NCBI GenBank assembly: GCA_022539475.1
Contig: VCMS01000016.1
Location: 412,291-476,290 of the forward strand
Length of the DNA stretch: 64,000 bases
Direction of reading: 5' to 3'
Source: Gracilaria domingensis
Taxonomy: Eukaryota > Rhodophyta > Florideophyceae > Gracilariales > Gracilariaceae
The position numbers and the translations under genes were made by a program. Positions 1-64,000 of the stretch are shown piece by piece. Below the pieces are notes generated by a model. That model was not told where the DNA came from. It worked only from the letters and a program-made list of their open reading frames with translations, and made no database searches. Every line of letters starts with the position of its first letter. The stretch's first letter is position 1.

Positions 1-669
1 TCGGATCACCCTAAGAATTGGGATTTATTCACAGACGCTATTACGTATACCTACAACACACAGATTCACCGCGTCACCGGCCTATCTCCATTTGAACTCG
101 TACTGTCGATGATACTACCTCCGGGTGCTATCGAGTCTCAACCCGGGTTGGGCACGTTCCCTTCACACTGGTTATATCGAGATACCTGGAAGGCTTGGTT
201 AGAAAAGATGATTCCAGTTGCTCGGAAAGCTATGGCTAAATCACAAGCTGCCAACAATTTTAACTGTGAAAAGCGACTTCGTACACCGCTACCATCGGTT
301 CTTAGTCCGGGCGACCTTGTTTTTGTCGGTAAGGAATATTAAAATCCTGAGAAGAAACCAAAAAACAAACTCTCTCCTATTGCTGAGGGACCTTACAAGG
401 TAATTTATACAAGGACAGACACTTTCGTGTTGGATATCCATGGCCTCCATGAACGGCTCTCACGAGATCAAGTCACTGTTGCTCCGAATCCTACCGTGAA
501 AACTCTCACTGTACCTCCGCAGGGTAATTCAAGTCAAACTGAAGCTACCTCGCTGCCACGGCTCGCTACAGTTCGGTACCCAGATCCAGACTTGACTGAC
601 TTGCCGCAGGAATCGGCTATTTACTCATCTACTCTATTCGAGAATCCTGTGGTCCACACGCCCGTGTAA
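1..669 (+). pseudogene. Ty3/Gypsy pol fragment, C-terminal end of integrase
   Basis: Frame 1 is open from the window edge to a TAA at 340-342 and continues in the same frame to 669. The stretch NWDLFTDAITYTYN followed by TGLSPFELVLS near residues 6-36 is typical of the end of the Ty3/Gypsy integrase core. LSPGDLVFV just before the stop and SPIAEGPYKV just after it resemble the small SH3-like C-terminal domain of that integrase. The catalytic D, D and E residues would lie upstream of the window. A TAA inside a folded domain means this copy is dead. It is the only Gypsy-class sequence I recognise here; all other LTR-element coding sequence is Copia-type. The class call is secure, the exact 3' limit is not. 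Confidence 0.8.
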
Positions 670-1147
670 CCACAGCACCTGAGGTTGTCACCGCACCGAT
701 ATCTCAGCCTGAGAAGAGAGAAGAGAAGCATGACGTTGCTGTTTCTTTCTCGATACCGAGCTCTGCACCTCGCGGTGATGAGTTGCCACAGCGTGGAAAT
801 CCTCAGAAACATTTGGTTTCTTCCGTTAGGAATCGTTCGTCGACTACGAAGACTGTGTCTGCAGACCCTGAATTATCGCTTGAGAGGATTACTACACCGA
901 AGTCTACCTCTTTCAGGTCATGCATAATGCTACCGAGCACGCGCTCGTGGGAGACTCAGCACACGTGCAGGGCATGTGCCCACTCGCTTACTACGAGCTT
1001 CAGGAATTGCGACCTGGCATTTTTTCCCACTTGGGCGACGACTACAGTACCTAACAAAGGTCTTTCAACCGCCCATTGTTGAACGGTCTTGTCTGTTTGG
1101 AAACTGCGCCGTACGCAAGGGAAATCGGATAATTTTGGCATTTTTGA
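670..1147 (+). other. Decayed tail of the Gypsy element or unassigned sequence
   Basis: No recognisable domain. A 56-codon open stretch at 884-1051 (starting EDYYTEVYLF, ending at TAA 1052-1054) and short open pieces before it suggest old coding sequence, possibly the region downstream of the Gypsy integrase. I cannot assign it. At about 1148 the sequence becomes the antisense of family A gag. Confidence 0.35.
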
Positions 1148-1962
1148 TGCGTTACAAGTCAGAATCGGTGCCGCCTTTACCTTGCCCATCGTTGAACGCG
1201 GTATGTACACTTGGGTGAGCAGCATCGATCTGATCCTTGTTAGCGCCATCACGTTGCTACTTGAAACAGTTCTTCTGGATGTGACCTTTTATGCCAAAAT
1301 TACTAATTTTTTTAGTAACACACAACCGACTTCAATGACTTCCTACGAACCTGGCACCCCACACGTGCTGCATCACTAACGGAATCCTGCTTGGCACGAT
1401 CCCTCGTGCATTGCTTTTCTTACAACAGACGGCTTTTCACAAACTCCATGGTGAGTTCGCGATCTCCAATCGTGGTGTCAATTGCAACAATGAGTTGCTC
1501 AATACGTTCCAGAAGTCCATGTAGAGTGGCCATGGCAATGTCTTCTTCTTCAACGTTGACGTCCATACTCTTGAGGTCGGAGGCCCAGTGCCAAACAAGA
1601 TTGATGAATTGCAACATCTCCTCGTCCTCGCGCATCTTGACAGAGTAGAAAGCACGTCTGGCTTTGACTCGGTTCTGGAGATTTTTGCGTTGAAACACAT
1701 TGCAGATGGCCTTCCATGCGGCAGCAGCAGTCCCAATGTCATGAATGTGATCTAAGTGCTCGTCGGCAGGCGTAAGTACAATGATTGCTCTGGGCCCCTT
1801 GTCTCGGATTTGCCATTTCGATAGTTCCTCTTCATCGGTGGGTGCAGAAGTGGTGAGATGGTTCTTGAGATCTTTCCGTGCAAGTACGTAATGAATCTTT
1901 TGCTCATGTGTGGAAGTTATCCTCACCCAACTTCTCGATCTTGAGCACACTGATTGAATCAT
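1148..1962 (-). pseudogene. Family A gag, decayed copy
   Basis: Copia-type nucleocapsid/capsid polyprotein start, reading right to left. Compared with the intact copy at 25145, the segments LKDLKNHLTTSAPTDEEEL, ADEHLDHI, KAICNVFQRK, ARRAFYSVKMREDE and DVNVEEEDIAMA are all recognisable between 1420 and 1900. The start ATG is at 1960-1962, but one base is missing right after it, so the first ~20 codons are out of frame. Frame is lost again near 1420, and the zinc-knuckle region (1150-1400) survives only as scraps. Protease and everything beyond is missing because the homology stops at ~1148 against Gypsy-like sequence. Its leader, primer site and 5' LTR follow on the right, so this is the 5' half of an A1 element on the minus strand. 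Confidence 0.85.
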
Positions 1963-3166
1963 TGTTGTGAGACGGAAACAGCGGGGCAAGTCAAATACGG
2001 CGGTGGCAGATAGGCAGCAACAGCAAACAACGACAGCAAACGGCAGCGGAAAAAAACAGCAGCAAATGACAAAAGCAAAAAACAACAACAACAAAAAGAA
2101 CAACAATTAAAATTCGAGAGTCGGGACCACAAACAGGAACTAGATTCTCAACACCTTAGGGGATCAGACAACTGACCCCCGGAGTGTCTCCGGGTAGGAA
2201 ACGACTTCTGCAGTCTACCTTCTCCTGCGTTCCAGGACAAGGCGCGTTGCTCTCTACGAGACGTACAGAGGATGGTTAATCACCAAAGATATGTCTTCTC
2301 CACTTAACCCAATCTGGCCTCTTGCAAGAACTTGCGCGACCCCGAAACTGCAGCTACTATGACAAACCAAAGTACGCTCCTAACGAGCAAAAAATAATGC
2401 CCACACGCGGCCTGATCCTGAAAAGGAGGTCAGACTTCGGTACGTCGCCTCCGCGCTAAACCGAGTTTGCACGGATCAAAAGCTCGTTTCGGTTTTCCTT
2501 CACCATAAATCAAGAACACGACACAAAGTCAGGTCGACAACAACAGAGGTGAGTCACCCAAGTCCAACAGTGCGTCACGGGACCTCGTCCACTTCAGCAC
2601 TCGCGGTACTACCTGTTCTTCCGACCGACACCGTTATCCGCCTCGAAGGACCGGTGCGGGCCCGCTCAAAAGCACGTCCGCTTTGGTTCAAGCCGCCTGA
2701 CTATCTTCCCAGATTGCTTGGATCAACCGCTCGTCGCTGGAACTCAGATGACAAACTCAAACGCTGAGCACACACAGTGCACAGATTTTAACAACTGCTG
2801 AGCACACACGCAGTGCACAGTCTTCAACGACAAACGGTCCTCAACCTCTCGGATCAGAACCCGCAACACTATTCGGGATCCCAATAATAACGACAGAGGG
2901 AGACCAAACGAAACGGATAGCGATCGACAACACGGGCAAAAAAGAGCGCCCAAACACAAGATAAAGAACCAACGTCGAACCACTACCACCACAACGCCCT
3001 CAGAAAGGAATGCAAAACCGAAAGGAGAAGATCAACACCAACCAACAACACGGTCAGCACACCTGACGCAACGACAAGGAGAACGAGAATGGAAAACAGC
3101 GAAGCGGGTAAACCGCGTTGAGGGAGAGCGGCGATAGACGAACGATAACGGCAGGGGTCAGCGAGG
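1963..3166 (-). other. Family A1 5' leader (untranslated)
   Basis: Non-coding stretch between primer site and gag. In element order it holds a GC-rich start, a twofold ~34-bp repeat near 2766-2832, a ~400-bp conserved part, the structured module (2120-2342, antisense), and a TTG-rich simple repeat (2010-2104) just before gag. The same order occurs in the leaders at 32531-33755, 46933-48162 and 50518-51702. Confidence 0.8.
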
Positions 3167-3180
3167 CTGGGCCCATAACC
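3167..3180 (-). promoter_or_regulatory. Primer binding site (half-tRNA iMet type)
   Basis: On the minus strand this reads GGTTATGGGCCCAG immediately 3' of the LTR. It is complementary to the anticodon arm of eukaryotic initiator tRNA-Met, not to its 3' end, as in Drosophila copia. Confidence 0.9.
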
Positions 3181-3962
3181 TGATGGAGTTTATAGCTGGA
3201 AGGTTGAGAGAAAGGATGGGGGAGATGAAAAGGAGTTCGCCAGCTCTGGCTCAGAATTTAATTCGCGGTGCTTCAGTCACCGCTTACATAGAACTACTTT
3301 GCGCAACCATCGCACAACTCTAACTCCCAGCAATACCTAAACTACTAGCCAGAGAAACTCAGTACTACCAATTATCTTCTAACATAACATGGTAACACTG
3401 CCACACTATCATGGCAGCTTACAACAACAAGCACAACAACGCACAACAGTGCATAACAGTCCACAAAAACTTACATCCCTACACATAACCATGACCATGG
3501 ACAGATTCACCTAGTGCCAACACACTGTAATCCTTACACGACACCGTAACAGTTACGTACAAGCTGACCAACTAATGCCTTACCACAAACGCACTCTAAA
3601 TCCTACGCCACCAACGACACCGCACTGTAATCCTCTTCACACCGCATCAACTCTTCACTATAGTGCCCAAGTTACACCAAGCTGTCCTCTACGTCCGCGT
3701 ACATACGTGTGTACCCGGTGCATCATGTACAGTATGCCCAATGTACTAGCTACACATGTGTACATCGGAAAGAACCCATTAGCTCCACAACAATTGTACC
3801 AACCACGATGCAAATGACCATTTGCAGTAGCCAATCAGAAGCACTTTTCATGTTGGGTTTGCGCAGGGGCGCATATGCGCTTTTCCAACGGCACCCTTCA
3901 AAACAGCCGATGCTCCCCAGCACTTGTGGTTTTCAGTGACAGCACAGGGTCAACATACAACA
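3181..3962 (-). repeat. LTR A1, 5' LTR of the left-most A element
   Basis: 782 bp, TG...CA ends on the minus strand, followed by the primer site. Carries GCGCATATGCGC near 3870, an inverted CCAAT box (GCCAATCAG on the plus strand near 3830) and a TATA box reduced to TACATA. Its outer end abuts the LINE fragment at 3963, so this A element lies against or inside the LINE. Confidence 0.9.
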
Positions 3963-5734
3963 ATAGTGCCGAAGGCGTTCTGTTGCAAGCACTGCCAGTC
4001 GCACTTCGGTTGACTCCAAGCGACACAGTGCGCGCATCATCGGAACTCGATATGTTTCGAATCGAGATGCCAATTTTCCGAGGATTGGTTTGAAGAAAGT
4101 TGCTTTTAGCTTTCAATGGGAACTTCCAACTGTGACGTAAGCGCTACAAGATGGAGCGGATATTCGTAATTTGACATAACGAATACGCGGTACAGTCTCA
4201 CACAGCTTTGTGTATCAAGTCCATTTCAGTCTGGCCATGCTCCGGCGAGGCTTTCAAGTCGACGTTGTGCAGACAGTACGCGTTCTACATGCTTCTCGGG
4301 TGTAGCTCCGGTGGTGTTTAAAGACACTCCAAGATACACCGCACTACTCACAAGACTCAGAACATCACCGGAGTGAATGGAGTGGAGTTATTTTTGTTTC
4401 CTGGTAGTTGAAATACCACGGACTTACCATTCGCAGTATTCCACGGCATGTACATCTCATTCCGAAAACTTCTACATACGTCCAAAAGTTGTTGTAGACC
4501 TTCATCGGTCTTTGCCATGAGTATCACATCGTCTTCAAACGCGCTTGCACCACGATCCGACACATGATATGGTACCTTCTGCACTCGATGCAGTAGCGAA
4601 TCTATGTACATGTTGAACAATGTACAGCTGAACGGGTCACCTTGTGGCACCCCAAGAGTCATTCTAACATCAACTTTGTTCCAATTTGCAGTAATCTGAG
4701 CGTCGACTGGCTGCAGCAATAGAGTTGTCATCGCCGCATGTTCCGGTTGAAGCCTAGATGCGCATAATTGTGACAACAGTTTTCCGTCAACTTTGTCGTA
4801 CGCCTTCGTCAAATCCAAAACAGCCATACGAGAATGGCCGATTGTGATGATGTTGTTCACCTGCACAATCGATTGTTCCGTTCCATTGTACTAAGAGAAC
4901 TCATATTGAAATTCATGAAACTCGACACGGTTGAGCACAATCGAGTTGATTGTAGCTGTGATCACCTTGCGCAGATGCGACAGGATGTATATTGGACGGT
5001 AGTTGGATGGCACCGAGATGTCATTTTTCTTGTATATGGGAGAGATACGCGTTTGTCGTAACGGTGTAGGTACCTAAACAAGTCTTCCACATGCGCGCCA
5101 CAGCTTCATAAGTGCCGCCGCGCACAAGCCGGGACTCACCTGCAACATTTTAGACGCCGCGTTATCTCTTCCAACCGATCTGTTCTTCCTCGCATTATTG
5201 ATGGAAGTTGTCAATTCACTCTCGAATGAGTCCGGACCATCGAATTTGGCCGCTTGCGCGCCGCATTGAGGTGGCTGATACTCAGCAACGAAGGCTGCGT
5301 CCTGCGAGTCTAACGGATTTCCGCGTTCCAACGCACGTGCACTATGCTGCGGTCGTAACTTCCTCACCGAGTCGATTCGATTCACGGTTTCCGATGCTGT
5401 TTAATCTTCGGTGGTGTCTAGAAACTCTTCCAACAACTGTCTCTTCTTCGTTCGACAACGCCGTTTTATGAATCGGTCGAGCACTTTGTACTCATTCCAG
5501 ATCGGAATGTTGCCACTCCGTTTCCATCGTCTGTAATATCTTGATAGCATGCGGCTCAAATGGTCCAAATTGAAGTCCCAGAAGAACCGATATCGATCAG
5601 GACGCATAGATGATGAATTTATCCACGGGGTTCTGTGAGTGTCCACAAGTTGCAGACACGCGTCTTCTGGGTCGCTTTCAGTGCTTATGTTGTCAAAACA
5701 GGAAACCACATCCGGTTGGGTTGACGCGTAATGC
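3963..5734 (-). pseudogene. LINE (non-LTR) reverse transcriptase fragment
   Basis: Reading right to left, one frame runs from the pre-RT linker (GNIPIWNEYKVLDRF near 5475) through ARKNRSVGRDNAASKML, the finger region (ISPIYKK), LDLTKAYDKVD (RT motif A) and GVPQGDPFSCTLFN (motif B) to AFEDDVILMA (motif C). It is broken by TAGs at 5074-5076 and 4891-4893 and shifts frame near 4370. The thumb and C-terminal part (YLGVSLNTTGATPEKHVERV, AQRRLESLAG) then continues in other frames to 3963. Motif C has FEDD where LINEs normally have (F/Y)ADD. No endonuclease domain is present: the 5' end joins family A pol at 5735. The 3' end is cut by an A LTR, so no tail or target duplication can be seen. Clade is not assigned. 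Confidence 0.85.
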
Positions 5735-7993
5735 ATGCTCGGACTCGCAATCAGCAAGTCGTCAACATAAAGAGCAATGATAACCAAGAAACCCAGTATG
5801 ATCCCGGTGTAGACACACTCGTCTGCGTCATTCCGCTTGAGGTGCATTTCACCAACAAGGAAGGCGTATATCTTGGTGTGCCACTGTCTTGGTGCTTGTC
5901 TAAGCCCATAGATTGCTTTCTTCAGTCGGAACACCAAGTCCTCCTTTCCCTGCTGTGTGAAATCCATTGGCTGCTCCATGTACACTGTCTCGTCAAGGTC
6001 ACCGTTCAGAAAGACAGTCTTCACGTCCATCTGGTGCAAGTGAAAGTCTCGTACGGCAGTCACAGACAAGATCATTCTGATGGATGTGAACTTCACCACA
6101 GGTGCATAAGTCTCTGAGAAGTCCATACCCTCGACCTGCAGGAAGCCTCTTGCAACCACACGAGCCTTGTAACGCACTGTCGGTTCACCAGATGGCGAAG
6201 CCTCATACTTCTGCACATACACCCACTTGGACGAAATCACATTGCTGTCTGCTGCCCTTGGCACTAGATCCCACGTTTCGTGCTTCATCACCGACTGATA
6301 CTCACTTTTCATCGCCTTCTTCCAAGCTTCGGAATCAGGACGTGACACTGCGTCACCGTACGAGGAAGAAGTATCATCACTGGCTGTAAGAAAAACACTG
6401 GCACCACGCTACCATGAGGATGCCGTCTTTCTCTGACGTGTGAATCTAAGAAGGGGCTGCTGCCTCTCTGTCACTCCCGGCTCATCATGGGCGTTTGGTT
6501 TGGTGTCTTCATTCGTACTGGCATTCGTGGTACTGTCGTGAGAAGCTGGTGCAGATGGGTCATCTTCAGAATCATCGGTGGATGTGTCAGAGGTTGAGGC
6601 TTCCGCAGCTCCCGACTTTTCGACCAAGTCGATATCCGCATAGTCCTCGTGTTCAGAGTGCTCGTCACTTTCAGTTCCAGAGCACTCGTCAAACCTCACA
6701 TCTCGTGACACAATCACCTTCTTCTTCTGGCTGTCCCACAACTTGTATCCGTGGGAGCCCGAAGTGTACCCAATGAAGATGGCTTCCACTGCACGCTCTT
6801 CTAGCCTTTTCAACTTGTGATCAACCATCTTGTACCAGCAACGGCTACCAAACACACGCAAATTGCTCAGATCAGGCTTCTGTCCATGCCACAGCTCAAA
6901 CGGAGTCACGTCACTCGGAAGCGCTTTGCAGGTCACTCTGTTGCGCACATACACAGAAACATTCAGAGCCTCAGCCCAAAAGCTTTTTGGCACATTCTTG
7001 TGATGCAACATCAACCTGACCAAGTCCATGAGTGTGCGATTGAACCTCTCGGCAAGCCCGTTTTGCTGTGGATTGTAAGGCACAGTTCGCTGATGCTCAA
7101 TACCGTACTGCTCCAGTTTCTCGGAGAACCGATTGGACAGGTACTCACCACCGTTGTCTGTGCGCAACGCACGCAGCAAACTTTTGCGAGCGGTAATGGT
7201 TAGCACCTTCCCGCCCATCTGGTTATCCACAAACCTGAGCCACTTGATGAACATCCGGAACACCTCATCCTTCGTCTTGAGCATGTACAGAAAGCAGTAA
7301 CGGCTGTGGTCATCGATGAATGTGACAAAGTAGTGCGAGCCTCCCAAGGACTTCACGTTCACTGGACCCGAAATATCAGAGTGTACCAGGTCCAGTACGT
7401 GTTCAGCTCGTTCCCCCCCTTGCTTCGGAGTAGGAGCATGGGTTGCTTTGCCCACTACACATGAGCCACACACATCCAGCTTCTGAGCCACATCCACATT
7501 CAGACCTGACACAACGCCATTTCGAGCCATCTGCTTGATGCCTTCCACATTCACATGAGCCATTCGAGCATGCCAAAGAGACAAGTCTGACACAAGCGCA
7601 CTGTCCGTGTCCGTGAACTGATCTGCAGCAGTGCAAAGGTAGTACAGGTCTTTGACGCGTCGCCCGACCGCAACCACTTTTGACCCCTTGTACACACATA
7701 CCTTTTCTTTGTCAAACACTACCGTGCAGCCCAGATCACATATCTGTGACACAGACAACAAGTGGTACCGTAAGTTGGGCATGTGTACCACCTGCTTTAG
7801 CTTGCACTTACGCTTGGACCCTTCAACTGTCAGATCGAGCTCCACACTTCCGTGACCAATAGACTGCAACTTGGAATCATTGCCGATACTCACACCCGAC
7901 GACACCTTTGTCTCGTACATTTGGAACATTGAGTCATCATAAGTCATGTGCGCAGTAGCTCCAGAGTCAACAATCCAGTCACTGTTAGTGGCC
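5735..7993 (-). pseudogene. Family A pol (protease to RT), truncated copy
   Basis: One minus-strand frame from the protease DSGATAHM (near 7965) through the GAG-pre-integrase domain (LWHARMAHV, VCGSCVVGKA), integrase (DLVHSDISGP, LRTDNGGEY, NGLAERFNRT) and RT (QMDVKT, YVDDLLIASPSM). The only internal stop is TAG at 6409-6411, where the intact copy has the second Trp of SSWWRG. The RT is cut right after YVDDLLIASPSM, where LINE sequence continues in the same frame. On the right, homology ends at ~7993 and is followed directly by the same family in the opposite orientation. Gag, RNase H and both LTRs are missing. Confidence 0.9.
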
Positions 7994-10228
7994 TTGAGGT
8001 CGATGTTGCATCACAAGAATGTGCGAAAGAGCTTTTGGGCTGAGGCTCTGAATGTTTCTGTGTATGTGCGCAACAGAGTGACCTGCAAAGCGCTTCCGAG
8101 TGACGTGACTCCGTTCGAGCTGTGGCCTGGACAGAAGCCTGATCTGAGCAATCTGCGTGTGTTTGGTAGCCGTCGCTGGTATAAGGTGGTTGATCACAAG
8201 TTAAAGAAGCTGGAAGAGCGTGAAGTGGAAGCGAACTTCATTGGGTACACTTCAGGCTCCCACGGATACAAGTTGTGGGACAGCCAGAAAAAGAAGGTGA
8301 TTGTGTCACGAGATGTGAGGTTTGACGAGCCCTCTGGAACTGAAAGTGACGAGCACTCTGAACACGAGGACTATGCGGAAATCGACTTGGTCGACAAGTC
8401 GGGAGCTGCTCAAGTCTCAACCTCTGACACATCCACCGATGATTCTGAAGATGACCCTTCTGCACCAGCTTCTCAAAAGAGTACTACGAATGCCAGTACG
8501 AATTAAGACAGCACACCAGACACACATTATGAGCCGGGAGTGACAGAGACGCAGCCCCTTCGTAGATCCACACGTCAGAGACAGACGACATCCTCATGGT
8601 GGCGTGGTGCCAGTGCTTTGCTTGCAGCCAGTGATGATACTCCTTCGTCTTACGGTGACGCAGTGTCACGTCCTGATTCCGAAGCTTGGAAGAAGGCGAT
8701 GAAAAGTGAGTATCAATCGTTGATGGAGCACGACACGTAGGATCTAGAGCCGAGGCCAGCAGACAGCAACGTGATTTCGTCCAAGTGGGTGTATGTGCAG
8801 AAGTATGAGGCTTCGTCATCTGGTGAACCGACAGTGCGTTACAAAGCTCGTGTGGTTGTAAGAGGCTTCCTGCAGATCGAGGGTGTGGACTTCTCAGAGA
8901 CTTATGCACCTGTGGTGAAGTTTACATCCATCAGAATGATCTTGTCAGTGACTGCCGTACGAGACTTTCACTTGCACCAGATGGACGTGAAGACTGCCTT
9001 TCTAAACGGTGACCTTGACGAGACAGTGTACATGGAGCAGCCAATGGGGTTCACACAGCAGGGAAAGGAGTACTTGGTGTGCCGACTGAAGAAAGCGATC
9101 TATGGGCTTAGACAAGCACCAAGACAGTGGCACATCAAGATATACGCCTTCCTTGTTGGTGAAATGCATCTCAAGCGGAATGACGCAGACGAGTGTGTTT
9201 ACACCGGGATCATACTGGGTTTCTTGGTTATCATTGCTCTGTATGTAGACGACTTGCTGATTGCGAGTCCGAGCATGAAAACCGTGGAACGTGTGAAAGC
9301 AGAGCTGTCAAGTCGTTTCCGCATGAAGGACCTCAAAGAAGCTCGCATTTTTCTTGGATTTGAAATCCAACGAGACAGAACCAAGTGAGAGCTGTACTTG
9401 ACTCAGTCAGCGTACACTAACAAGGTCCTGGATCGATTTGGCATGCAGCTGTCGAAACCCGTTGACACTCCTATGGAGTGCGGTGTGGACTTTTCTGTTG
9501 ACGAGGAAGTGCTCACGCATGTACCGTATCGTCAGGCAATTGGCTGCCTCATGTATCTCTCTGTGGGAACTCGTCCGGACATCTCATATGCTGTGGCTAA
9601 GCTGGCCACGTATGTTGAGAAGCCGGGAAACACTCACTGGAAGGCGGCCAAGCGTGTTCTTCGCTACCTCAATGTCACTACCACGTTCGGGTTGACGTAT
9701 GGCTCCAGCACCGATTTGCAATTCCACGGCCATGTGAACTCTGACTGGGCTGGCGATGTTGCCAACCGCAAGTCCACTAGCGGATACTTGTTCATGATGT
9801 GCGGTGGTGCTGTGTCGTGGTCGTCTCGTCAACAGGAGGTAGTTGCTCTGTCCAGTGCAGAAGCTGAGTACGTGAGCTTGTGCTCTGGCACCAAGGAGGC
9901 GATCTGGCTTAGGCGACTTTGGAACGGCATTGGCAGTGTGATTGGCATCGAAGCAGACAAGTCTGTGAAGCTGCTGGTTGAACCAACTCCCATGTATGTT
10001 GACAACCAGGGCAGCATTGACCTTGCTCGAAATGGAGTGGTAAACAGGAGAACCAAACACATTGAGATTCGGTTCCACTTCACTCGAGAAGCTCTGCAGG
10101 CCAAGTCGATTGTACTGTACTACTGCCCGACGGATTCCATGGTTGCCGACATGCTGAATAAGCCGCTTTCGCGAGTGAAGCACGAGAGGTTCCGCGAAGC
10201 GGGTGGTGTGATCCACATAAAAGTTTGA
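7994..10228 (+). pseudogene. Family A pol (integrase C-terminus, RT, RNase H)
   Basis: Plus-strand Copia polyprotein starting inside integrase (MLHHKNVRKSFWAEALN), then the GYTSGSHGYKLWD segment, an acidic linker rich in D, E and S (~8330-8500), RT (RYKARVVVRGF, QMDVKTAFLNGDLDE, YVDDLLIA) and RNase H (SDWAGD, SSAEAEYVSL). Everything is in one frame with three stops: TAA 8504-8506, TAG 8738-8740 (a Trp codon in the intact copy) and TGA 9386-9388 (CGA to TGA). The frame ends at TGA 10226-10228, followed by a purine-rich tract and a 3' LTR. The element has no 5' part: at 7993/7994 it is fused head-to-head to an opposite copy. Confidence 0.9.
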
Positions 10229-10234
10229 AGTCAG

Positions 10235-10248
10235 TGACAGATGGGGGG
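10235..10248 (+). promoter_or_regulatory. Polypurine tract (plus-strand primer)
   Basis: G-rich run GATGGGGGG directly before the TG of the LTR, 20 bases after the pol stop. The same place in the other A copies is also a run of G. Confidence 0.75.
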
Positions 10249-11026
10249 TGTTGGATGTTGGCCCTGTGCTGACACTGAAAACCAAAAGTGCTGGGGAGCA
10301 TGGGCTGTTTTGGAGGGTACCGTTGGAAAAGCGCATATGCGCCTTTGCGCAAAGTGAACGTGAAACGGGCTTCTGATTGGCTACTGCAAATGGTCATATG
10401 CATTGTGGTTCGTACAAGTGTTGTGGCACTAATGGGTTGTTTCCGGGGTACACGTGTGTAGCTAGTACACTTGGCATACTGTACATGATGCACAGGGTAC
10501 ACACGTATGTACGTGGACATGTAGGACAGCTTGGTGTATCTTGGGCACTATGGTGAAGAGCTGATGCGGTGTCAAGAGGATTACAGTGTGGTGTTGTTGG
10601 TGACGTAGGACTTGGAGTGAGTTTGTGGTGAAGTGTTGTTGGTGAGCTTGTACGTAACTGTTATGGTGTCATGTAGGGATTACAGTGTGTTGGCACTATG
10701 TGAATCTGTGCATGGTCATGGTTATGTGTGGGCACGTAACTTGTTGTGCACTGTTGTGCACTGTTGTGCTTTGTTGTTGTGAGCTGCCATGATAGTGTGG
10801 GAGTGTTACCATGTTATGTTAGGAGATGATTGGTAGTATTGAGTGTCTCTAGCTAGTGGTTTAGGTATTGCTTGGAGTTGGAGGTTTGCGATGGTTGCGC
10901 AAAGTAGTTCTAGATAAGCGGTGACTCGAGCACCTCCAAGTAAATTCCGAGCCAGAGCTGGCGAACTTCCCTTCATTCCCCCCATCCTTTCTCTCAACCT
11001 TCCCTTTCCAGCTATAACCTCCATCA
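10249..11026 (+). repeat. LTR A1, 3' LTR
   Basis: 778 bp, TGTTGGATG...CTCCATCA. The palindrome GCGCATATGCGC is at 10331-10342 and the box GATTGGCTACTGCAAATG follows at 10375-10392. The TATA box is changed to TAGATAA near 10910. The right flank (11027, TGAGG) is the leader of a B element on the other strand, so the A element was inserted into that leader. Confidence 0.93.
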
Positions 11027-11585
11027 TGAGGAACTCAAATGCTTGAGTTGCACAAGAAGGTAAAGGCTGTAGTGGAGTATTCTCAACACTCAACAGCGAG
11101 GGCGCCAGCGGAGACCGTGTAACCAAGTCTACAACGCTCGTCGGGACGCGTCCCGTACCGATCACAGGCGGAGTTCGGGTACTCGACGCCTGGAGTATAC
11201 TCACGGGTGAGACAGAACTCAAACCCGGAAACAAGAAACAAGAAGAAGATGCAGCGAGTAAAGAGTAATCCGTCTCCTGCGACCCTAGGGGTCCGAACCT
11301 CTGGTCCCTGGTTACTCTCTCCAGGTGAGATGCGAATTCTTCTTGACCTACCCTGCTCTGCGCACTTCAGAGCGAGGGGCTTTACAATCCCTACGAGACG
11401 TCCCAGGGAGGGTAATGACAAACGCGATATGCCTATCCCAAGTTAGCCCCTGCTAGTCGCTTGCGGGAAATCAGCGTGGTCCTTCTGCTCGCTCGCTCGC
11501 AACGCGTACCTGTCGCAGAAAACAAACTTCTTAGAATACAAAAGAGATATTAGTAGAAGAGCGTGACGTCTGCGATGAGTCGACG
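11027..11585 (-). other. Family B' 5' leader (partial)
   Basis: Antisense copy of the B leader also seen at 43003-43550 and 48955-49613. Contains a GCGA-type simple repeat near 11489-11503 and a variant of the structured module at ~11277-11470, in which the last hairpin has diverged. Cut on the left by the A1 LTR. No coding sequence. Confidence 0.8.
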
Positions 11586-11600
11586 CTCTGGGCCCATAAC
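11586..11600 (-). promoter_or_regulatory. Primer binding site
   Basis: Minus strand GTTATGGGCCCAGAG directly after the B' LTR; same half-tRNA iMet match as in A and C. Confidence 0.88.
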
Positions 11601-12331
11601 ATATCGCTAGGTACGCAGGTCAGGAAAGGAAAGAGAAGTAGTGGTGAAGAAGATGGGTGAAACAAATGAAGGGGGTAGGCCACGTTCTCCCCGAGTTTAT
11701 TCAACGGGCAGTGATCGCCATCCACATATACTAGCGCGCTTCGCCGTCGCCGTCGCAGCGTGCGACATAGCAGCTCACGTTGTCAAAGTGTACACTTTGC
11801 CACCAAAAGCGAGCGCAAACAACAATACAAATTCAAACAACTAATTCAAACTGTGCCAGATCTAAAGCCAACTCCATGATCCACAAGTAACTCTAAAAAA
11901 TCGGCAATTTCGGTCTGGCACAACAAACCCCATCGCGCAGCTCAGAGTCGCACATTCGCTCCAAAACCCTTCATAACAGCCCAGAATCGTACATTCCGTG
12001 TAACCTGCCTATAAGGCCTGCATTCGCACATACTCTGCTACTGCATAACTTGCCACTCCCGGCAGACTCCAGCCAATCACAGCGCACCACTTCTAGTATC
12101 TGCGCATACCGCGCCATACAGCGCGTTCCAAATGTACCAATCACATTGCATGTAGCCATTTGCAGCGTCCAATCATATTGCAGTATCACTTTGGGTTCGA
12201 GGAGACGCGCATATGCGTTTTTCGCACGAAGGTCCTCAAAAATGCCCATGCTCCCCTGCAACTTTGTATTCCAAGTACTTGGATCACCATTGGGGGTCCG
12301 ACAGGCACTGGACCAAGTCCAAACATCAACA
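11601..12331 (-). repeat. LTR B', full length
   Basis: 731 bp, minus strand, starting TGTTGATG at 12331 and ending ...TAGCGATAT against the primer site. B' differs from B by this end and by many substitutions, but keeps the palindromic GTGTACAC core and GCGCATATGCGC. Its first base abuts an inverted, truncated copy of itself at 12332. Confidence 0.88.
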
Positions 12332-12600
12332 GGCTTTGGATCTGGCACAGTTTGAATCAGTTGTTTGAATTTGTATTGTTGTTTGCGCTCGCTTTTGGTG
12401 GCAAAGTGTACACTTTGACAAGGTGTGCTGCTATGTCGCACGCTGCGACGGCGACGGCGAAGCGCGCTAGTATATGTGGATGGCGATCACTGCCCGTTGA
12501 ATAAACTCGGGAAGAAGGTGGCCTACCCCCTTCATTTGTTTTACCCATCTTCTCCACCACTACTTCTCTTTCCTTTCCTAACCTGCGTACCTAGCGATAT
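12332..12600 (+). repeat. LTR B', 5'-truncated copy in inverted orientation
   Basis: Last 269 bp of a B' LTR on the plus strand. It is the inverted match of 11601-11869. A poly(A) signal AATAAA lies at 12500-12505. It reads straight into pol without a primer site or leader, so it cannot be a working 5' LTR. Confidence 0.88.
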
Positions 12601-15322
12601 GAACCTAGACAATCCTGACAACCATTTACCTAAGAGTATTCTGGAAAAGTTATCATTCAAGTCCAAGGATATGCCCAAGATCTCTGTAAAGTCTTCTGGT
12701 AAATCGTCCAAGATCGAAATTGCGGGCATATCTATGGAGAAGGCAACGGTTCTACCACCTATACAGAGAGACATGGACACCTATGCAGACAGTGGCGCAA
12801 CCTCACACTACTTTCACTCGCCCTCAACATTCGTTCCAAGTACACTTCATGATGTGCAGGAGAGTGTCATACAGCTTGCAGATAAGACATGTGTGTCTGC
12901 AACTCAACGTGGCGATGTGATTCTACCTTTCGACAATGTGAACTTGCGACTCACAGATGCCTTCTTGGTTCCTTCCATGCACTACAACTTGGTTTCTGTG
13001 GGGTGCTTAGCCGACAAACAAATCGAATCCCGTTTTCGCCCCTCAGATGTTCGTCTCATCCATGATAATGGTCTACATATTGGGTCAGGACAGCGCGACA
13101 AACGTTCCGGACTAGAACCTGTGAAGCATTTCACTAGCGAACGCGCTCTTGTATACAACCAAGTCGAGATGGACTACGCGTTGAAGGCATCGATGACTGC
13201 TTTGACACAACTGTGGCATCGCCGACTGGCGCACATGAACCTCAGAGACTTACAAGTCGTTCACAAACATGCAGATGGTGTGCCAACTCTTACGAAAATG
13301 GAGGAGGTATGTCACCCATGTCGTCTTGGAAAGGCTCACAAGCTCCCATTTCCTGGTTCATTTGCTCGCGAATCGTCGGTTGGTGACAAAATGCAGACTG
13401 ATATCATCGGTCTACTGACTCTGTCGTTCCCGGACAGGTTTAAATACGCATCAGCATTTATGGATGATCACTCGCGTTACGTTATCATTGGATTCATGAA
13501 ACATCGCAATGAGATCAACGATGTGTATGAAGGTGTTGCGCAGAAGCTCAAGCAGCTTGGAGGAGCAGTGGTGAAGAAGCTGCACTCTGATGACGCCAAA
13601 GAATACATAGCGTTGCAAGAAAATCGGAACAATGCATTTGAGGACACTTCATTTTCACCTCCGTACACTCCGGAACATAACGCCATTGCCGAGCGCATCA
13701 ATCGCATCATGGAGGAAGCTGCTCGAGCTATGCTCATTCAGGCCAATCTACCGGAATGTTTGTGGGTGTTTGCGTTGAAACATGTACAGTTTGTGCGCAA
13801 CCGTGTTCCGCACTCAACAACAAAAAGCACTCCGTACTCGTTGGTGACTGGCAAAAGGCCCACATTGAAGCACGCGCGTGTGTTCGGATGTGCTGCGTTC
13901 GTTCTGAAGATGATCGAAGGAACCAAGTTCAAGTCTCGTGCACTTGAGGGGGTGCACTTGCAGACTCTGGAGCATGGTGTATTCGACATTCTTGTTAGAG
14001 ATGATGATGGTATACCGCGCATCATGCGCTCTCGTCATGTCACATTCGATGAGAACTCGTTCCCAGGTGCTGAGTATTTGGAGGAGTACATGGAGGATGA
14101 AAGTGCATCCGACTCTGACTACGGTTCTGACTCTGAGTCATGTTCAGACTCTCATGGTACTTTCTCAGATGATGTCGTTGACGAAGTAAATGTTGATGAT
14201 ATCTGTGACAGTCCAAGTGGCACTGATGAAGAGTCGGACCAAATCGCCGACGGTACCGCACCTGACCCAGGCAATGAAAGCAGTGTTGGCATCGACGACG
14301 GTACTGCAAGTGACAGCTCTGGTAATGAAAGTGACCATGAACCTGCTAACGGTTCTCAACATGACTCAACCGGCGAACCACCTGTTACTACCAAACCATC
14401 GCGTTACCCACAGCGCACACGTCGCGCTCCGCGGAGGTGGGTCATAGCTGGATCTGCCACCTCATCTGCAGTGCAGGTTACGACAAGTGACGAACCAACT
14501 CTGAAGGAAGCAATGTCTGCGACGCCGATCGAGCAAAACTTGTGGAGAGCAGCCATTGAGGACGAACTTGCGTCACTTGAATCAAAGAATACTTGGCGAG
14601 AGGACAAGGCTCCTGCACAGCAACCACTTCCTACGCACATTGTGCTTAAGGTTAAACGCAGTGCAGATGGTTCAGTGGAACGCTTCAATGCTCGAGTTGT
14701 TGCAGGCGGTAACCACCAAACTTTCGGTGAGAACTACATGGAGACATATGCCCCTGTGGTTTCGTTTGGCATAGTGCGTTTCTTCCTGTGCTTGACTCTG
14801 TGCTTGCAAATGTACATTGCTCAAGTGGATGTGAAGACGGCATTCCTCAACGGCGACCTTGACGAAGACGTCTGGGTTACGTCACCACGGGGTGTTCCTG
14901 GACTTTGGTCACGATGCTATAAGCTTCAGAAGGCCATGTACGGATTAAAGCAGGCACACTTGGCGTGGCATACAAAGTTCACACGCGATCTGGAGTCCAT
15001 AGGCGAGGAGCTCCCAAGTGCACCTTGCGTGTTCCGCCGTCCCAGCAAACACAAAGGTTACGAATACATCCTGGTGTACGTCGACGATCTGTTAGTGTTT
15101 ACTCCTTCTACTGAAGAGCGGTCTGGGATCTTGGAGGAGCTGAAGAGGCTGTATGAGATCCGTGTGGAGAACAAAGTGACTCTCTACCTCGGGGTCGAAC
15201 TAACATGGACTATCGACGATTATGGTCGTGTCACTAGCGTTCATCTCGGCCAGTCCTTGTACATTGAAGGGATGCTTCGACGTTTTAGTCTTAGCAACTC
15301 CAAGCTGTTGATGTTTGGATAG
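12425..15322 (+). CDS. Family B' pol polyprotein, 5'-fused to LTR and 3'-truncated
   Basis: Open frame of 965 codons. Residues 1-59 are translated LTR. The element part begins near 12600 with MNLDNPDNHL. Protease DSGAT is at ~122, the GAG-pre-integrase zinc finger (LWHRRLAHMN, then CHPCRLGKAH) at ~263-300, integrase at ~320-470 (TDIIGLL, HSDDAKEY, NAIAERINRIMEEAA), an acidic linker at ~545-660, and RT at ~735-960 (VDVKTAFLNGDLDE, YVDDLLVF). RNase H is missing because a B LTR starts at 15306 and supplies the last residues. Almost all of gag is absent, so LTR and protease are joined directly. No stop or shift occurs in ~2.7 kb of pol, which suggests a young or recently selected copy. It cannot transpose on its own, having no gag, primer site or RNase H. 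Confidence 0.9.
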   Translation: MLLCRTLRRRRRSALVYVDGDHCPLNKLGKKVAYPLHLFYPSSPPLLLFPFLTCVPSDMNLDNPDNHLPKSILEKLSFKSKDMPKISVKSSGKSSKIEIAGISMEKATVLPPIQRDMDTYADSGATSHYFHSPSTFVPSTLHDVQESVIQLADKTCVSATQRGDVILPFDNVNLRLTDAFLVPSMHYNLVSVGCLADKQIESRFRPSDVRLIHDNGLHIGSGQRDKRSGLEPVKHFTSERALVYNQVEMDYALKASMTALTQLWHRRLAHMNLRDLQVVHKHADGVPTLTKMEEVCHPCRLGKAHKLPFPGSFARESSVGDKMQTDIIGLLTLSFPDRFKYASAFMDDHSRYVIIGFMKHRNEINDVYEGVAQKLKQLGGAVVKKLHSDDAKEYIALQENRNNAFEDTSFSPPYTPEHNAIAERINRIMEEAARAMLIQANLPECLWVFALKHVQFVRNRVPHSTTKSTPYSLVTGKRPTLKHARVFGCAAFVLKMIEGTKFKSRALEGVHLQTLEHGVFDILVRDDDGIPRIMRSRHVTFDENSFPGAEYLEEYMEDESASDSDYGSDSESCSDSHGTFSDDVVDEVNVDDICDSPSGTDEESDQIADGTAPDPGNESSVGIDDGTASDSSGNESDHEPANGSQHDSTGEPPVTTKPSRYPQRTRRAPRRWVIAGSATSSAVQVTTSDEPTLKEAMSATPIEQNLWRAAIEDELASLESKNTWREDKAPAQQPLPTHIVLKVKRSADGSVERFNARVVAGGNHQTFGENYMETYAPVVSFGIVRFFLCLTLCLQMYIAQVDVKTAFLNGDLDEDVWVTSPRGVPGLWSRCYKLQKAMYGLKQAHLAWHTKFTRDLESIGEELPSAPCVFRRPSKHKGYEYILVYVDDLLVFTPSTEERSGILEELKRLYEIRVENKVTLYLGVELTWTIDDYGRVTSVHLGQSLYIEGMLRRFSLSNSKLLMFG

Positions 15323-16034
15323 GGTCGAGTGCCTGGCAGTCCTTCAATGTGTCTCCAATTACCTGGAACACAAAGTTGCAGGGGAGCATGGGCACTTTTG
15401 GGCACCCTCGCGCGAAAAGCGCATATGCGCCTCTCCGAAAACCCAACGTGATACTGCAATATGATTGGCTACTGCAAATGCTTCTATGCCACGTAGTATG
15501 TACAAGTGTGCCTGGCTGTATAGGCCAGGAGTGGCGGATGCTACAAGTGGTGCGCTGTGATTGGCTGAAGTGTGCTAGTGCTGGCCAGTTATGCAGTAGC
15601 TGAGAATGTGCGAATACAGGCTGTTCTGGGCGGGTTTTGCTTTATGTGCGATTCTAGGCTAGTACGAAGGGTTTTGAAGCGAATGTGTGATTCTGAGCTG
15701 CGCGAGGGGGTTTGTTGCGCCAGATGGAAATTGTTGATTTTTTAGAGCGATTTATGGATCATGGAGTTGGCATTGGATTTGGCGCGGTTTGATTTAGTTG
15801 TTTTGAATTCGTATTATGATTTGCGCGCGCTTTCGTTGTCAAGGTGTACACTTTGACAGCGTATGCTGTTATGTCGCATGCAGCGACGGCGGCGGTGCGC
15901 GGTTAGTACTAGTAGGTTGCGATCGTCCCCGATCAATAAACTCGGTCGAAGGTGGCCTACCCCCTTTACTTATTCTACTCTTCTTGTTTGTCTCTTTGTC
16001 ATTTCCCTTTCTCGAACCTGCGCGCCTTGCGTTA
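15306..16034 (+). repeat. LTR B, full length
   Basis: 729 bp, TGTTGATG...GCGTTA, followed by the primer site, so it is placed as a 5' LTR. It interrupts B' pol on its left. U3 carries GCGCATATGCGC (15419-15430) and GATTGGCTACTGCAAATG (15461-15478), both shared with LTR A. Downstream lie a near-palindrome centred on GTGTACAC (15837-15858) and AATAAA (15935-15940). No TATA box was found. Confidence 0.9.
15837..15858. promoter_or_regulatory. Near-perfect 22-bp palindrome in LTR B
   Basis: TGTCAA and TTGACA flank a GTGTACAC core. It is conserved in every B and B' LTR read here that covers the position, for example 12403-12421, 42793-42813 and 59543-59564. It could bind a dimeric factor or form a small hairpin. 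Confidence 0.6.
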
Positions 16035-16048
16035 GGTTATGGGCCCAG
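16035..16048 (+). promoter_or_regulatory. Primer binding site
   Basis: GGTTATGGGCCCAG right after the B LTR. Confidence 0.9.
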
Positions 16049-16192
16049 AGCATCGACTCTTCGCAGACGTCACGCATTTCTACTGATCTTTCTTGTGGAT
16101 TCTACGAAGTTTTCCTATCTGCGACAGGTACGCGTTGCGAGCGAGCGAGCGAGCGAGCGAAAGGACCGCGTTGATTTCCCGCAAGCGACTAG
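16049..16192 (+). other. Family B leader, first 144 bp
   Basis: Start of the B leader including the GCGA repeat (~16136-16161). It stops at CAAGCGACTAG, where an inverted B LTR begins; the full leader at 43003 continues for another ~400 bp. Confidence 0.85.
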
Positions 16193-16922
16193 TAACGCAA
16201 GGCGCGCAGGTTAGACGAAGGGAAGTAACAAGGACACAAACAAGAAGAGTAGAATAAGTAAAGGGGGTAGGCCACCTTCGACCGAGTTTAGTGATCGGGG
16301 ACAATCGCAACCTACTAGTACCAACCGCGCACTGCCGCCGTCGCTGCATGCGACATAACAGCACACGCTGTCAAAGTGTACACCTTGACAACGAAAGCGC
16401 GCGCAAATCATAATACGAATTCAAAACAACTAAATCAAACCGCACCAAATCCAATGCCAACTCCATGATCCATAAATCGCTCTAAAAAATCAACAATTTC
16501 CATCTGGCGCAACAAACCCCCTCGCGCAGCTCAGAATCACACATTCGCTCCAAAACCCTTCGTACTAGCCTAGAATCGCACATAAAGCAAAACCCGTCCA
16601 GAACAGCCTGTATTCGCAACATTCTCAGCTACTGCATAACTGGCCAGCACTAGCACACTTCAGCCAATCACAGCTCACCACTTGTAGCATCCGCCACTCC
16701 TGGCCCATACAGCCAGGCACACTGGTCCATACTACGTGGCATACACGCATTTGCAGTAGCCAATCATATTGCAGTATCACGTTGGGTTTTCGGAGAGGCG
16801 CATATGCGCTTTTCGCGCGAGAGTGCCCAAAAGTGCCCATGCTCCCCTGCAACTTTGTGTTCCAGGTACTTGGAGACACATTGAAGGACTGCCAGGCACT
16901 CGACCCTATCCAAACATCAATA
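16193..16922 (-). repeat. LTR B, 3' LTR on the minus strand
   Basis: 730 bp. Its 3' end (TAACGC on the plus strand) abuts the leader of the plus-strand B element; its 5' end abuts B pol. The terminal TGTTGATG is mutated to TATTGATG. With 15306-16034 it forms an inverted pair separated by only 158 bp. Confidence 0.9.
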
Positions 16923-17578
16923 CTCCTCTTCGAGTTCCTGACCAAGACCAATTCTTTCCATAATGGCCTGGGCGTCCAGGGGACCTAGAGGCTTTGTCAG
17001 GATGTCCGAGTCGTTCAATTTACTTGGGACATATAGCACCACAATAACAGACTCCTTGACCAGTTCCCTAATGAAGTGCAGCTTGACATCAATATTTTTG
17101 GCACGACCAGATGGACAACGCTCGCCTGCACTCCAGTCTATGGCAATCTGATTGTCAGAGTGCATAGGAACAGCCCGGGGACTATCCAGACCAATCTCAG
17201 AGAGTACACGCCTCATCCACACAACCTCCTGAGCAGCCATGGTTAGGGCGTAGTACTCGGCCTCAGCAGTAGACAGAGCAACCGAAGCCTGCTTCTTGGC
17301 ACCAAAGAATACCACTGCAGATCCGAACTTGATCATGTACCCAGACATGGACTTGCGATCGCAGGTGTCACCGGCGTAGTCCGAGTCCACATAGGCTTGC
17401 ATGTCCAGGGATCCAGCCTCGTAGTTCAAGCCATGTCTGCGAGTTCCTTGCAGGTAACGCAACACTCGCTTCGCCGCCCTGTGGCAGTATGCCGTGGGGT
17501 TGCTCTGAAAACGAGCGAGGATGAGCACCGGGGCCAGAATGTCCACGCGCGTGCGCAGTGCCAAGTACAGCAGAGACC
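16917..17578 (-). pseudogene. Family B pol, RNase H end
   Basis: Minus-strand tail of the B polyprotein: YLALRTRVDILAPVL, the RNase H core YVDSDYAGDTCDRKS, STAEAEYYALTMAAQE and HSDNQIAIDWSAGE, ending GLGQELEEEY. The stop TGA (16917-16919) lies inside the LTR. The purine run GAGGAGGAG next to the LTR serves as polypurine tract. The upstream part is cut at 17579 by an A LTR inserted at AGACC. The frame is intact as far as it goes; it is dead only through truncation. Confidence 0.9.
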
Positions 17579-18357
17579 TGATGGAGGTTATAGCTGGAAA
17601 GGGAAGGTTGAGAGAAAAGATGGGGGGGAATGAAGGGAAGTTCGCCAGCTCTGGCTCGGAATTTACTTGGAGGTGCTCGAGTCACCGCTTATATAGAACT
17701 ACTTTGCGCAACCATCGCAAACCTCCAACTCCAAGCAATTTCTAAACCACTAGCTAGAGACACTCAATACTACCAATCATCTCCTAACATAACATGGTAA
17801 CACTCCCACACTATCATGGCAGCTTACAACAACAAAGCACAACAGTGCACAACAGTGCACAACAACTTACGTGCCTACACATAACCATGACCATGCACAG
17901 ATTCACATAGTGCCGACACACTGTAATCCCTACACCACACCATAACAGTTACGTACAAGCTCACCAACAACACTTCACCACAAACTCACTCCAAGTCCTA
18001 CGTCACCAACAACACCACACTGTAATCCTCTTGACACCGCATCAGCTCTTCACCATAGTGCCCAAGATACACCAAGCTGTCCTACATGTCCACGTACATA
18101 CGTGTGTACCCTGTGCATCATGTACAGTATGCCAAGTGTACTAGCTACACACGTGTACCCCGGAAACAACCCATTAGTGCCACAACACTTGTACGAATCA
18201 CAATGCATATGAACATTTGCAGTAGCCAATCAGAAGCCCGTTTCACGTTGAGTTCGCGCAGAGGCGCATATGAGCTTTTCCAACGGCACCCTCCAAAACA
18301 GCCCATGCTCCCCAGCACTTTTGGTTTTCAGTGAAAGCACAGGGTCAACATCCAACA
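17579..18357 (-). repeat. LTR A1, 3' LTR
   Basis: 779 bp, minus strand. TATA box as TTATATA at 17689-17695. It lies inside B pol (left flank AGACC) and belongs to the pol on its right. Confidence 0.92.
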
Positions 18358-18377
18358 CCCGCCCTCTGTCACTGACT

Positions 18378-21300
18378 TCAAACTTCTATGTGGATCACAC
18401 CACCGGCTTCGCGGAACCTCTCGTGCTTCACTCGCGCAAGTGGCTTATTCAGCATGTCCGCAACCATGGAATCCGTCGGGCAGTAGAACAGTACAATCGA
18501 CTTGGCCTGCAGAGCTTCTCGAGTGAAGTGGAACCGAATCTCAATGTGTTTGGTTCTCCTGTTTACCACTCCATTTCGATCAAGGTCAATGCTGCCCTGG
18601 TTGTCAACATACATGGGAGTTGGTTGAACAAGCAGCTTCACAGACCCGTCTGCTTCCATGCCAATCACACTGCCGATGCCGTTCCAAAGTCGCCTAAGCC
18701 AGATCGCCTCCTTGGTGCCAGAGCACAAGCTCACGTACTCAGCCTCCGCACTGGACAGAGCAACTACCTCCTGTTGACGAGACGACCACGACACAGCACC
18801 ACCGCACATCATGAACAAGTATCCACTAGTGGACTTGCGGTTGGCAACATCGCCAGCCCAGTCAGAGCCCACATGGCCGTGGAATTGCAAATCGGTGCTG
18901 GAGCCATACGTCAACCCGAACGTGGTAGTGCCATTGAGGTAGCGAAGAACACGCTTGACCGCCTTCCAGTGAGTGTTTCCCGGCTTCTCAACATACTTGG
19001 CTCGCTTAGCCACAGCATATGAGATGTCCGGACGAGTTCCCACAGACAGATACATGAGGCAGCCAATCGCCTGACGATACGGTACATGCGTGAGCACTTC
19101 CTCTTCAACAGACAAGTCCACACCGCACTCCATAGGAGTGTCAACGGGTTTCGACAGCTGCATGCCAAATCGATCCAGGACCTTGTTCGTGTACGCTGAC
19201 TGAGTCAAGTACAGCTCTCGCTTGGTTCTGTCTCGATGGATTTTAAATCCAAGAACCATGCGGGCTTCTTTGAGGTCCTTCATGCGGAAACGACTTGACA
19301 GCTCTGCCTTCACACGTTCCACGGTTCTCATGCTCGGACTCGCAATCAGCAAGTCGTCTACATACAGAGCAATGATAACCAAGAAACCCAGTATGATCCC
19401 GGTGTAGACACACTCGTCTGCGTCATTCGGCTTGAGGTGCATTTCACCAACAAGGAAGGCGTATATCTTGGCGTGCCACTGTCTTGGTGCTTGTCTAAGC
19501 CCATAGATCGCTTTCTTCAGTCGGCACACCAAGTCCTCCTTTCCCTGCTGTGTGAATCCCATTGGCTGCTCCATGTACACTGTCTCGTCAAGGTCACCGT
19601 TCAGAAAGGCAGTCTTCACATCCATCTGGTGCAAGTGGAAGTCTCGTACGGCAGTCACTGACAGGATCATTCTGATGGATGTGAACTTCACCACAGGTGC
19701 ATAAGTCTCTGAGAAGTCCACACCCTCGATCTGCAGGAAGCCTCTTGCAACAACACGAGCCTTGTAACGCACTGTCGGTTCACCAGATGACGAAGCCTCA
19801 TACTTCTGTACATACACCCACTTGGACGAAATCACGTTGCTGTCTGCTGGCCTTGGCACTAGATCCCACGTGTCGTGCTCCATCAACGATTGATACTCAC
19901 TCTTCATCACTTTCTTCCAAGCTTCGGAATCAGGACGTGACACTGCGTCACCGTACGACGAAGGAGTATCATCACTGGCTGTAAGGAAAGCACTGGCACC
20001 ACGCCACCATGAGGATGTCGTCTTTCTCTGACGTGTGGATCTACGAAGAAGATGCGTCTCTGTCACTCCCGGCTCATCATGTGTGTCTGGTGTGGTGTTC
20101 TCATCCGTACTGACATTTGTGGTACTCTCGTGAGAAGCTGGTGCAGAAGGGTCATCTTCAGAATCATCGGTGGATGTGTCAGAGGTTGAGGCTTCAGCAG
20201 CTCCCGACTTTTCGACCAAGTCGATATCCGCATAGTCCTCGTGTTCAGAGTGCTCGTCACTTTCAGTTCCAGAGCACTCGTCAAACCTCACATCTCGTGA
20301 CCCAATCACCTTCTTTTTCTGGCTGTCCCACAACTTGTATCCGTGGGAGCCCGAAGTGTACCCAATGAAGATGGCTTCCACTGCACGCTCTTCTAGCCTT
20401 TTCAACTTGTGATCAACCATCTTGTACCAGCAACGGCTACCAAACACACGCAAATTGCTCAGATCAGGCTTCTGTCCATGCCACAGCTCAAACGGAGTCA
20501 CGTCACTCGGAAGCGCTTTGCAGGTCACTCTGTTGCGCACATACACAGAAACATTCAGAGCCTCAGCCCAAAAGCTTTTTGGCACATTCTTGTGATGCAA
20601 CATCAACCTGACCAAGTCCATGAGTGTGCGGTTGAACCTCTCGGCAAGCCCGTTCTGCTGTGGATTATAAGGCACAGTTCGCTGATGCTCAATACCGTAC
20701 TGCTCAAGCTTTTCGGAGAACCGATTGGACAAGTACTCACCACCATTGTCAGTGCGTAATGCACGCAACACACTCTTGCGAGCAGTGATGGTTAACACTT
20801 TCCTGCCCATCTGGTTCTCCACAAACCTGAGCCACTTGATGAACATCCGGAACACCTCATCCTTCGTCTTGAGCATGTACAAGAAGCAGTAGCGGCTGTG
20901 GTCATCGATGAATGTGACAAAGTAGTGCGAGCCTCCCAAGGACTTCACGTTCACTGGACCCGAAATATCAGAGTGTACCAGGTCCAGTACGTGTTCAGCT
21001 CGTTCCCCCCCTTGCTTCGGAGTAGGAGCATGGGTTGCTTTGCCCACTACACATGAGCCACACACATCCAGCTTCTGAGCCACATCCACATTCAGACCTG
21101 ACACAACGCCATTTCGAGCCATCTGCTTGATGCCTTCCACATTCACATGAGCCATTCGAGCATGCCAAAGAGACAAGTCTGACACAAGCGCACTGTCCGT
21201 GTCCGTGAACTGATCTGCAGCAGTGCAAAGGTAGTACAGGTCTTTGACGCGTCGCCCGACCGCAACCACTTTTGACCCCTTGTACACACATACCTTTTCT

Positions 21301-21503
21301 TTGTCAAACACTACCGTGCAGCCCAGATCACATATCTGTGACACAGACAACAAGTGGTACCGTAAGTTGGGCACGTGTACCACCTGCTTTAGCTTGCACT
21401 TACGCTTGGACCCTTCAACTGTCAGATCGAGCTCCACACTTCCGTGACCAACAGACTGCAACTTGGAATCAATATCTGTTGGATGTTGACCCTGTGCTGT
21501 CAC
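18378..21503 (-). CDS. Family A pol polyprotein, longest intact copy (integrase, RT, RNase H)
   Basis: 1,041 codons without a stop. The first ~11 residues (MTAQGQHPTDI) come from the neighbouring LTR; element sequence starts at 21477, just after the protease active site. In order: GAG-pre-integrase zinc finger (LWHARMAHV, VCGSCVVGKATH, ~125-175), integrase (VHSDISGP, LRTDNGGEY, NGLAERFNRTLMD), acidic D/E/S linker (~420-490), RT (VRYKARVVARGF, QMDVKTAFLNGDLDE, YVDDLLIASPSM) and RNase H (GSDWAGD, SSAEAEYVSL, YVDNQGSIDL), ending HIEV. The Trp codon that is a stop in several other copies is TGG here. The polypurine tract (~18358-18370 antisense) and 3' LTR adjoin. Gag, protease active site, leader and 5' LTR are missing, so only integrase, RT and RNase H could be made. 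Confidence 0.92.
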   Translation of the reverse strand: MTAQGQHPTDIDSKLQSVGHGSVELDLTVEGSKRKCKLKQVVHVPNLRYHLLSVSQICDLGCTVVFDKEKVCVYKGSKVVAVGRRVKDLYYLCTAADQFTDTDSALVSDLSLWHARMAHVNVEGIKQMARNGVVSGLNVDVAQKLDVCGSCVVGKATHAPTPKQGGERAEHVLDLVHSDISGPVNVKSLGGSHYFVTFIDDHSRYCFLYMLKTKDEVFRMFIKWLRFVENQMGRKVLTITARKSVLRALRTDNGGEYLSNRFSEKLEQYGIEHQRTVPYNPQQNGLAERFNRTLMDLVRLMLHHKNVPKSFWAEALNVSVYVRNRVTCKALPSDVTPFELWHGQKPDLSNLRVFGSRCWYKMVDHKLKRLEERAVEAIFIGYTSGSHGYKLWDSQKKKVIGSRDVRFDECSGTESDEHSEHEDYADIDLVEKSGAAEASTSDTSTDDSEDDPSAPASHESTTNVSTDENTTPDTHDEPGVTETHLLRRSTRQRKTTSSWWRGASAFLTASDDTPSSYGDAVSRPDSEAWKKVMKSEYQSLMEHDTWDLVPRPADSNVISSKWVYVQKYEASSSGEPTVRYKARVVARGFLQIEGVDFSETYAPVVKFTSIRMILSVTAVRDFHLHQMDVKTAFLNGDLDETVYMEQPMGFTQQGKEDLVCRLKKAIYGLRQAPRQWHAKIYAFLVGEMHLKPNDADECVYTGIILGFLVIIALYVDDLLIASPSMRTVERVKAELSSRFRMKDLKEARMVLGFKIHRDRTKRELYLTQSAYTNKVLDRFGMQLSKPVDTPMECGVDLSVEEEVLTHVPYRQAIGCLMYLSVGTRPDISYAVAKRAKYVEKPGNTHWKAVKRVLRYLNGTTTFGLTYGSSTDLQFHGHVGSDWAGDVANRKSTSGYLFMMCGGAVSWSSRQQEVVALSSAEAEYVSLCSGTKEAIWLRRLWNGIGSVIGMEADGSVKLLVQPTPMYVDNQGSIDLDRNGVVNRRTKHIEIRFHFTREALQAKSIVLFYCPTDSMVADMLNKPLARVKHERFREAGGVIHIEV

Positions 21504-22262
21504 TGAAAACTAAAAGTACTGGGGAGCATGGACTGTTTTGGAGGGTGCCGTTGGAAAAGCGCATATGCGCCTCTGCGCAAACTCAACGTGAAACGGGCTT
21601 CTGATTGGCTACTGCAAATGGTCATATGCATTGTGGTTGGTACAAGTGTTGTGGCGCTAATGGGTTGTTTCCAGGGTACACGTGTGTAGCTAATACACTG
21701 GGCATGCTGTACATGATGCACAGGGTACACACGTACGTACGTGGACATGTAGGACAGCTTCATGTGACTTCGGCACTATGGTGAAGAGTAGATGCGCTGT
21801 CAAGAGGTTTACACTGTGGTATTGTTGGTGACGTAGGACTTGGAGTGAGTTTGTGGTGACGTGTTAGTTGGTGAGCTTGTACGTAACTGTTATGGTGGCA
21901 GGTACGGATTACAGTGTGTTGGCACTATGTGAATCTGTGCATGGTCATGGTTATGTGTAGGCACGTAACTTGATGTGCACGGTTGTGCACTGTTGTGCGT
22001 TGTTGTGCTTTGTTGTTGTAAGCTGTCATGATAGTGTGGCAGTGTTACCATGTTATGTTAGAAGATGATTGGTAGTATTGAGTGTCTCTAGCTAGTGGTT
22101 TAGGTATTGCTTGAAATTGGAGTTGTGCGATGGTTGCGCAAAGTAGTTCTATATAAGCGGTGACTCGAGCGCCTCCAAGTAAATTCCGAGCCAGAGCTGG
22201 CGAACTTCCCTTCATTCCCCCATCCTTTCTTCAACCTTCCCTTTCAGCGTCAACCTCTATCA
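21478..22262 (+). repeat. LTR A2, 5' LTR
   Basis: 785 bp, TGTTGGATG...CTCTATCA. TATATAA at 22150-22156. Its first base abuts antisense A pol at 21477. Confidence 0.93.
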
Positions 22263-22276
22263 GGTTATGGGCCCAG
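22263..22276 (+). promoter_or_regulatory. Primer binding site
   Basis: GGTTATGGGCCCAG right after the A2 LTR. Confidence 0.9.
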
Positions 22277-22695
22277 GCCCGCTGACCTCTGCCGTTATCG
22301 TTCCCTCTCGCCGCTGATTCTCGCCGCTCTCCCTCACCGCCGTTCATCCGCTTCGCTGTTTTCCCTTTTGTTCCCTTCTCCGTTGCGTCGGGTGTGTTGA
22401 CCGTATCGTTGGTCGGTGTTGACTTTCTTCTTTCGGTCGTTCGTTCCTCCCTGAGGGCGTTTTGTTGGTGGTGGTTCGACGTTGACTTTCTATCGTGATT
22501 GTGTTTGGGCGCTCGTTGTTGCCCGTGTTGTCGATCGCTATCCGCTTCGTTTGGTCTCCCTCTGTTATTATTGTTGGTATCCAAACGTCGTCTTTGTGGG
22601 TTCTGATCCGAGAGGTTGAGGACCTTGTGTTGTTGAAGTCTGTGCACTTGTGTGTTGTGCTCAGCATTCGTTTCTGTTGAAGTCCGTGCACTGCG
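22277..22695 (+). other. Family A2 leader, first 419 bp
   Basis: Homologous to the start of the leader at 41444 on the minus strand. Ends in the short repeat region, where a B LTR is joined. The structured module is absent from this piece. Confidence 0.8.
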
Positions 22696-23423
22696 TAACG
22701 TAACAAACGCAGGTTAGACAAGTAGAAAGGAAAAAGATGTGAACAAGATAGGTAAGACAAACAAAGGGGGTAGGCCACCTTCGACCGAGTTTAGTGAACG
22801 GGGACGATCGCAACCTACTAGTACTAACCGCGCACCGCCGCCGTCGCTGCATGAGACATAACAGCACACGCTGTCAAAGTGTACACCTTGACAACGAAAG
22901 CGCGCGCAAATCACAATACGAATTCAAAACAACTAAATCAAACCGCGCCAAATCCAATGCCAACTCCATGATCCAAAATCGCTCTAAAAAATCAACAATT
23001 TCCATCTGGCGCAACAAACCCCCTCGCGCAGCTCAGAATCGCACATTCGCTCCAAAATCCTTCGTACTAGCCTAGAATCGCACATATTGCAAAAACCGCT
23101 CTGTATAGCCTGTATTCGCACATTCTCAGCTACTGCATAACTGGCCAGCACTAGCACACTTCAGCCAATCACAGCGCACCACTTGTGCCATCCGCCACTC
23201 CTGCCCCATACAGCCAGGTCCACTTGTCCACACTACGTTGCATATACGCATTTGCAGTAGCCAATCATATTGCAGTATCACGTTGGGTTTACGGAGAGGC
23301 GCATATGCGCTTTTCGCGCGAGGGTGCCCAAAAGTGCCCATGCTCCCCTGCAACTTTGTGTTCCAGGTACTTGGAGACAAATTCAAGGACTGCCAGGCAC
23401 TCGACACCATCCAAACATCAACA
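22696..23423 (-). repeat. LTR B, solo, antisense
   Basis: 728 bp, ends TAACG / CATCAACA on the plus strand. It bridges the A2 leader and A2 RNase H. Flanks CTGCG and CCAAC differ, so it is not a simple insertion. Confidence 0.9.
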
Positions 23424-23890
23424 CCAACCGCAAGTCCACTAGTGGATACTTGTTCATGATGTGCGGTGGTGCTGTGTCGTGGTCTTCTCGTCAACAGGAG
23501 GTAGTTGCTCTGTCGAGTGCAGAGGCTGAGTACGTGAGCTTGTGCTCTGGCACCAAGGAGGCGATCTGGCTTAGGCGACTTTGGAACGGCATTGGCAGTG
23601 TGATTGGCATGGAAGCAGACGGGTCTGTAAAGCTGCTGGTTGAACCAACTCCCATGTATGTTGACAACCAGGGCAGCATTGACCTTGCTCGAAATGGAGT
23701 GGTGAACAGGCGAACCAAGCATATTGAAATTCGGTTCCACTTCACTCGAGAAGCTCTGCAGGCCAAGTCGATTGTGCTGTTCTACTGCCCGACGGATTCC
23801 ATGGTTGCCGACATGCTGAATAAGCCGCTTGCGCGAGTGAAGCACGAGAGGTTCCACGAAGCCGGTGGTGTGATTCACATAGAAGTTTGA
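23424..23890 (+). pseudogene. Family A RNase H C-terminal fragment
   Basis: Starts at NRKSTSGYLFMMCGG and runs in frame through SSAEAEYVSLCSGTKEAIWLR and MYVDNQGSIDLARNGV to HIEV and TGA at 23888-23890. The open frame extends upstream through antisense LTR B to an ATG at 23270, a chance fusion of 206 codons. No RT is present, so the piece is inert. It ends 20 bp before the 3' LTR, as in the complete copies. Confidence 0.88.
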
Positions 23891-23896
23891 AGTCAG

Positions 23897-23910
23897 TGAC
23901 AGAGGGGGGG
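23897..23910 (+). promoter_or_regulatory. Polypurine tract
   Basis: GACAGAGGGGGGG immediately before the 3' LTR. Confidence 0.78.
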
Positions 23911-24696
23911 TGTTGGATGTTGACCATGTGCTGTCACTGAAAACCAAAAGTGCTGGGGAGCATGGGCTGTTTTGGAGGGTGCCGTTGGAAAAGCGCATAT
24001 GCGCCTCTGCGCAAACTCAACGTGAAACGGGCTTCTGATTGGCTACTGCAAATGGTCATATGCATTGTGGTTGGTACAAGTGTTGTGGCGCTAATGGGTT
24101 GTTTCCAGGGTACACGTGTGTAGCTAATACACTGGGCATGCTGTACATGATGCACAGGGTACACACGTACGTACGTGGACATGTAGGACAGCTTCATGTG
24201 ACTTCGGCACTATGGTGAAGAGTAGATGCGCTGTCAAGAGGTTTACACTGTGGTATTGTTGGTGACGTAGGACTTGGAGTGAGTTTGTGGTGACGTGTTA
24301 GTTGGTGAGCTTGTACGTAACTGTTATGGTGGCAGGTACGGATTACAGTGTGTTGGCACTATGTGAATCTGTGCATGGTCATGGTTATGTGTAGGCACGT
24401 AACTTGATGTGCACGGTTGTGCACTGTTGTGCGTTGTTGTGCTTTGTTGTTGTAAGCTGTCATGATAGTGTGGCAGTGTTACCATGTTATGTTAGAAGAT
24501 GATTGGTAGTATTGAGTGTCTCTAGCTAGTGGTTTAGGTATTGCTTGGAGTTGGAGTTGTGCGATGGTTGCGCAAAGTAGTTCTATATAAGCGGTGACTC
24601 GAGCGCCTCCAAGTAAATTCCGAGCCAGAGCTGGCGAACTTCCCTTCATTCCCCCATCCTTTCTTCAACCTTCCCTTTCAGCTTCAACCTCTATCA
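23911..24696 (+). repeat. LTR A2, 3' LTR
   Basis: 786 bp, TATATAA at 24584-24590. Its last base abuts the antisense end of an A pol at 24697. Confidence 0.93.
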
Positions 24697-24734
24697 TCTG
24701 TCACTGACTTCAAACTTCTATGTGAATCACACCA
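24697..24734 (-). repeat. 38-bp fragment of A pol end and polypurine region
   Basis: Antisense match to the sequence just upstream of every A 3' LTR (CTGTCACTGACTTCAAAC). It is wedged between a plus-strand A2 LTR and a plus-strand A2 leader. Confidence 0.75.
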
Positions 24735-25144
24735 AGCGTACCTCGGTTTGTCATAGTACCTGCAGTTTCAGGGTCGCGCAAGTTCTTGCAAGAGACCAGA
24801 GAGGGTTTTACTTGGTGAAGGCATATCTTCGGTCACTAACCATCCTCTGGAAGTCTCGTAGAGAGCGACGCACCTTCTCCTAGAACGCAGGAGGAGGTAG
24901 ACTGCAGAACTCGTTTCTTACCCGGAGAGTCTCCGGGGGTCAGGGGTCCGACTCCCTAGGGTACCAGGAATTTTAGTTCCTTTTGCACCCGACTATTCCT
25001 CTTTATTGTGGTTGTTGTTTGTTGTTATTGTTGTTTGTTGTTGTTTGTTGTTGTTGTTTGCTGTTGTTGTTTACCGCTGTTGTTTGCTATTGCCGCCTGT
25101 CTGCCACCGCATTATCTGGTTCGCTGCAGTTCCTCTCTTACATC
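24735..25144 (+). other. Family A2 leader, 3' part, with structured module
   Basis: Begins at AGCGTACCTCGG inside the leader. The structured module is at 24772-24993 in its A2 form, ending ...TTTTGCACCCGAC. A TTG-rich simple repeat follows at ~25012-25090. The gag start ATG is at 25145. An in-frame ATG at 24983 would add 54 Leu/Val/Cys-rich residues from the simple repeat; I take 25145 because all copies share MDS at that point. Confidence 0.82.
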
Positions 25145-27073
25145 ATGGACTCGTTTAGTGGGCTCAAGATCGAGAAGTTGGGTGAGGATAACTTCCATAC
25201 TTGGAAGCAGAAGATTCAGTATGTACTTGCACTGAAAGACCTCAAGAACCATCTCACCACTTCTGCACCCACGGATGAAGAGGAACTGGTAAAGTGGCAA
25301 ATCCGCGACGAAAGGGCCAGAGCTATCATTGGACTCACGCTTGCCGACGAGCACTTGGATCACATTCGAGACATCGAGACTGCTGCTGACGCATGGAAGG
25401 CCATTTGCAATGTGTTTCAACGTAAGACTCTTCTTAACCGAATCAACGCCAGACGTGCTTTCTACTCTGTCAAGATGCGCGAGGACGAGAAGATGTTGCA
25501 ATTCATCAATCGTGTTCGGCACTTGGCCTCCGACCTCAAGAGTATGGACGTCAACGTTGAAGAAGAGGACATTGCTATGGCTGCTCTATGTGGACTTCCG
25601 GATCGTTTTGAGCACCTCATTGTTGCAATTGACACCACGATCGGAGATCGCCAACTCACTATGGAGTTTGTGAAGAGCCGTTTATTGCAAGAAGAGCAAC
25701 GTATGAGTGATCGTGCCAAGGAGGAGTCCGGTGTTGATGCAGCACTCGTGGGACGCCAGTTTCGTAGGAAGTCATTGAAGTCGGTTGTGTGTTACTATTG
25801 TGGCATAAAGGGTCATATCCAGAAGAACTGTTTCAAAAAGAAACGTGATGGGGCTAACAAGGATCAGATCGATGCTGCTCACCCAAGTGTACATACCGCG
25901 CTCAACAATGAGCAAGGTACGGGCGGCAGCGATTCTGACTTTGTATGCCTCATTGCGAATGGTGCGGACAAGGCCACTAACAGTGACTGGATTGTTGACT
26001 CTGGAGCTACTGCGCACATGACTTATGATGACTCAATGTTCCAAACGTACGAGACAAAGGTGTCGTCGGGTGTGAGTATCGGCAATGATTCCAAGTTGCA
26101 GTCTGTTGGTCACGGAAGTGTGGAGCTCGATCTGATAGTTGAAGGGTCCAAGCGTAAGTGCAAGCTAAAGCAGGTGGTACACGTGCTCACCTCACGGTAC
26201 CACTTGTTATCTGTGTCACAGATATGTGATCTGGGCTGCACGGTAGTGTTTGACAAAGAAAAGGTATGTGTGTACAAGGGGTCAAAAGTGGTTGCCGTCG
26301 GGCGCCGCGTCAAAGACCTGTACTACCTTTGCACTGCTGCAGATCAGTTCACGGACACGGACAGTGCGCTTGTGTTAGACTTGTCTCTCTGGCATGCTCG
26401 AATGGCTCATGTGAATGTGGAAGGCATCAAGCAGATGGCTCGAAACGGTGTTGTGTCAGGTCTGAATGTGGATGTGGCTCAGAAGCTGGATGTGTGTGGC
26501 TCTTGTGTAGTGGGCAAAGCAACCCGTGCTCCGACTCCCAAGCAAGGGGGGGAACGAGCTGAACACGTACTGGACCTGGTACACTCTGATATATCGGGTC
26601 CAGTGAACGTGAAGTGCTTGGGAGGCTCGCACTACTTTGTCACATTCATCGATGACCACAGCCGCTACTGCTTCTTGTACATGCTCAAGACGAAGGATGA
26701 GGTGTTCCGGATGTTCATCAAGTGGCTCAGGTTTGTGGAGAACCAGATGGGCAGGAAAGTGTTAACCATCACCGCTCGCAAGAGTGTGTTGCGTGCATTA
26801 CGCACTGACAATGGTGGTGAGTACTTGTCCAATCGGTTCTCCGAAAAGCTTGAGCAGTACGGTATTGAGCATCAGCGAACTGTGCCTTATAATCCACAGC
26901 AGAACGGGCTTGCCGAGAGGTTCAACCGCACACTCATGGACTTGGTCAGGTCAATGTTGCATCACAAAAATGTGCCAAAAAGCTTTGGGGCTGAGGCTCT
27001 GAATGTTTCTGTGTATGTGCGCAACAGAGTGACCTGCAAAGCGCTTCCGGGTAACGAAGCGTGCGCGGGTTAG
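25145..27073 (+). pseudogene. Family A2 gag-protease-integrase, 3'-truncated
   Basis: Starts MDSFSGLKIEKLGEDNFHTW. Gag (UBN2-like Copia capsid) spans ~1-210, the zinc knuckle CYYCGIKGHIQKNC ~215-228, the protease DSGATAHM ~283-290, the GAG-pre-integrase zinc finger (LWHARMAHV, VCGSCVVGKA) ~414-460, and integrase ~475-600 with D in VHSDISGP, D in LRTDNGGEY and E in NGLAERFNRT, i.e. all catalytic acids. Gag and pol are in one frame with no shift, as in many Copia elements. It is open until an antisense B LTR replaces the sequence at ~27052, adding a few LTR codons and TGA 27071-27073. FGAEALN has Gly where other copies have Trp. RT and RNase H are missing. Confidence 0.92.
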
Positions 27074-27778
27074 ACAAAGGGAAGTGAGGAAAATGTGAAC
27101 AAGATGGGTAAAACAAACAAAGGGGGTAGGCCACCTTCGACCGAGTTTAGTGAACGGGGACGATCGCAACCTTCTAGTACTAACCGCGCACCGCCGCCGT
27201 CGCTGCATGCGACATAACAGCACACGCTGTCAAAGTGTACACCTTGACAACGAAAGCGCGCGCAAATCACAATACGAATTCAAAACAACTAAATCAAACC
27301 GCGCCAAATCCAATGCCAACTCCATGATCCATTAGTAGCCCCAAAAAATCAACATTTTCAATCCGGCGCATCAAACCCCCTCGCGCAGCTCAGAATCGCA
27401 CATTCGCTCCAAAACCCTTCGCAATAGCCTAGAATCGCACATCTTGCAAAAACCGCCCAGTATAGCCTGTATTCGCACATTCTCAGCTACTGCATAAGTG
27501 GCCAACACTAGCAGGCTCCAACCAATCACAGCGCACCACTTGTGCCATCCGCCACTCCTAGCCCATACAGCCAGAACCACTGGTCCAAACTACGTTGCAT
27601 ACACGCATTTGCAGTAGCCAATCATATTGCAGTATCACGTTGGGTTTGCGTAGAGGCGCATATGCGCCTTTCGCGCGAGGGTGCCCAAAAGTGCCCATGC
27701 TCCCCTGCAACTTTGTATTCCAAGTACTTGGAGCACCTTGAGGGACTGACAGGCACTCGACCATACCCAACATCAACA
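27052..27778 (-). repeat. LTR B, 3' LTR
   Basis: 727 bp on the minus strand; 5' end CATCAACA at 27778 next to GAGGAGGAG. It serves as 3' LTR for the B pol on its right, and its other end truncates the A2 element. Confidence 0.9.
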
Positions 27779-30340
27779 CTCCTCCTCGAGTTCCTGGCCA
27801 AGTCCAATCCTTTCCATGATTGCCTGGGCACCTAACGGACCAAGGGGCTTGGTAAGAATGTCTGCGTCGTTCAACTCACTCGGCACATACTTCACATCGA
27901 TCACAGAATCCTTTACCAAGTCCCTAATGAAATGCAGCTTCACGTCAATGTGCTTAGCCCTACCCGACGGGCACCGTTCACCTGCACTCCAGTCGATCGC
28001 AACTTGGTTGTCCGAGTGGAGAGAAACTGCACCATTGATGCCCATATCAAGTTCGGACAGCACGCGTTTCATCCACACAATCTCCTGCGCCGCCATGGTC
28101 AGAGCATAGTATTCAGCCTCTGCAGTAGACAAAGCAACTGAAGCTTGCTTCTTGGCACCGAAGAACACCACGGCAGAACCGAACTTGATCATATACCCGG
28201 ACATGGACTTGCGATCCGACTTGTCACCAGCAAAGTCTGAATCAACATACGCCTCCATATCCAAGGAGCCGGCGCGGTAGTTCAATCCATGATGCCGAGT
28301 ACCCTGTAGGTAGCGCAGCACTCGTTTCGCAGCTCTATGACAGTATGCCGTTGGATTGCTTTGGTAACGAGCAAGAATGAGTACCGGTGCAAGAATATCC
28401 ACGCGAGTGCGAAGTGCCAAGTACAGCAGAGACCCGATCATCTGCTGGTACAACTGCACATCCTGAGCCGATTTGTCCTCCTCCTCCGCAAGTCCGGAGA
28501 AGAATGACTCTACCATTGGACTGCGAGCAGGCTTGGAGTTGTCCAGACCGAAGCGTCGAAGCATGCCTTCAATGTATAAGGGTTGACCAAGCTGAACACC
28601 TGTTAGTCGACCATCGTCGTCTACACTCCAAGTAAGTTCAACACCAAGGTAAAGCGTCACTTTATTCTCAACGCGAATCTCGTACAGACTCCTAGCTCCT
28701 CCAAGATCCCAGATCGCTCTTCCGTGGACGGAGTGAAGATTAGCAGATCGTCAACGTACACCAGGATGTAGGTGTAGCCTTTGTGTTCACTGGGGCGTCG
28801 GAACACGCAAGGTGCGCTTGGCAGCTCTTCAAAACCAATGTCTGCAAGATCGCGTGTGAACTTGGTGTGCCAGGCTAGATGTGCTTGCTTCAGTCCATAC
28901 ATTGCCTTTTGAAGCTTGTAGCATCGTAGAGCCAAGTCCTGGAACACCACGCGGTGACATGACCCAAACGTCCTCGTCGAGATCGCCGTTGAGGAATGCG
29001 GTCTTCACATCCACCTGAGCAATGTACATTTGCAAACATAAGGTCAAGTACAGGAAGAAACGTACTATGCCGAAAGAAACCACTGGTGCATATGTCTCCA
29101 TGTAGTTCTCACCAAAGGTCTGATGATTACCACCAGCCACCACTCGAGCCTTGAAGCGTTCGACTGAACCATCGGCATTACGCTTTACCTTGAGAACAAT
29201 GTGCGTTGGGAGTGGTTGCTGTGCAGGAGATTTGTCCTCACGCCAAGTATTCTTGGACTCAAGTGATGCAAGCTCATCTTCGATGGCTGCTCGCCACAGA
29301 CTTTGCTCCATTGGCGTCGCAGACATTGCTTCCTTAAGTGTGGGTTCATCACTCGTCGTCACTTGAACAGCAGAAGTGGTGGCAGATCCAGCCATAAACC
29401 ACCTCCGCGGAGCACGACGCGTGCGCTGCGGGTATCGCGATGGCTCCGCAGATTCGCCGATGTTGTCAGTGGACGTGTGATCTGTGCTGTTCGGAGGCTC
29501 ATGCTCACTTTCATCACCAGAGCTGGCACTTTCAACATTTTCCTCACCATCATCACTGCTCTCATTACCCAGTGCTGGTGGTGCTTCCTCGGCGGTCGGG
29601 TCAGATTCTAACGCAGATTCATCATCAGTGCCACTCGGAGTGTCACAAATGTCGTCCACATTCACTTCGTGTACTTGGTTGCCTGAGCAAGAGCCGTAGG
29701 AGTCAGAGCATGACTCGGGGTCCGAAGTGTAATCAGTGTCAGATGCACTCTCATCCTCCATGTACTCCTCCAAGTATTCGGCACCGGGGAAAGAATCCTC
29801 GTCAAAGGTGACGTGACGAGAGCGCATGATGCGCGGTATACCATCACCATCCCTAACAAGTATGTCGAACACACCATGCTCAAGAGTCTGCAAGTACACC
29901 CCCTCAAGTGCACGAGACTCGAACTTGGTTCCTTCGATCATCTTGAGTACGAAAGCAGCACATCCAAAAACACGAGTGTGCTTCAACGTCGGCCTGTTGC
30001 CAGTCATAAACGAGTGCGGAGTGCTTCCAGTAGTTGAATGTGGAACACGATTCCGCACGAACAGTACATGTTTCAACGCAAACACCCACAAACATTCCGG
30101 TAGATTGGCCTGAATGAGCATAGCTCGAGCAGCTTCCTCCATGGTACGATTGATGCGCTCGGCTATGGCGTTGTGTTCCGGAGTGTACGGAGGTGAGAAA
30201 GAAGTATCCTCGAATTCATTGTCTGGATTGTCTTGCAACGCAATGTACTCCTTAGCGTCATCCGAGTGCAGTTTCTTCACCACCACTCCTCCAAGCTGCT
30301 TGAGCTTCTGCGCGACAGCATCATACACATCATTGATTCG
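27773..30340 (-). pseudogene. Family B pol (integrase, RT, RNase H), two frameshifts
   Basis: Right to left: integrase (HSDDAKEYIALQ, HNAIAERINRTMEEAA), an acidic linker, RT (RFKARVVAGGNHQTF, VDVKTAFLNGDLDEDVW, YILVYVDDLLIF) and RNase H (SDFAGDKSDRKS, STAEAEYYALTM, HSDNQVAIDWSAGE), ending GLGQELEEEC. The final TGT-TGA is inside the LTR. Frame is lost near 28940 (start of KLQKAMYGL) and near 28670 (after GILEEL, a one-base deletion), then regained. The N-terminal side beyond 30340 is badly damaged. The relationship to 12425-15322 is clear, and this copy supplies the RNase H that one lacks. Confidence 0.9.
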
Positions 30341-31739
30341 CTACGATGTTTCATGAACCAATGAGGACATATCGTGAGTGGTCATCACGAATGCCGACGC
30401 ATACTTGAACCTTGTGGGAACGACAGAGTGAGTGGTACCGATGATATCAGTGTGCACTTTGTCACCAACTGAGACTCACGAACAAATGAACCAGGAAACG
30501 GTAGCTTATGTGCTTTCCAGACGGCATGGCCGACATACCTCCTCCATTCAGCAAGCAGGCACACCATCGGCATGTTTGTGAACAACTGCAAGTCCTCGGG
30601 TTCATGTGCGCAGCCGGTGCCACAGTTGTGCTAGAGCAGTCATCGAGGCCTTCATGCCATTCCAAATCACTTGGTTGGAGAAAGAGCCGTCATGAGTGAA
30701 ATGCACTACGGTTCGGCAAAGTGTACAGTCCGAACGTTATCGCGCTTTCCTGACCCAATGTGCAACCATTGTCATGAATCAGACGAACATCTGCGAACGG
30801 AACGAGATTCAATCTGTTTGTCGGCTAACACCCACTGAACCAAGTTGTACTCCATGGAGGAACCAACAACGCATCGGTCAACGTAATTCACGTTCTCGAA
30901 GGCAAATCACATCTCCACGTTGATTGCAGACACACAGTCTTGTCCGCAGCTGTATAACACGCTCCTCCACGTCATGCAGGTGCTGGAACGAATCGAAGCG
31001 AGTGGAAGTAGTGCGAGTGCTCCACTATCGCGTAAGTGTCCATGTCTCTCGTGGGTGGTAGACCGTTGCCTTTTCCATAGACATGCCCGCATTTCGATCT
31101 TGGACGATTCGGAGATGTTTCATGATCAATGAGGACATATCGTGAGTGGTCATCCACGAATGCCGAGCATACTTGAACCTTTGTGGGAACGACAGAGTGA
31201 GTAGTCCGATGATATCAGTGTGCACTTTGTCACTAACTGACGATTCACGAACAAATGAACCAGGAAACGGTAGTTTGTGTGCTTTTCCGAGACGGCATGG
31301 CCGACATACCTTCTCCATTTCAGCCAGACGAGGCACACCATCGGCATGTTTGTGAACAACCTGCAAGTCCCTCGGGTTCATGTGCGCTAGTCTTCGGTGT
31401 CACAGTTGTGCTAGAGCAGTCATCGAGGCCTTCAGTGCGCATTCCAAATCGACTTGGTTGGAGATAGAGCGCGGTCATGAGTGAAATGCACTATCGGTTC
31501 CGGCAAAGTGTACAGTCCGGAACGTTTATCGCGCTTTCCTGACCCAATGTGAAGACCATTGTCATGAATCAGACGAACATCTGAAGAACGGAAACGAGAT
31601 TCAATCTGTTTGTCGGCTAAGCACCCCACTGAAACCAAGTTGTACTGCATGGAGGGAACCAATAACGCATCGGTCAGACGTAGATTCACGTTCTCGAAAG
31701 GCAAAATCACATCTCCACGTTGAGTTGCAGACACATTGG
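30341..31739 (-). pseudogene. Family B protease/integrase region, tandemly duplicated and riddled with small deletions
   Basis: Two direct copies of the same pol segment: ~30350-31117 and ~31118-31739. Both contain the GAG-pre-integrase region (AHKLPFPGSF) and the ADKQIESRF segment of the B' protein. Frame is broken repeatedly by single-base losses, most in the left copy. The best open piece (31432-31734) reads SATQRGDVILPFENVNLRL. The right copy is cut at 31740 by an A1 LTR. Gag is not seen. Confidence 0.8.
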
Positions 31740-32516
31740 TGTTGGATGTTGAACTGTGCTGTCACTGAAAACCAAAAGTGCTGGAGAGCATGGGCTGTTT
31801 TGAAGGGTGCGGTTGGAAAAGCGCATATGCGCCTCTGCGCACACTCAACGTGAAACGGGCTTCTGATTGGCTACTGCAAATGGTCATATGCATTGTGGTT
31901 GGTACAAGTGTTGTGGCGCTAATGGGTTGTTTCCGGGCTACACGTGTGTTGCTAGTACACTGGGCATACTGTACATGATGCACAGAGTACACACGTATGT
32001 ACGTGGACATGTAGGACAGCTTGATGTAACTTGGGCACTATGGTGAAGAGTTGATGCGGTGTCAAGAGGATTACAGTGTGGTGTTGTTGGTGACGTAGGA
32101 CTTGGAGTGAGTTTGTGGTGAAGTGTTGTTGGTGAGCTTGTACGTAACTGTTATGGTGTGGTGTAGGGATTACAGTGTGTTGGCACTATGTGAATCTGTG
32201 CATGGTCATGGTCATGTGTAGGCACGTAAGTTGTTGTGCACTGTTGTGCACTGTTGTGCTTTGTTGTTGTAAGCTGCCATGATAGTGTGGGAGTTTTACC
32301 ATGTTATGTTAGGAGATGATTGGTAGTATTGGGTGTCTCTAGCTAGTGGTTTAGGTATTGCTTGGAGTTGGAGGTTTGCGATGGTTGCGCAAAGTAGTTC
32401 TATATAAGCGGTGACTCGAGCACCTCCAAGTAAATTCCGAGCAAGAGCTGGCGAACTTCCTTTCATTCCCCCCATCCTTTCTCTCAACCTTCCCTTTCCA
32501 GCTATAACCTCCATCA
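31740..32516 (+). repeat. LTR A1, 5' LTR
   Basis: 777 bp. Contains GCGCATATGCGC (~31821-31832), the inverted CCAAT box (ATTGG ~31866), TATATAA (32401-32407) and the ends TGTTGGATG / CTCCATCA. Confidence 0.93.
32401..32407 (+). promoter_or_regulatory. TATA box of LTR A1
   Basis: TATATAA, ~110 bp before the LTR end, conserved in nearly all A LTRs. The conserved stretch CTCCAAGTAAATTCCGAG about 20-40 bp downstream is the likely start of R. Confidence 0.7.
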
Positions 32517-32530
32517 GGTTATGGGCCCAG
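32517..32530 (+). promoter_or_regulatory. Primer binding site
   Basis: GGTTATGGGCCCAG, next base C; 14-15 bases complementary to the initiator tRNA-Met anticodon arm. Confidence 0.9.
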
Positions 32531-33755
32531 CCCCGCTGACCTCTGCCGTTATCGTTCGTCTATCGCCGCTCTCCCTCACCGCCGTTAACCCGCTTCGCTG
32601 TTTTCCCTTCTCTCTCCTTTCGTCGTTGCGTCGGGTGTGTTGACCGTGTTGTTGGTTGGTGTTGATCTTCTCCTTTCGGTCTTGCGTTCCTCCCTGAGGG
32701 CGTTGTGGTGGTAGTGGTTCGACGTTGATTCTGTATCGTTATTGTGTTTGGGCGCTCGTTGTTGCCCGTGTTGTCGATCGCTATCCGTTTCGTTTGGTCT
32801 CCCTCTGTCGTTATTGTTGGGATCCCCGCGTCGTCTTGCGGTTTCTGATCCGAGAGGTTGAGGACCGTTCGTTGTTGAAGTCTGTGCACTGCGTGTGTGC
32901 TCAGCAGTTGTTGAAGTCTGTGCACTGTGTGTGCTCAGCGTTAGGGGTTGTCATCTGAGGTCCAGCGTAAAGCGGTTGATCCGAGCAGTCGGGGACGTTA
33001 GTCTGGCGGCTTGAACCAAAGCGGACGTGCTGTCTAGCGGGCTCCCACCGGTCTTTCGGGGCGGATAACGGTGTTGGTCGGAAGACCTGGTAGTACCGCG
33101 AGTGCTGAAGTGGACGGGGTGCCGTGACGCACTGTTGGACTTGGGTGGCTCACCTTTGTTGTTGTTGACCTGACTTTGTGTCGGGTTCTTGATCTGTGGT
33201 GAAGGCAAACCGAAACGAGCTTTTGATCCGTGCAACCTCGGTTGAGCGGGGAGGCGACGTACCGAAGGCTGACCTCCTTTTCAGGATCAGGCCGCGTGTG
33301 GGCATTATTGTCTGCTCGTTAGGAGCGTACCTTGGTTTGTCATAGTAGCTGCAGTTTCGAGGTCGCGCAAGTTCTTGCAAGAGGCCAGATTGGGTTAAGT
33401 GGTGAAGACATATCTTTGGTCATTAACCATCCTTTGGACGCCTCGTAGAGAGCAACGCGCCTTCTCCTGGAACGCAGGAGGAGGTAGACTGCAGAAGTCT
33501 TCTCCTACCCGGAGGGTCTCCGGGGGTCAGGGGTCCGACCCCCTAGGGTACTGGGAATTTAGTTCCTGCCAGTGGTCCCGACTATTGAAGTTCTTGTTGT
33601 TGTTGTTTTTGTTGTTGTTGTTTGCCGTTGTTGTTGTTTGCTGTTGTTGTTGTTTGCTGCTGTTGTTTGCTGTCGTTGTTTGCTGTCGTTGTTTGCCCTT
33701 CATGTCTACCCGCCACCGCCGTATTTGATTTGCTCCCCTGTTCCCTTCTTACAAC
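32531..33755 (+). other. Family A1 5' leader, complete
   Basis: 1,225 bp without gag-like coding. Order: CT-rich GC-rich start; a ~34-bp unit (GTTGAAGTCTGTGCACTG...) twice at ~32873-32940; a conserved middle (to ~33300); the structured module (33361-33582); and a TTG-rich simple repeat (~33594-33700). Several short upstream ATGs are present, so ordinary scanning to gag at 33756 would be hindered. Confidence 0.85.
33361..33582 (+). other. Candidate structured leader RNA, A1 form
   Basis: Helices visible by eye: CTCCTG/CAGGAG around loop GAACG (33464-33480); CCCGGAG/CTCCGGG (33508-33524); GGGGT/ACCCC around CCG (33530-33542); GGAA/TTCC around TTTAG within CTGG/CCAG (33551-33572). Upstream is the conserved loop ATATCTTTG closed by GAC/GTC. 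The same order recurs in B (43138-43351) and C (58014-58238) with paired base changes. Other A copies: 51314-51535 (+), 24772-24993 (+), 40363-40585 (-), 47113-47333 (-), 2120-2342 (-). Function unknown: packaging, dimerisation, internal ribosome entry or self-cleavage are possible. I see no known ribozyme core. Confidence 0.65.
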
Positions 33756-35384
33756 ATGGATTCGTTCAGTGGGCTCAAGATCAAGAAGTTGGGTGAGGAT
33801 AACTTCCACACATGGAAGCAGAGGATTCAGTACGTACTTGCACTGAAGGACCTCAAGAACCATCTCACCACTTCTGCACCCACCGGTGAAGAGGAACTGG
33901 TAAAATGGCAAATCCGAGACGAAAGGGCTAGAGCGATCATTGGACTCACGCTTGCCGACGAGCACTTGGATCACATTCGTGACATTGACACTGCTGCTGA
34001 CGCATGGAAGGCCATTTGCAATGTGTTCCAACGCAAGACTCTTCTGAACCGAATCAACGCCAGACGTGCCTTCTACTCTGTCAAGATGCGCGAGGACGAG
34101 AAGATGTTACAATTCATCAATCGTGTTCGGCACTTGGCCTCCGATCTCAAGAGTATGGACGTCAACGTTGAAGAAGAGGACATTGCCATGGCCGCTCTAT
34201 GTGGACTTCCGGAACGTTTTGAGCACCTCATTGTTGCAATTGACACCACGATCGGAGATCGCCAACTCACCATGGCGTTTGTGAAGAGCCGTCTGTTGCA
34301 AGAAGAGCAACGTATGAGTGATCGTGCCAAGGAGGAATCTGGTGGTGATGCAGCACTCGTGGGACGCCAGTTTCGTAGGAAGTCATTGAAGTCGGTTGTG
34401 TGTTACTATTGTGGCATAAAAGGTCATATCCAGAAGAACTGTTTCAAGAAGCAACGTGATGGGGCTAACAAGGATCAGATCGATGCTGCTCACCCAAGTG
34501 TACATACCGCGCTCAAAAATGAGCAAGGTACGGGCGGCAGCGATTCTGACTTTGTATACCTCATTGCAAATGGTGCCGACAAGGCCACTAACAGTGACTG
34601 GATTGTTGACTCTGGAGCTACTGCGCACATGACTTATGATGACTCAATGTTCCAAACGTACGAGACAAAGGTGTCGTCGGGTGTGAGTATCGGCAATGAT
34701 TCCAAGTTGCAGTCTGTTGGTCACGGAAGTGTGGAGCTCGATCTGACAGTTGAAGGGTCCAAGCGTAAATGCAAGCTAAAGCAGGTGGTACACGTGCCCA
34801 ACTTACGGTACCACTTGTTGTCTGTGTCACAGATATGTGATCTGGGCTGCACGGTAGTGTTTGACAAAGAAAAGGTATGTGTGTACAAGGGGTCAAAAGT
34901 GGTTGCCGTCGGGCGACGCGTCAAAGACCTGCACTACCTTTGCACTGCTGCAGAACAGCTCACGGACACGGACAGTGCGCTTGTGTCAGACTTGTCTCTT
35001 TGGCATGCTCGAATGGCTCATGTGAATGTGGAAGGCATCAAGCAGATGGCTCGAAACGGCGTTGTGTCAGGTCTGAATGTGGATGTGGTTCAGAAGGCGG
35101 ATGTGTGTGGCTCATGTGTAGTGGGCAAAGCAACCGGTGCTCCGACTCCCAAGCAAAGGAGGGAACGAGCTGAACACGTACTGGACCTGGTACACTCCGA
35201 TATTTCGGGTCCAGTGAACGTGAAGTCCTTGGGAGGCTCGCACTACTTTGTCACATTCATCGATGACCACAGCCGTTACTGCTTTCTGTACATGCTCAAG
35301 ACTAAGGATGAGGTGTTCCGGATGTTCATCAAGTGGGGCTCAGGTTTGTGGAGAACCAGATGGGCAGGAAGTGATCGAGGTTGA
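33756..35384 (+). pseudogene. Family A1 gag-protease-integrase, truncated
   Basis: Starts MDSFSGLKIKKLGEDNFHTW. Gag spans ~1-210, zinc knuckle CYYCGIKGHIQKNC at ~215, protease DSGATAHM at ~283, GAG-pre-integrase zinc finger at ~414-460, and the start of integrase with the first catalytic D (VHSDISGP) and the FIDDHSRYCFLY segment. At MFIKW two extra G residues shift the frame (GTGGGGCTCAGG against GTGGCTCAGG elsewhere). About 35 bases later an antisense A2 LTR begins (35372), so the remaining catalytic residues, RT and RNase H are lost. Otherwise gag, protease and zinc finger are undamaged. The tail to TGA 35384 is LTR sequence. Confidence 0.9.
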
Positions 35385-36157
35385 AGCTAAAAGGGAAGGT
35401 TGAAGAAAGGATGGGGGAATGAAGGGAAGTTCGCCAGCTCTGGCTCGGAATTTACTTGGAGGCGCTCGAGTCACCGCTTATATAGAACTACTTTGCGCAA
35501 CCATCGCACAACTCCAACTCCAAGCAATACCTAAACCACTAGCTAGAGACACTCAATACTACCAATCATCTTCTAACATAACATGGTAACACTGCCACAC
35601 TATCATGACAGCTTACAACAACAAAGCACAACAACGCACAACAGTGCACAACCGTGCACATCAAGTTACGTGCCTACACATAACCATGACCATGCACAGA
35701 TTCACATAGTGCCAACACACTGTAATCCGTACACGCCACCATAACAGTTACGTACAAGCTCACCAACTAACACGTCACCACAAACTCACTCCAAGTCCTA
35801 CGTAACCAACAATACCACAGTGTAAACCTCTTGACAACGCATCTACTCTTCACCATAGTGCCAAAGTCACATCAAGCAGTCCTACATGTCCACGTACATA
35901 CGTGTGTACCCTGTGCATCATGTACAGCATGCCCAGTGTATTAGCTACACACGTGTACCCTGGAAACAACCCATTAGCGCCACAACACTTGTACGAACCA
36001 CAATGCATATGACCATTTGCAGTAGCCAATCAGAAGCCCGTTTCACGTTGAGTTTGCGCAGAGGCGCATATGCGCTTTTCCAACGGCACCCTCCAAAACA
36101 GCCCATGCTCCCCAGCACTTTTGGTTTTCATTGGCAGCACAGGGTCAACATCCAACA
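35372..36157 (-). repeat. LTR A2, 3' LTR
   Basis: 786 bp; TATA (TTATATA on the plus strand) at 35478-35484. Its 3' end is joined to plus-strand A1 integrase at 35371. Confidence 0.93.
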
Positions 36158-36172
36158 CCCCCCCTCTGTCAC
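36158..36172 (-). promoter_or_regulatory. Polypurine tract
   Basis: Plus strand CCCCCCCCTCTGTCAC, i.e. a G run directly before the LTR on the minus strand. Confidence 0.75.
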
Positions 36173-36177
36173 TGACT

Positions 36178-39100
36178 TCAAACTTCTATGTGAATCACAC
36201 CACCGGCTTCGCGAAACCTCTCGTGCTTCACTCGCGCAAGCGGCTTATTCAGCATGTCGGCAACCAAGGAATCCGTCGGGCAGTAGAACAGCACAATCGA
36301 CTTGGCCTGCAGAGCTTCTCGAGTGAAGTGGAACCGAATTTCAATATGCTTGGTTCGCCTGTTCACCACTCCATTTCGAGCAAGGTCAATGCTGCCCTGG
36401 TTGTCAACATACATGGGAGTTGGTTCAACCAGCAGCTTTACAGACCCGTCTGTTTCCATGCCAATCACACTGCCAATGCCGTTCCAAAGTCGCCTAAGCC
36501 AGATCGCCTCCTTGGTGCCAGAGCACAAGCTCACGTACTCAGCCTCTGCACTCGACAGAGCAACTACCTCCTGTTGACGAGACGACCACGACACAGCACC
36601 ACCGCACATCATGAACAAGTATCAGCTAGTGGACTTGCGGTTGGCAACATCGCCAGCCCAGTCAGAGCCCACATAGCCGTGCAGTTGCAAATCGGTGCTG
36701 GAGCCATACGTCAACCCGAACGTGGTAGTGCCATTGAGGTAGCGAAGAACACGCTTGACCGCCTTCCAGTGAGTGTTTCCCGGCTTCTTAACATACTTGG
36801 CCAGCTTAGCCACAGCATATGAGATGTCTGGACGAGTTCCCACAGAGAGATACATGAGGCAGCCAATCGCCTGACGATACGGTACATGCGTGAGCACTTC
36901 CTCCTCAACAGACAAGTCCACACCACACTCCATAGGAGTGTCAACGGGTTTCGACAGCTGCATGCCAAATCGCTCCAGGACCTTGTTCGTGTACGCTGAC
37001 TGAGTCAAGTACAGCTCTCGCTTGGTTCTGTCTCAATGGATTTCAAATCCAAGAACCATGCGAGCTTCTTTGAAATCCTTCATGCGGAAACGACTTGACA
37101 GCTCTGCCTTCACACGTTCCACGGTTTTCATGCTCGGACTCGCAATCAGCAAGTCGTCAACATACAGAGTAATGATAACCAAGAAACCTAGTATGATCCC
37201 GGTGTAGACACACTCGTCTGCGTCATTCGGCTTGAGGTGCATTTCACCAACAAGGAAGGCGTATATCTTGGCGTGCCACTGTCTTGGTGCTTGTCTAAGC
37301 CCATAGATCGCTTTCTTCAGTCGGCACACCAAGTCCTCCTTTCTCTGCTGTGTGAATCCCATTGGCTGCTCCATGTACACTGTCTCGTCAAGGTCACCGT
37401 TCAGAAAGGCAGTCTTCACATCCATCTGGTGCAAGTGGAAGTCTCGTACGGCAGTCACTGACAGGATCATTCTGATGGATGTGAACTTCACCACAGGTGC
37501 ATATGTCTCTGAGAAGTCCACACCCTCGATCTGCAGGAAGCCTCTTGCAACTACACGAGCCTTGTAACGCACTGTCGGTTCACCAGATGACGAAGCCTCA
37601 TACTTCTGTACATGCACCCACTTGGACGAAATCACGTTGCTGTCTGCTGGCCTTGGCACTAGATCTCATGTGTCATGCTCCATCAATGACTCGTACTCAC
37701 TCTTCATCGCCTTCTTCCAAGCTTCGGAATCAGGACGTGACACTGCGTCACCGTACGACGAAGGAGTATCATCACTGGCTGTAAGCAAAGCACTGGCACC
37801 ACGCCACCATGAGGATGTCGTTTTTCTCTGACGTGTGGGTCTACGAAGGGGCTGCGTCTCTGTCACTCCCGGCTCATCATGTGTGTCTGGTGTGGTGTTC
37901 TCATCCGTACTGGCATTCGTGGTATTCTCATGAGAAGCTGGTGCAGAAGGATCATCTTCAGAATGATCGGCGGATGTGTCGGAGGTTGAGGCTTCAGCAG
38001 ATACCGACTTGTCTACCAAGTCGATATCCGCATAGTCCTCGTGTTCAGAGTGCTCGTCACTTTCAGTTCCAGAGCACTCGTCAAACCTCACATCTCGTGA
38101 CACAATCACCTTCTTCTTCTGGCTGTCCCACAACTTGTACCCGTGGGAGCCTGAAGTGTACCCAATGAAGATGGCTTCCACTGCACGCTCTTCCAGCTTC
38201 TTCAACTTGTGATCAACCACCTTGTACCAGCAACGGCTACCAAACACACGCAGATTGCTCAGATCAGGCTTCTGTCCATGCCACAGCTCAAACGGCGTCA
38301 CGTCACTCGGAAGCGCTTTGCAGGCCACTCTGTTGCGCACATACACAGAGACATTCAGAGCCTCAGCCCAAAAGCTTTTTGGCACATTCTTGTGATGCAA
38401 CATTGACCTGACCAAGTCCATGAGTGTGCGGTTGAACCTCTCGGCTAGCCCGTTCTGCTGTGGATTGTAAGGCACAGTTCGCTGATGCTCAATACCGTAC
38501 TGCTCAAGCTTTTCGGAGAACCGATTGAACAAGTACTCACCACTATTGTCAGTGCGCAATGCACGCAACACACTCTTGCGAGCGGTGATGGTTAACACTT
38601 TCCTGCCCATCTGGTTCTCCACAAACCTGAGCCACTTGATGAACATCCGGAACACCTCATCCTTCGTCGTGATCATGTACAAGAAGCAGTAGCGGCTGTG
38701 GTCATCGATGAATGTGACAAAGTAGTGCGAGCCTCCCAAGGACTTCACGTTCACTGGACCCGATATATCAGAGTGTACCAGGTCCAGTACGTGTTCAGCT
38801 CGTTCCCCCCTTTGCTTGGGAGTCGGAGCACGCGTTGCTTTGCCCACTACACATGAGCCACAAACATCCACCTTCTGAGCCACATCCACATTCAGACCTG
38901 ACACAACACCATTTCGAGCCATCTGCTTGATGCCTTCCACATTCACATGAGCCATTCGAGCATGCCAAAGAGACAAGTCTGACACAAGCGCACCGTCCGT
39001 ATCCGTGAACTCATCTGCAGCAGTGCAAAGGTAGTACAGGTCTTTGACGCGGCGCCCAACGGCAACCACTTTTGACCCCTTGTACGCACATACCTTTTCT

Positions 39101-40212
39101 TTGTCAAACACTACCGTGCAGCCCAGATCACATATCTGTGACACAGACAACAAGTGGTACCGTAAGTTGGGCACGTGTACCACCTGCTTTAGCTTGCACT
39201 TACGCTTGGACCCTTCAACTGTCAGATCGAGCTCCACACTTCCGTGACCAACAGACTGCAACTTGGAATCATTGCCGATACTCACACCCGACGACACCTT
39301 TGTCTCGTACGTTTGGAACATTGAGTCATCATAAGTCATGTGCGCAGTAGCTCCAGAGTCAACAATCCAGTCACTGTTAGTGGCCTTGTCGGCACCATTC
39401 GCAATGAGGCATACAAAGTCAGAATCGCTGCCGCCCGTACCTTGCTCATTTTTGAGCGCGGTATGTACACTTGGGTGAGCAGCATCGATCTGATCCTTGT
39501 TAGCCCCATCACGTTGCTTTTTGAAACAGTTCTTCTGGATATGACCCTTTATGCCATAATAGTAACACACAACCGACTTCAATGACTTCCTACGAAACTG
39601 GCGTCCCACGAGTACAGCATCACTACCGGACTCCTCCTTGGCACGATCACTCATACGTTGCTCTTCTTGCAACAAACGGCTCTTCACAAACTCCATGGTG
39701 AGTTGGCGATCTCCGATCGTGGTGTCAATTGCAACAATGAGGTGCTCAAAACGTTCCGGAAGTCCACATAGAGCGGCCATGGCAATGTCCTTTTCTTCAA
39801 CGTTGACGTCCATACTCTTGAGGTCGGAGGCCAAGTGCCGAACACGATTGATGAATTGCAACATCTTCTCGTCCTCGCGCATTTTGACAGAGTAGAAAGC
39901 ACGTCTAGCGTTGATTCGGTTAAGAAGAGTCTTACGTTGAAACACATTGCAAATGGCCTTCCATGCGTCAGCAGCAGTCTCGATGTCACGAATGTGATCC
40001 AAGTGCTCGTCGGCAAGCGTGAGTCCAATGATAGCGCTAGCCCTTTCGTCGCGGATTTGCGACTTTACCAGTTCCTCTTCATCCGTGGGTGCAGAAGTGG
40101 TGAGATGGTTCTTGAGGTCTTTCAGTGCAAGTACATACTGAATCTTCTGCTTCCAAGTATGGAAGTTATCCTCACCCAACTTCTCGATCTTGAGCCCACT
40201 AAACGAGTCCAT
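36178..40212 (-). pseudogene. Family A2 gag-pol, complete length with three TGA stops
   Basis: One frame of ~1,345 codons from MDSFSGLKIEKL (ATG at 40210-40212) to HIEV. Stops: TGA 37666-37668 (Trp in HDTWDLVP), TGA 37033-37035 (CGA to TGA after GFEIH) and TGA 36622-36624 (GGA to TGA in STSGYLF). Domains in order are gag, zinc knuckle, protease DSGATAHM, GAG-pre-integrase, integrase, acidic linker, RT (YVDDLLIA) and RNase H. Two functional sites are damaged: the knuckle reads CYYYGIKGHIQKNC (second Cys to Tyr), and the integrase motif reads TDNSGEYLF. Several of these are G-to-A or C-to-T changes. An upstream in-frame ATG at 40372 adds 54 simple-repeat residues; I prefer 40212. Without the stops this would be a full polyprotein. 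Confidence 0.93.
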
Positions 40213-41444
40213 GATGTAAGAGAGGAACTGCAGCGAACCAGATAATGCGGTGGCAGACAGGCGGCAATAGCAAACGACAGCGGTAGACAACAACAGCAAA
40301 CAACAACAGCAAACAACAGCAAACAACAATAACAACAAACAACAACAACAATAAAGATGAATAGTCGGGTGCAAAAGGAACTAAGATTCCTGGTACCCTA
40401 GGGAGTCGGACCCCTGACCCCCGGAGACTCTCCGGGTAAGAAACGACTTCTGCAGTCTACCTCCTCCTGCGTTCTAGGAGAAGGTGCGTCGCTCTCTACG
40501 AGACTTCCAGAGGATGGTTAATGACCGAAGATATGCCTTCACCAAGTAAAACCCTCTCTGGTCTCTTGCAAGAACTTGCGTGACCCTGGAACTGCAGGTA
40601 CTATGACAAACCGAGGTACGCTTCTAGCAAGCAAACAATGAAGTTCACAAGCGGCCTGATCCTAAAAAGGAGGTCAGCCTACGACACGTCGCCTCCCCGC
40701 ACCACCGAAGCAGTACGGATCAAAAGCTCGTTTCAGTTTGCCTTCGCCACAGATCAAGAACCCAACACAAAGTCAGGTCAGCAACAATAAAGGTGGACCA
40801 CCTCCTGTCCAGTGCAGTACGTCACGGCACCCCGTCCACAAATGCCCCCGCGAAGAATACCAGGTCTTTCGACCGACACCGTTATCTGCCCCTAAGGACC
40901 GGTGGGAAACTCGCAAGACGGAACAAATGCTTTGGTTCAAGCCGCCAGACTAACGTCCTCGATTGCTCGGATCAACCGCTCGTCGCACCGAAACTCAAGT
41001 GATCACCACACCTGCCGAGCACACACGCAGTGCACGGACTTCAACAGAAACGAATGCTGAGCACAACACACAAGTGCACAGACTTCAACACCACAAGGTC
41101 CTCAACCTCTCGGATCAGAACCCACAAAGACGACGTGGGGATCCCAACAATAATAACAGAGGGAGACCAAACGAAGCGGATAGCGATCGACAACACGGGC
41201 AACAACGAGCGCCCAAACACAATCACGATAGAAAGTCAACGTCGAACCACCACCAACAAAACGCCCTCAGGGAGGAACGGACGACCGAAAGAAGAAAGTC
41301 AACACCGACCAACGATACGGTCAACACACCCGACGCAACAGAGAAGGGAACGAAAGGGAAAACAGCGAAGCGGATGAACGGCGGTGAGGGAGAGCGGCGA
41401 GAATCAGCGGCGAGAGGGAACGATAACGGCAGAGGTCAGCGGGG
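40213..41444 (-). other. Family A2 5' leader, complete
   Basis: 1,232 bp; TTG-rich simple repeat (~40255-40355 antisense), structured module in A2 form (40363-40585), then the conserved middle and GC-rich start. Only short frames such as 40963-41490 occur, none resembling a protein. Confidence 0.82.
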
Positions 41445-41458
41445 CTGGGCCCATAACC
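41445..41458 (-). promoter_or_regulatory. Primer binding site
   Basis: Minus strand GGTTATGGGCCCAG, adjoining the 5' LTR. Confidence 0.9.
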
Positions 41459-42244
41459 TGATAGAGGTTGAACCTGAAAGGGAAGGTTGAAGAAAGGATA
41501 AGGGAATGAAGGGAAGTTCGCCAGCTCTGGCTCGGAATTTACTTGGAGGCGCTCGAGTCACCGCTTATATAGAACTACTTTGCGCAACCATCGCAAACCT
41601 CCAGCTCCAAGGAAAACCTAAGCCACTAGCTAGAGACACTCAATACTACCAATCATCTTCTAACATAACATGGTAACACTGCCACACTATCATGACAGCT
41701 TACGACAACAAAGCACAACAACGCACAACAGTGCACAACCGTGCACATCAAGTTACGTGCCTACACATAACCATGACCATGCACAGATTCACATAATGCC
41801 AACACACTGTAATCCGTACACGCCACCATAACAGTTACGTACAAGCTCACCAACTAACACGTCACCACAAACTCACTCCAAGTCCTACGTAACCAACAAT
41901 ACCACAGTGTAAACCTCTTGACAACGCATCTACTCTTCACCATAGTGCCAAAGTCACATCAAGCAGTCCTACATGTCCACGTACATACGTGTGTACCCTG
42001 TGCATCATGTACAGCATGCCCAGTGTATTAGCTACACACGTGTACCCTGGAAACAACCCATTAGCGCCACAACACTTGTACGAACCACAATGCATATGAC
42101 CATTTGCAGTAGCCAATCAGAAGCCCGTTTCACGTTGAGTTTGCGCAGAGGCGCATATGCGCTTTTCCAACGGCACCCTCCAAAACAGCCCATGCTCCCC
42201 AGCACTTTTGGTTTTCTGTGACAGCACAGGGTCAACATGCAACA
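41459..42244 (-). repeat. LTR A2, 5' LTR
   Basis: 786 bp; TTATATA at 41565-41571; first bases TGTTGCATG instead of TGTTGGATG. Followed by 15 bp (42245-42259) of unassigned sequence and then LTR B. Confidence 0.92.
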
Positions 42245-42259
42245 CATAGTTTACCAAAC

Positions 42260-42988
42260 TGTTGATATTTGGATGGGGTCGAGTGCCTGGCAGTCCTTCA
42301 ATGTGTCTCCAACTACCTGGAACACAAAGTTGCAGGGAAGCATGGGCACTTTTGGGCACCCTCGTGCGAAAAGCGCTTATGCGCCTCTCCGAAAACCCAA
42401 CGTGATACTGCAATATGATTGGCTACTGCAAATGCGTGTATGCAACGTAGTATAGACAAGTTTGCCTGGCTGTATGGGCCAGGAGTGGCGGATGCTACAA
42501 GTGGTGCGCTGCGATTGGCTGAAGTGTGCTAGTGCTGGCAAGTTATGCAGTAGCTGAGAATGTGCGAATAGAGGCTGTTCTGGGCGGGTTTTGCTTTATG
42601 TGCGATTCTAGGCTAGTACGAAGGGTTTTGGAGCGAATGTGCGATTCTGAGCTGCGCGAGGGGGTTTGTTGCGCCAGATGGAAATTGTTGACTTTTTAGA
42701 GCGATTTATGGATCATGGAGTTGGCATTGGATTTGGCGCGGTTTGATTTAGTTGTTTTGAATTCGTATTGTGATTTGCGCGCGCTTTCGTTGTCGAGGTG
42801 TACACTTTGACAGCGTGTGCTGTTATGTCGCATGCAGCGACGGCGGCGGTGCGCGGCTAGTACTAGTAGGTTGCGATCGTCCCCGATCACTAACCTCGGT
42901 CGAAGGTGGCCTACTCCCTTTGTTTGTTTTACCCATCTTGTTCACATTTTTCTCACTTCCCTTCGTCTAACCTGCTCGCCTTGCGTTA
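42260..42988 (+). repeat. LTR B, 5' LTR
   Basis: 729 bp, TGTTGATA...GCGTTA. GCGCATATGCGC is altered to GCGCTTATGCGC. The AATAAA position reads ACTAAC. Confidence 0.9.
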
Positions 42989-43002
42989 GGATATGGGCCC
43001 AG
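42989..43002 (+). promoter_or_regulatory. Primer binding site, one mismatch
   Basis: GGATATGGGCCCAG, one base different from the other copies. Confidence 0.85.
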
Positions 43003-43550
43003 AGCGTCGACTCTTCGCAGACGTCACGCTCTTCTACTGATTTCTCTATTGGATTCTACGAAGTTTTGTTTTCTTCCGACAGGTACGCGTTGCGAGCGAG
43101 CGAGCGAGCGAGCGAGCAGAAGGACCGCGCTGATTTCCCGCAAGCAACTAGCAGGGGCTAACTGGTGAACGCATATCTTTGGCTACGAACCTCCCTGGGA
43201 CGTCTCGTAGGGATTGTAAAGCCCCTCGCTCTGAAGTACGCAGAACAGGGTAGGTCAAGAAGAACTCGTGCCTCACCTGGAGAGAGTAACCAGGGACCAG
43301 AGGTTCGGACCTCTAGGGTAACCGGATATTAGATCCTGCCAGTGGACCCGCTTCTTCTTCTTCTTCTTTTTCTTTCCGGGTTGAGTTCTGTCTCACCCGT
43401 GAGTATACTCCAGGCGTCGAGTACCCGAACTCCGCCTGTGATCGCGTACGGGACGAGTCCCGACGAGCGTTGTACACCTGGTTACACGGTCTCCGTTGGC
43501 GCCCTCGCTGTTGAGGGTTGAGAATACTCCACTCCAGTCTTTACCCTCTT
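43003..43550 (+). other. Family B 5' leader
   Basis: Contains the GCGA repeat (~43096-43119), the structured module (43138-43351), a TTC repeat (~43351-43372) and ~180 bp more, then breaks into antisense A pol. No gag is reached. Confidence 0.85.
43138..43351 (+). other. Candidate structured leader RNA, B form
   Basis: Same order of elements as in A with different helix sequences: GCTCTG/CAGAAC with loop AAGTACG (43228-43246); CCTGG/CCAGG (43276-43294); AGAGGT/ACCTCT around TCGG (43299-43314); GGAT/ATCC around ATTAG (43324-43336). Unpaired blocks GGTGAAC, CATATCTTTGG, GGACGTCTCGTAG, CTAGGGTA and CCTGCCAGTGG are nearly identical to A. The antisense B copy at 49264-49479 agrees; B' (11277-11470) is diverged. 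Confidence 0.65.
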
Positions 43551-43559
43551 TGTTGGATG

Positions 43560-46500
43560 CAAGGAGAGATACATGAGGCACCCAATCGCCTGACGATACG
43601 GTACATGCGTGAGCACTTCCTCCTCAACAGACAAGTCCACACCGCACTTCATAGGAGTGTCAACGGGTTTCGACAGCTGCATGCTAAATCGCTCCAGGAC
43701 CTTGTTCGTGTACGCTGCTGACTGAGTCAAGTACAGCTCTCGCTTGGTTCTGTCTCGATGAATTTCAAATCCAAGAACCATGCGAGCTTCTTTGAGGTCC
43801 TTCATGCGGAAACGACTTGATAGCTCTGCCTTCACACGTTCCACGGTTTTCGTGCTCGGACTCGCAATCGGCAAGTCGTCTACATACAGAGAAATGATAA
43901 CCAAGAAACCCAGTATGATTCCGGTGTAGACACACTCGTCTGCGTCATTCGGCTTGAGGTGCATTTCACCAACAAGGAAGGCGTATATCTTGGCGTGCCA
44001 CTGTCTTGGTGCTTGTCTAAGCCCATAGATCGCTTTCTTCAATCGGCACACCAAGTCCTCCTTTCCCTGCTGTGTGAACCCCATTGGCTGCTCCATGTAC
44101 ACTGTCTCGTCAAGGTCACCGTTCAGAAACGCAGTCTTCACGTCCATCTGGTGCAAGTGAAATTCTCGTACGGCAGTCACAGACAAGATCATTCTGATGG
44201 ATGTGAACTTCACCACAGGTGCATAAGTCTCTGAGAAGTCCACACCCTCGATCTGCAGGAAGCCTCTTGCAACTACACGAGCCTTGTAACGCACTGTCGG
44301 TTCACCAGATGACGAAGCCTCATACTTCTGCACATACACCCACTTGGACGAAATCACGTTGCTGTCTGCTGGCCTTGGCACTAGATCTCACGTGTCGTGC
44401 TCCATCAACGATTGATACTCACTCTTCATCGCCTTCTTCCAAGCTTCGGAATCAGGACGTGACACTGCGTCACCGTACGACGAAGGAGTATCATCACTGG
44501 CTGTAAGCAAAGCACTGGCACCACGCCACCATGAGGATGTCGTTTTCTCTGACGTGTGGGTCTACGAAGGGGCTGCGTCTCTGTCACTCCCGGCTCATCA
44601 TGTGTGTCTGGTGTGGTTTTCTCATCCGTACTGGCATTCGTGGTACTCTCGTGAGAAGCTGGTGCAGAAGGGTCATCTTCAGAATCATCGGTGGATGTGT
44701 CAGAGGTTGAGGCTTCAGCAGCTCCCGACTTGTCGACCAAGTCGATATCCGCATAGTCCTCGTGTTCAGAGTGCTCGTCACTTTCAGTTCCAGAGCACTC
44801 GTCAAACCTCACATCTCGTGACACAATCACCTTCTTCTTCTGGCTGTCCCACAACTTGTATCCGTGGGAGCCTGAAGTGTACCCAATGAAGATGGCTTCC
44901 ACTGCACGCTCTTCCAGCTTCTTCAACGTGTGATCAACCACCTTGTACCAGCAACGGCTACCAAACACACGCAGATTGCTCAGATCAGGCTTCTGTCCAT
45001 GCCACAGCTCAAACGGAGTCACGCCACTCGGAAGCGCTTTGCAGGTCACTCTGTTGCGCACATACACAGAAACATTCAGAGCCTCAGCCCAAAAGCTTTT
45101 TGGCACATTCTTGTGATGCAACATTGACCTGACCAAGTCCATGAGTGTGCGATTGAACCTCTCGGCAAGCCCGTTTTGCTGTGGATTGTAAGGCACAGTT
45201 CGCTGATGCTCAATACCGTACTGCTGCAGTTTCTCGGAGAATCGATTGGACAGGTACTCACCACCGTTGTCTGTGCGCAAAGCACGCAGCACACTTTTAC
45301 GAGCGGTGGTGGTAAGCACCTTCCTGCCCATCTGGTTCTCCACAAACCTGAGCCACTTGATGAACATCCGGAACACCTCATCCTTCGTCTTGATCATGTA
45401 CAAGAAGCAGTAGCGGCTGTGGTCATCGATGAATGTGACAAAGTAGTGCGAGCCTCCCAAGGACTTCACGTTCACTGGACCTGAAATATCGGAGTGTACC
45501 AGGTCCAGTACGTGTTCAGCTCGTTCCCCCCTTGCTTGGGAGTCGGAGCACGCGTTGCTTTGCCCACTACACATGAGCCACAAACATCCACCTTCTGAGC
45601 CACATCCACATTCAGACCTGACACAACACCATTTCGAGCCATCTGCTTGATGCCTTCCACATTCACATGAGCCATTCGAGCATGCCAAAGAGACAAGTCT
45701 GACACAAGCGCACTGTCCGTGTCCGTGAGCTGTTCTGCAGCAGTGCAAAGGTAGTACAGGTCTTTGACGTGTCGCCCGACGGCAACCACTTTTGACCCCT
45801 TGTACGCACATACCTTTTCTTTGTCAAACACTACCGTGCAGCCCAGATCACATATCTGTGACACAGACAACAAGTGGTACCGTAAGTTGGGCACGTGTAC
45901 CACCTGCTTTAGCTTGCACTTACGCTTGGACCCTTCAACTGTCAGATCGAGCTCCACACTTCCGTGACCAACAGACTGCAACTTGGAATCATTGCCGATA
46001 CTCACACCCGACGACACCTTTGTCTCGTACGTTTGGAACATTGAGTCATCATAAGTCATGTGCGCAGTAGCTCCAGAGTCAACAATCCAGTCACTGTTAG
46101 TGGCCTTGTTGGCACCATTTGCAATAAGGCATACAAAGTCAGAATCTCTGCCGCCCGTACCTTGCTCATCGGTGAGCGCGGTATGTACACTTGGGTGAGC
46201 AGCATCGATCTGATCCTTGTTAGCCCCATCACGTTGCTTCTTGAAACAGTTCTTCTGGATATGACCCTTTATGCCACAATAGTAACACACAACCGACTTC
46301 AATGACTTCCTACGAAACTGGCGTCCCACGAGTGCTGCATCACCACCAGATTCCTCCTTGGCACGATCACTCATACGTTGCTCTTCTTGCAACAAACGGC
46401 TCTTCACAAACTCCATGGTGAGTTCGCGATCTCCGATCGTGGTGTCAATTGCAACAATGAGGTGCTCAAAACGTTCCGGAAGTCCACATAGAGCGGCCAT

Positions 46501-46932
46501 GGCAATGTCCTCTTCTTCAACGTTGACGTCCATACTCTTGAGGTCGGAGGCCAAGTGCCGAACACGATTGATGAATTGCAACATCTTCTCGTCCTCGCGC
46601 ATCTTGACAGAGTAGAAGGCACGTCTGGCGTTGATTCGGTTCAGAAGAGTCTTGCGTTGGAACACATTGCAAATGGCCTTCCATGCGTCAGCAGCAGTGT
46701 CAATGTCACGAATGTGATCCAAGTGCTCGTCGGCAAGCGTGAGTCCAATGATCGCTCTAGCCCTTTCGTCTCGGATTTGCCATTTTGCCAGTTCCTCTTC
46801 ATCGGTGGGTGCAGAAGTGGTGAGATGGTTCTTGAGGTCTTTCAGTGGAAGTACGTACTGAATCTTCTGCTTCCAGGTGTGGAAGTTATCCTCACCCAAC
46901 TTCTCGATCTCGAGCGCACTGACCGAATCCAT
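43560..46932 (-). pseudogene. Family A1 gag-pol, frameshifted and 3'-truncated
   Basis: ATG at 46930-46932 (MDSVSALEIEKLGEDNFHTW). Gag, knuckle CYYCGIKGHIQKNC, protease DSGATAHM and the GAG-pre-integrase zinc finger are in frame down to ~45535, where a base is lost in a run of C (plus strand). Integrase (VHSDISGP, LRTDNGGEY, NGLAERFNRT) and the acidic linker follow in a second frame to ~44545. A second homopolymer slip leads to the third frame with RT (QMDVKTAFLNGDLDE, YVDDLPIASPS). TGA at 44388-44390 replaces the Trp of HDTWDLVP. One codon is gained in LTQSAAYTN. The copy stops near 43560 before RNase H, where B leader sequence continues. YVDD is intact, but L to P follows it. Confidence 0.9.
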
Positions 46933-48162
46933 GTTGTAAGAAGGGAACAGGGGAGCAAATCAAATACGGCGGTGGCGGGTAGACAGCAACGGCAAACAAC
47001 GACAGCAAGCAACGACAGCAAACAACAGCAGTAAACAACAGCAGCAAACAACAACAACTGCAAACAACAACAACGGCAAACAACAACAACAACAACAACA
47101 AAAACTTCAATAGTCGGGACCACTGGCAGGAACTAAATTCCCAGTACCCTAAGGGGTCAAACCCCTGACCCCCGGACACCCTCCGGGTAGGAAACGACTT
47201 ATGCAGTCAACCTCCTCCTGCGTTCCAGGAGAAGGCGCGTTGCTCTCTACGAGGCGTCCAAAGGATGGTTAATGACCAAAGATATGTCTTCACCACTTAA
47301 CCCAATCTGGCCTCTTGCAAGAACTTGCGCGACATCGAAACTGCAGCTACTATGACAAACCAAGGTACGCTCCTAACGAGCAGACAATAATGCCCACACG
47401 CGGCCTGATCCTGAAAAGGAGGTCAGCTTTCGGTACGTCGCCTCCCCGCTCAACCGAGGTTGCACGGATCAAAAGCTCGTTTCGGTTTGCCTTCACCACA
47501 AATCAAGAACCCGACACAAAGTCAGGCCAACAACAACAAAGGTGAGCCACCCAAGTCCAACAGTGCGTCACGGCACCCCGTCCACTTCAGCACTCGCGGT
47601 ACTACCAGGTCTTCCGACCGACACCGTTATCCGCCCCGAAGGACTGGTGGGAGCCCGCTAGACAGCACGTCCGCTTTGGTTCAAGCCGCCAGACTAACGT
47701 CCCCGATTGCTCGGATCAACCGCTTGTCGCTGGACCTTAGATGACAACCCCAAACGCTGAGCACACACAGTGCACAGACTTCAACAACTGCTGAGCACAC
47801 ACGCAGTTCACAGACTTCAACAACAAATGGTCTTCAACCTCTCGGATCAGAACCCGCAACGCGACGCGGGGATCCCAACAATAACGACAGAGGGAGACCA
47901 AACGAAACAGATAGCGATCGACAACACGGGCAACAACGAGCGCCCAAAGACGATAACGATACAGAATCAACGTCGAACCACTACCAACACAACGCCCTCA
48001 GGGAGGAACGCAAGACCGAAAGGAGAAGATCAACCCCAACCAACAACACGGTCAACACCCGACGCAACGACGAAGAGAACGAGAATGCAAAACAGCGAAG
48101 CGGGTGAACGGCAGTGAGGGAGAGCGGCGATAGACGAACGATAACGGCAGAGGTCAGCGGGG
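46933..48162 (-). other. Family A1 5' leader, complete
   Basis: 1,230 bp; simple repeat ~46985-47103, structured module 47113-47333, conserved middle, twofold ~34-bp repeat at ~47755-47825, GC-rich start. Confidence 0.83.
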
Positions 48163-48176
48163 CTGGGCCCATAACC
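48163..48176 (-). promoter_or_regulatory. Primer binding site
   Basis: Minus strand GGTTATGGGCCCAG. Confidence 0.9.
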
Positions 48177-48954
48177 TGATGGAGGTTATAGCTGGAAAGG
48201 GAAGGTTGAGAGAAAGGATGGGGGGAATGAAAGGAAGTTCGCCAGCTCTGGCTCGGAATTTACTCGGAGGTGCTCGAGTCACCGCTTATATAGAACTACT
48301 TTGCGCAACCATCGCAAACCTCCAACTCCAAGCAATACCTAAACCACTAGCTAGAGACACTCAATACTACCAATCATCTCCTAACATACCATGGTAACAC
48401 TCCCACACTATCATGGCAGCTTACAACAACAAAGCACAACAGTGCACAACAGTGGACAACAAGTTACGTGCCTACACATAACCATGACCATGCACAGATT
48501 CACATAGTGCCAACACACTGTAATCCCTACACCACACCATAACAGTTACGTACAAGCTCACCAACAACACTTCACCACAAACTCACTCCAAGTCCTACGT
48601 CACCAACAACACCACACTGTAATCCTCTTGACACCGCATCAACTCTTCACCATAGTGCCCAAGTTACATCAAGCTGTCCTACATGTCCACGTACATACGT
48701 GTGTACTCTGTGCATCATGTACAGTATGCCCAGTGTACTAGCTACACACGTGTACCCCGGAAACAACCCATTAGCGCCACAACACTTGTACCAACCACAA
48801 TGCATATGACCATTTGCAGTAGCCAATCAGAAGCCCGTTTCACGTTGAGTTTGCGCAGAGGCGCATATGCGCTTTTCCAACGGCACCCTCCAAAACAGCC
48901 CATGCTCCCCAGCACTTTTGGTTTTCAGTGACAGCACAGGGTCAACATCCAACA
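48177..48954 (-). repeat. LTR A1, 5' LTR
   Basis: 778 bp; TTATATA at 48286-48292. Inserted in a B leader (right flank AATAC). Confidence 0.93.
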
Positions 48955-49613
48955 AATACAACCAGATCCAGGAAACCAAGTAGAAAACCAAAGAGGGAAA
49001 CACAAAAGTAGCTTTGACAAACAACAATACAAGCAGAGTGAGGGACTCAATGCTTATGTTACACAAAGAGGGTAAAGGCTGGAGTGGAGTATTCACAACA
49101 CTCAACAGCGAGGGCGCCAGCGGAGACCGTGTAACCAGGTCTACAACGCTCGTCGGGACGCGTCCCGTACGCGATCACAGGCGGAGTTCGGGTACTCGAC
49201 GCCTGGAGTATACTCACGGGTGAGACAGAACTCAACCCGGAAACAAGAAGAAGAAGAAGAAGAAGCGGGTCCACTGGCAGGATCTAAATATCCGGTTACC
49301 CTAGAGGTCCGAACCTCTGGTCCCTGGTTACTCTCTCTAGGTGAGGCACGAGTTCTTCTTGACCTACCCTGCTCTGCGTACTTCAGAGCGAGGCGCTTTA
49401 CAATCCCTACGAGACGTCCCAGGGAGGTTAGTAGCCAAAGATATGCGTTCACCAGTTAGCCCTAGCTAGTCGCTTGCGGGAAATCAGCGCGGTCCTTCTG
49501 CTCGCTCGCTCGCTCGCTCGCTTGCAACGCGTACCTGTCGCAGATAAGAAAACTTCGTAGAATCCAAAAGAGAAATTAGTAGAAGAGCGTGACGTCTGCG
49601 AAGAGTCGACGCT
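48955..49613 (-). other. Family B 5' leader, antisense
   Basis: Longest B leader here (659 bp). Holds a GAA repeat (~49244-49265), the structured module (49264-49479) and the GCGA repeat (~49499-49523). Its gag side is cut by the A1 LTR at 48954, so B gag is never seen in the window. Confidence 0.83.
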
Positions 49614-49627
49614 CTGGGCCCATAACC
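49614..49627 (-). promoter_or_regulatory. Primer binding site
   Basis: Minus strand GGTTATGGGCCCAG next to the B LTR fragment. Confidence 0.9.
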
Positions 49628-49725
49628 TAATGCAACGAACGCAGGTTAGAGAAGTGAAAGAAAAAGATGTGAACAAGATGGGTAAGACAAACAAAAGGGG
49701 GTAGGTCACCTTCGACCGAGTTTAG
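49628..49725 (-). repeat. LTR B fragment, 98 bp
   Basis: 3' end of a B LTR, interrupted at TTTAG by a plus-strand A1 LTR. Confidence 0.88.
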
Positions 49726-50503
49726 TGTTGGATGTTGACCCTGTGCTGTCACTGAAAACCAAAAGTGCTGGGGAGCATGGGCTGTTTTGAAGGGTGCCGT
49801 TGGAAAAGCGCATATGCGCCTCGGCGCAAACTCAATGTGAAGCGGGCTTCTGATTGGCTACTGCAAATGGTCATATGCAATGTGGTTGGTACAAGTGTTG
49901 TGGCGCTAATGGGTTGTTTCCGGGGTACACGTGTGTAGCTAGTACACTGGGCATACTGTACATGATGCACAGGGTACACACGTATGTACGTGGACATGGC
50001 GGACAGCTTGGTGTACCTTGGGCACTATGGTGAAGAGTTGATGCGGTGTCAAGAGGATTACAGTGTGGTGTTGTTGGTGACGTAGGACTTGGAGTGAGTT
50101 TGTGGGGAAGTGTTGTTGGTGAGCTTGTACGTAAATGTTATGGTGTCGTGTGGGGATTACAGTGTGTTCGCGCTATGTGAATCTGTGCATGGTCATGGTT
50201 ATGTGTAGGCATGTAACTTGTTGTCCACTGTTGTGCACTGTTGTGCTTTGTTGTTGTAAGCTGCCATGATAGTGTGGTAGTGTTACCATGTTATGTTAGA
50301 AGATGATTGGTAGTATTGAGTGTCTCTAGCTAGTGGTTTAGGTATTGCTTGGAGTTGGAGGTTTGAGATGGTTGCGCAAAGTAGTTCTATATAAGCGGTG
50401 ACCCGAGCACCTCCGAGTAAATTCCGAGCCAGAGCTGGCGAACTTCCCTTCATTCCCCCCATCCTTTCTCTCAACCTTCCCTTTCCAGCTATAACTTCCA
50501 TCA
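49726..50503 (+). repeat. LTR A1, 5' LTR
   Basis: 778 bp; TATATAA at 50388-50394; left flank TTTAG in LTR B. Confidence 0.93.
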
Positions 50504-50517
50504 GGTTATGGGCCCAG
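50504..50517 (+). promoter_or_regulatory. Primer binding site
   Basis: GGTTATGGGCCCAG. Confidence 0.9.
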
Positions 50518-51702
50518 CCCCGCTGACCTCTGCCGTTACCGTTCGTCTATCGCCGCTCTCCCTCACCGCCGTTCACCCGCTTCGCTGTTTTCCTTTCTCG
50601 TTCTCTTCGTCGTTGCGTCGGGTGTGTTGACCGTGTTGTTGGTTGATGTTGATCTTCTCCTTTCGGTCTTGCGTTCCTCCCGGAGGGCGTTGTGGTGGTA
50701 GTGGTTCGACGTTGATTCTGTATCGTGATTGTGTTTGGGCGCTCGTTGTTGCCCGTGTTGTCGATCGCTATCCGTTTCGTTTGGTCTCCCTCTGTCGTTA
50801 TTGTTGGGATCCCCGCGTCGTGTTGCGGGTTCTAATCCGAGAGGTTGAGGACCATTTGTTGTTGAAGTCTGTGAACTGCGTGTGTGCTCAGCGTTTGGGG
50901 TTGTCATCTGAGGTCCAGCGACAAGCGGGTGATCCGAGCAATCGGGGACGTTAGTCTGGCGGCTTGAACCAAAGCGGACGTGCTGTCTAGCGGGCTCCCA
51001 CCGGTCCTTCGGGGCGGATAACGGTGTCGGTCGGAAGACCTGGTAGTACCGCGAGTGCTGAAGTGGACGGGGTGCCGTGACGCACTGTTGGACTTGGGTG
51101 GCTCACCTTTGTTGTTGTTGACCTGACTTTGTGTCGGGTTCTTGATCTGTGGTGAAGGCAAACCGAAACGAGCTTTTGATCCGTGCAACCTCGGTTGAGC
51201 GGGGAGGCGACGTACCGAAGGCTGACCTCCTTTTCAGGATCAGGCCGCGTGTGGGCATTATTGTTTGCTCGTTAGGAGCGTACCTTGGTTTGTCATAGTA
51301 GCTGCAGTTTCGAGGTCGCGCAAGTTCTTGCAAGAGGCCAGATTGGGTTAAGTGGTGAAGACATATCTTTGGTCATTAACCATCCTTTGGACGCCTCGTA
51401 GAGAGCAACGCGCCTTCTCCTGGAACGCAGGAGGAGGTAGACTGCAGAAGTCGTTTCCTACCCGGAGGGTCTCCGGGGGTCAGGGGTCCGATCCCCTAGG
51501 GTACTGGAAATTTAGTTCCTGCCAGTGGTCCCGACTATTGAAGTTTTTGTTGTTGTTGTTGTTGTTGTTTGCCGTTGTTGTTGTTTGCTGTTGTTATGGT
51601 TTGCTGTTGTTGTTTGCTGTCGTTGTTTGCTGTCGTTGTTTGCCGTTGCTCTCTACCCGCCACCGCCGTATTTGATTTGCTCCCCTGTTCCCTTCTTACA
51701 AC
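50518..51702 (+). other. Family A1 5' leader, complete
   Basis: 1,185 bp. The ~34-bp unit is present only once (~50855-50891), which explains most of its shorter length against 32531-33755. Structured module at 51314-51535, simple repeat ~51545-51640. Confidence 0.83.
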
Positions 51703-54700
51703 ATGGATTCGTTCGGTGGGCTCAAGATCGAGAAGCTGGGTGAGGATAACTTCCACACCTGGAAGCAGAAGATTCAGTACGTACTTCCACTGAAAGACCT
51801 CAAGAACCATCTCACCACATCTGCACCCACCGATGAAGAGGAACTGGCAAAATGGCAAATCCGAGACGAAAGGGCTAGAGCGATCATTGGACTCACGCTT
51901 GCCGACGAGCACTTGGATCACATTCGTGACATTGACACTGCTGCTGACGCATGGAAGGCCATCTGCAATGTGTTCCAACGCAAGACTCTTCTGAACCGAA
52001 TCAACGCCAGACGTGCCTTCTACTCTGTCAAGATGCGCGAGGACGAGAAGATGTTGCAATTCATCAATCGTGTTCGGCACTTGGCCTCCGATCTCAAGAA
52101 TATGGACGTCAACGTTGAAGAAGAGGACATTGCCATGGCCGCTCTATGTGGACTTCCGGAACGTTTTGAGCACCTCATTGTTGCAATTGACACCACCATA
52201 GGAGATCGCCAACTCACTATGGAGTTTGTGAAGAGCCGTTTGTTGCAAGAAGAGCAACGTATGAGTGATCGTGCCAAGGAGAAATCTGGTGGTGATGCAG
52301 CACTCGTGGGACGCCAGTTTCGTAGGAAGTCATTGAAGTCGGTTGTGTGTTACTATTGTGGCATAAAGGGTCATATCCAGAAGAACTGTTTCAAGAAGCA
52401 GCGTGATGGGGCTAACAAGGATCAGATCGAGGCTGCTAACCCAAGTGTGCATACCGCGCTCAACGATGAGCAAGGTACGGGCGGCAGCGATTCTGACTTT
52501 GTATGCCTCATTGCGAATGGTGCCGACAAGGCCACTAACAGTGACTGGATTGTTGACTCTGGAGCTACTGCGCACATGACTTATGATGACTCAATGTTCC
52601 AAACGTACGAGACAAAGGTGTCGTCGGGTGTGAGTATCGGCAATGATTCCAAGTTGCAGTCTGTTGGTTGTTGGATGTTGACCCTGCGCTGTCACTGAAA
52701 ACCAAAAGTGCTGGGGAGCATGGGCTGTTTTGGAGGGTGCCGTTGGAAAAGCGCATATGCGCCTCTGCGCAAACTCAACGTGAAACGGGCTTGTGATTGG
52801 CTACTGCAAATGGTCATATGCATTGTGGTTCGTACAAGTGTTGTGGCGCTAATGGGTTGTTTCCGGGGTACACGTGTGTAGCTAGTACACTGGGCATACT
52901 GTACATGATGCACAGGGTACACACGTATGTACGTGGACATGTAGGACAGCTTCATGTGACTTTGGCACTATGGTGAAGAGTAGATGCGCTCTCAAGAGGT
53001 TTACACTGTGGTATTGTTGGTGACGTAGGACTTGGAGTGAGTTTGTGGTGACGTGTTGGTTGGTGAGCTTGTACGTAACTGTTATGGTGGCGTGTACGGA
53101 TTACAGTGTGTTGGCACTATGTGAATCTGTGCATGGTCATGGTTATGTGTAGGCACGTAACTTGATGTGCACGGTTGTGCACTGTTGTGCGTTGTTGTGC
53201 TTTGTTGTTGTAAGCTGTCATGATAGTGTGGCAGTGTTACCATGTTATGTTAGAAGATGATTGGTAGTATTGGGTGTCTCTAGCTAGTGGTTTAGGTATT
53301 GCTTGGAGTTGGAGTTGTGCGATGGTTGCGCAAAGTAGTTCTATATAAGCGGTGACTCGAGCACCTCCAAGTAAAATCCGTGCCAGAGCTGGCGAACTTC
53401 CCTTCATTCCCCTATCCTTTCTTCAACCTTCCCTTTCAGCTTCAACCTCTATCATTGGTCACGGAAGTGTGGAGCTCGATCTGACAGTCGAAGGGTCCAA
53501 GCGTAAGTGCAAGCTAAAGCAGGTGGTACACGTGCCCAACTCACGGTACCACTTGCTGTCTGTGTCACAGATTTGTGATCTGGGCTGCACGGTAGTGTTT
53601 GACAAAGAAAAGGTATGTGTGTACAAGGGGTCAAAAGTGGTTGCCGTCGGGCGACGCGTCAAAGACCTGTACTACCTTTGCACTGCTGCAGAACAGCTCA
53701 CGGACACGGACAGTGCGCTTGTGTCAGACTTGTCTCTTTGGCATGCTCGAATGGCTCATGTGAATGTGGAAGGCATCAAGCAGATGGCTCGAAATGGTGT
53801 TGTGTCAGGTCTGAATGTGGATGTGGCTCAGAAGGTGGATGTTTGTGGCTCATGTGTAGTGGGCAAAGCAACGCGTGCTCCGACTCCCAAGCAAGGGGGG
53901 GAACGAGCTGAACACGTACTGGACCTGGTACACTCTGATATATCGGGTCCAGTGAACGTGAAGTCCTTGGGAGGCTCGCACTACTTTGTCACATTCATCG
54001 ATGACCACAGCCGTTACTGCTTTCTGTACATGCTCAAGACGAAGGATGAGGTGTTCCGGATGTTCATCAAGTGGCTCAGGTTTGTGGAGAACCAGATGGG
54101 CAGGAAGGTGCTTACCACCACCGCTCGTAAAAGTGTGCTGCGTGCTTTGCGCACAGACAACGGTGGTGAGTACCTGTCCAATCGATTCTCCGAGAAACTG
54201 CAGCAGTACGGTATTGAGCATCAGCGAACTGTGCCTTACAATCCACAGCAAAACGGGCTTGCCGAGAGGTTCAATCGCACACTCATGGACTTGGTCAGGT
54301 CAATGTTGCATCACAAGAATGTGCCAAAAAGCTTTTGGGCTGAGGCTCTGAATGTTTCTGTGTATGTGCGCAACAGAGTGACCTGCAAAGCGCTTCCGAG
54401 TGGCGTGACTCCGTTTGAGCTGTGGCATGGACAGAAGCCTGATCTGAGCAATCTGCGTGTGTTTGGTAGCCGTTGCTGGTACAAGGTGGTTGATCACACG
54501 TTGAAGAAGCTGGAAGAGCGTGCAGTGGAAGCCATCTTCATTGGGTACACTTCAGGCTCCCACGGATACAAGTTGTGGGACAGCCAGAAGAAGAAGGTGA
54601 TTGTGTCACGAGATGTGAGGTTTGACGAGTGCTCTGGAACTGAAAGTGACGAGCACTCTGAACACGAGGACTATGCGGATATCGACTTTGTCGACAAGTC

Positions 54701-55367
54701 GGGAGCTGCTGAAGCCTCAACCTCTGACACATCTACCGATGATTCTGAAGATGACCCTTCTGCACCAGCTTCTCACGAGAGTACCACAAATGCCAGTACG
54801 GATGAGAAAACCACACCAGACACACATGATGAGCCGGGAGTGACAGAGACACATCTTCTTCGTAGATCCACACGTCAGAGAAAGACAACATCCTCATGGT
54901 GGCGTGGTGCCAGTGCTTTGCTTACAGCCAGTGATGATACTCCTTCGTCGTACGGTGACGCAGTGTCACGTCCTGATTCCGAAGCTTGGAAGAAGGCGAT
55001 GAAGAGTGAGTACGAGTCATTGATGGAGCATGACACATGAGATCTAGTGCCAAGGCCAGCAGACAGCAACGTGATTTCGTCCAAGTGGGTGTATGTACAG
55101 AAGTATGAGGCTTCGTCATCTGGTGAACCGACAGTGCGTTACAAGGCTCGTGTAGTTGCAAGAGGCTTCCTGCAGATCGAGGGTGTGGACTTCTCAGAGA
55201 CTTATGCACCTGTGGTGAAGTTCACATCCATCAGAATGATCTTGTCTGTGACTGCCGTACGAGACTTTCACTTGCACCAGATGGACGTGAAGACTACCTT
55301 TCTGAACGGTGACCTTGACGAGACAGTGTACATGGAGCAGCCAATATGGTTCACACAGCAGGGAAAG
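51703..55367 (+). pseudogene. Family A1 gag-pol, split by a solo LTR and 3'-truncated
   Basis: MDSFGGLKIEKLGEDNFHTW at 51703; gag, zinc knuckle CYYCGIKGHIQKNC and protease DSGATAHM run to 52668. A solo A2 LTR with its target duplication (52669-53459) follows, then the frame resumes at 53460 (HGSVELDL): GAG-pre-integrase, integrase (VHSDISGP, LRTDNGGEY, NGLAERFNRT) and the acidic linker. A TGA at 55038-55040 replaces the Trp of HDTWDLVP. RT starts (VRYKARVVARGF, QMDVKTTFLNGDLDE) and is cut at 55368 by a C LTR. Apart from the insertion and that one TGA there is no damage. LTR plus duplication is 791 bp, which accounts exactly for the frame change. Confidence 0.93.
52664..53459 (+). repeat. Solo LTR A2 with 5-bp target duplication
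   Basis: LTR 52669-53454 (786 bp, TATATAA 53342-53348) flanked by TTGGT at 52664-52668 and 53455-53459. The interrupted sequence GTTGGTCACGG is continuous in the other A copies, which proves the insertion. The element body was lost, as LTR-LTR recombination does. Confidence 0.97.
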
Positions 55368-56139
55368 TGTTAGAGGGTATAGCTGGGGTCAGAAAGTTGA
55401 CATGAGGAAGGATGGGGGGATGCAAGGGAAGTTCGTCAGCTCTGGCTCGGAATTTACTTGGAGGGGCTTGAGTCACATCTTATATAGCACTTCTTCGCTA
55501 CTCCATCATGTGACTCCAACTCTGACCAACATGCAACTCACTAACCAGAGACACTCAATACTACCAATCATCTACGGGGATAACATGATAACAGTGCCGA
55601 ACTGCTTACAACAGCAGTGCACAACAACGCACAACAGTGTACAATAGTGCACAACAATTCCGTACACTACTGCACAGCATTGCACAACAATGCACAACAA
55701 TGCACACCAATGTAGTAGCCATGCACGTCCCTGACAGTGTACCGACACATTTCGACAGCAGACCACAAACACCACACATCAATGCAGTCAACAATATGAC
55801 AGCTCACCATAGTAACACGACCATGCATACACACAATGCAACACCTCACCATCATGACCAGCCGTGCTTACGGAACATCACACTACACCTCACGTGTTGC
55901 TTGCACGCTGTAATCCGCACACGACAACGTAGTGTGTACAAACCAGACACACAAGTCCCACGTCATCAACAAGTACCTGTAAACCAGATGACGTCAGTCA
56001 CTCAGCTGCAACATGTTCCATTCATCTATACACACACATGTGCATGTAGCACCATCGAAACGTGGTGTAAACTTCACAACACTGACAGTGCTGCAACCTG
56101 TACCATGTGTTCACATTCATAGCCTTGCAACCTGTACTC
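55368..56139 (-). repeat. LTR C, truncated, antisense
   Basis: 772 bp from the 3' end of a C LTR (TGTTAGAGG on the plus strand); TATA at 55481-55486. Inserted in A1 RT at GAAAG. The first ~220 bp of the LTR are missing, and a full inverted copy starts instead. Confidence 0.88.
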
Positions 56140-57134
56140 TGTTGGAAGTCATGCTGTCACTGACATCAAGCAGTTGAGATGTGTGGAGTCTAGAATGGTA
56201 CCTTGATACGTGAAACCGAGATTGATGTTGTTCTGTTTGGTATACTACGTTGCTGTGTGGTATACTCAGTATGGGTAGAACGTTTATGGCTACACTGGAA
56301 CGCTATCGTTCAGCTGGGATGACCACAAGGTACAACGATGACAGGTTGTACAGTGGACATGAAGTACAGGGTTGAAGGCTATGTATGTGCACACAAGGTA
56401 CAGGTGGCAGCACTGTCAGTGTTGTGAAGTTTACACCATGTTTGAGTTGTGCTACATGCAAATGTGTGTGTATGGATGAATGGAACATGTTGCAGCTAAG
56501 TGACTGACGTCATGTGGTTTACAGGTACTTGTTGATGATGTGGGACTTGGGTATCTGGCACGTACACATTACGGTGTGGTGTACAGATTACAGCGTGCCA
56601 GCAACACACGTGAAGTGTGATGTGATGTTCCGTAAGCATGGCTGGTCATGATGGTGAGGTCTTGCATTGTGTGTATGCATGGTCGTGTTACTATGGTGGG
56701 CTGTCATATTGTTGACTGCGTTGATGTGTGGTGCTCGTGGTGTGCTGTAGAAATGTGTCGGTACACTGTCAGGGACGTGCATGGCTACTACATTGGTGTG
56801 CATTGTTGTGCATTGTTGTGCAATGCTGTGCAGTAGTGTACGGAATTGTTGTGCACTGTTGTACACTGTTGTGCGTTGTTGTGCACTGCTGTTGTAAGCA
56901 GTTTGGCACTGTTACCATGTTATGTCTGTAGATGATTGGTAGTATTGAGTGTCTCTGGTTAGTGAGTTGCATGTTGGTCAGAGTTGGAGTCCCATGATGG
57001 AGTAGCGAAGAAGTGCTATATAGGTTGTGACTCAAGCACCTCCAAGTAAATCTGAGCCAGAGCTGGCGAACTTCCCTTGCATCCCCCCATCCTTCCTCAT
57101 GTCAACTTTCCGATCCCAGCTATAACCTCTAACA
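56140..57134 (+). repeat. LTR C, 5' LTR
   Basis: 995 bp, TGTTGGAAG...CTCTAACA, followed by the primer site. The last ~330 bp resemble LTR A (GTGTCTCT, TATATA, CTCCAAGTAAAT, CCAGAGCTGGCGAACTTCCC). U3 is different, rich in GTTGTGCA repeats, and lacks GCGCATATGCGC. Confidence 0.9.
57017..57022 (+). promoter_or_regulatory. TATA box of LTR C
   Basis: TATATA at the place corresponding to the A TATA box. Confidence 0.65.
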
Positions 57135-57148
57135 GGTTATGGGCCCAG
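57135..57148 (+). promoter_or_regulatory. Primer binding site
   Basis: GGTTATGGGCCCAG after LTR C. Confidence 0.9.
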
Positions 57149-58257
57149 CCCCGCAGACCTCTGCCGTTTGTCGTTCGTCATGAGGTTTCCCTTTCCGCCG
57201 CTCTCCCTCACCGCCGTCCGTGTTGTTGAACGCCGTTGTTGATGTTTTCGATGTTTTTTCTCCGTCGTGTTTCTTGTCATTGACCGGTTTGGTGGTGTTG
57301 TATTTCCCTTTTGGTTTGCGTTCCTCCCTGAGGGCGTTGTGGTGGTAGTGGCTCGACGCTGTTCTACTTTCGTGATTCTGTTTAGTTTCTAGTTCATTTT
57401 CGTTTTCGTCGATCGCTATCCGCTTTGTTGGTTTCTCGCCTCTGTTTTCGTTGTTGTGATCCCCGTGTCGTGTTTGCGGGTTCTGATCCGAGGGGTTGAG
57501 TACCGTTGTCGTTGAAGTCTGTGCACTTGTGTGTTGTGCTCAGCATTCGTTTTTTCGTTGAATTCCGGGCACTGCCTGTGTGCTCGGCATTTGTGGTGAT
57601 CACTTGGGTTTCGGTGCGACGAGCGGTTGATCCGAGCAATCGGAGACGTTAGTCTGGCGGCTTGAACCAATTCGGACGCGCTGTCGAGCGGGCTCCCACC
57701 GGTCCTTCGGGGCAGATAACGGTGTCGGTCGGAAGACCTGGTAGTACCGCGAGTGCTGAAGTTGACGGGGTGCCGTGACGTACTGCATCGAACAGGGGTG
57801 GTTCACCTTTGTTGTGTGTGACCTGACTGTGTGTTGGGTTCTTGATCTGTTGGGAAGACAAACTGAAACGAGCTTTTGATCCGTACTGCTGCGGTGGTGC
57901 GGGGAGGCGACGTGTCGTAGGCTGACCTCCTTTTCAGGATCAGGTCGCTTGTGAACTTGATTGTTTGCTTGCTGGAAGCGTACCTCGGTTTGTCATAGTA
58001 CCTGCAGTATCAGGGTCGCGCAAGTCCTTGCAAGAGACCAGAGAGGGTTTAACTTGGTGAAGGCATATCTTTGGTCACTAACCATCCTCTGGACGTCTCG
58101 TAGAGAGCGACGCGCTTTCTCCTGGAACGCAGGAGGAGGTAGATAGAAGAAAGTCGTTTCCTACCCGGAGGGTCTCCGGGGGTCAGGGGTCCGACTCCCT
58201 AGGGTGCCAGGAATCTTAGTTCCTTATGCATCCGATCGCTTGCAGTTTGTTGTTGTT
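57149..58257 (+). other. Family C 5' leader
   Basis: Collinear with the A leader throughout: GC-rich start, two diverged ~34-bp units (~57505-57590), conserved middle, structured module (58014-58238). No gag start follows; the leader runs into repeat-rich sequence. Confidence 0.82.
58014..58238 (+). other. Candidate structured leader RNA, C form
   Basis: Closest to the A2 form. CTCCTG/CAGGAG and CCCGGAG/CTCCGGG are kept, GGGGT/ACTCC is kept by a G-U pair, and AGGAA/TTCCT replaces GGAA/TTCC. The loop ATATCTTTG is closed by GGC/GTC. The partial antisense copy at 63838-64000 agrees. Confidence 0.65.
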
Positions 58258-58867
58258 ATTCTCGCTACAGTTCAGGAGGTGGAGTGTTTCCTACCTGAGA
58301 CTGTGTGTGTGAGATTCGTTTATGACACTTCCTGGGTGTTTGTTGTTGAACATGTCTGAGCTCTTCTTTGTATCAACTTTGGAAAGTTGCGATGTTACTT
58401 GTCCGTTGTTATCGTGACTTCCTTACGCAGGCTCAGAAGGTTGTCGTTATGTATGCCCGGGATTTGTGCTGTGCTCTTCGTTTTACTTCTGTTGTACCGG
58501 AAGGTTGCTATTTGGTTGCATGTCCGCTGTGTATGGAAGAGCTGTTTGACTCAGGAGGTTGAGTGTTTCATGCCTGAGTGTATTATTGATCACTTGTGAT
58601 GTGTGTTTTGCTCTCCATGTTGTTCTCATGTTACCAGAAGGTTGTTACATGTATGCATGTCCTGGGTATGGAAGAGCTGTTTGACTCAGGAGGTTGGGTG
58701 TTTCATGCCTGAGTGTATTATTGATCACTTGTGATGTGTGTTTTGCTCTCCATGTTGTTCTCATGTTACCAGAAGGTTGTTACATGTATGCATGTCCTGG
58801 TTATGGAAGAGCTGTTCGATTTAGGAGGTTGATTGTTTCATGCCTGAGTGTTTGTTTCATTGCTTGT
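58258..58867 (+). repeat. Family C interior with 135-bp tandem repeat
   Basis: Non-coding in all frames beyond ~70 codons. Units at 58531-58665 and 58666-58800 are nearly identical; a partial diverged unit is at 58801-58867. Each has AGAAGGTTG, CATGTCC, GGAAGAGCTGTTTGACTC, CAGGAGGTTG and TTTCATGCCTGAGTGT. Older copies of the same motifs lie at 58378-58530 and antisense at 63050-63720. Confidence 0.82.
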
Positions 58868-59366
58868 TGTTGATGTTTGGATGGTGTCGAGTGCCTGGCA
58901 GTCCTTGAATTTGTCTCCAAGTACCTGGAACACAAAGTTGCAGGGGAGCATGGGCACTTTTGGGCACCCTCGCGCGAAAAGCGCATATGCGCCTCTCCGT
59001 AAACCCAACGTGATACTGCAATATGATTGGCTACTGCAAATGCGTATATGCAACGTAGTGTGGACAAGTGGAACTGGCTGTATGGGGCAGGAGTGGCGGA
59101 TGGCACAAGTGGTGCGCTGTGATTGGCTGAAGTGTGCTAGTGCTGGCCAGTTATGCAGTAGCTGAGAATGTGCGAATACAGGCTATACTGGGCGGTTTTT
59201 GCAAGATGTGCGATTCTAGGCTATTGCGAAGGGTTTTGGAGCGAATGTGCGATTCTGAGCTGCGCGGGGGGGTTTGATGCGCCGGATTGAAAATGTTGAT
59301 TTTTTGGGGCTACTAATGGATCATGGAGTTGGCATTGGATTTGGCGCGGTTTGATTTAGTTGTTCT
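58868..59366 (+). repeat. LTR B, 3'-truncated
   Basis: First 499 bp of a B LTR (TGTTGATG...), inserted in C. It stops in GATTTAGTTGTTC, where an inverted B LTR begins. Confidence 0.9.
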
Positions 59367-60095
59367 TAACGCAACGAAGGCAGGTTAGACAAGTAGAAAG
59401 GAAAAAGATGTGAACAAGATAGGTAAGACAAACAAAGGGGGTAGGCCGCCTTCGACCGAGTTTAGTGAACGGGGACGATCGCAACCTACTAGTACTAACC
59501 GCGCACCGCCGCCGTCGCTGCATGAGACATAACAGCACACGCTGTCAAAGTGTACACCTTGACAACGAAAGCGCGCGCAAATCACAATTCGAATTCGAAA
59601 CAACTAAATCAAACCGCGCCAAATCCAATGCCAACTCCATGATCCATTAGTGGCCCCAAAAAATCAATATTTTCAATCCGGCGCATCAAACCCCCTTGCG
59701 CAGCTCAGAATCGCACATTCGCTCAAAAACCCTTCGCAATAGCCTAGAATCGCACATATTGCAAAAACCGCTCTGTATAGCCTGTATTCGCACATTCTCA
59801 GCTACTGCATAACTGGTCAGCACTAGCACACTTCAGCCAATCACAGCGCACCACTTGTGCCATCCGCCACTCCTGTTCCATACAGCCAGGTCCACTTGTC
59901 CACACTACGTTGCATATACGCATTTGCAGTAGCCAATCATATTGCAGTATCACGTTGGGTTTACGGAGAGGCGCATATGCGCTTTTCGCGCGAGGGTGCC
60001 CAAAAGTGCCCATGCTCCCCTGCAACTTTGTGTTCCAGGTACTTGGAGACAAATTCAAGGACTGCCAGGCACTCGACACCATCCAAACATCAACA
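59367..60095 (-). repeat. LTR B, 3' LTR
   Basis: 729 bp, minus strand, next to GAGGAGGAG of B pol. Its 3' end abuts the truncated plus-strand LTR. Confidence 0.9.
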
Positions 60096-61547
60096 CTCCT
60101 CCTCGAGTTCCTGTCCAAGACCAATTCTTTTCATAATGGCCTGGGCGTCCAGGGGTCCTAGAGGCTTTGTGAGTATGTCCGAGTCATTCAACTTACTTGG
60201 GACATACAGCACCACAATGACAGACTCCTTTACCAGTTCCCTAATGAAGTGCAACTTGACATCAATATGCTTCGCACGACCAGATGGGCACCGCTCACCT
60301 GCACTCCAGCCAATGGCAATCTGATTGTCAGAGTGCATAGGAACAGCCCCGGAACTATCCAGACCAATCTCAGAGAGTACACGCCTCATCCACACAACCT
60401 CCTGAGCAGCCATGGTTAACGCGTAGTACTCAGCCTCAGCAGTAGACAAAGCAACAGACGACTGCTTCTTGGCACCGAAGAACACCACCGCAGATCCGAA
60501 CTTGATCATGTAACCAGACATGGACTTGCGATCGCAGGTGTCACCGGCGAAGTCCGAGTCCACATACGCTTGCATGTCCAGGGATCCAGCCTTGTAGTTC
60601 AAGCCATGTCTGCGAGTTCCTTGCAGGTAACGCAACACTCGTTTTGCGGCCCTGTGACAGTATGCCGTGGGGTTGCTCTGGAAACGAGCGAGGATGAGCA
60701 CCGGAGCCAGAATGTCCACGCGCGTGCGCAGTGCCAAGTACAGCAGAGACCCGATCATCTGCTGGTACAGCTGCACATCCTGGGGTGACTTGTCTTCCTC
60801 GGCCGCGAGACCCGAGAAGAATGACTCCACCATTGGACTACGAGCCGGCTTAGAGTTGTCCAGACCGAAACGTCGCAGAATTCCTTCGATGTAGAGTGTC
60901 TGACCAAGGTGCACTCCAGTGACACGACCATCGTCATTAATGCTCCATGTCAACTCTACACCGAGGTAGAGGGTCACTTTGTTCTCAACGCGAATCTCAT
61001 ACAATCGCTTGAGCTCCTCCAAGATCCCAGATCGTTCCTTGGCAGAGGGCGTGAAGATGAGCAAGTCATCGACGTACACAAGGATATAGCAGTATCCATT
61101 ATGCTCGCTAGCCCTCCGAAACACGCATGGGGCACTCGGTAGTTCTTGGAAACCAATGGAGTGTAGATCACGTGTGAACTTGGTATGCCATGCTAGATGG
61201 GCTTGCTTCAATCCATACATGGCTTTCTGAAGCTTGTAGCACCGTGAACCAAGACCAGGAACACCACGCGGTGACATGACCCACACATCCTCCTCGAGGT
61301 CGCCATTGAGGAAGGCAGTCTTCACATCGACTTGTGCCACAAACATCTGCAAGCACAGCGTCAGGTAGAGGAAAAACCGCACCAAACTAAATGAAACCAC
61401 TGGAGCATATGTGTCCATGTAGTTCTCCCCGAAGGTTTGGTGATTACCACCAGCGACAACTCGAGCCTTGAAGCGATCCACAGACCCATCCGCATTACGT
61501 TTAACTTTGAGAATGATATGTGTGGGAAGTGGTTGCTGAGCTGGGGA
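60090..61547 (-). pseudogene. Family B pol (RT and RNase H), 5'-truncated, frame intact
   Basis: Open on the minus strand from the C LTR (61547) to TGA 60090-60092: LPTHIILKVKRNADGSVDRF, RFKARVVAGGNHQTFGENY, QVDVKTAFLNGDLEEDVW, YILVYVDDLLIF, YLGVELTWS, then RNase H (VDSDFAGDTCDRKS, STAEAEYYALTM, HSDNQIAIGWSAGE), ending GLGQELEEEC. First ATG is at 61479-61481. There is no stop or shift over 485 codons. One RNase H residue differs (GWSAGE against DWSAGE in the other two copies). The stop codon is LTR-encoded. It was cut by insertion of the C element at GGGGA (61543-61547). Confidence 0.92.
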
Positions 61548-62540
61548 TGATAGAGGTTATAGCTGGGATAGGAAAGTTGACATGAGGAAGGATGGGGGGA
61601 TGCAAGGGAAGTTCGCCAGCTCTGGCTCAGATTTACTTGGAGGTGCTTGAGTCACAACCTATATAGCACTTCTTCGCTACTCCATCATGGGACTCCAACT
61701 CTGACCAACATGCAACTCACTAACCAGAGACACTCAATACTACCAATCATCTACAGACATAACATGGTAACAGTGCCAAACTGCTTACAACAGCAGTGCA
61801 CAACAACGCACAACAGTGTACAACAGTGCACAACAATTCAGTACACTACTGCACAGCAGTGCACAACAATGCACAACAATGCACACCAATGTAGTAGCCA
61901 TGCACGTCCCTGACAGTGTACCGACACATTTCTACAGCACACCACGAGCACCACACATCAACGCAGTCAACAATATGACAGCTCACCATAGTAACACGAC
62001 CATGCATACACACAATGCAACACCTCACCATCATGACCAGCCATGCTTACGGAACATCACATCACACTTCACGTGTTGCTGGCACGCTGTAATCTGTACA
62101 CCACACCGTAGAGTGTACGTGCCAGATACCCAAGTCCCACATCATCAACAAGTACCTGTAAACCACATGACGTCAGTCACTTAGCTGCAACATGTTCCAT
62201 TCATCCATACACACACATTTGCATGTAGCACAACTCAAACATGGTGTAAACTTCACAACACTGACAGTGCTGCCACCTGTACCTTGTGTGCACATACATA
62301 GCCTTCAACCCTGTACTTCATGACCACTGTACAACCTGTCATCGTTGTACCTTGTGGTCATCCCAGCTGAACGATAGCGTTCCAGTGTAGCCATAAACGT
62401 TCAACCCATACTGAGTATACCACACAGCAACGTAGTATACCAAACAGAACAACATCAATCTCGGTTTCACGTATCAAGGTACCATTCTAGACTCCACACA
62501 TCTCAACTGCTTGATGTCAGTGACAGCATGACTTCCAACA
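61548..62540 (-). repeat. LTR C, 3' LTR
   Basis: 993 bp, minus strand; TATATA at 61660-61665; 5' end CTTCCAACA at 62540 next to CCCTCCCTCTG (polypurine tract on the minus strand). Confidence 0.9.
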
Positions 62541-63837
62541 CCCTCCCTCTGTTACTGACTTCAAGCAACCAGCGCTCCTGGTCAAGTACATGCTAAGTAA
62601 CAAGTCGGGCAGTCAAGAAACCAATGTTACTGCAAATAAACCTTACGATGGCCAACGGTGACAACCAAACATCAAGTGCAGTTAGTGTGTGTCCAAGCCC
62701 ACGGCTGTACCGTTCTACCGGTATACCAAGATCATAGTTCTGTTCTGTACGATTCGGATGTTCTGGAAACACCCTTCTTTTGTCACACACTCTGAACTTC
62801 TTACTCATCCTTCGTATGGCAACGAAGACAACAGCTTCCGGGGTCAAACAGATATCAACAACAGACAGTGAGAGCCTAAGTCTGAGGATGTTACTCTGAC
62901 ACCCTCCCTCTCTCACTGGCTTTGAACTTCTCTCGGAACCAAAATGCACCTCAGAGTCCTTCACAAAAGGGATCTAGACGTCCACAAGTGACCACATTCT
63001 AGACACCGAAAAACGAATGTTGCTCCGAGCATGTAACACATAACAACCTCTCGGAGCACCATTAATCACAGTACTTCAACCAGACATGCAAACACACGCA
63101 ACCTTCTGATTCAAGACCGATTTTCTGAACACCGGACATGCAACAAGTAGCAACCTTCCAGTTCAACATCACCTTCGTAACAGCTGGACATGCAAAAGAG
63201 AGCAACCTTCCAGCTCAACAAATCTCTTCAAACAGCGGACATGCAAAATCACGGCAACCTTCCGCGAATAACACACAAAGAGAATTGCAACACAGGCATC
63301 CTGGACTTGCAAAATGACAACCTTCCAGGCCCCGTCCATACAAAGTGATGTCCTACACACTCAGGCATGAAACACTTAAACTGCTGAGTCAATTAGCTCT
63401 TTCATTTACACCGGACATGCAAACACATAGCAAACTTCCAGTGACAACAAACTGAAACAAAGAGCAAAACAAACATCACAAGCAATGAAACAAACACTCA
63501 GGCATGAAACACTCAACCTCCTGAGGCAAACAGCTCTTCAATACACACCGGACATGCAAACAAATAGCAACCTTCCGGTACAACATAAGTAAAGCGAAGA
63601 GCACAGCACACATCCCGGGCATACATAACGACAACCTTCTGAGCCTGCGTAAGGAAGTCACGATAACAACGGACAAGTAACATCGCAACTTTCCAAAGTT
63701 GATACAAAGAAGAGCTCAGACATGTTCAACAACAAACACCCAGGAAGTGTCATAAACGAATCTCACACACACAGTCTCAGGCAGGAAACACTCCACCTCC
63801 TGAACTGTAGCGAGAATAACAACAACGAACTGCAAGC
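62541..63837 (-). other. Family C interior, 3' part, non-coding
   Basis: Starts with the polypurine tract (62541-62550). A second tract-like CCCTCCCTCTCTCACTGG lies at 62911-62928. From ~63050 to 63720, degenerate repeats with GACATGCAAA and GCAACCTTCC occur every ~60 bp, the antisense of the C(+) repeats. The longest frame (62593-62964 minus) matches nothing I know. No gag, protease, RT or RNase H motif occurs between leader and LTR. Confidence 0.75.
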
Positions 63838-64000
63838 GATCGGGTGCATAAGGAACTAAGATTCCTGGTACCCTAGGGAGTCGGACCCCTGACCCCCGGA
63901 GACCCTCCGGGTAGGAAACGACTTTCTTCTGTCTACCTCCTCCTGCGTTCCAGGAGAAGGCGCGTCGCTCTCTACGAGACATCCAGAGATGGTTAGTGAC
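63838..64000 (-). other. Family C 5' leader, 3' end with structured module
   Basis: Antisense match to 58080-58240, running off the window. Its order relative to the interior and LTR shows that C keeps leader, repeats, polypurine tract and LTR with no coding region between. Confidence 0.8.

Follow-up and report, generated by a model that had tools for sequence, protein, structure and literature searches.

The window examined here is a 64,000-nucleotide stretch of the red alga Gracilaria domingensis (G000:C16:412291-476290, in a genome of 77.9 Mb and 680 contigs); it forms the end of a contig, and much of it consists of nested LTR retrotransposons. The 18S gene of this genome (L128) bears strings typical of red algae. 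Element A opens with a 5′ LTR (TG...CA) at 31740–32516 on the + strand, delimited by repeat boundaries and sequence and furnished with a TATA-like TATATAA at 32401. The adjoining primer-binding site (PBS), GGTTATGGGCCCAG (32517–32530, +), holds an ATG and recurs with the same 14 letters in family C; we take it to be complementary to the anticodon arm of the initiator tRNA-Met. The gag start and open frame of A (33756–35381, +; Retrotran_gag_2, Pol_BBD and gag_pre-integrs) is interrupted by another element, and a protein search with the gag start returns 69 relatives, the best at 59% identity. The LTR of family B (42254–42988, +, from repeat boundaries) is followed by the PBS GGATATGGGCCCAGAGC from 42989. 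Both A and B carry Retrotran_gag_2, and RVT_2 is found in two other open reading frames of the window, which marks these elements as Ty1/copia. The PBSs of A, B (42989–43005) and C (57135–57148) all pair with the initiator tRNA anticodon arm and for that reason carry an ATG; half-tRNA priming of this kind is found in Drosophila copia.

The leader of A is 1.24 kb long. It contains a structured RNA (33361–33582, +) that begins ~0.84 kb after the LTR and stops 173 nt short of the gag ATG, defined by alignment and scoring 102.7 bits over its 5′ part against a covariance model. The sequence-only reading had placed the same segment in the leaders of B (43138–43351, +) and C (58014–58238, +), and the three segments do lie at these places and can be aligned. 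A folded RNA is present in the 5′ leaders of all three Ty1/copia families. Two amendments are needed: C has no gag for its leader to precede, and the extent proposed was too narrow, since a Ty3/gypsy family, H, and an upstream block at 33044–33110 had been missed.

The 5′ part of the RNA, the rod (33361–33456, +), is common to copia A–E and B and to gypsy H. It is a single long irregular hairpin of stacked helices, in the order b (UUCUU/GAGAG), a (GAGGC/GCCUC), d (GGG/UCC), s (UGGU/ACCA) and t (GAC/GUC), with an internal loop GCAA/GUAG between b and a and the apical loop AUAUCUUUG. The stretch GGACGYCTCGTAG had been assigned to the single-stranded blocks; in fact its GYCTC pairs with an upstream GAGRC in a covarying helix. 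An alternative apical pairing, GAAGA/UCUUY, is disfavoured, partly by eye, because it sets C against C at one pair in B and because GAC/GUC covaries. Hairpin e (33460–33484, +; CCTTCTCCTG/CAGGAGGAGG, as RNA CCUUCUCCUG/CAGGAGGAGG) shows five double changes relative to gypsy H. The 3′ domain (33485–33582, +), common to copia A–E and B and, by eye, not seen in H, comprises a long-range helix GACU/GGUC (GGUC/GACC in B), the hairpins CCCGG/CCGGG and AGGGG/CCCCU, and a last stem. Block 1 (33044–33110, +), common to A, C, D, E and H, lies ~250–320 nt upstream of the rod and is part of the same RNA in A and C. Its CACCG/CGGUG stem (33046–33073), with a UUCG hairpin and a GGAUAA bulge, is followed by a GNRA-capped hairpin, GGTC-GNRA-GACC (33076–33087), whose tetraloop is GGAA in the A copy described here (A33) and GAGA in the H locus L101. 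Block 1 was not found in B, where the best 12-mer carries four mismatches.

Ten copies in the window score 70.7–102.7 bits against the rod model, and the next best match reaches 18.9 bits. Further A rods lie at 51315–51409 (+) and 47239–47333 (−), both at 102.7 bits, and a further B rod at 49399–49493 (−, 96.3 bits). Subfamily D is represented by rods at 24773–24869 (+, 89.9 bits), with gag following at 25145, and at 40488–40584 (−, 88.4 bits), within the element at 35372–42245. The rod of G, a B-like copy, occupies 11383–11480 (−, 70.7 bits), and a C-like copy recognised by alignment is cut by the contig end (63780–64000, −). The subfamily E copy (rod at 2246–2340, −) is decayed: gag matches occur in broken pieces, and among nine pairs changed relative to A33 two are kept and seven broken. 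In the autonomous D copy at 24773 six pairs are changed and four of them kept; in the C copy at 58014, 10 of 51 are changed, with seven kept and three broken.

The paired changes named in the sequence-only reading are present: CCCGG/CCGGG against CCTGG/CCAGG, GGGGT/ACCCC against GAGGT/ACCTC, GGAA/TTCC against GGAT/ATCC, the C–G to U–A change in the CTCCTG/CAGGAG hairpin, and the loop-closing stem that appears as GAC/GTC, GGC/GTC or GC/GC. Over 51 pairs in ten window copies (types A, B, C, D, E and G), 93.9% of cells are paired, against 59.7% in the best slid register, and 29 cells carry double changes, against a shuffled mean of 11.5; none of 500 shuffles reaches this number. The count of pairs with a double change is 11, against 8.8 when shuffled (68/500), and further pair types number 26, fewer than the shuffled 31.0. 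A second test used the 20 rod pairs in 16 sequences of A–E, B and H. Here 92.1% of cells are paired (shuffled 85.4%, slid registers ≤59.2%) and 30 show double changes (shuffled 11.6), neither value being reached in 500 shuffles; the six pairs with double changes, against 4.9 (145/500), are unexceptional by themselves, and the 15 further pair types are fewer than the shuffled 17.4. Standard pairs are more numerous on the sense strand, on which the structure was drawn, than on the antisense strand in nine of the ten copies, with one tie, as expected for an RNA with G–U pairs.

A and B are 68.5% identical over 197 nt, and between A33 and the B copy at 49399, 50 usable pairs divide into 32 unchanged, three kept with one side changed, 11 kept with both sides changed and four broken. 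Between A33 and H (L101), 43 pairs in nine helices divide into 28, three, 12 and none, with a permuted mean of 1.0 double changes (p≤2e-5). Because the alignment of hairpin e rests on its own pairing, it was left out in one test, and the remaining 33 pairs still show seven double changes and none broken (p≤2e-5); block 1 alone shows two in 13 (p=0.006). Over 30 shared pairs A and B have six double changes kept and five pairs broken, and B and H five and five. In all these comparisons the structure was proposed from the very sequences compared, and each of only three deep lineages is represented by one member. The proposal of selection on RNA shape is supported by double changes above shuffled or permuted expectation, both among the copia copies and between A and H, and these alignments strongly support the prediction that the leader RNA is a folded structure. 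Thermodynamic stability is weak support for the fold (minimum free energy z: A −2.17, C −1.99, B +0.10). Free minimum-energy folds contain 20/30 (A), 10/30 (H) and 14/25 (B) of the proposed pairs, and RNAalifold applied to 21 H copies alone, many of which look decayed, gives a fold that disagrees with the cross-family helices.

Family H is a Ty3/gypsy family by its domains (RVT_1, RT_RNaseH and Integrase_H2C2; best PDB match Ty3 Gag-Pol, 2.1e-91), and both blocks lie inside its LTR in the same order as in A. The LTR is ~1058 bp long, many of the 40 scored copies ending near query positions 76 and 1133. The RNA of H is downstream of a TATA-like box, inside the LTR and upstream of the PBS, whereas in A, B and C it is downstream of the PBS. 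In H no ATG intervenes between L101:1090 and that of gag, which lies ~12 nt short of the LTR end, and a PBS-like TGG follows the LTR; the gag ATG is thus within the LTR and the PBS-like sequence within gag (L101:1821, L103:69). No Pfam family matches the gag start of H, and the Gag of A finds no match by tblastn in the H pieces read. Block 1 of H is 80–87.5% identical over 48–49 nt to six window copies (83% to A33), and its rod is 75% identical over 73 nt to A and 77% to B. A, B and H are about equally distant from one another, and so H does not have the appearance of a recent capture from A or B. A hairpin at L101:1569-1587 has a nine-nucleotide loop, GAATTCGCG, with a six-nucleotide palindrome, like a dimer-initiation loop; by eye, GAATTC is found in a hairpin loop of H only, and no self-complementary loop of this kind is seen in A, B or C. 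One H LTR copy (G000:C20:113948-114679) lacks ~327 nt holding the rod and keeps block 1.

Many of the exact genome matches listed for GGACGYCTCGTAG lie outside A, B and C. With up to one mismatch allowed the pattern shows no enrichment, giving 361 matches against 461 for the reversed control, so only exact matches are informative, and all places listed are exact. Among 20 places hand-picked for lying apart from the A, B and C copies already known, 19 are RNA copies (13 H, three B-like and three C-like) and one is a chance match. The block 1 pattern with up to two mismatches gives 291 genome matches, against 41 for the reversed control; three of four places read are RNA copies and the fourth is a chance match. 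By eye, the two matches read that lie outside elements (L085, L124) look like chance, L124 scoring 7 bits. The sequence-only reading recognised no known class in the RNA, and Rfam agrees: no Rfam family reaches its gathering cut-off anywhere in the 64-kb window, and scans of A, H and B stretches to E 10 give no IRES model and weak matches of other families only. Tymo_tRNA-like, the best structured match below threshold, was rejected, at 20.8 bits against a cut-off of 40 in A and absent from the H and B scans, and the Rfam searches find no 5S rRNA or tRNA homology in the leader RNA. Nor was a relative found with a DNA pattern in viral and genome contigs, with three proteins in viral contigs, or in a phage DNA search.

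Family C combines a 772-bp LTR (56363–57134, +, from repeat boundaries; PBS from 57135, with letters identical to those of A) and the RNA with a non-coding part (58239–58867, +, by ORF and repeat analysis) that includes a 135-bp tandem repeat in 2.6 copies at 58495–58851. The longest sense ATG open reading frame after the RNA is 56–109 aa at 20 loci, over 1366–1500 nt; in 16 of these loci shared C sequence extends for 1366 nt or more, and in the other four it breaks off at 234–641 nt. In one copy, C316, 1704 nt separate the RNA from a 772-bp 3′ LTR. The C leader occurs at 95–100% identity in at least 40 places, among them the one in the window (of 223 candidates, 40 were scored), which argues that C was recently mobile. 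Identity between A and C is 95.5% in block 1, 88.5% in the rod and 82% in the rest of the RNA, against 83% in the leader between the blocks and 76% in the PBS-side leader. By BLAST the homology ends at 33567/58224, that is, at the 3′ end of the RNA; beyond 33583 the alignment is reduced to 64 nt at 58%, interrupted by 109 gaps. With an LTR end, leader, blocks and RNA homologous to A and homology that stops at the 3′ end of the RNA, C has the look of a natural mini-element in which the cis-acting parts may have been kept. Its retention of the RNA speaks for a role played by that molecule itself. Since the leader of C outside the RNA is 76–83% identical to A, the stretch between the blocks scoring 83% against 82% for the 3′ part of the RNA, C could instead have inherited its leader passively.

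Upstream ATGs bear on how gag is reached. From its likely start to gag, A has two ATGs against 11.4 in dinucleotide shuffles (0/2000 as low): one that the initiator tRNA imposes on the PBS, and one at 33702. The H leader has none against 5.4 (2/2000). Depletion is weaker in C up to the RNA end (five against 10.9, 31/2000), and the B stretch tested, with one against 2.2 (591/2000), is not significantly depleted; after its RNA, C has 26 against 16.3 expected. As depletion extends upstream of the RNA, the pattern fits scanning from the cap and suggests that ribosomes may scan the leader in that way. The RNA might nevertheless serve ribosome entry or shunting to gag across the long structured leader. 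It ends ~173 (A), ~347 (B, locus L037, where gag, Retrotran_gag_2 at 3.2e-14, starts ~348 nt downstream of the RNA) and ~230 nt (H) before gag, with a U-rich tract after it; the interval to gag lacks ATGs in B (L035, L037) and H and has one in A (33702, an 8-codon uORF). The PBS ATG opens uORFs of 40 (A), 15 (B) and 14 (C) codons, and an element that meets host ribosomes could serve both superfamilies. Internal entry would leave upstream AUGs free of selection; they are instead scarcer than expected in the leaders of both A and H, upstream of the RNA as well. Moreover, C keeps the RNA without an open reading frame and has ATGs above expectation after it, no Rfam IRES matches, and no leader stretch is complementary to the 18S gene (L128) beyond shuffles. 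A translation element is thus improbable. The depletion in A and H, together with the ORF-less C, is why an IRES was rejected as first choice and why we favour a cis-acting RNA function over internal ribosome entry.

The function of the leader RNA we infer from its setting. Packaging and dimerisation are well-known roles of LTR-element leader RNAs. In A and H the RNA lies, as judged from sequence, after a TATA-like box and before gag, and compensatory change has kept it between the LTR promoter and gag in two lineages of copia and in a single gypsy family; its fold is conserved, and it is kept in mobile elements without genes. Our first choice, held tentatively and with slightly less than even confidence, is that the RNA acts in cis to pick out full-length element transcripts for mobilisation, packaging and dimerisation within Gag particles being the likeliest route. 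The rod and hairpins would be bound either by Gag or by a host partner that carries the RNA to Gag; two genomes would pair, and the RNA would enter the particle. Gag from autonomous A or D elements might serve C in trans. Template switching could have carried the module between copia and gypsy, or both could have kept it since an early exchange. Of the four roles suggested by the sequence-only reading, packaging and dimerisation remain, translation entry is disfavoured and cleavage finds no support. Against packaging, the position of the RNA in H, within the LTR and upstream of the PBS, differs from that in A, B and C; by eye, no palindromic loop is conserved across all families; and because the Gags of A and H show no match, the simplest reading would not be a single packaging signal serving the two.

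This last point keeps a host-factor element in play as a strong rival, if an unlikely one: the RNA would bind a host protein that exports intronless element RNA from the nucleus, stabilises it or directs its traffic, and any LTR element of the host would profit, whatever its Gag. The RNA transport element of IAP in mouse is an example, and it and the MPMV CTE are structured retroelement RNAs that use a host factor, similar in size to the leader RNA; the comparison was made by Rfam scans only. Occurrence in copia A, B and C and in gypsy H, whose Gags show no match, retention in the ORF-less C, and a placement relative to LTR and PBS that varies, as that of a host-read element may, all suit this explanation; it is weakened by the failure of any Rfam family to match and by the lack of a host gene with the RNA in the small sample of matches read. 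A self-cleaving ribozyme of a new class is barely credible: conserved unpaired stretches are present and retrozyme LTRs carry hammerheads, but no Rfam ribozyme family matches, no cleavage-site pattern was recognised, and a single copy between LTR and gag, as in A, would cut the genome. That an LTR or leader took up a host non-coding RNA gene is highly unlikely, in view of the lack of an Rfam match and, a weak test, of a single-copy host locus among the matches read; the RNA does, however, appear as a module in unrelated elements, and excerpts of PMC10886601 offer a precedent in Cassandra, Helenus and Ajax.

The 5′ cis-acting regions of Ty1 and Ty3, which serve dimerisation, packaging and priming, are likewise structured leaders adjoining LTR and PBS. 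We know of no leader RNA common to Ty1 and Ty3; here copia and gypsy have one in common, and in A it starts ~0.84 kb after the LTR. Among the top-ranked titles and abstracts of open-licence PMC papers on RNA structure in LTR elements, packaging, IRESs, export elements and red algae, none deals with an RNA common to copia and gypsy. Non-autonomous LTR elements of the LARD type consist of LTRs, PBS and a non-coding interior, as does C, which unlike them keeps a covarying RNA of its autonomous relatives. According to excerpts of PMC4974528, mini-Ty1 in its minimal form is reduced to 380 nt from the 5′ end and 357 nt from the 3′ end, only the ends being needed in cis; the engineered element thus resembles the natural C. 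Barley BARE2, in excerpts of PMC3735527, cannot make Gag and is yet packaged, with dimerisation and packaging signals kept, so that BARE1 and BARE2 parallel A and C as a case in which an element without Gag is mobilised and retains its cis signals. BARE2 differs in retaining possibly translatable sequence after gag, where C shows no coding sequence, and those excerpts describe no sharing across superfamilies such as that among A, C and H. Cassandra, Helenus and Ajax (TRIMp3) took up 5S rRNA or tRNA sequence and, like H, have folded RNA sequence within their LTRs (excerpts of PMC10886601); the present RNA matches neither 5S rRNA nor tRNA, and H has gag-pol domains of its own.

It is possible, though we consider it rather doubtful, that one RNA module circulates among copia, gypsy and gene-less LTR elements of a single host and is read by common machinery. 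A leader RNA through which genomes are chosen for packaging is, as a rule, particular to a single element. If the module does circulate, elements of different superfamilies would be packaged or trafficked together and could swap leaders, under a mobilisation code shared across LTR superfamilies. A covarying RNA in two superfamilies with unlike Gags and in a gene-less passenger would show cis signals moving as modules, and would give a rare handle on part-sharing among very distantly related jumping genes. Because C is naturally stripped of genes with the cis parts left, the trio of A, C and H makes the role of the leader directly testable.

Two minor features may be added. In the B leader, immediately 5′ of the RNA, a pyrimidine-rich tract (43040–43089) ends in CAG/G at 43082 and resembles a 3′ splice site. 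Elsewhere in the genome, evenly spaced copies occur five in a row at ~4009 bp (G000:C117:182995-199117) and three in a row at 6640 bp (G000:C52:96886-110178), a spacing that suggests tandem LTR–internal–LTR arrays.
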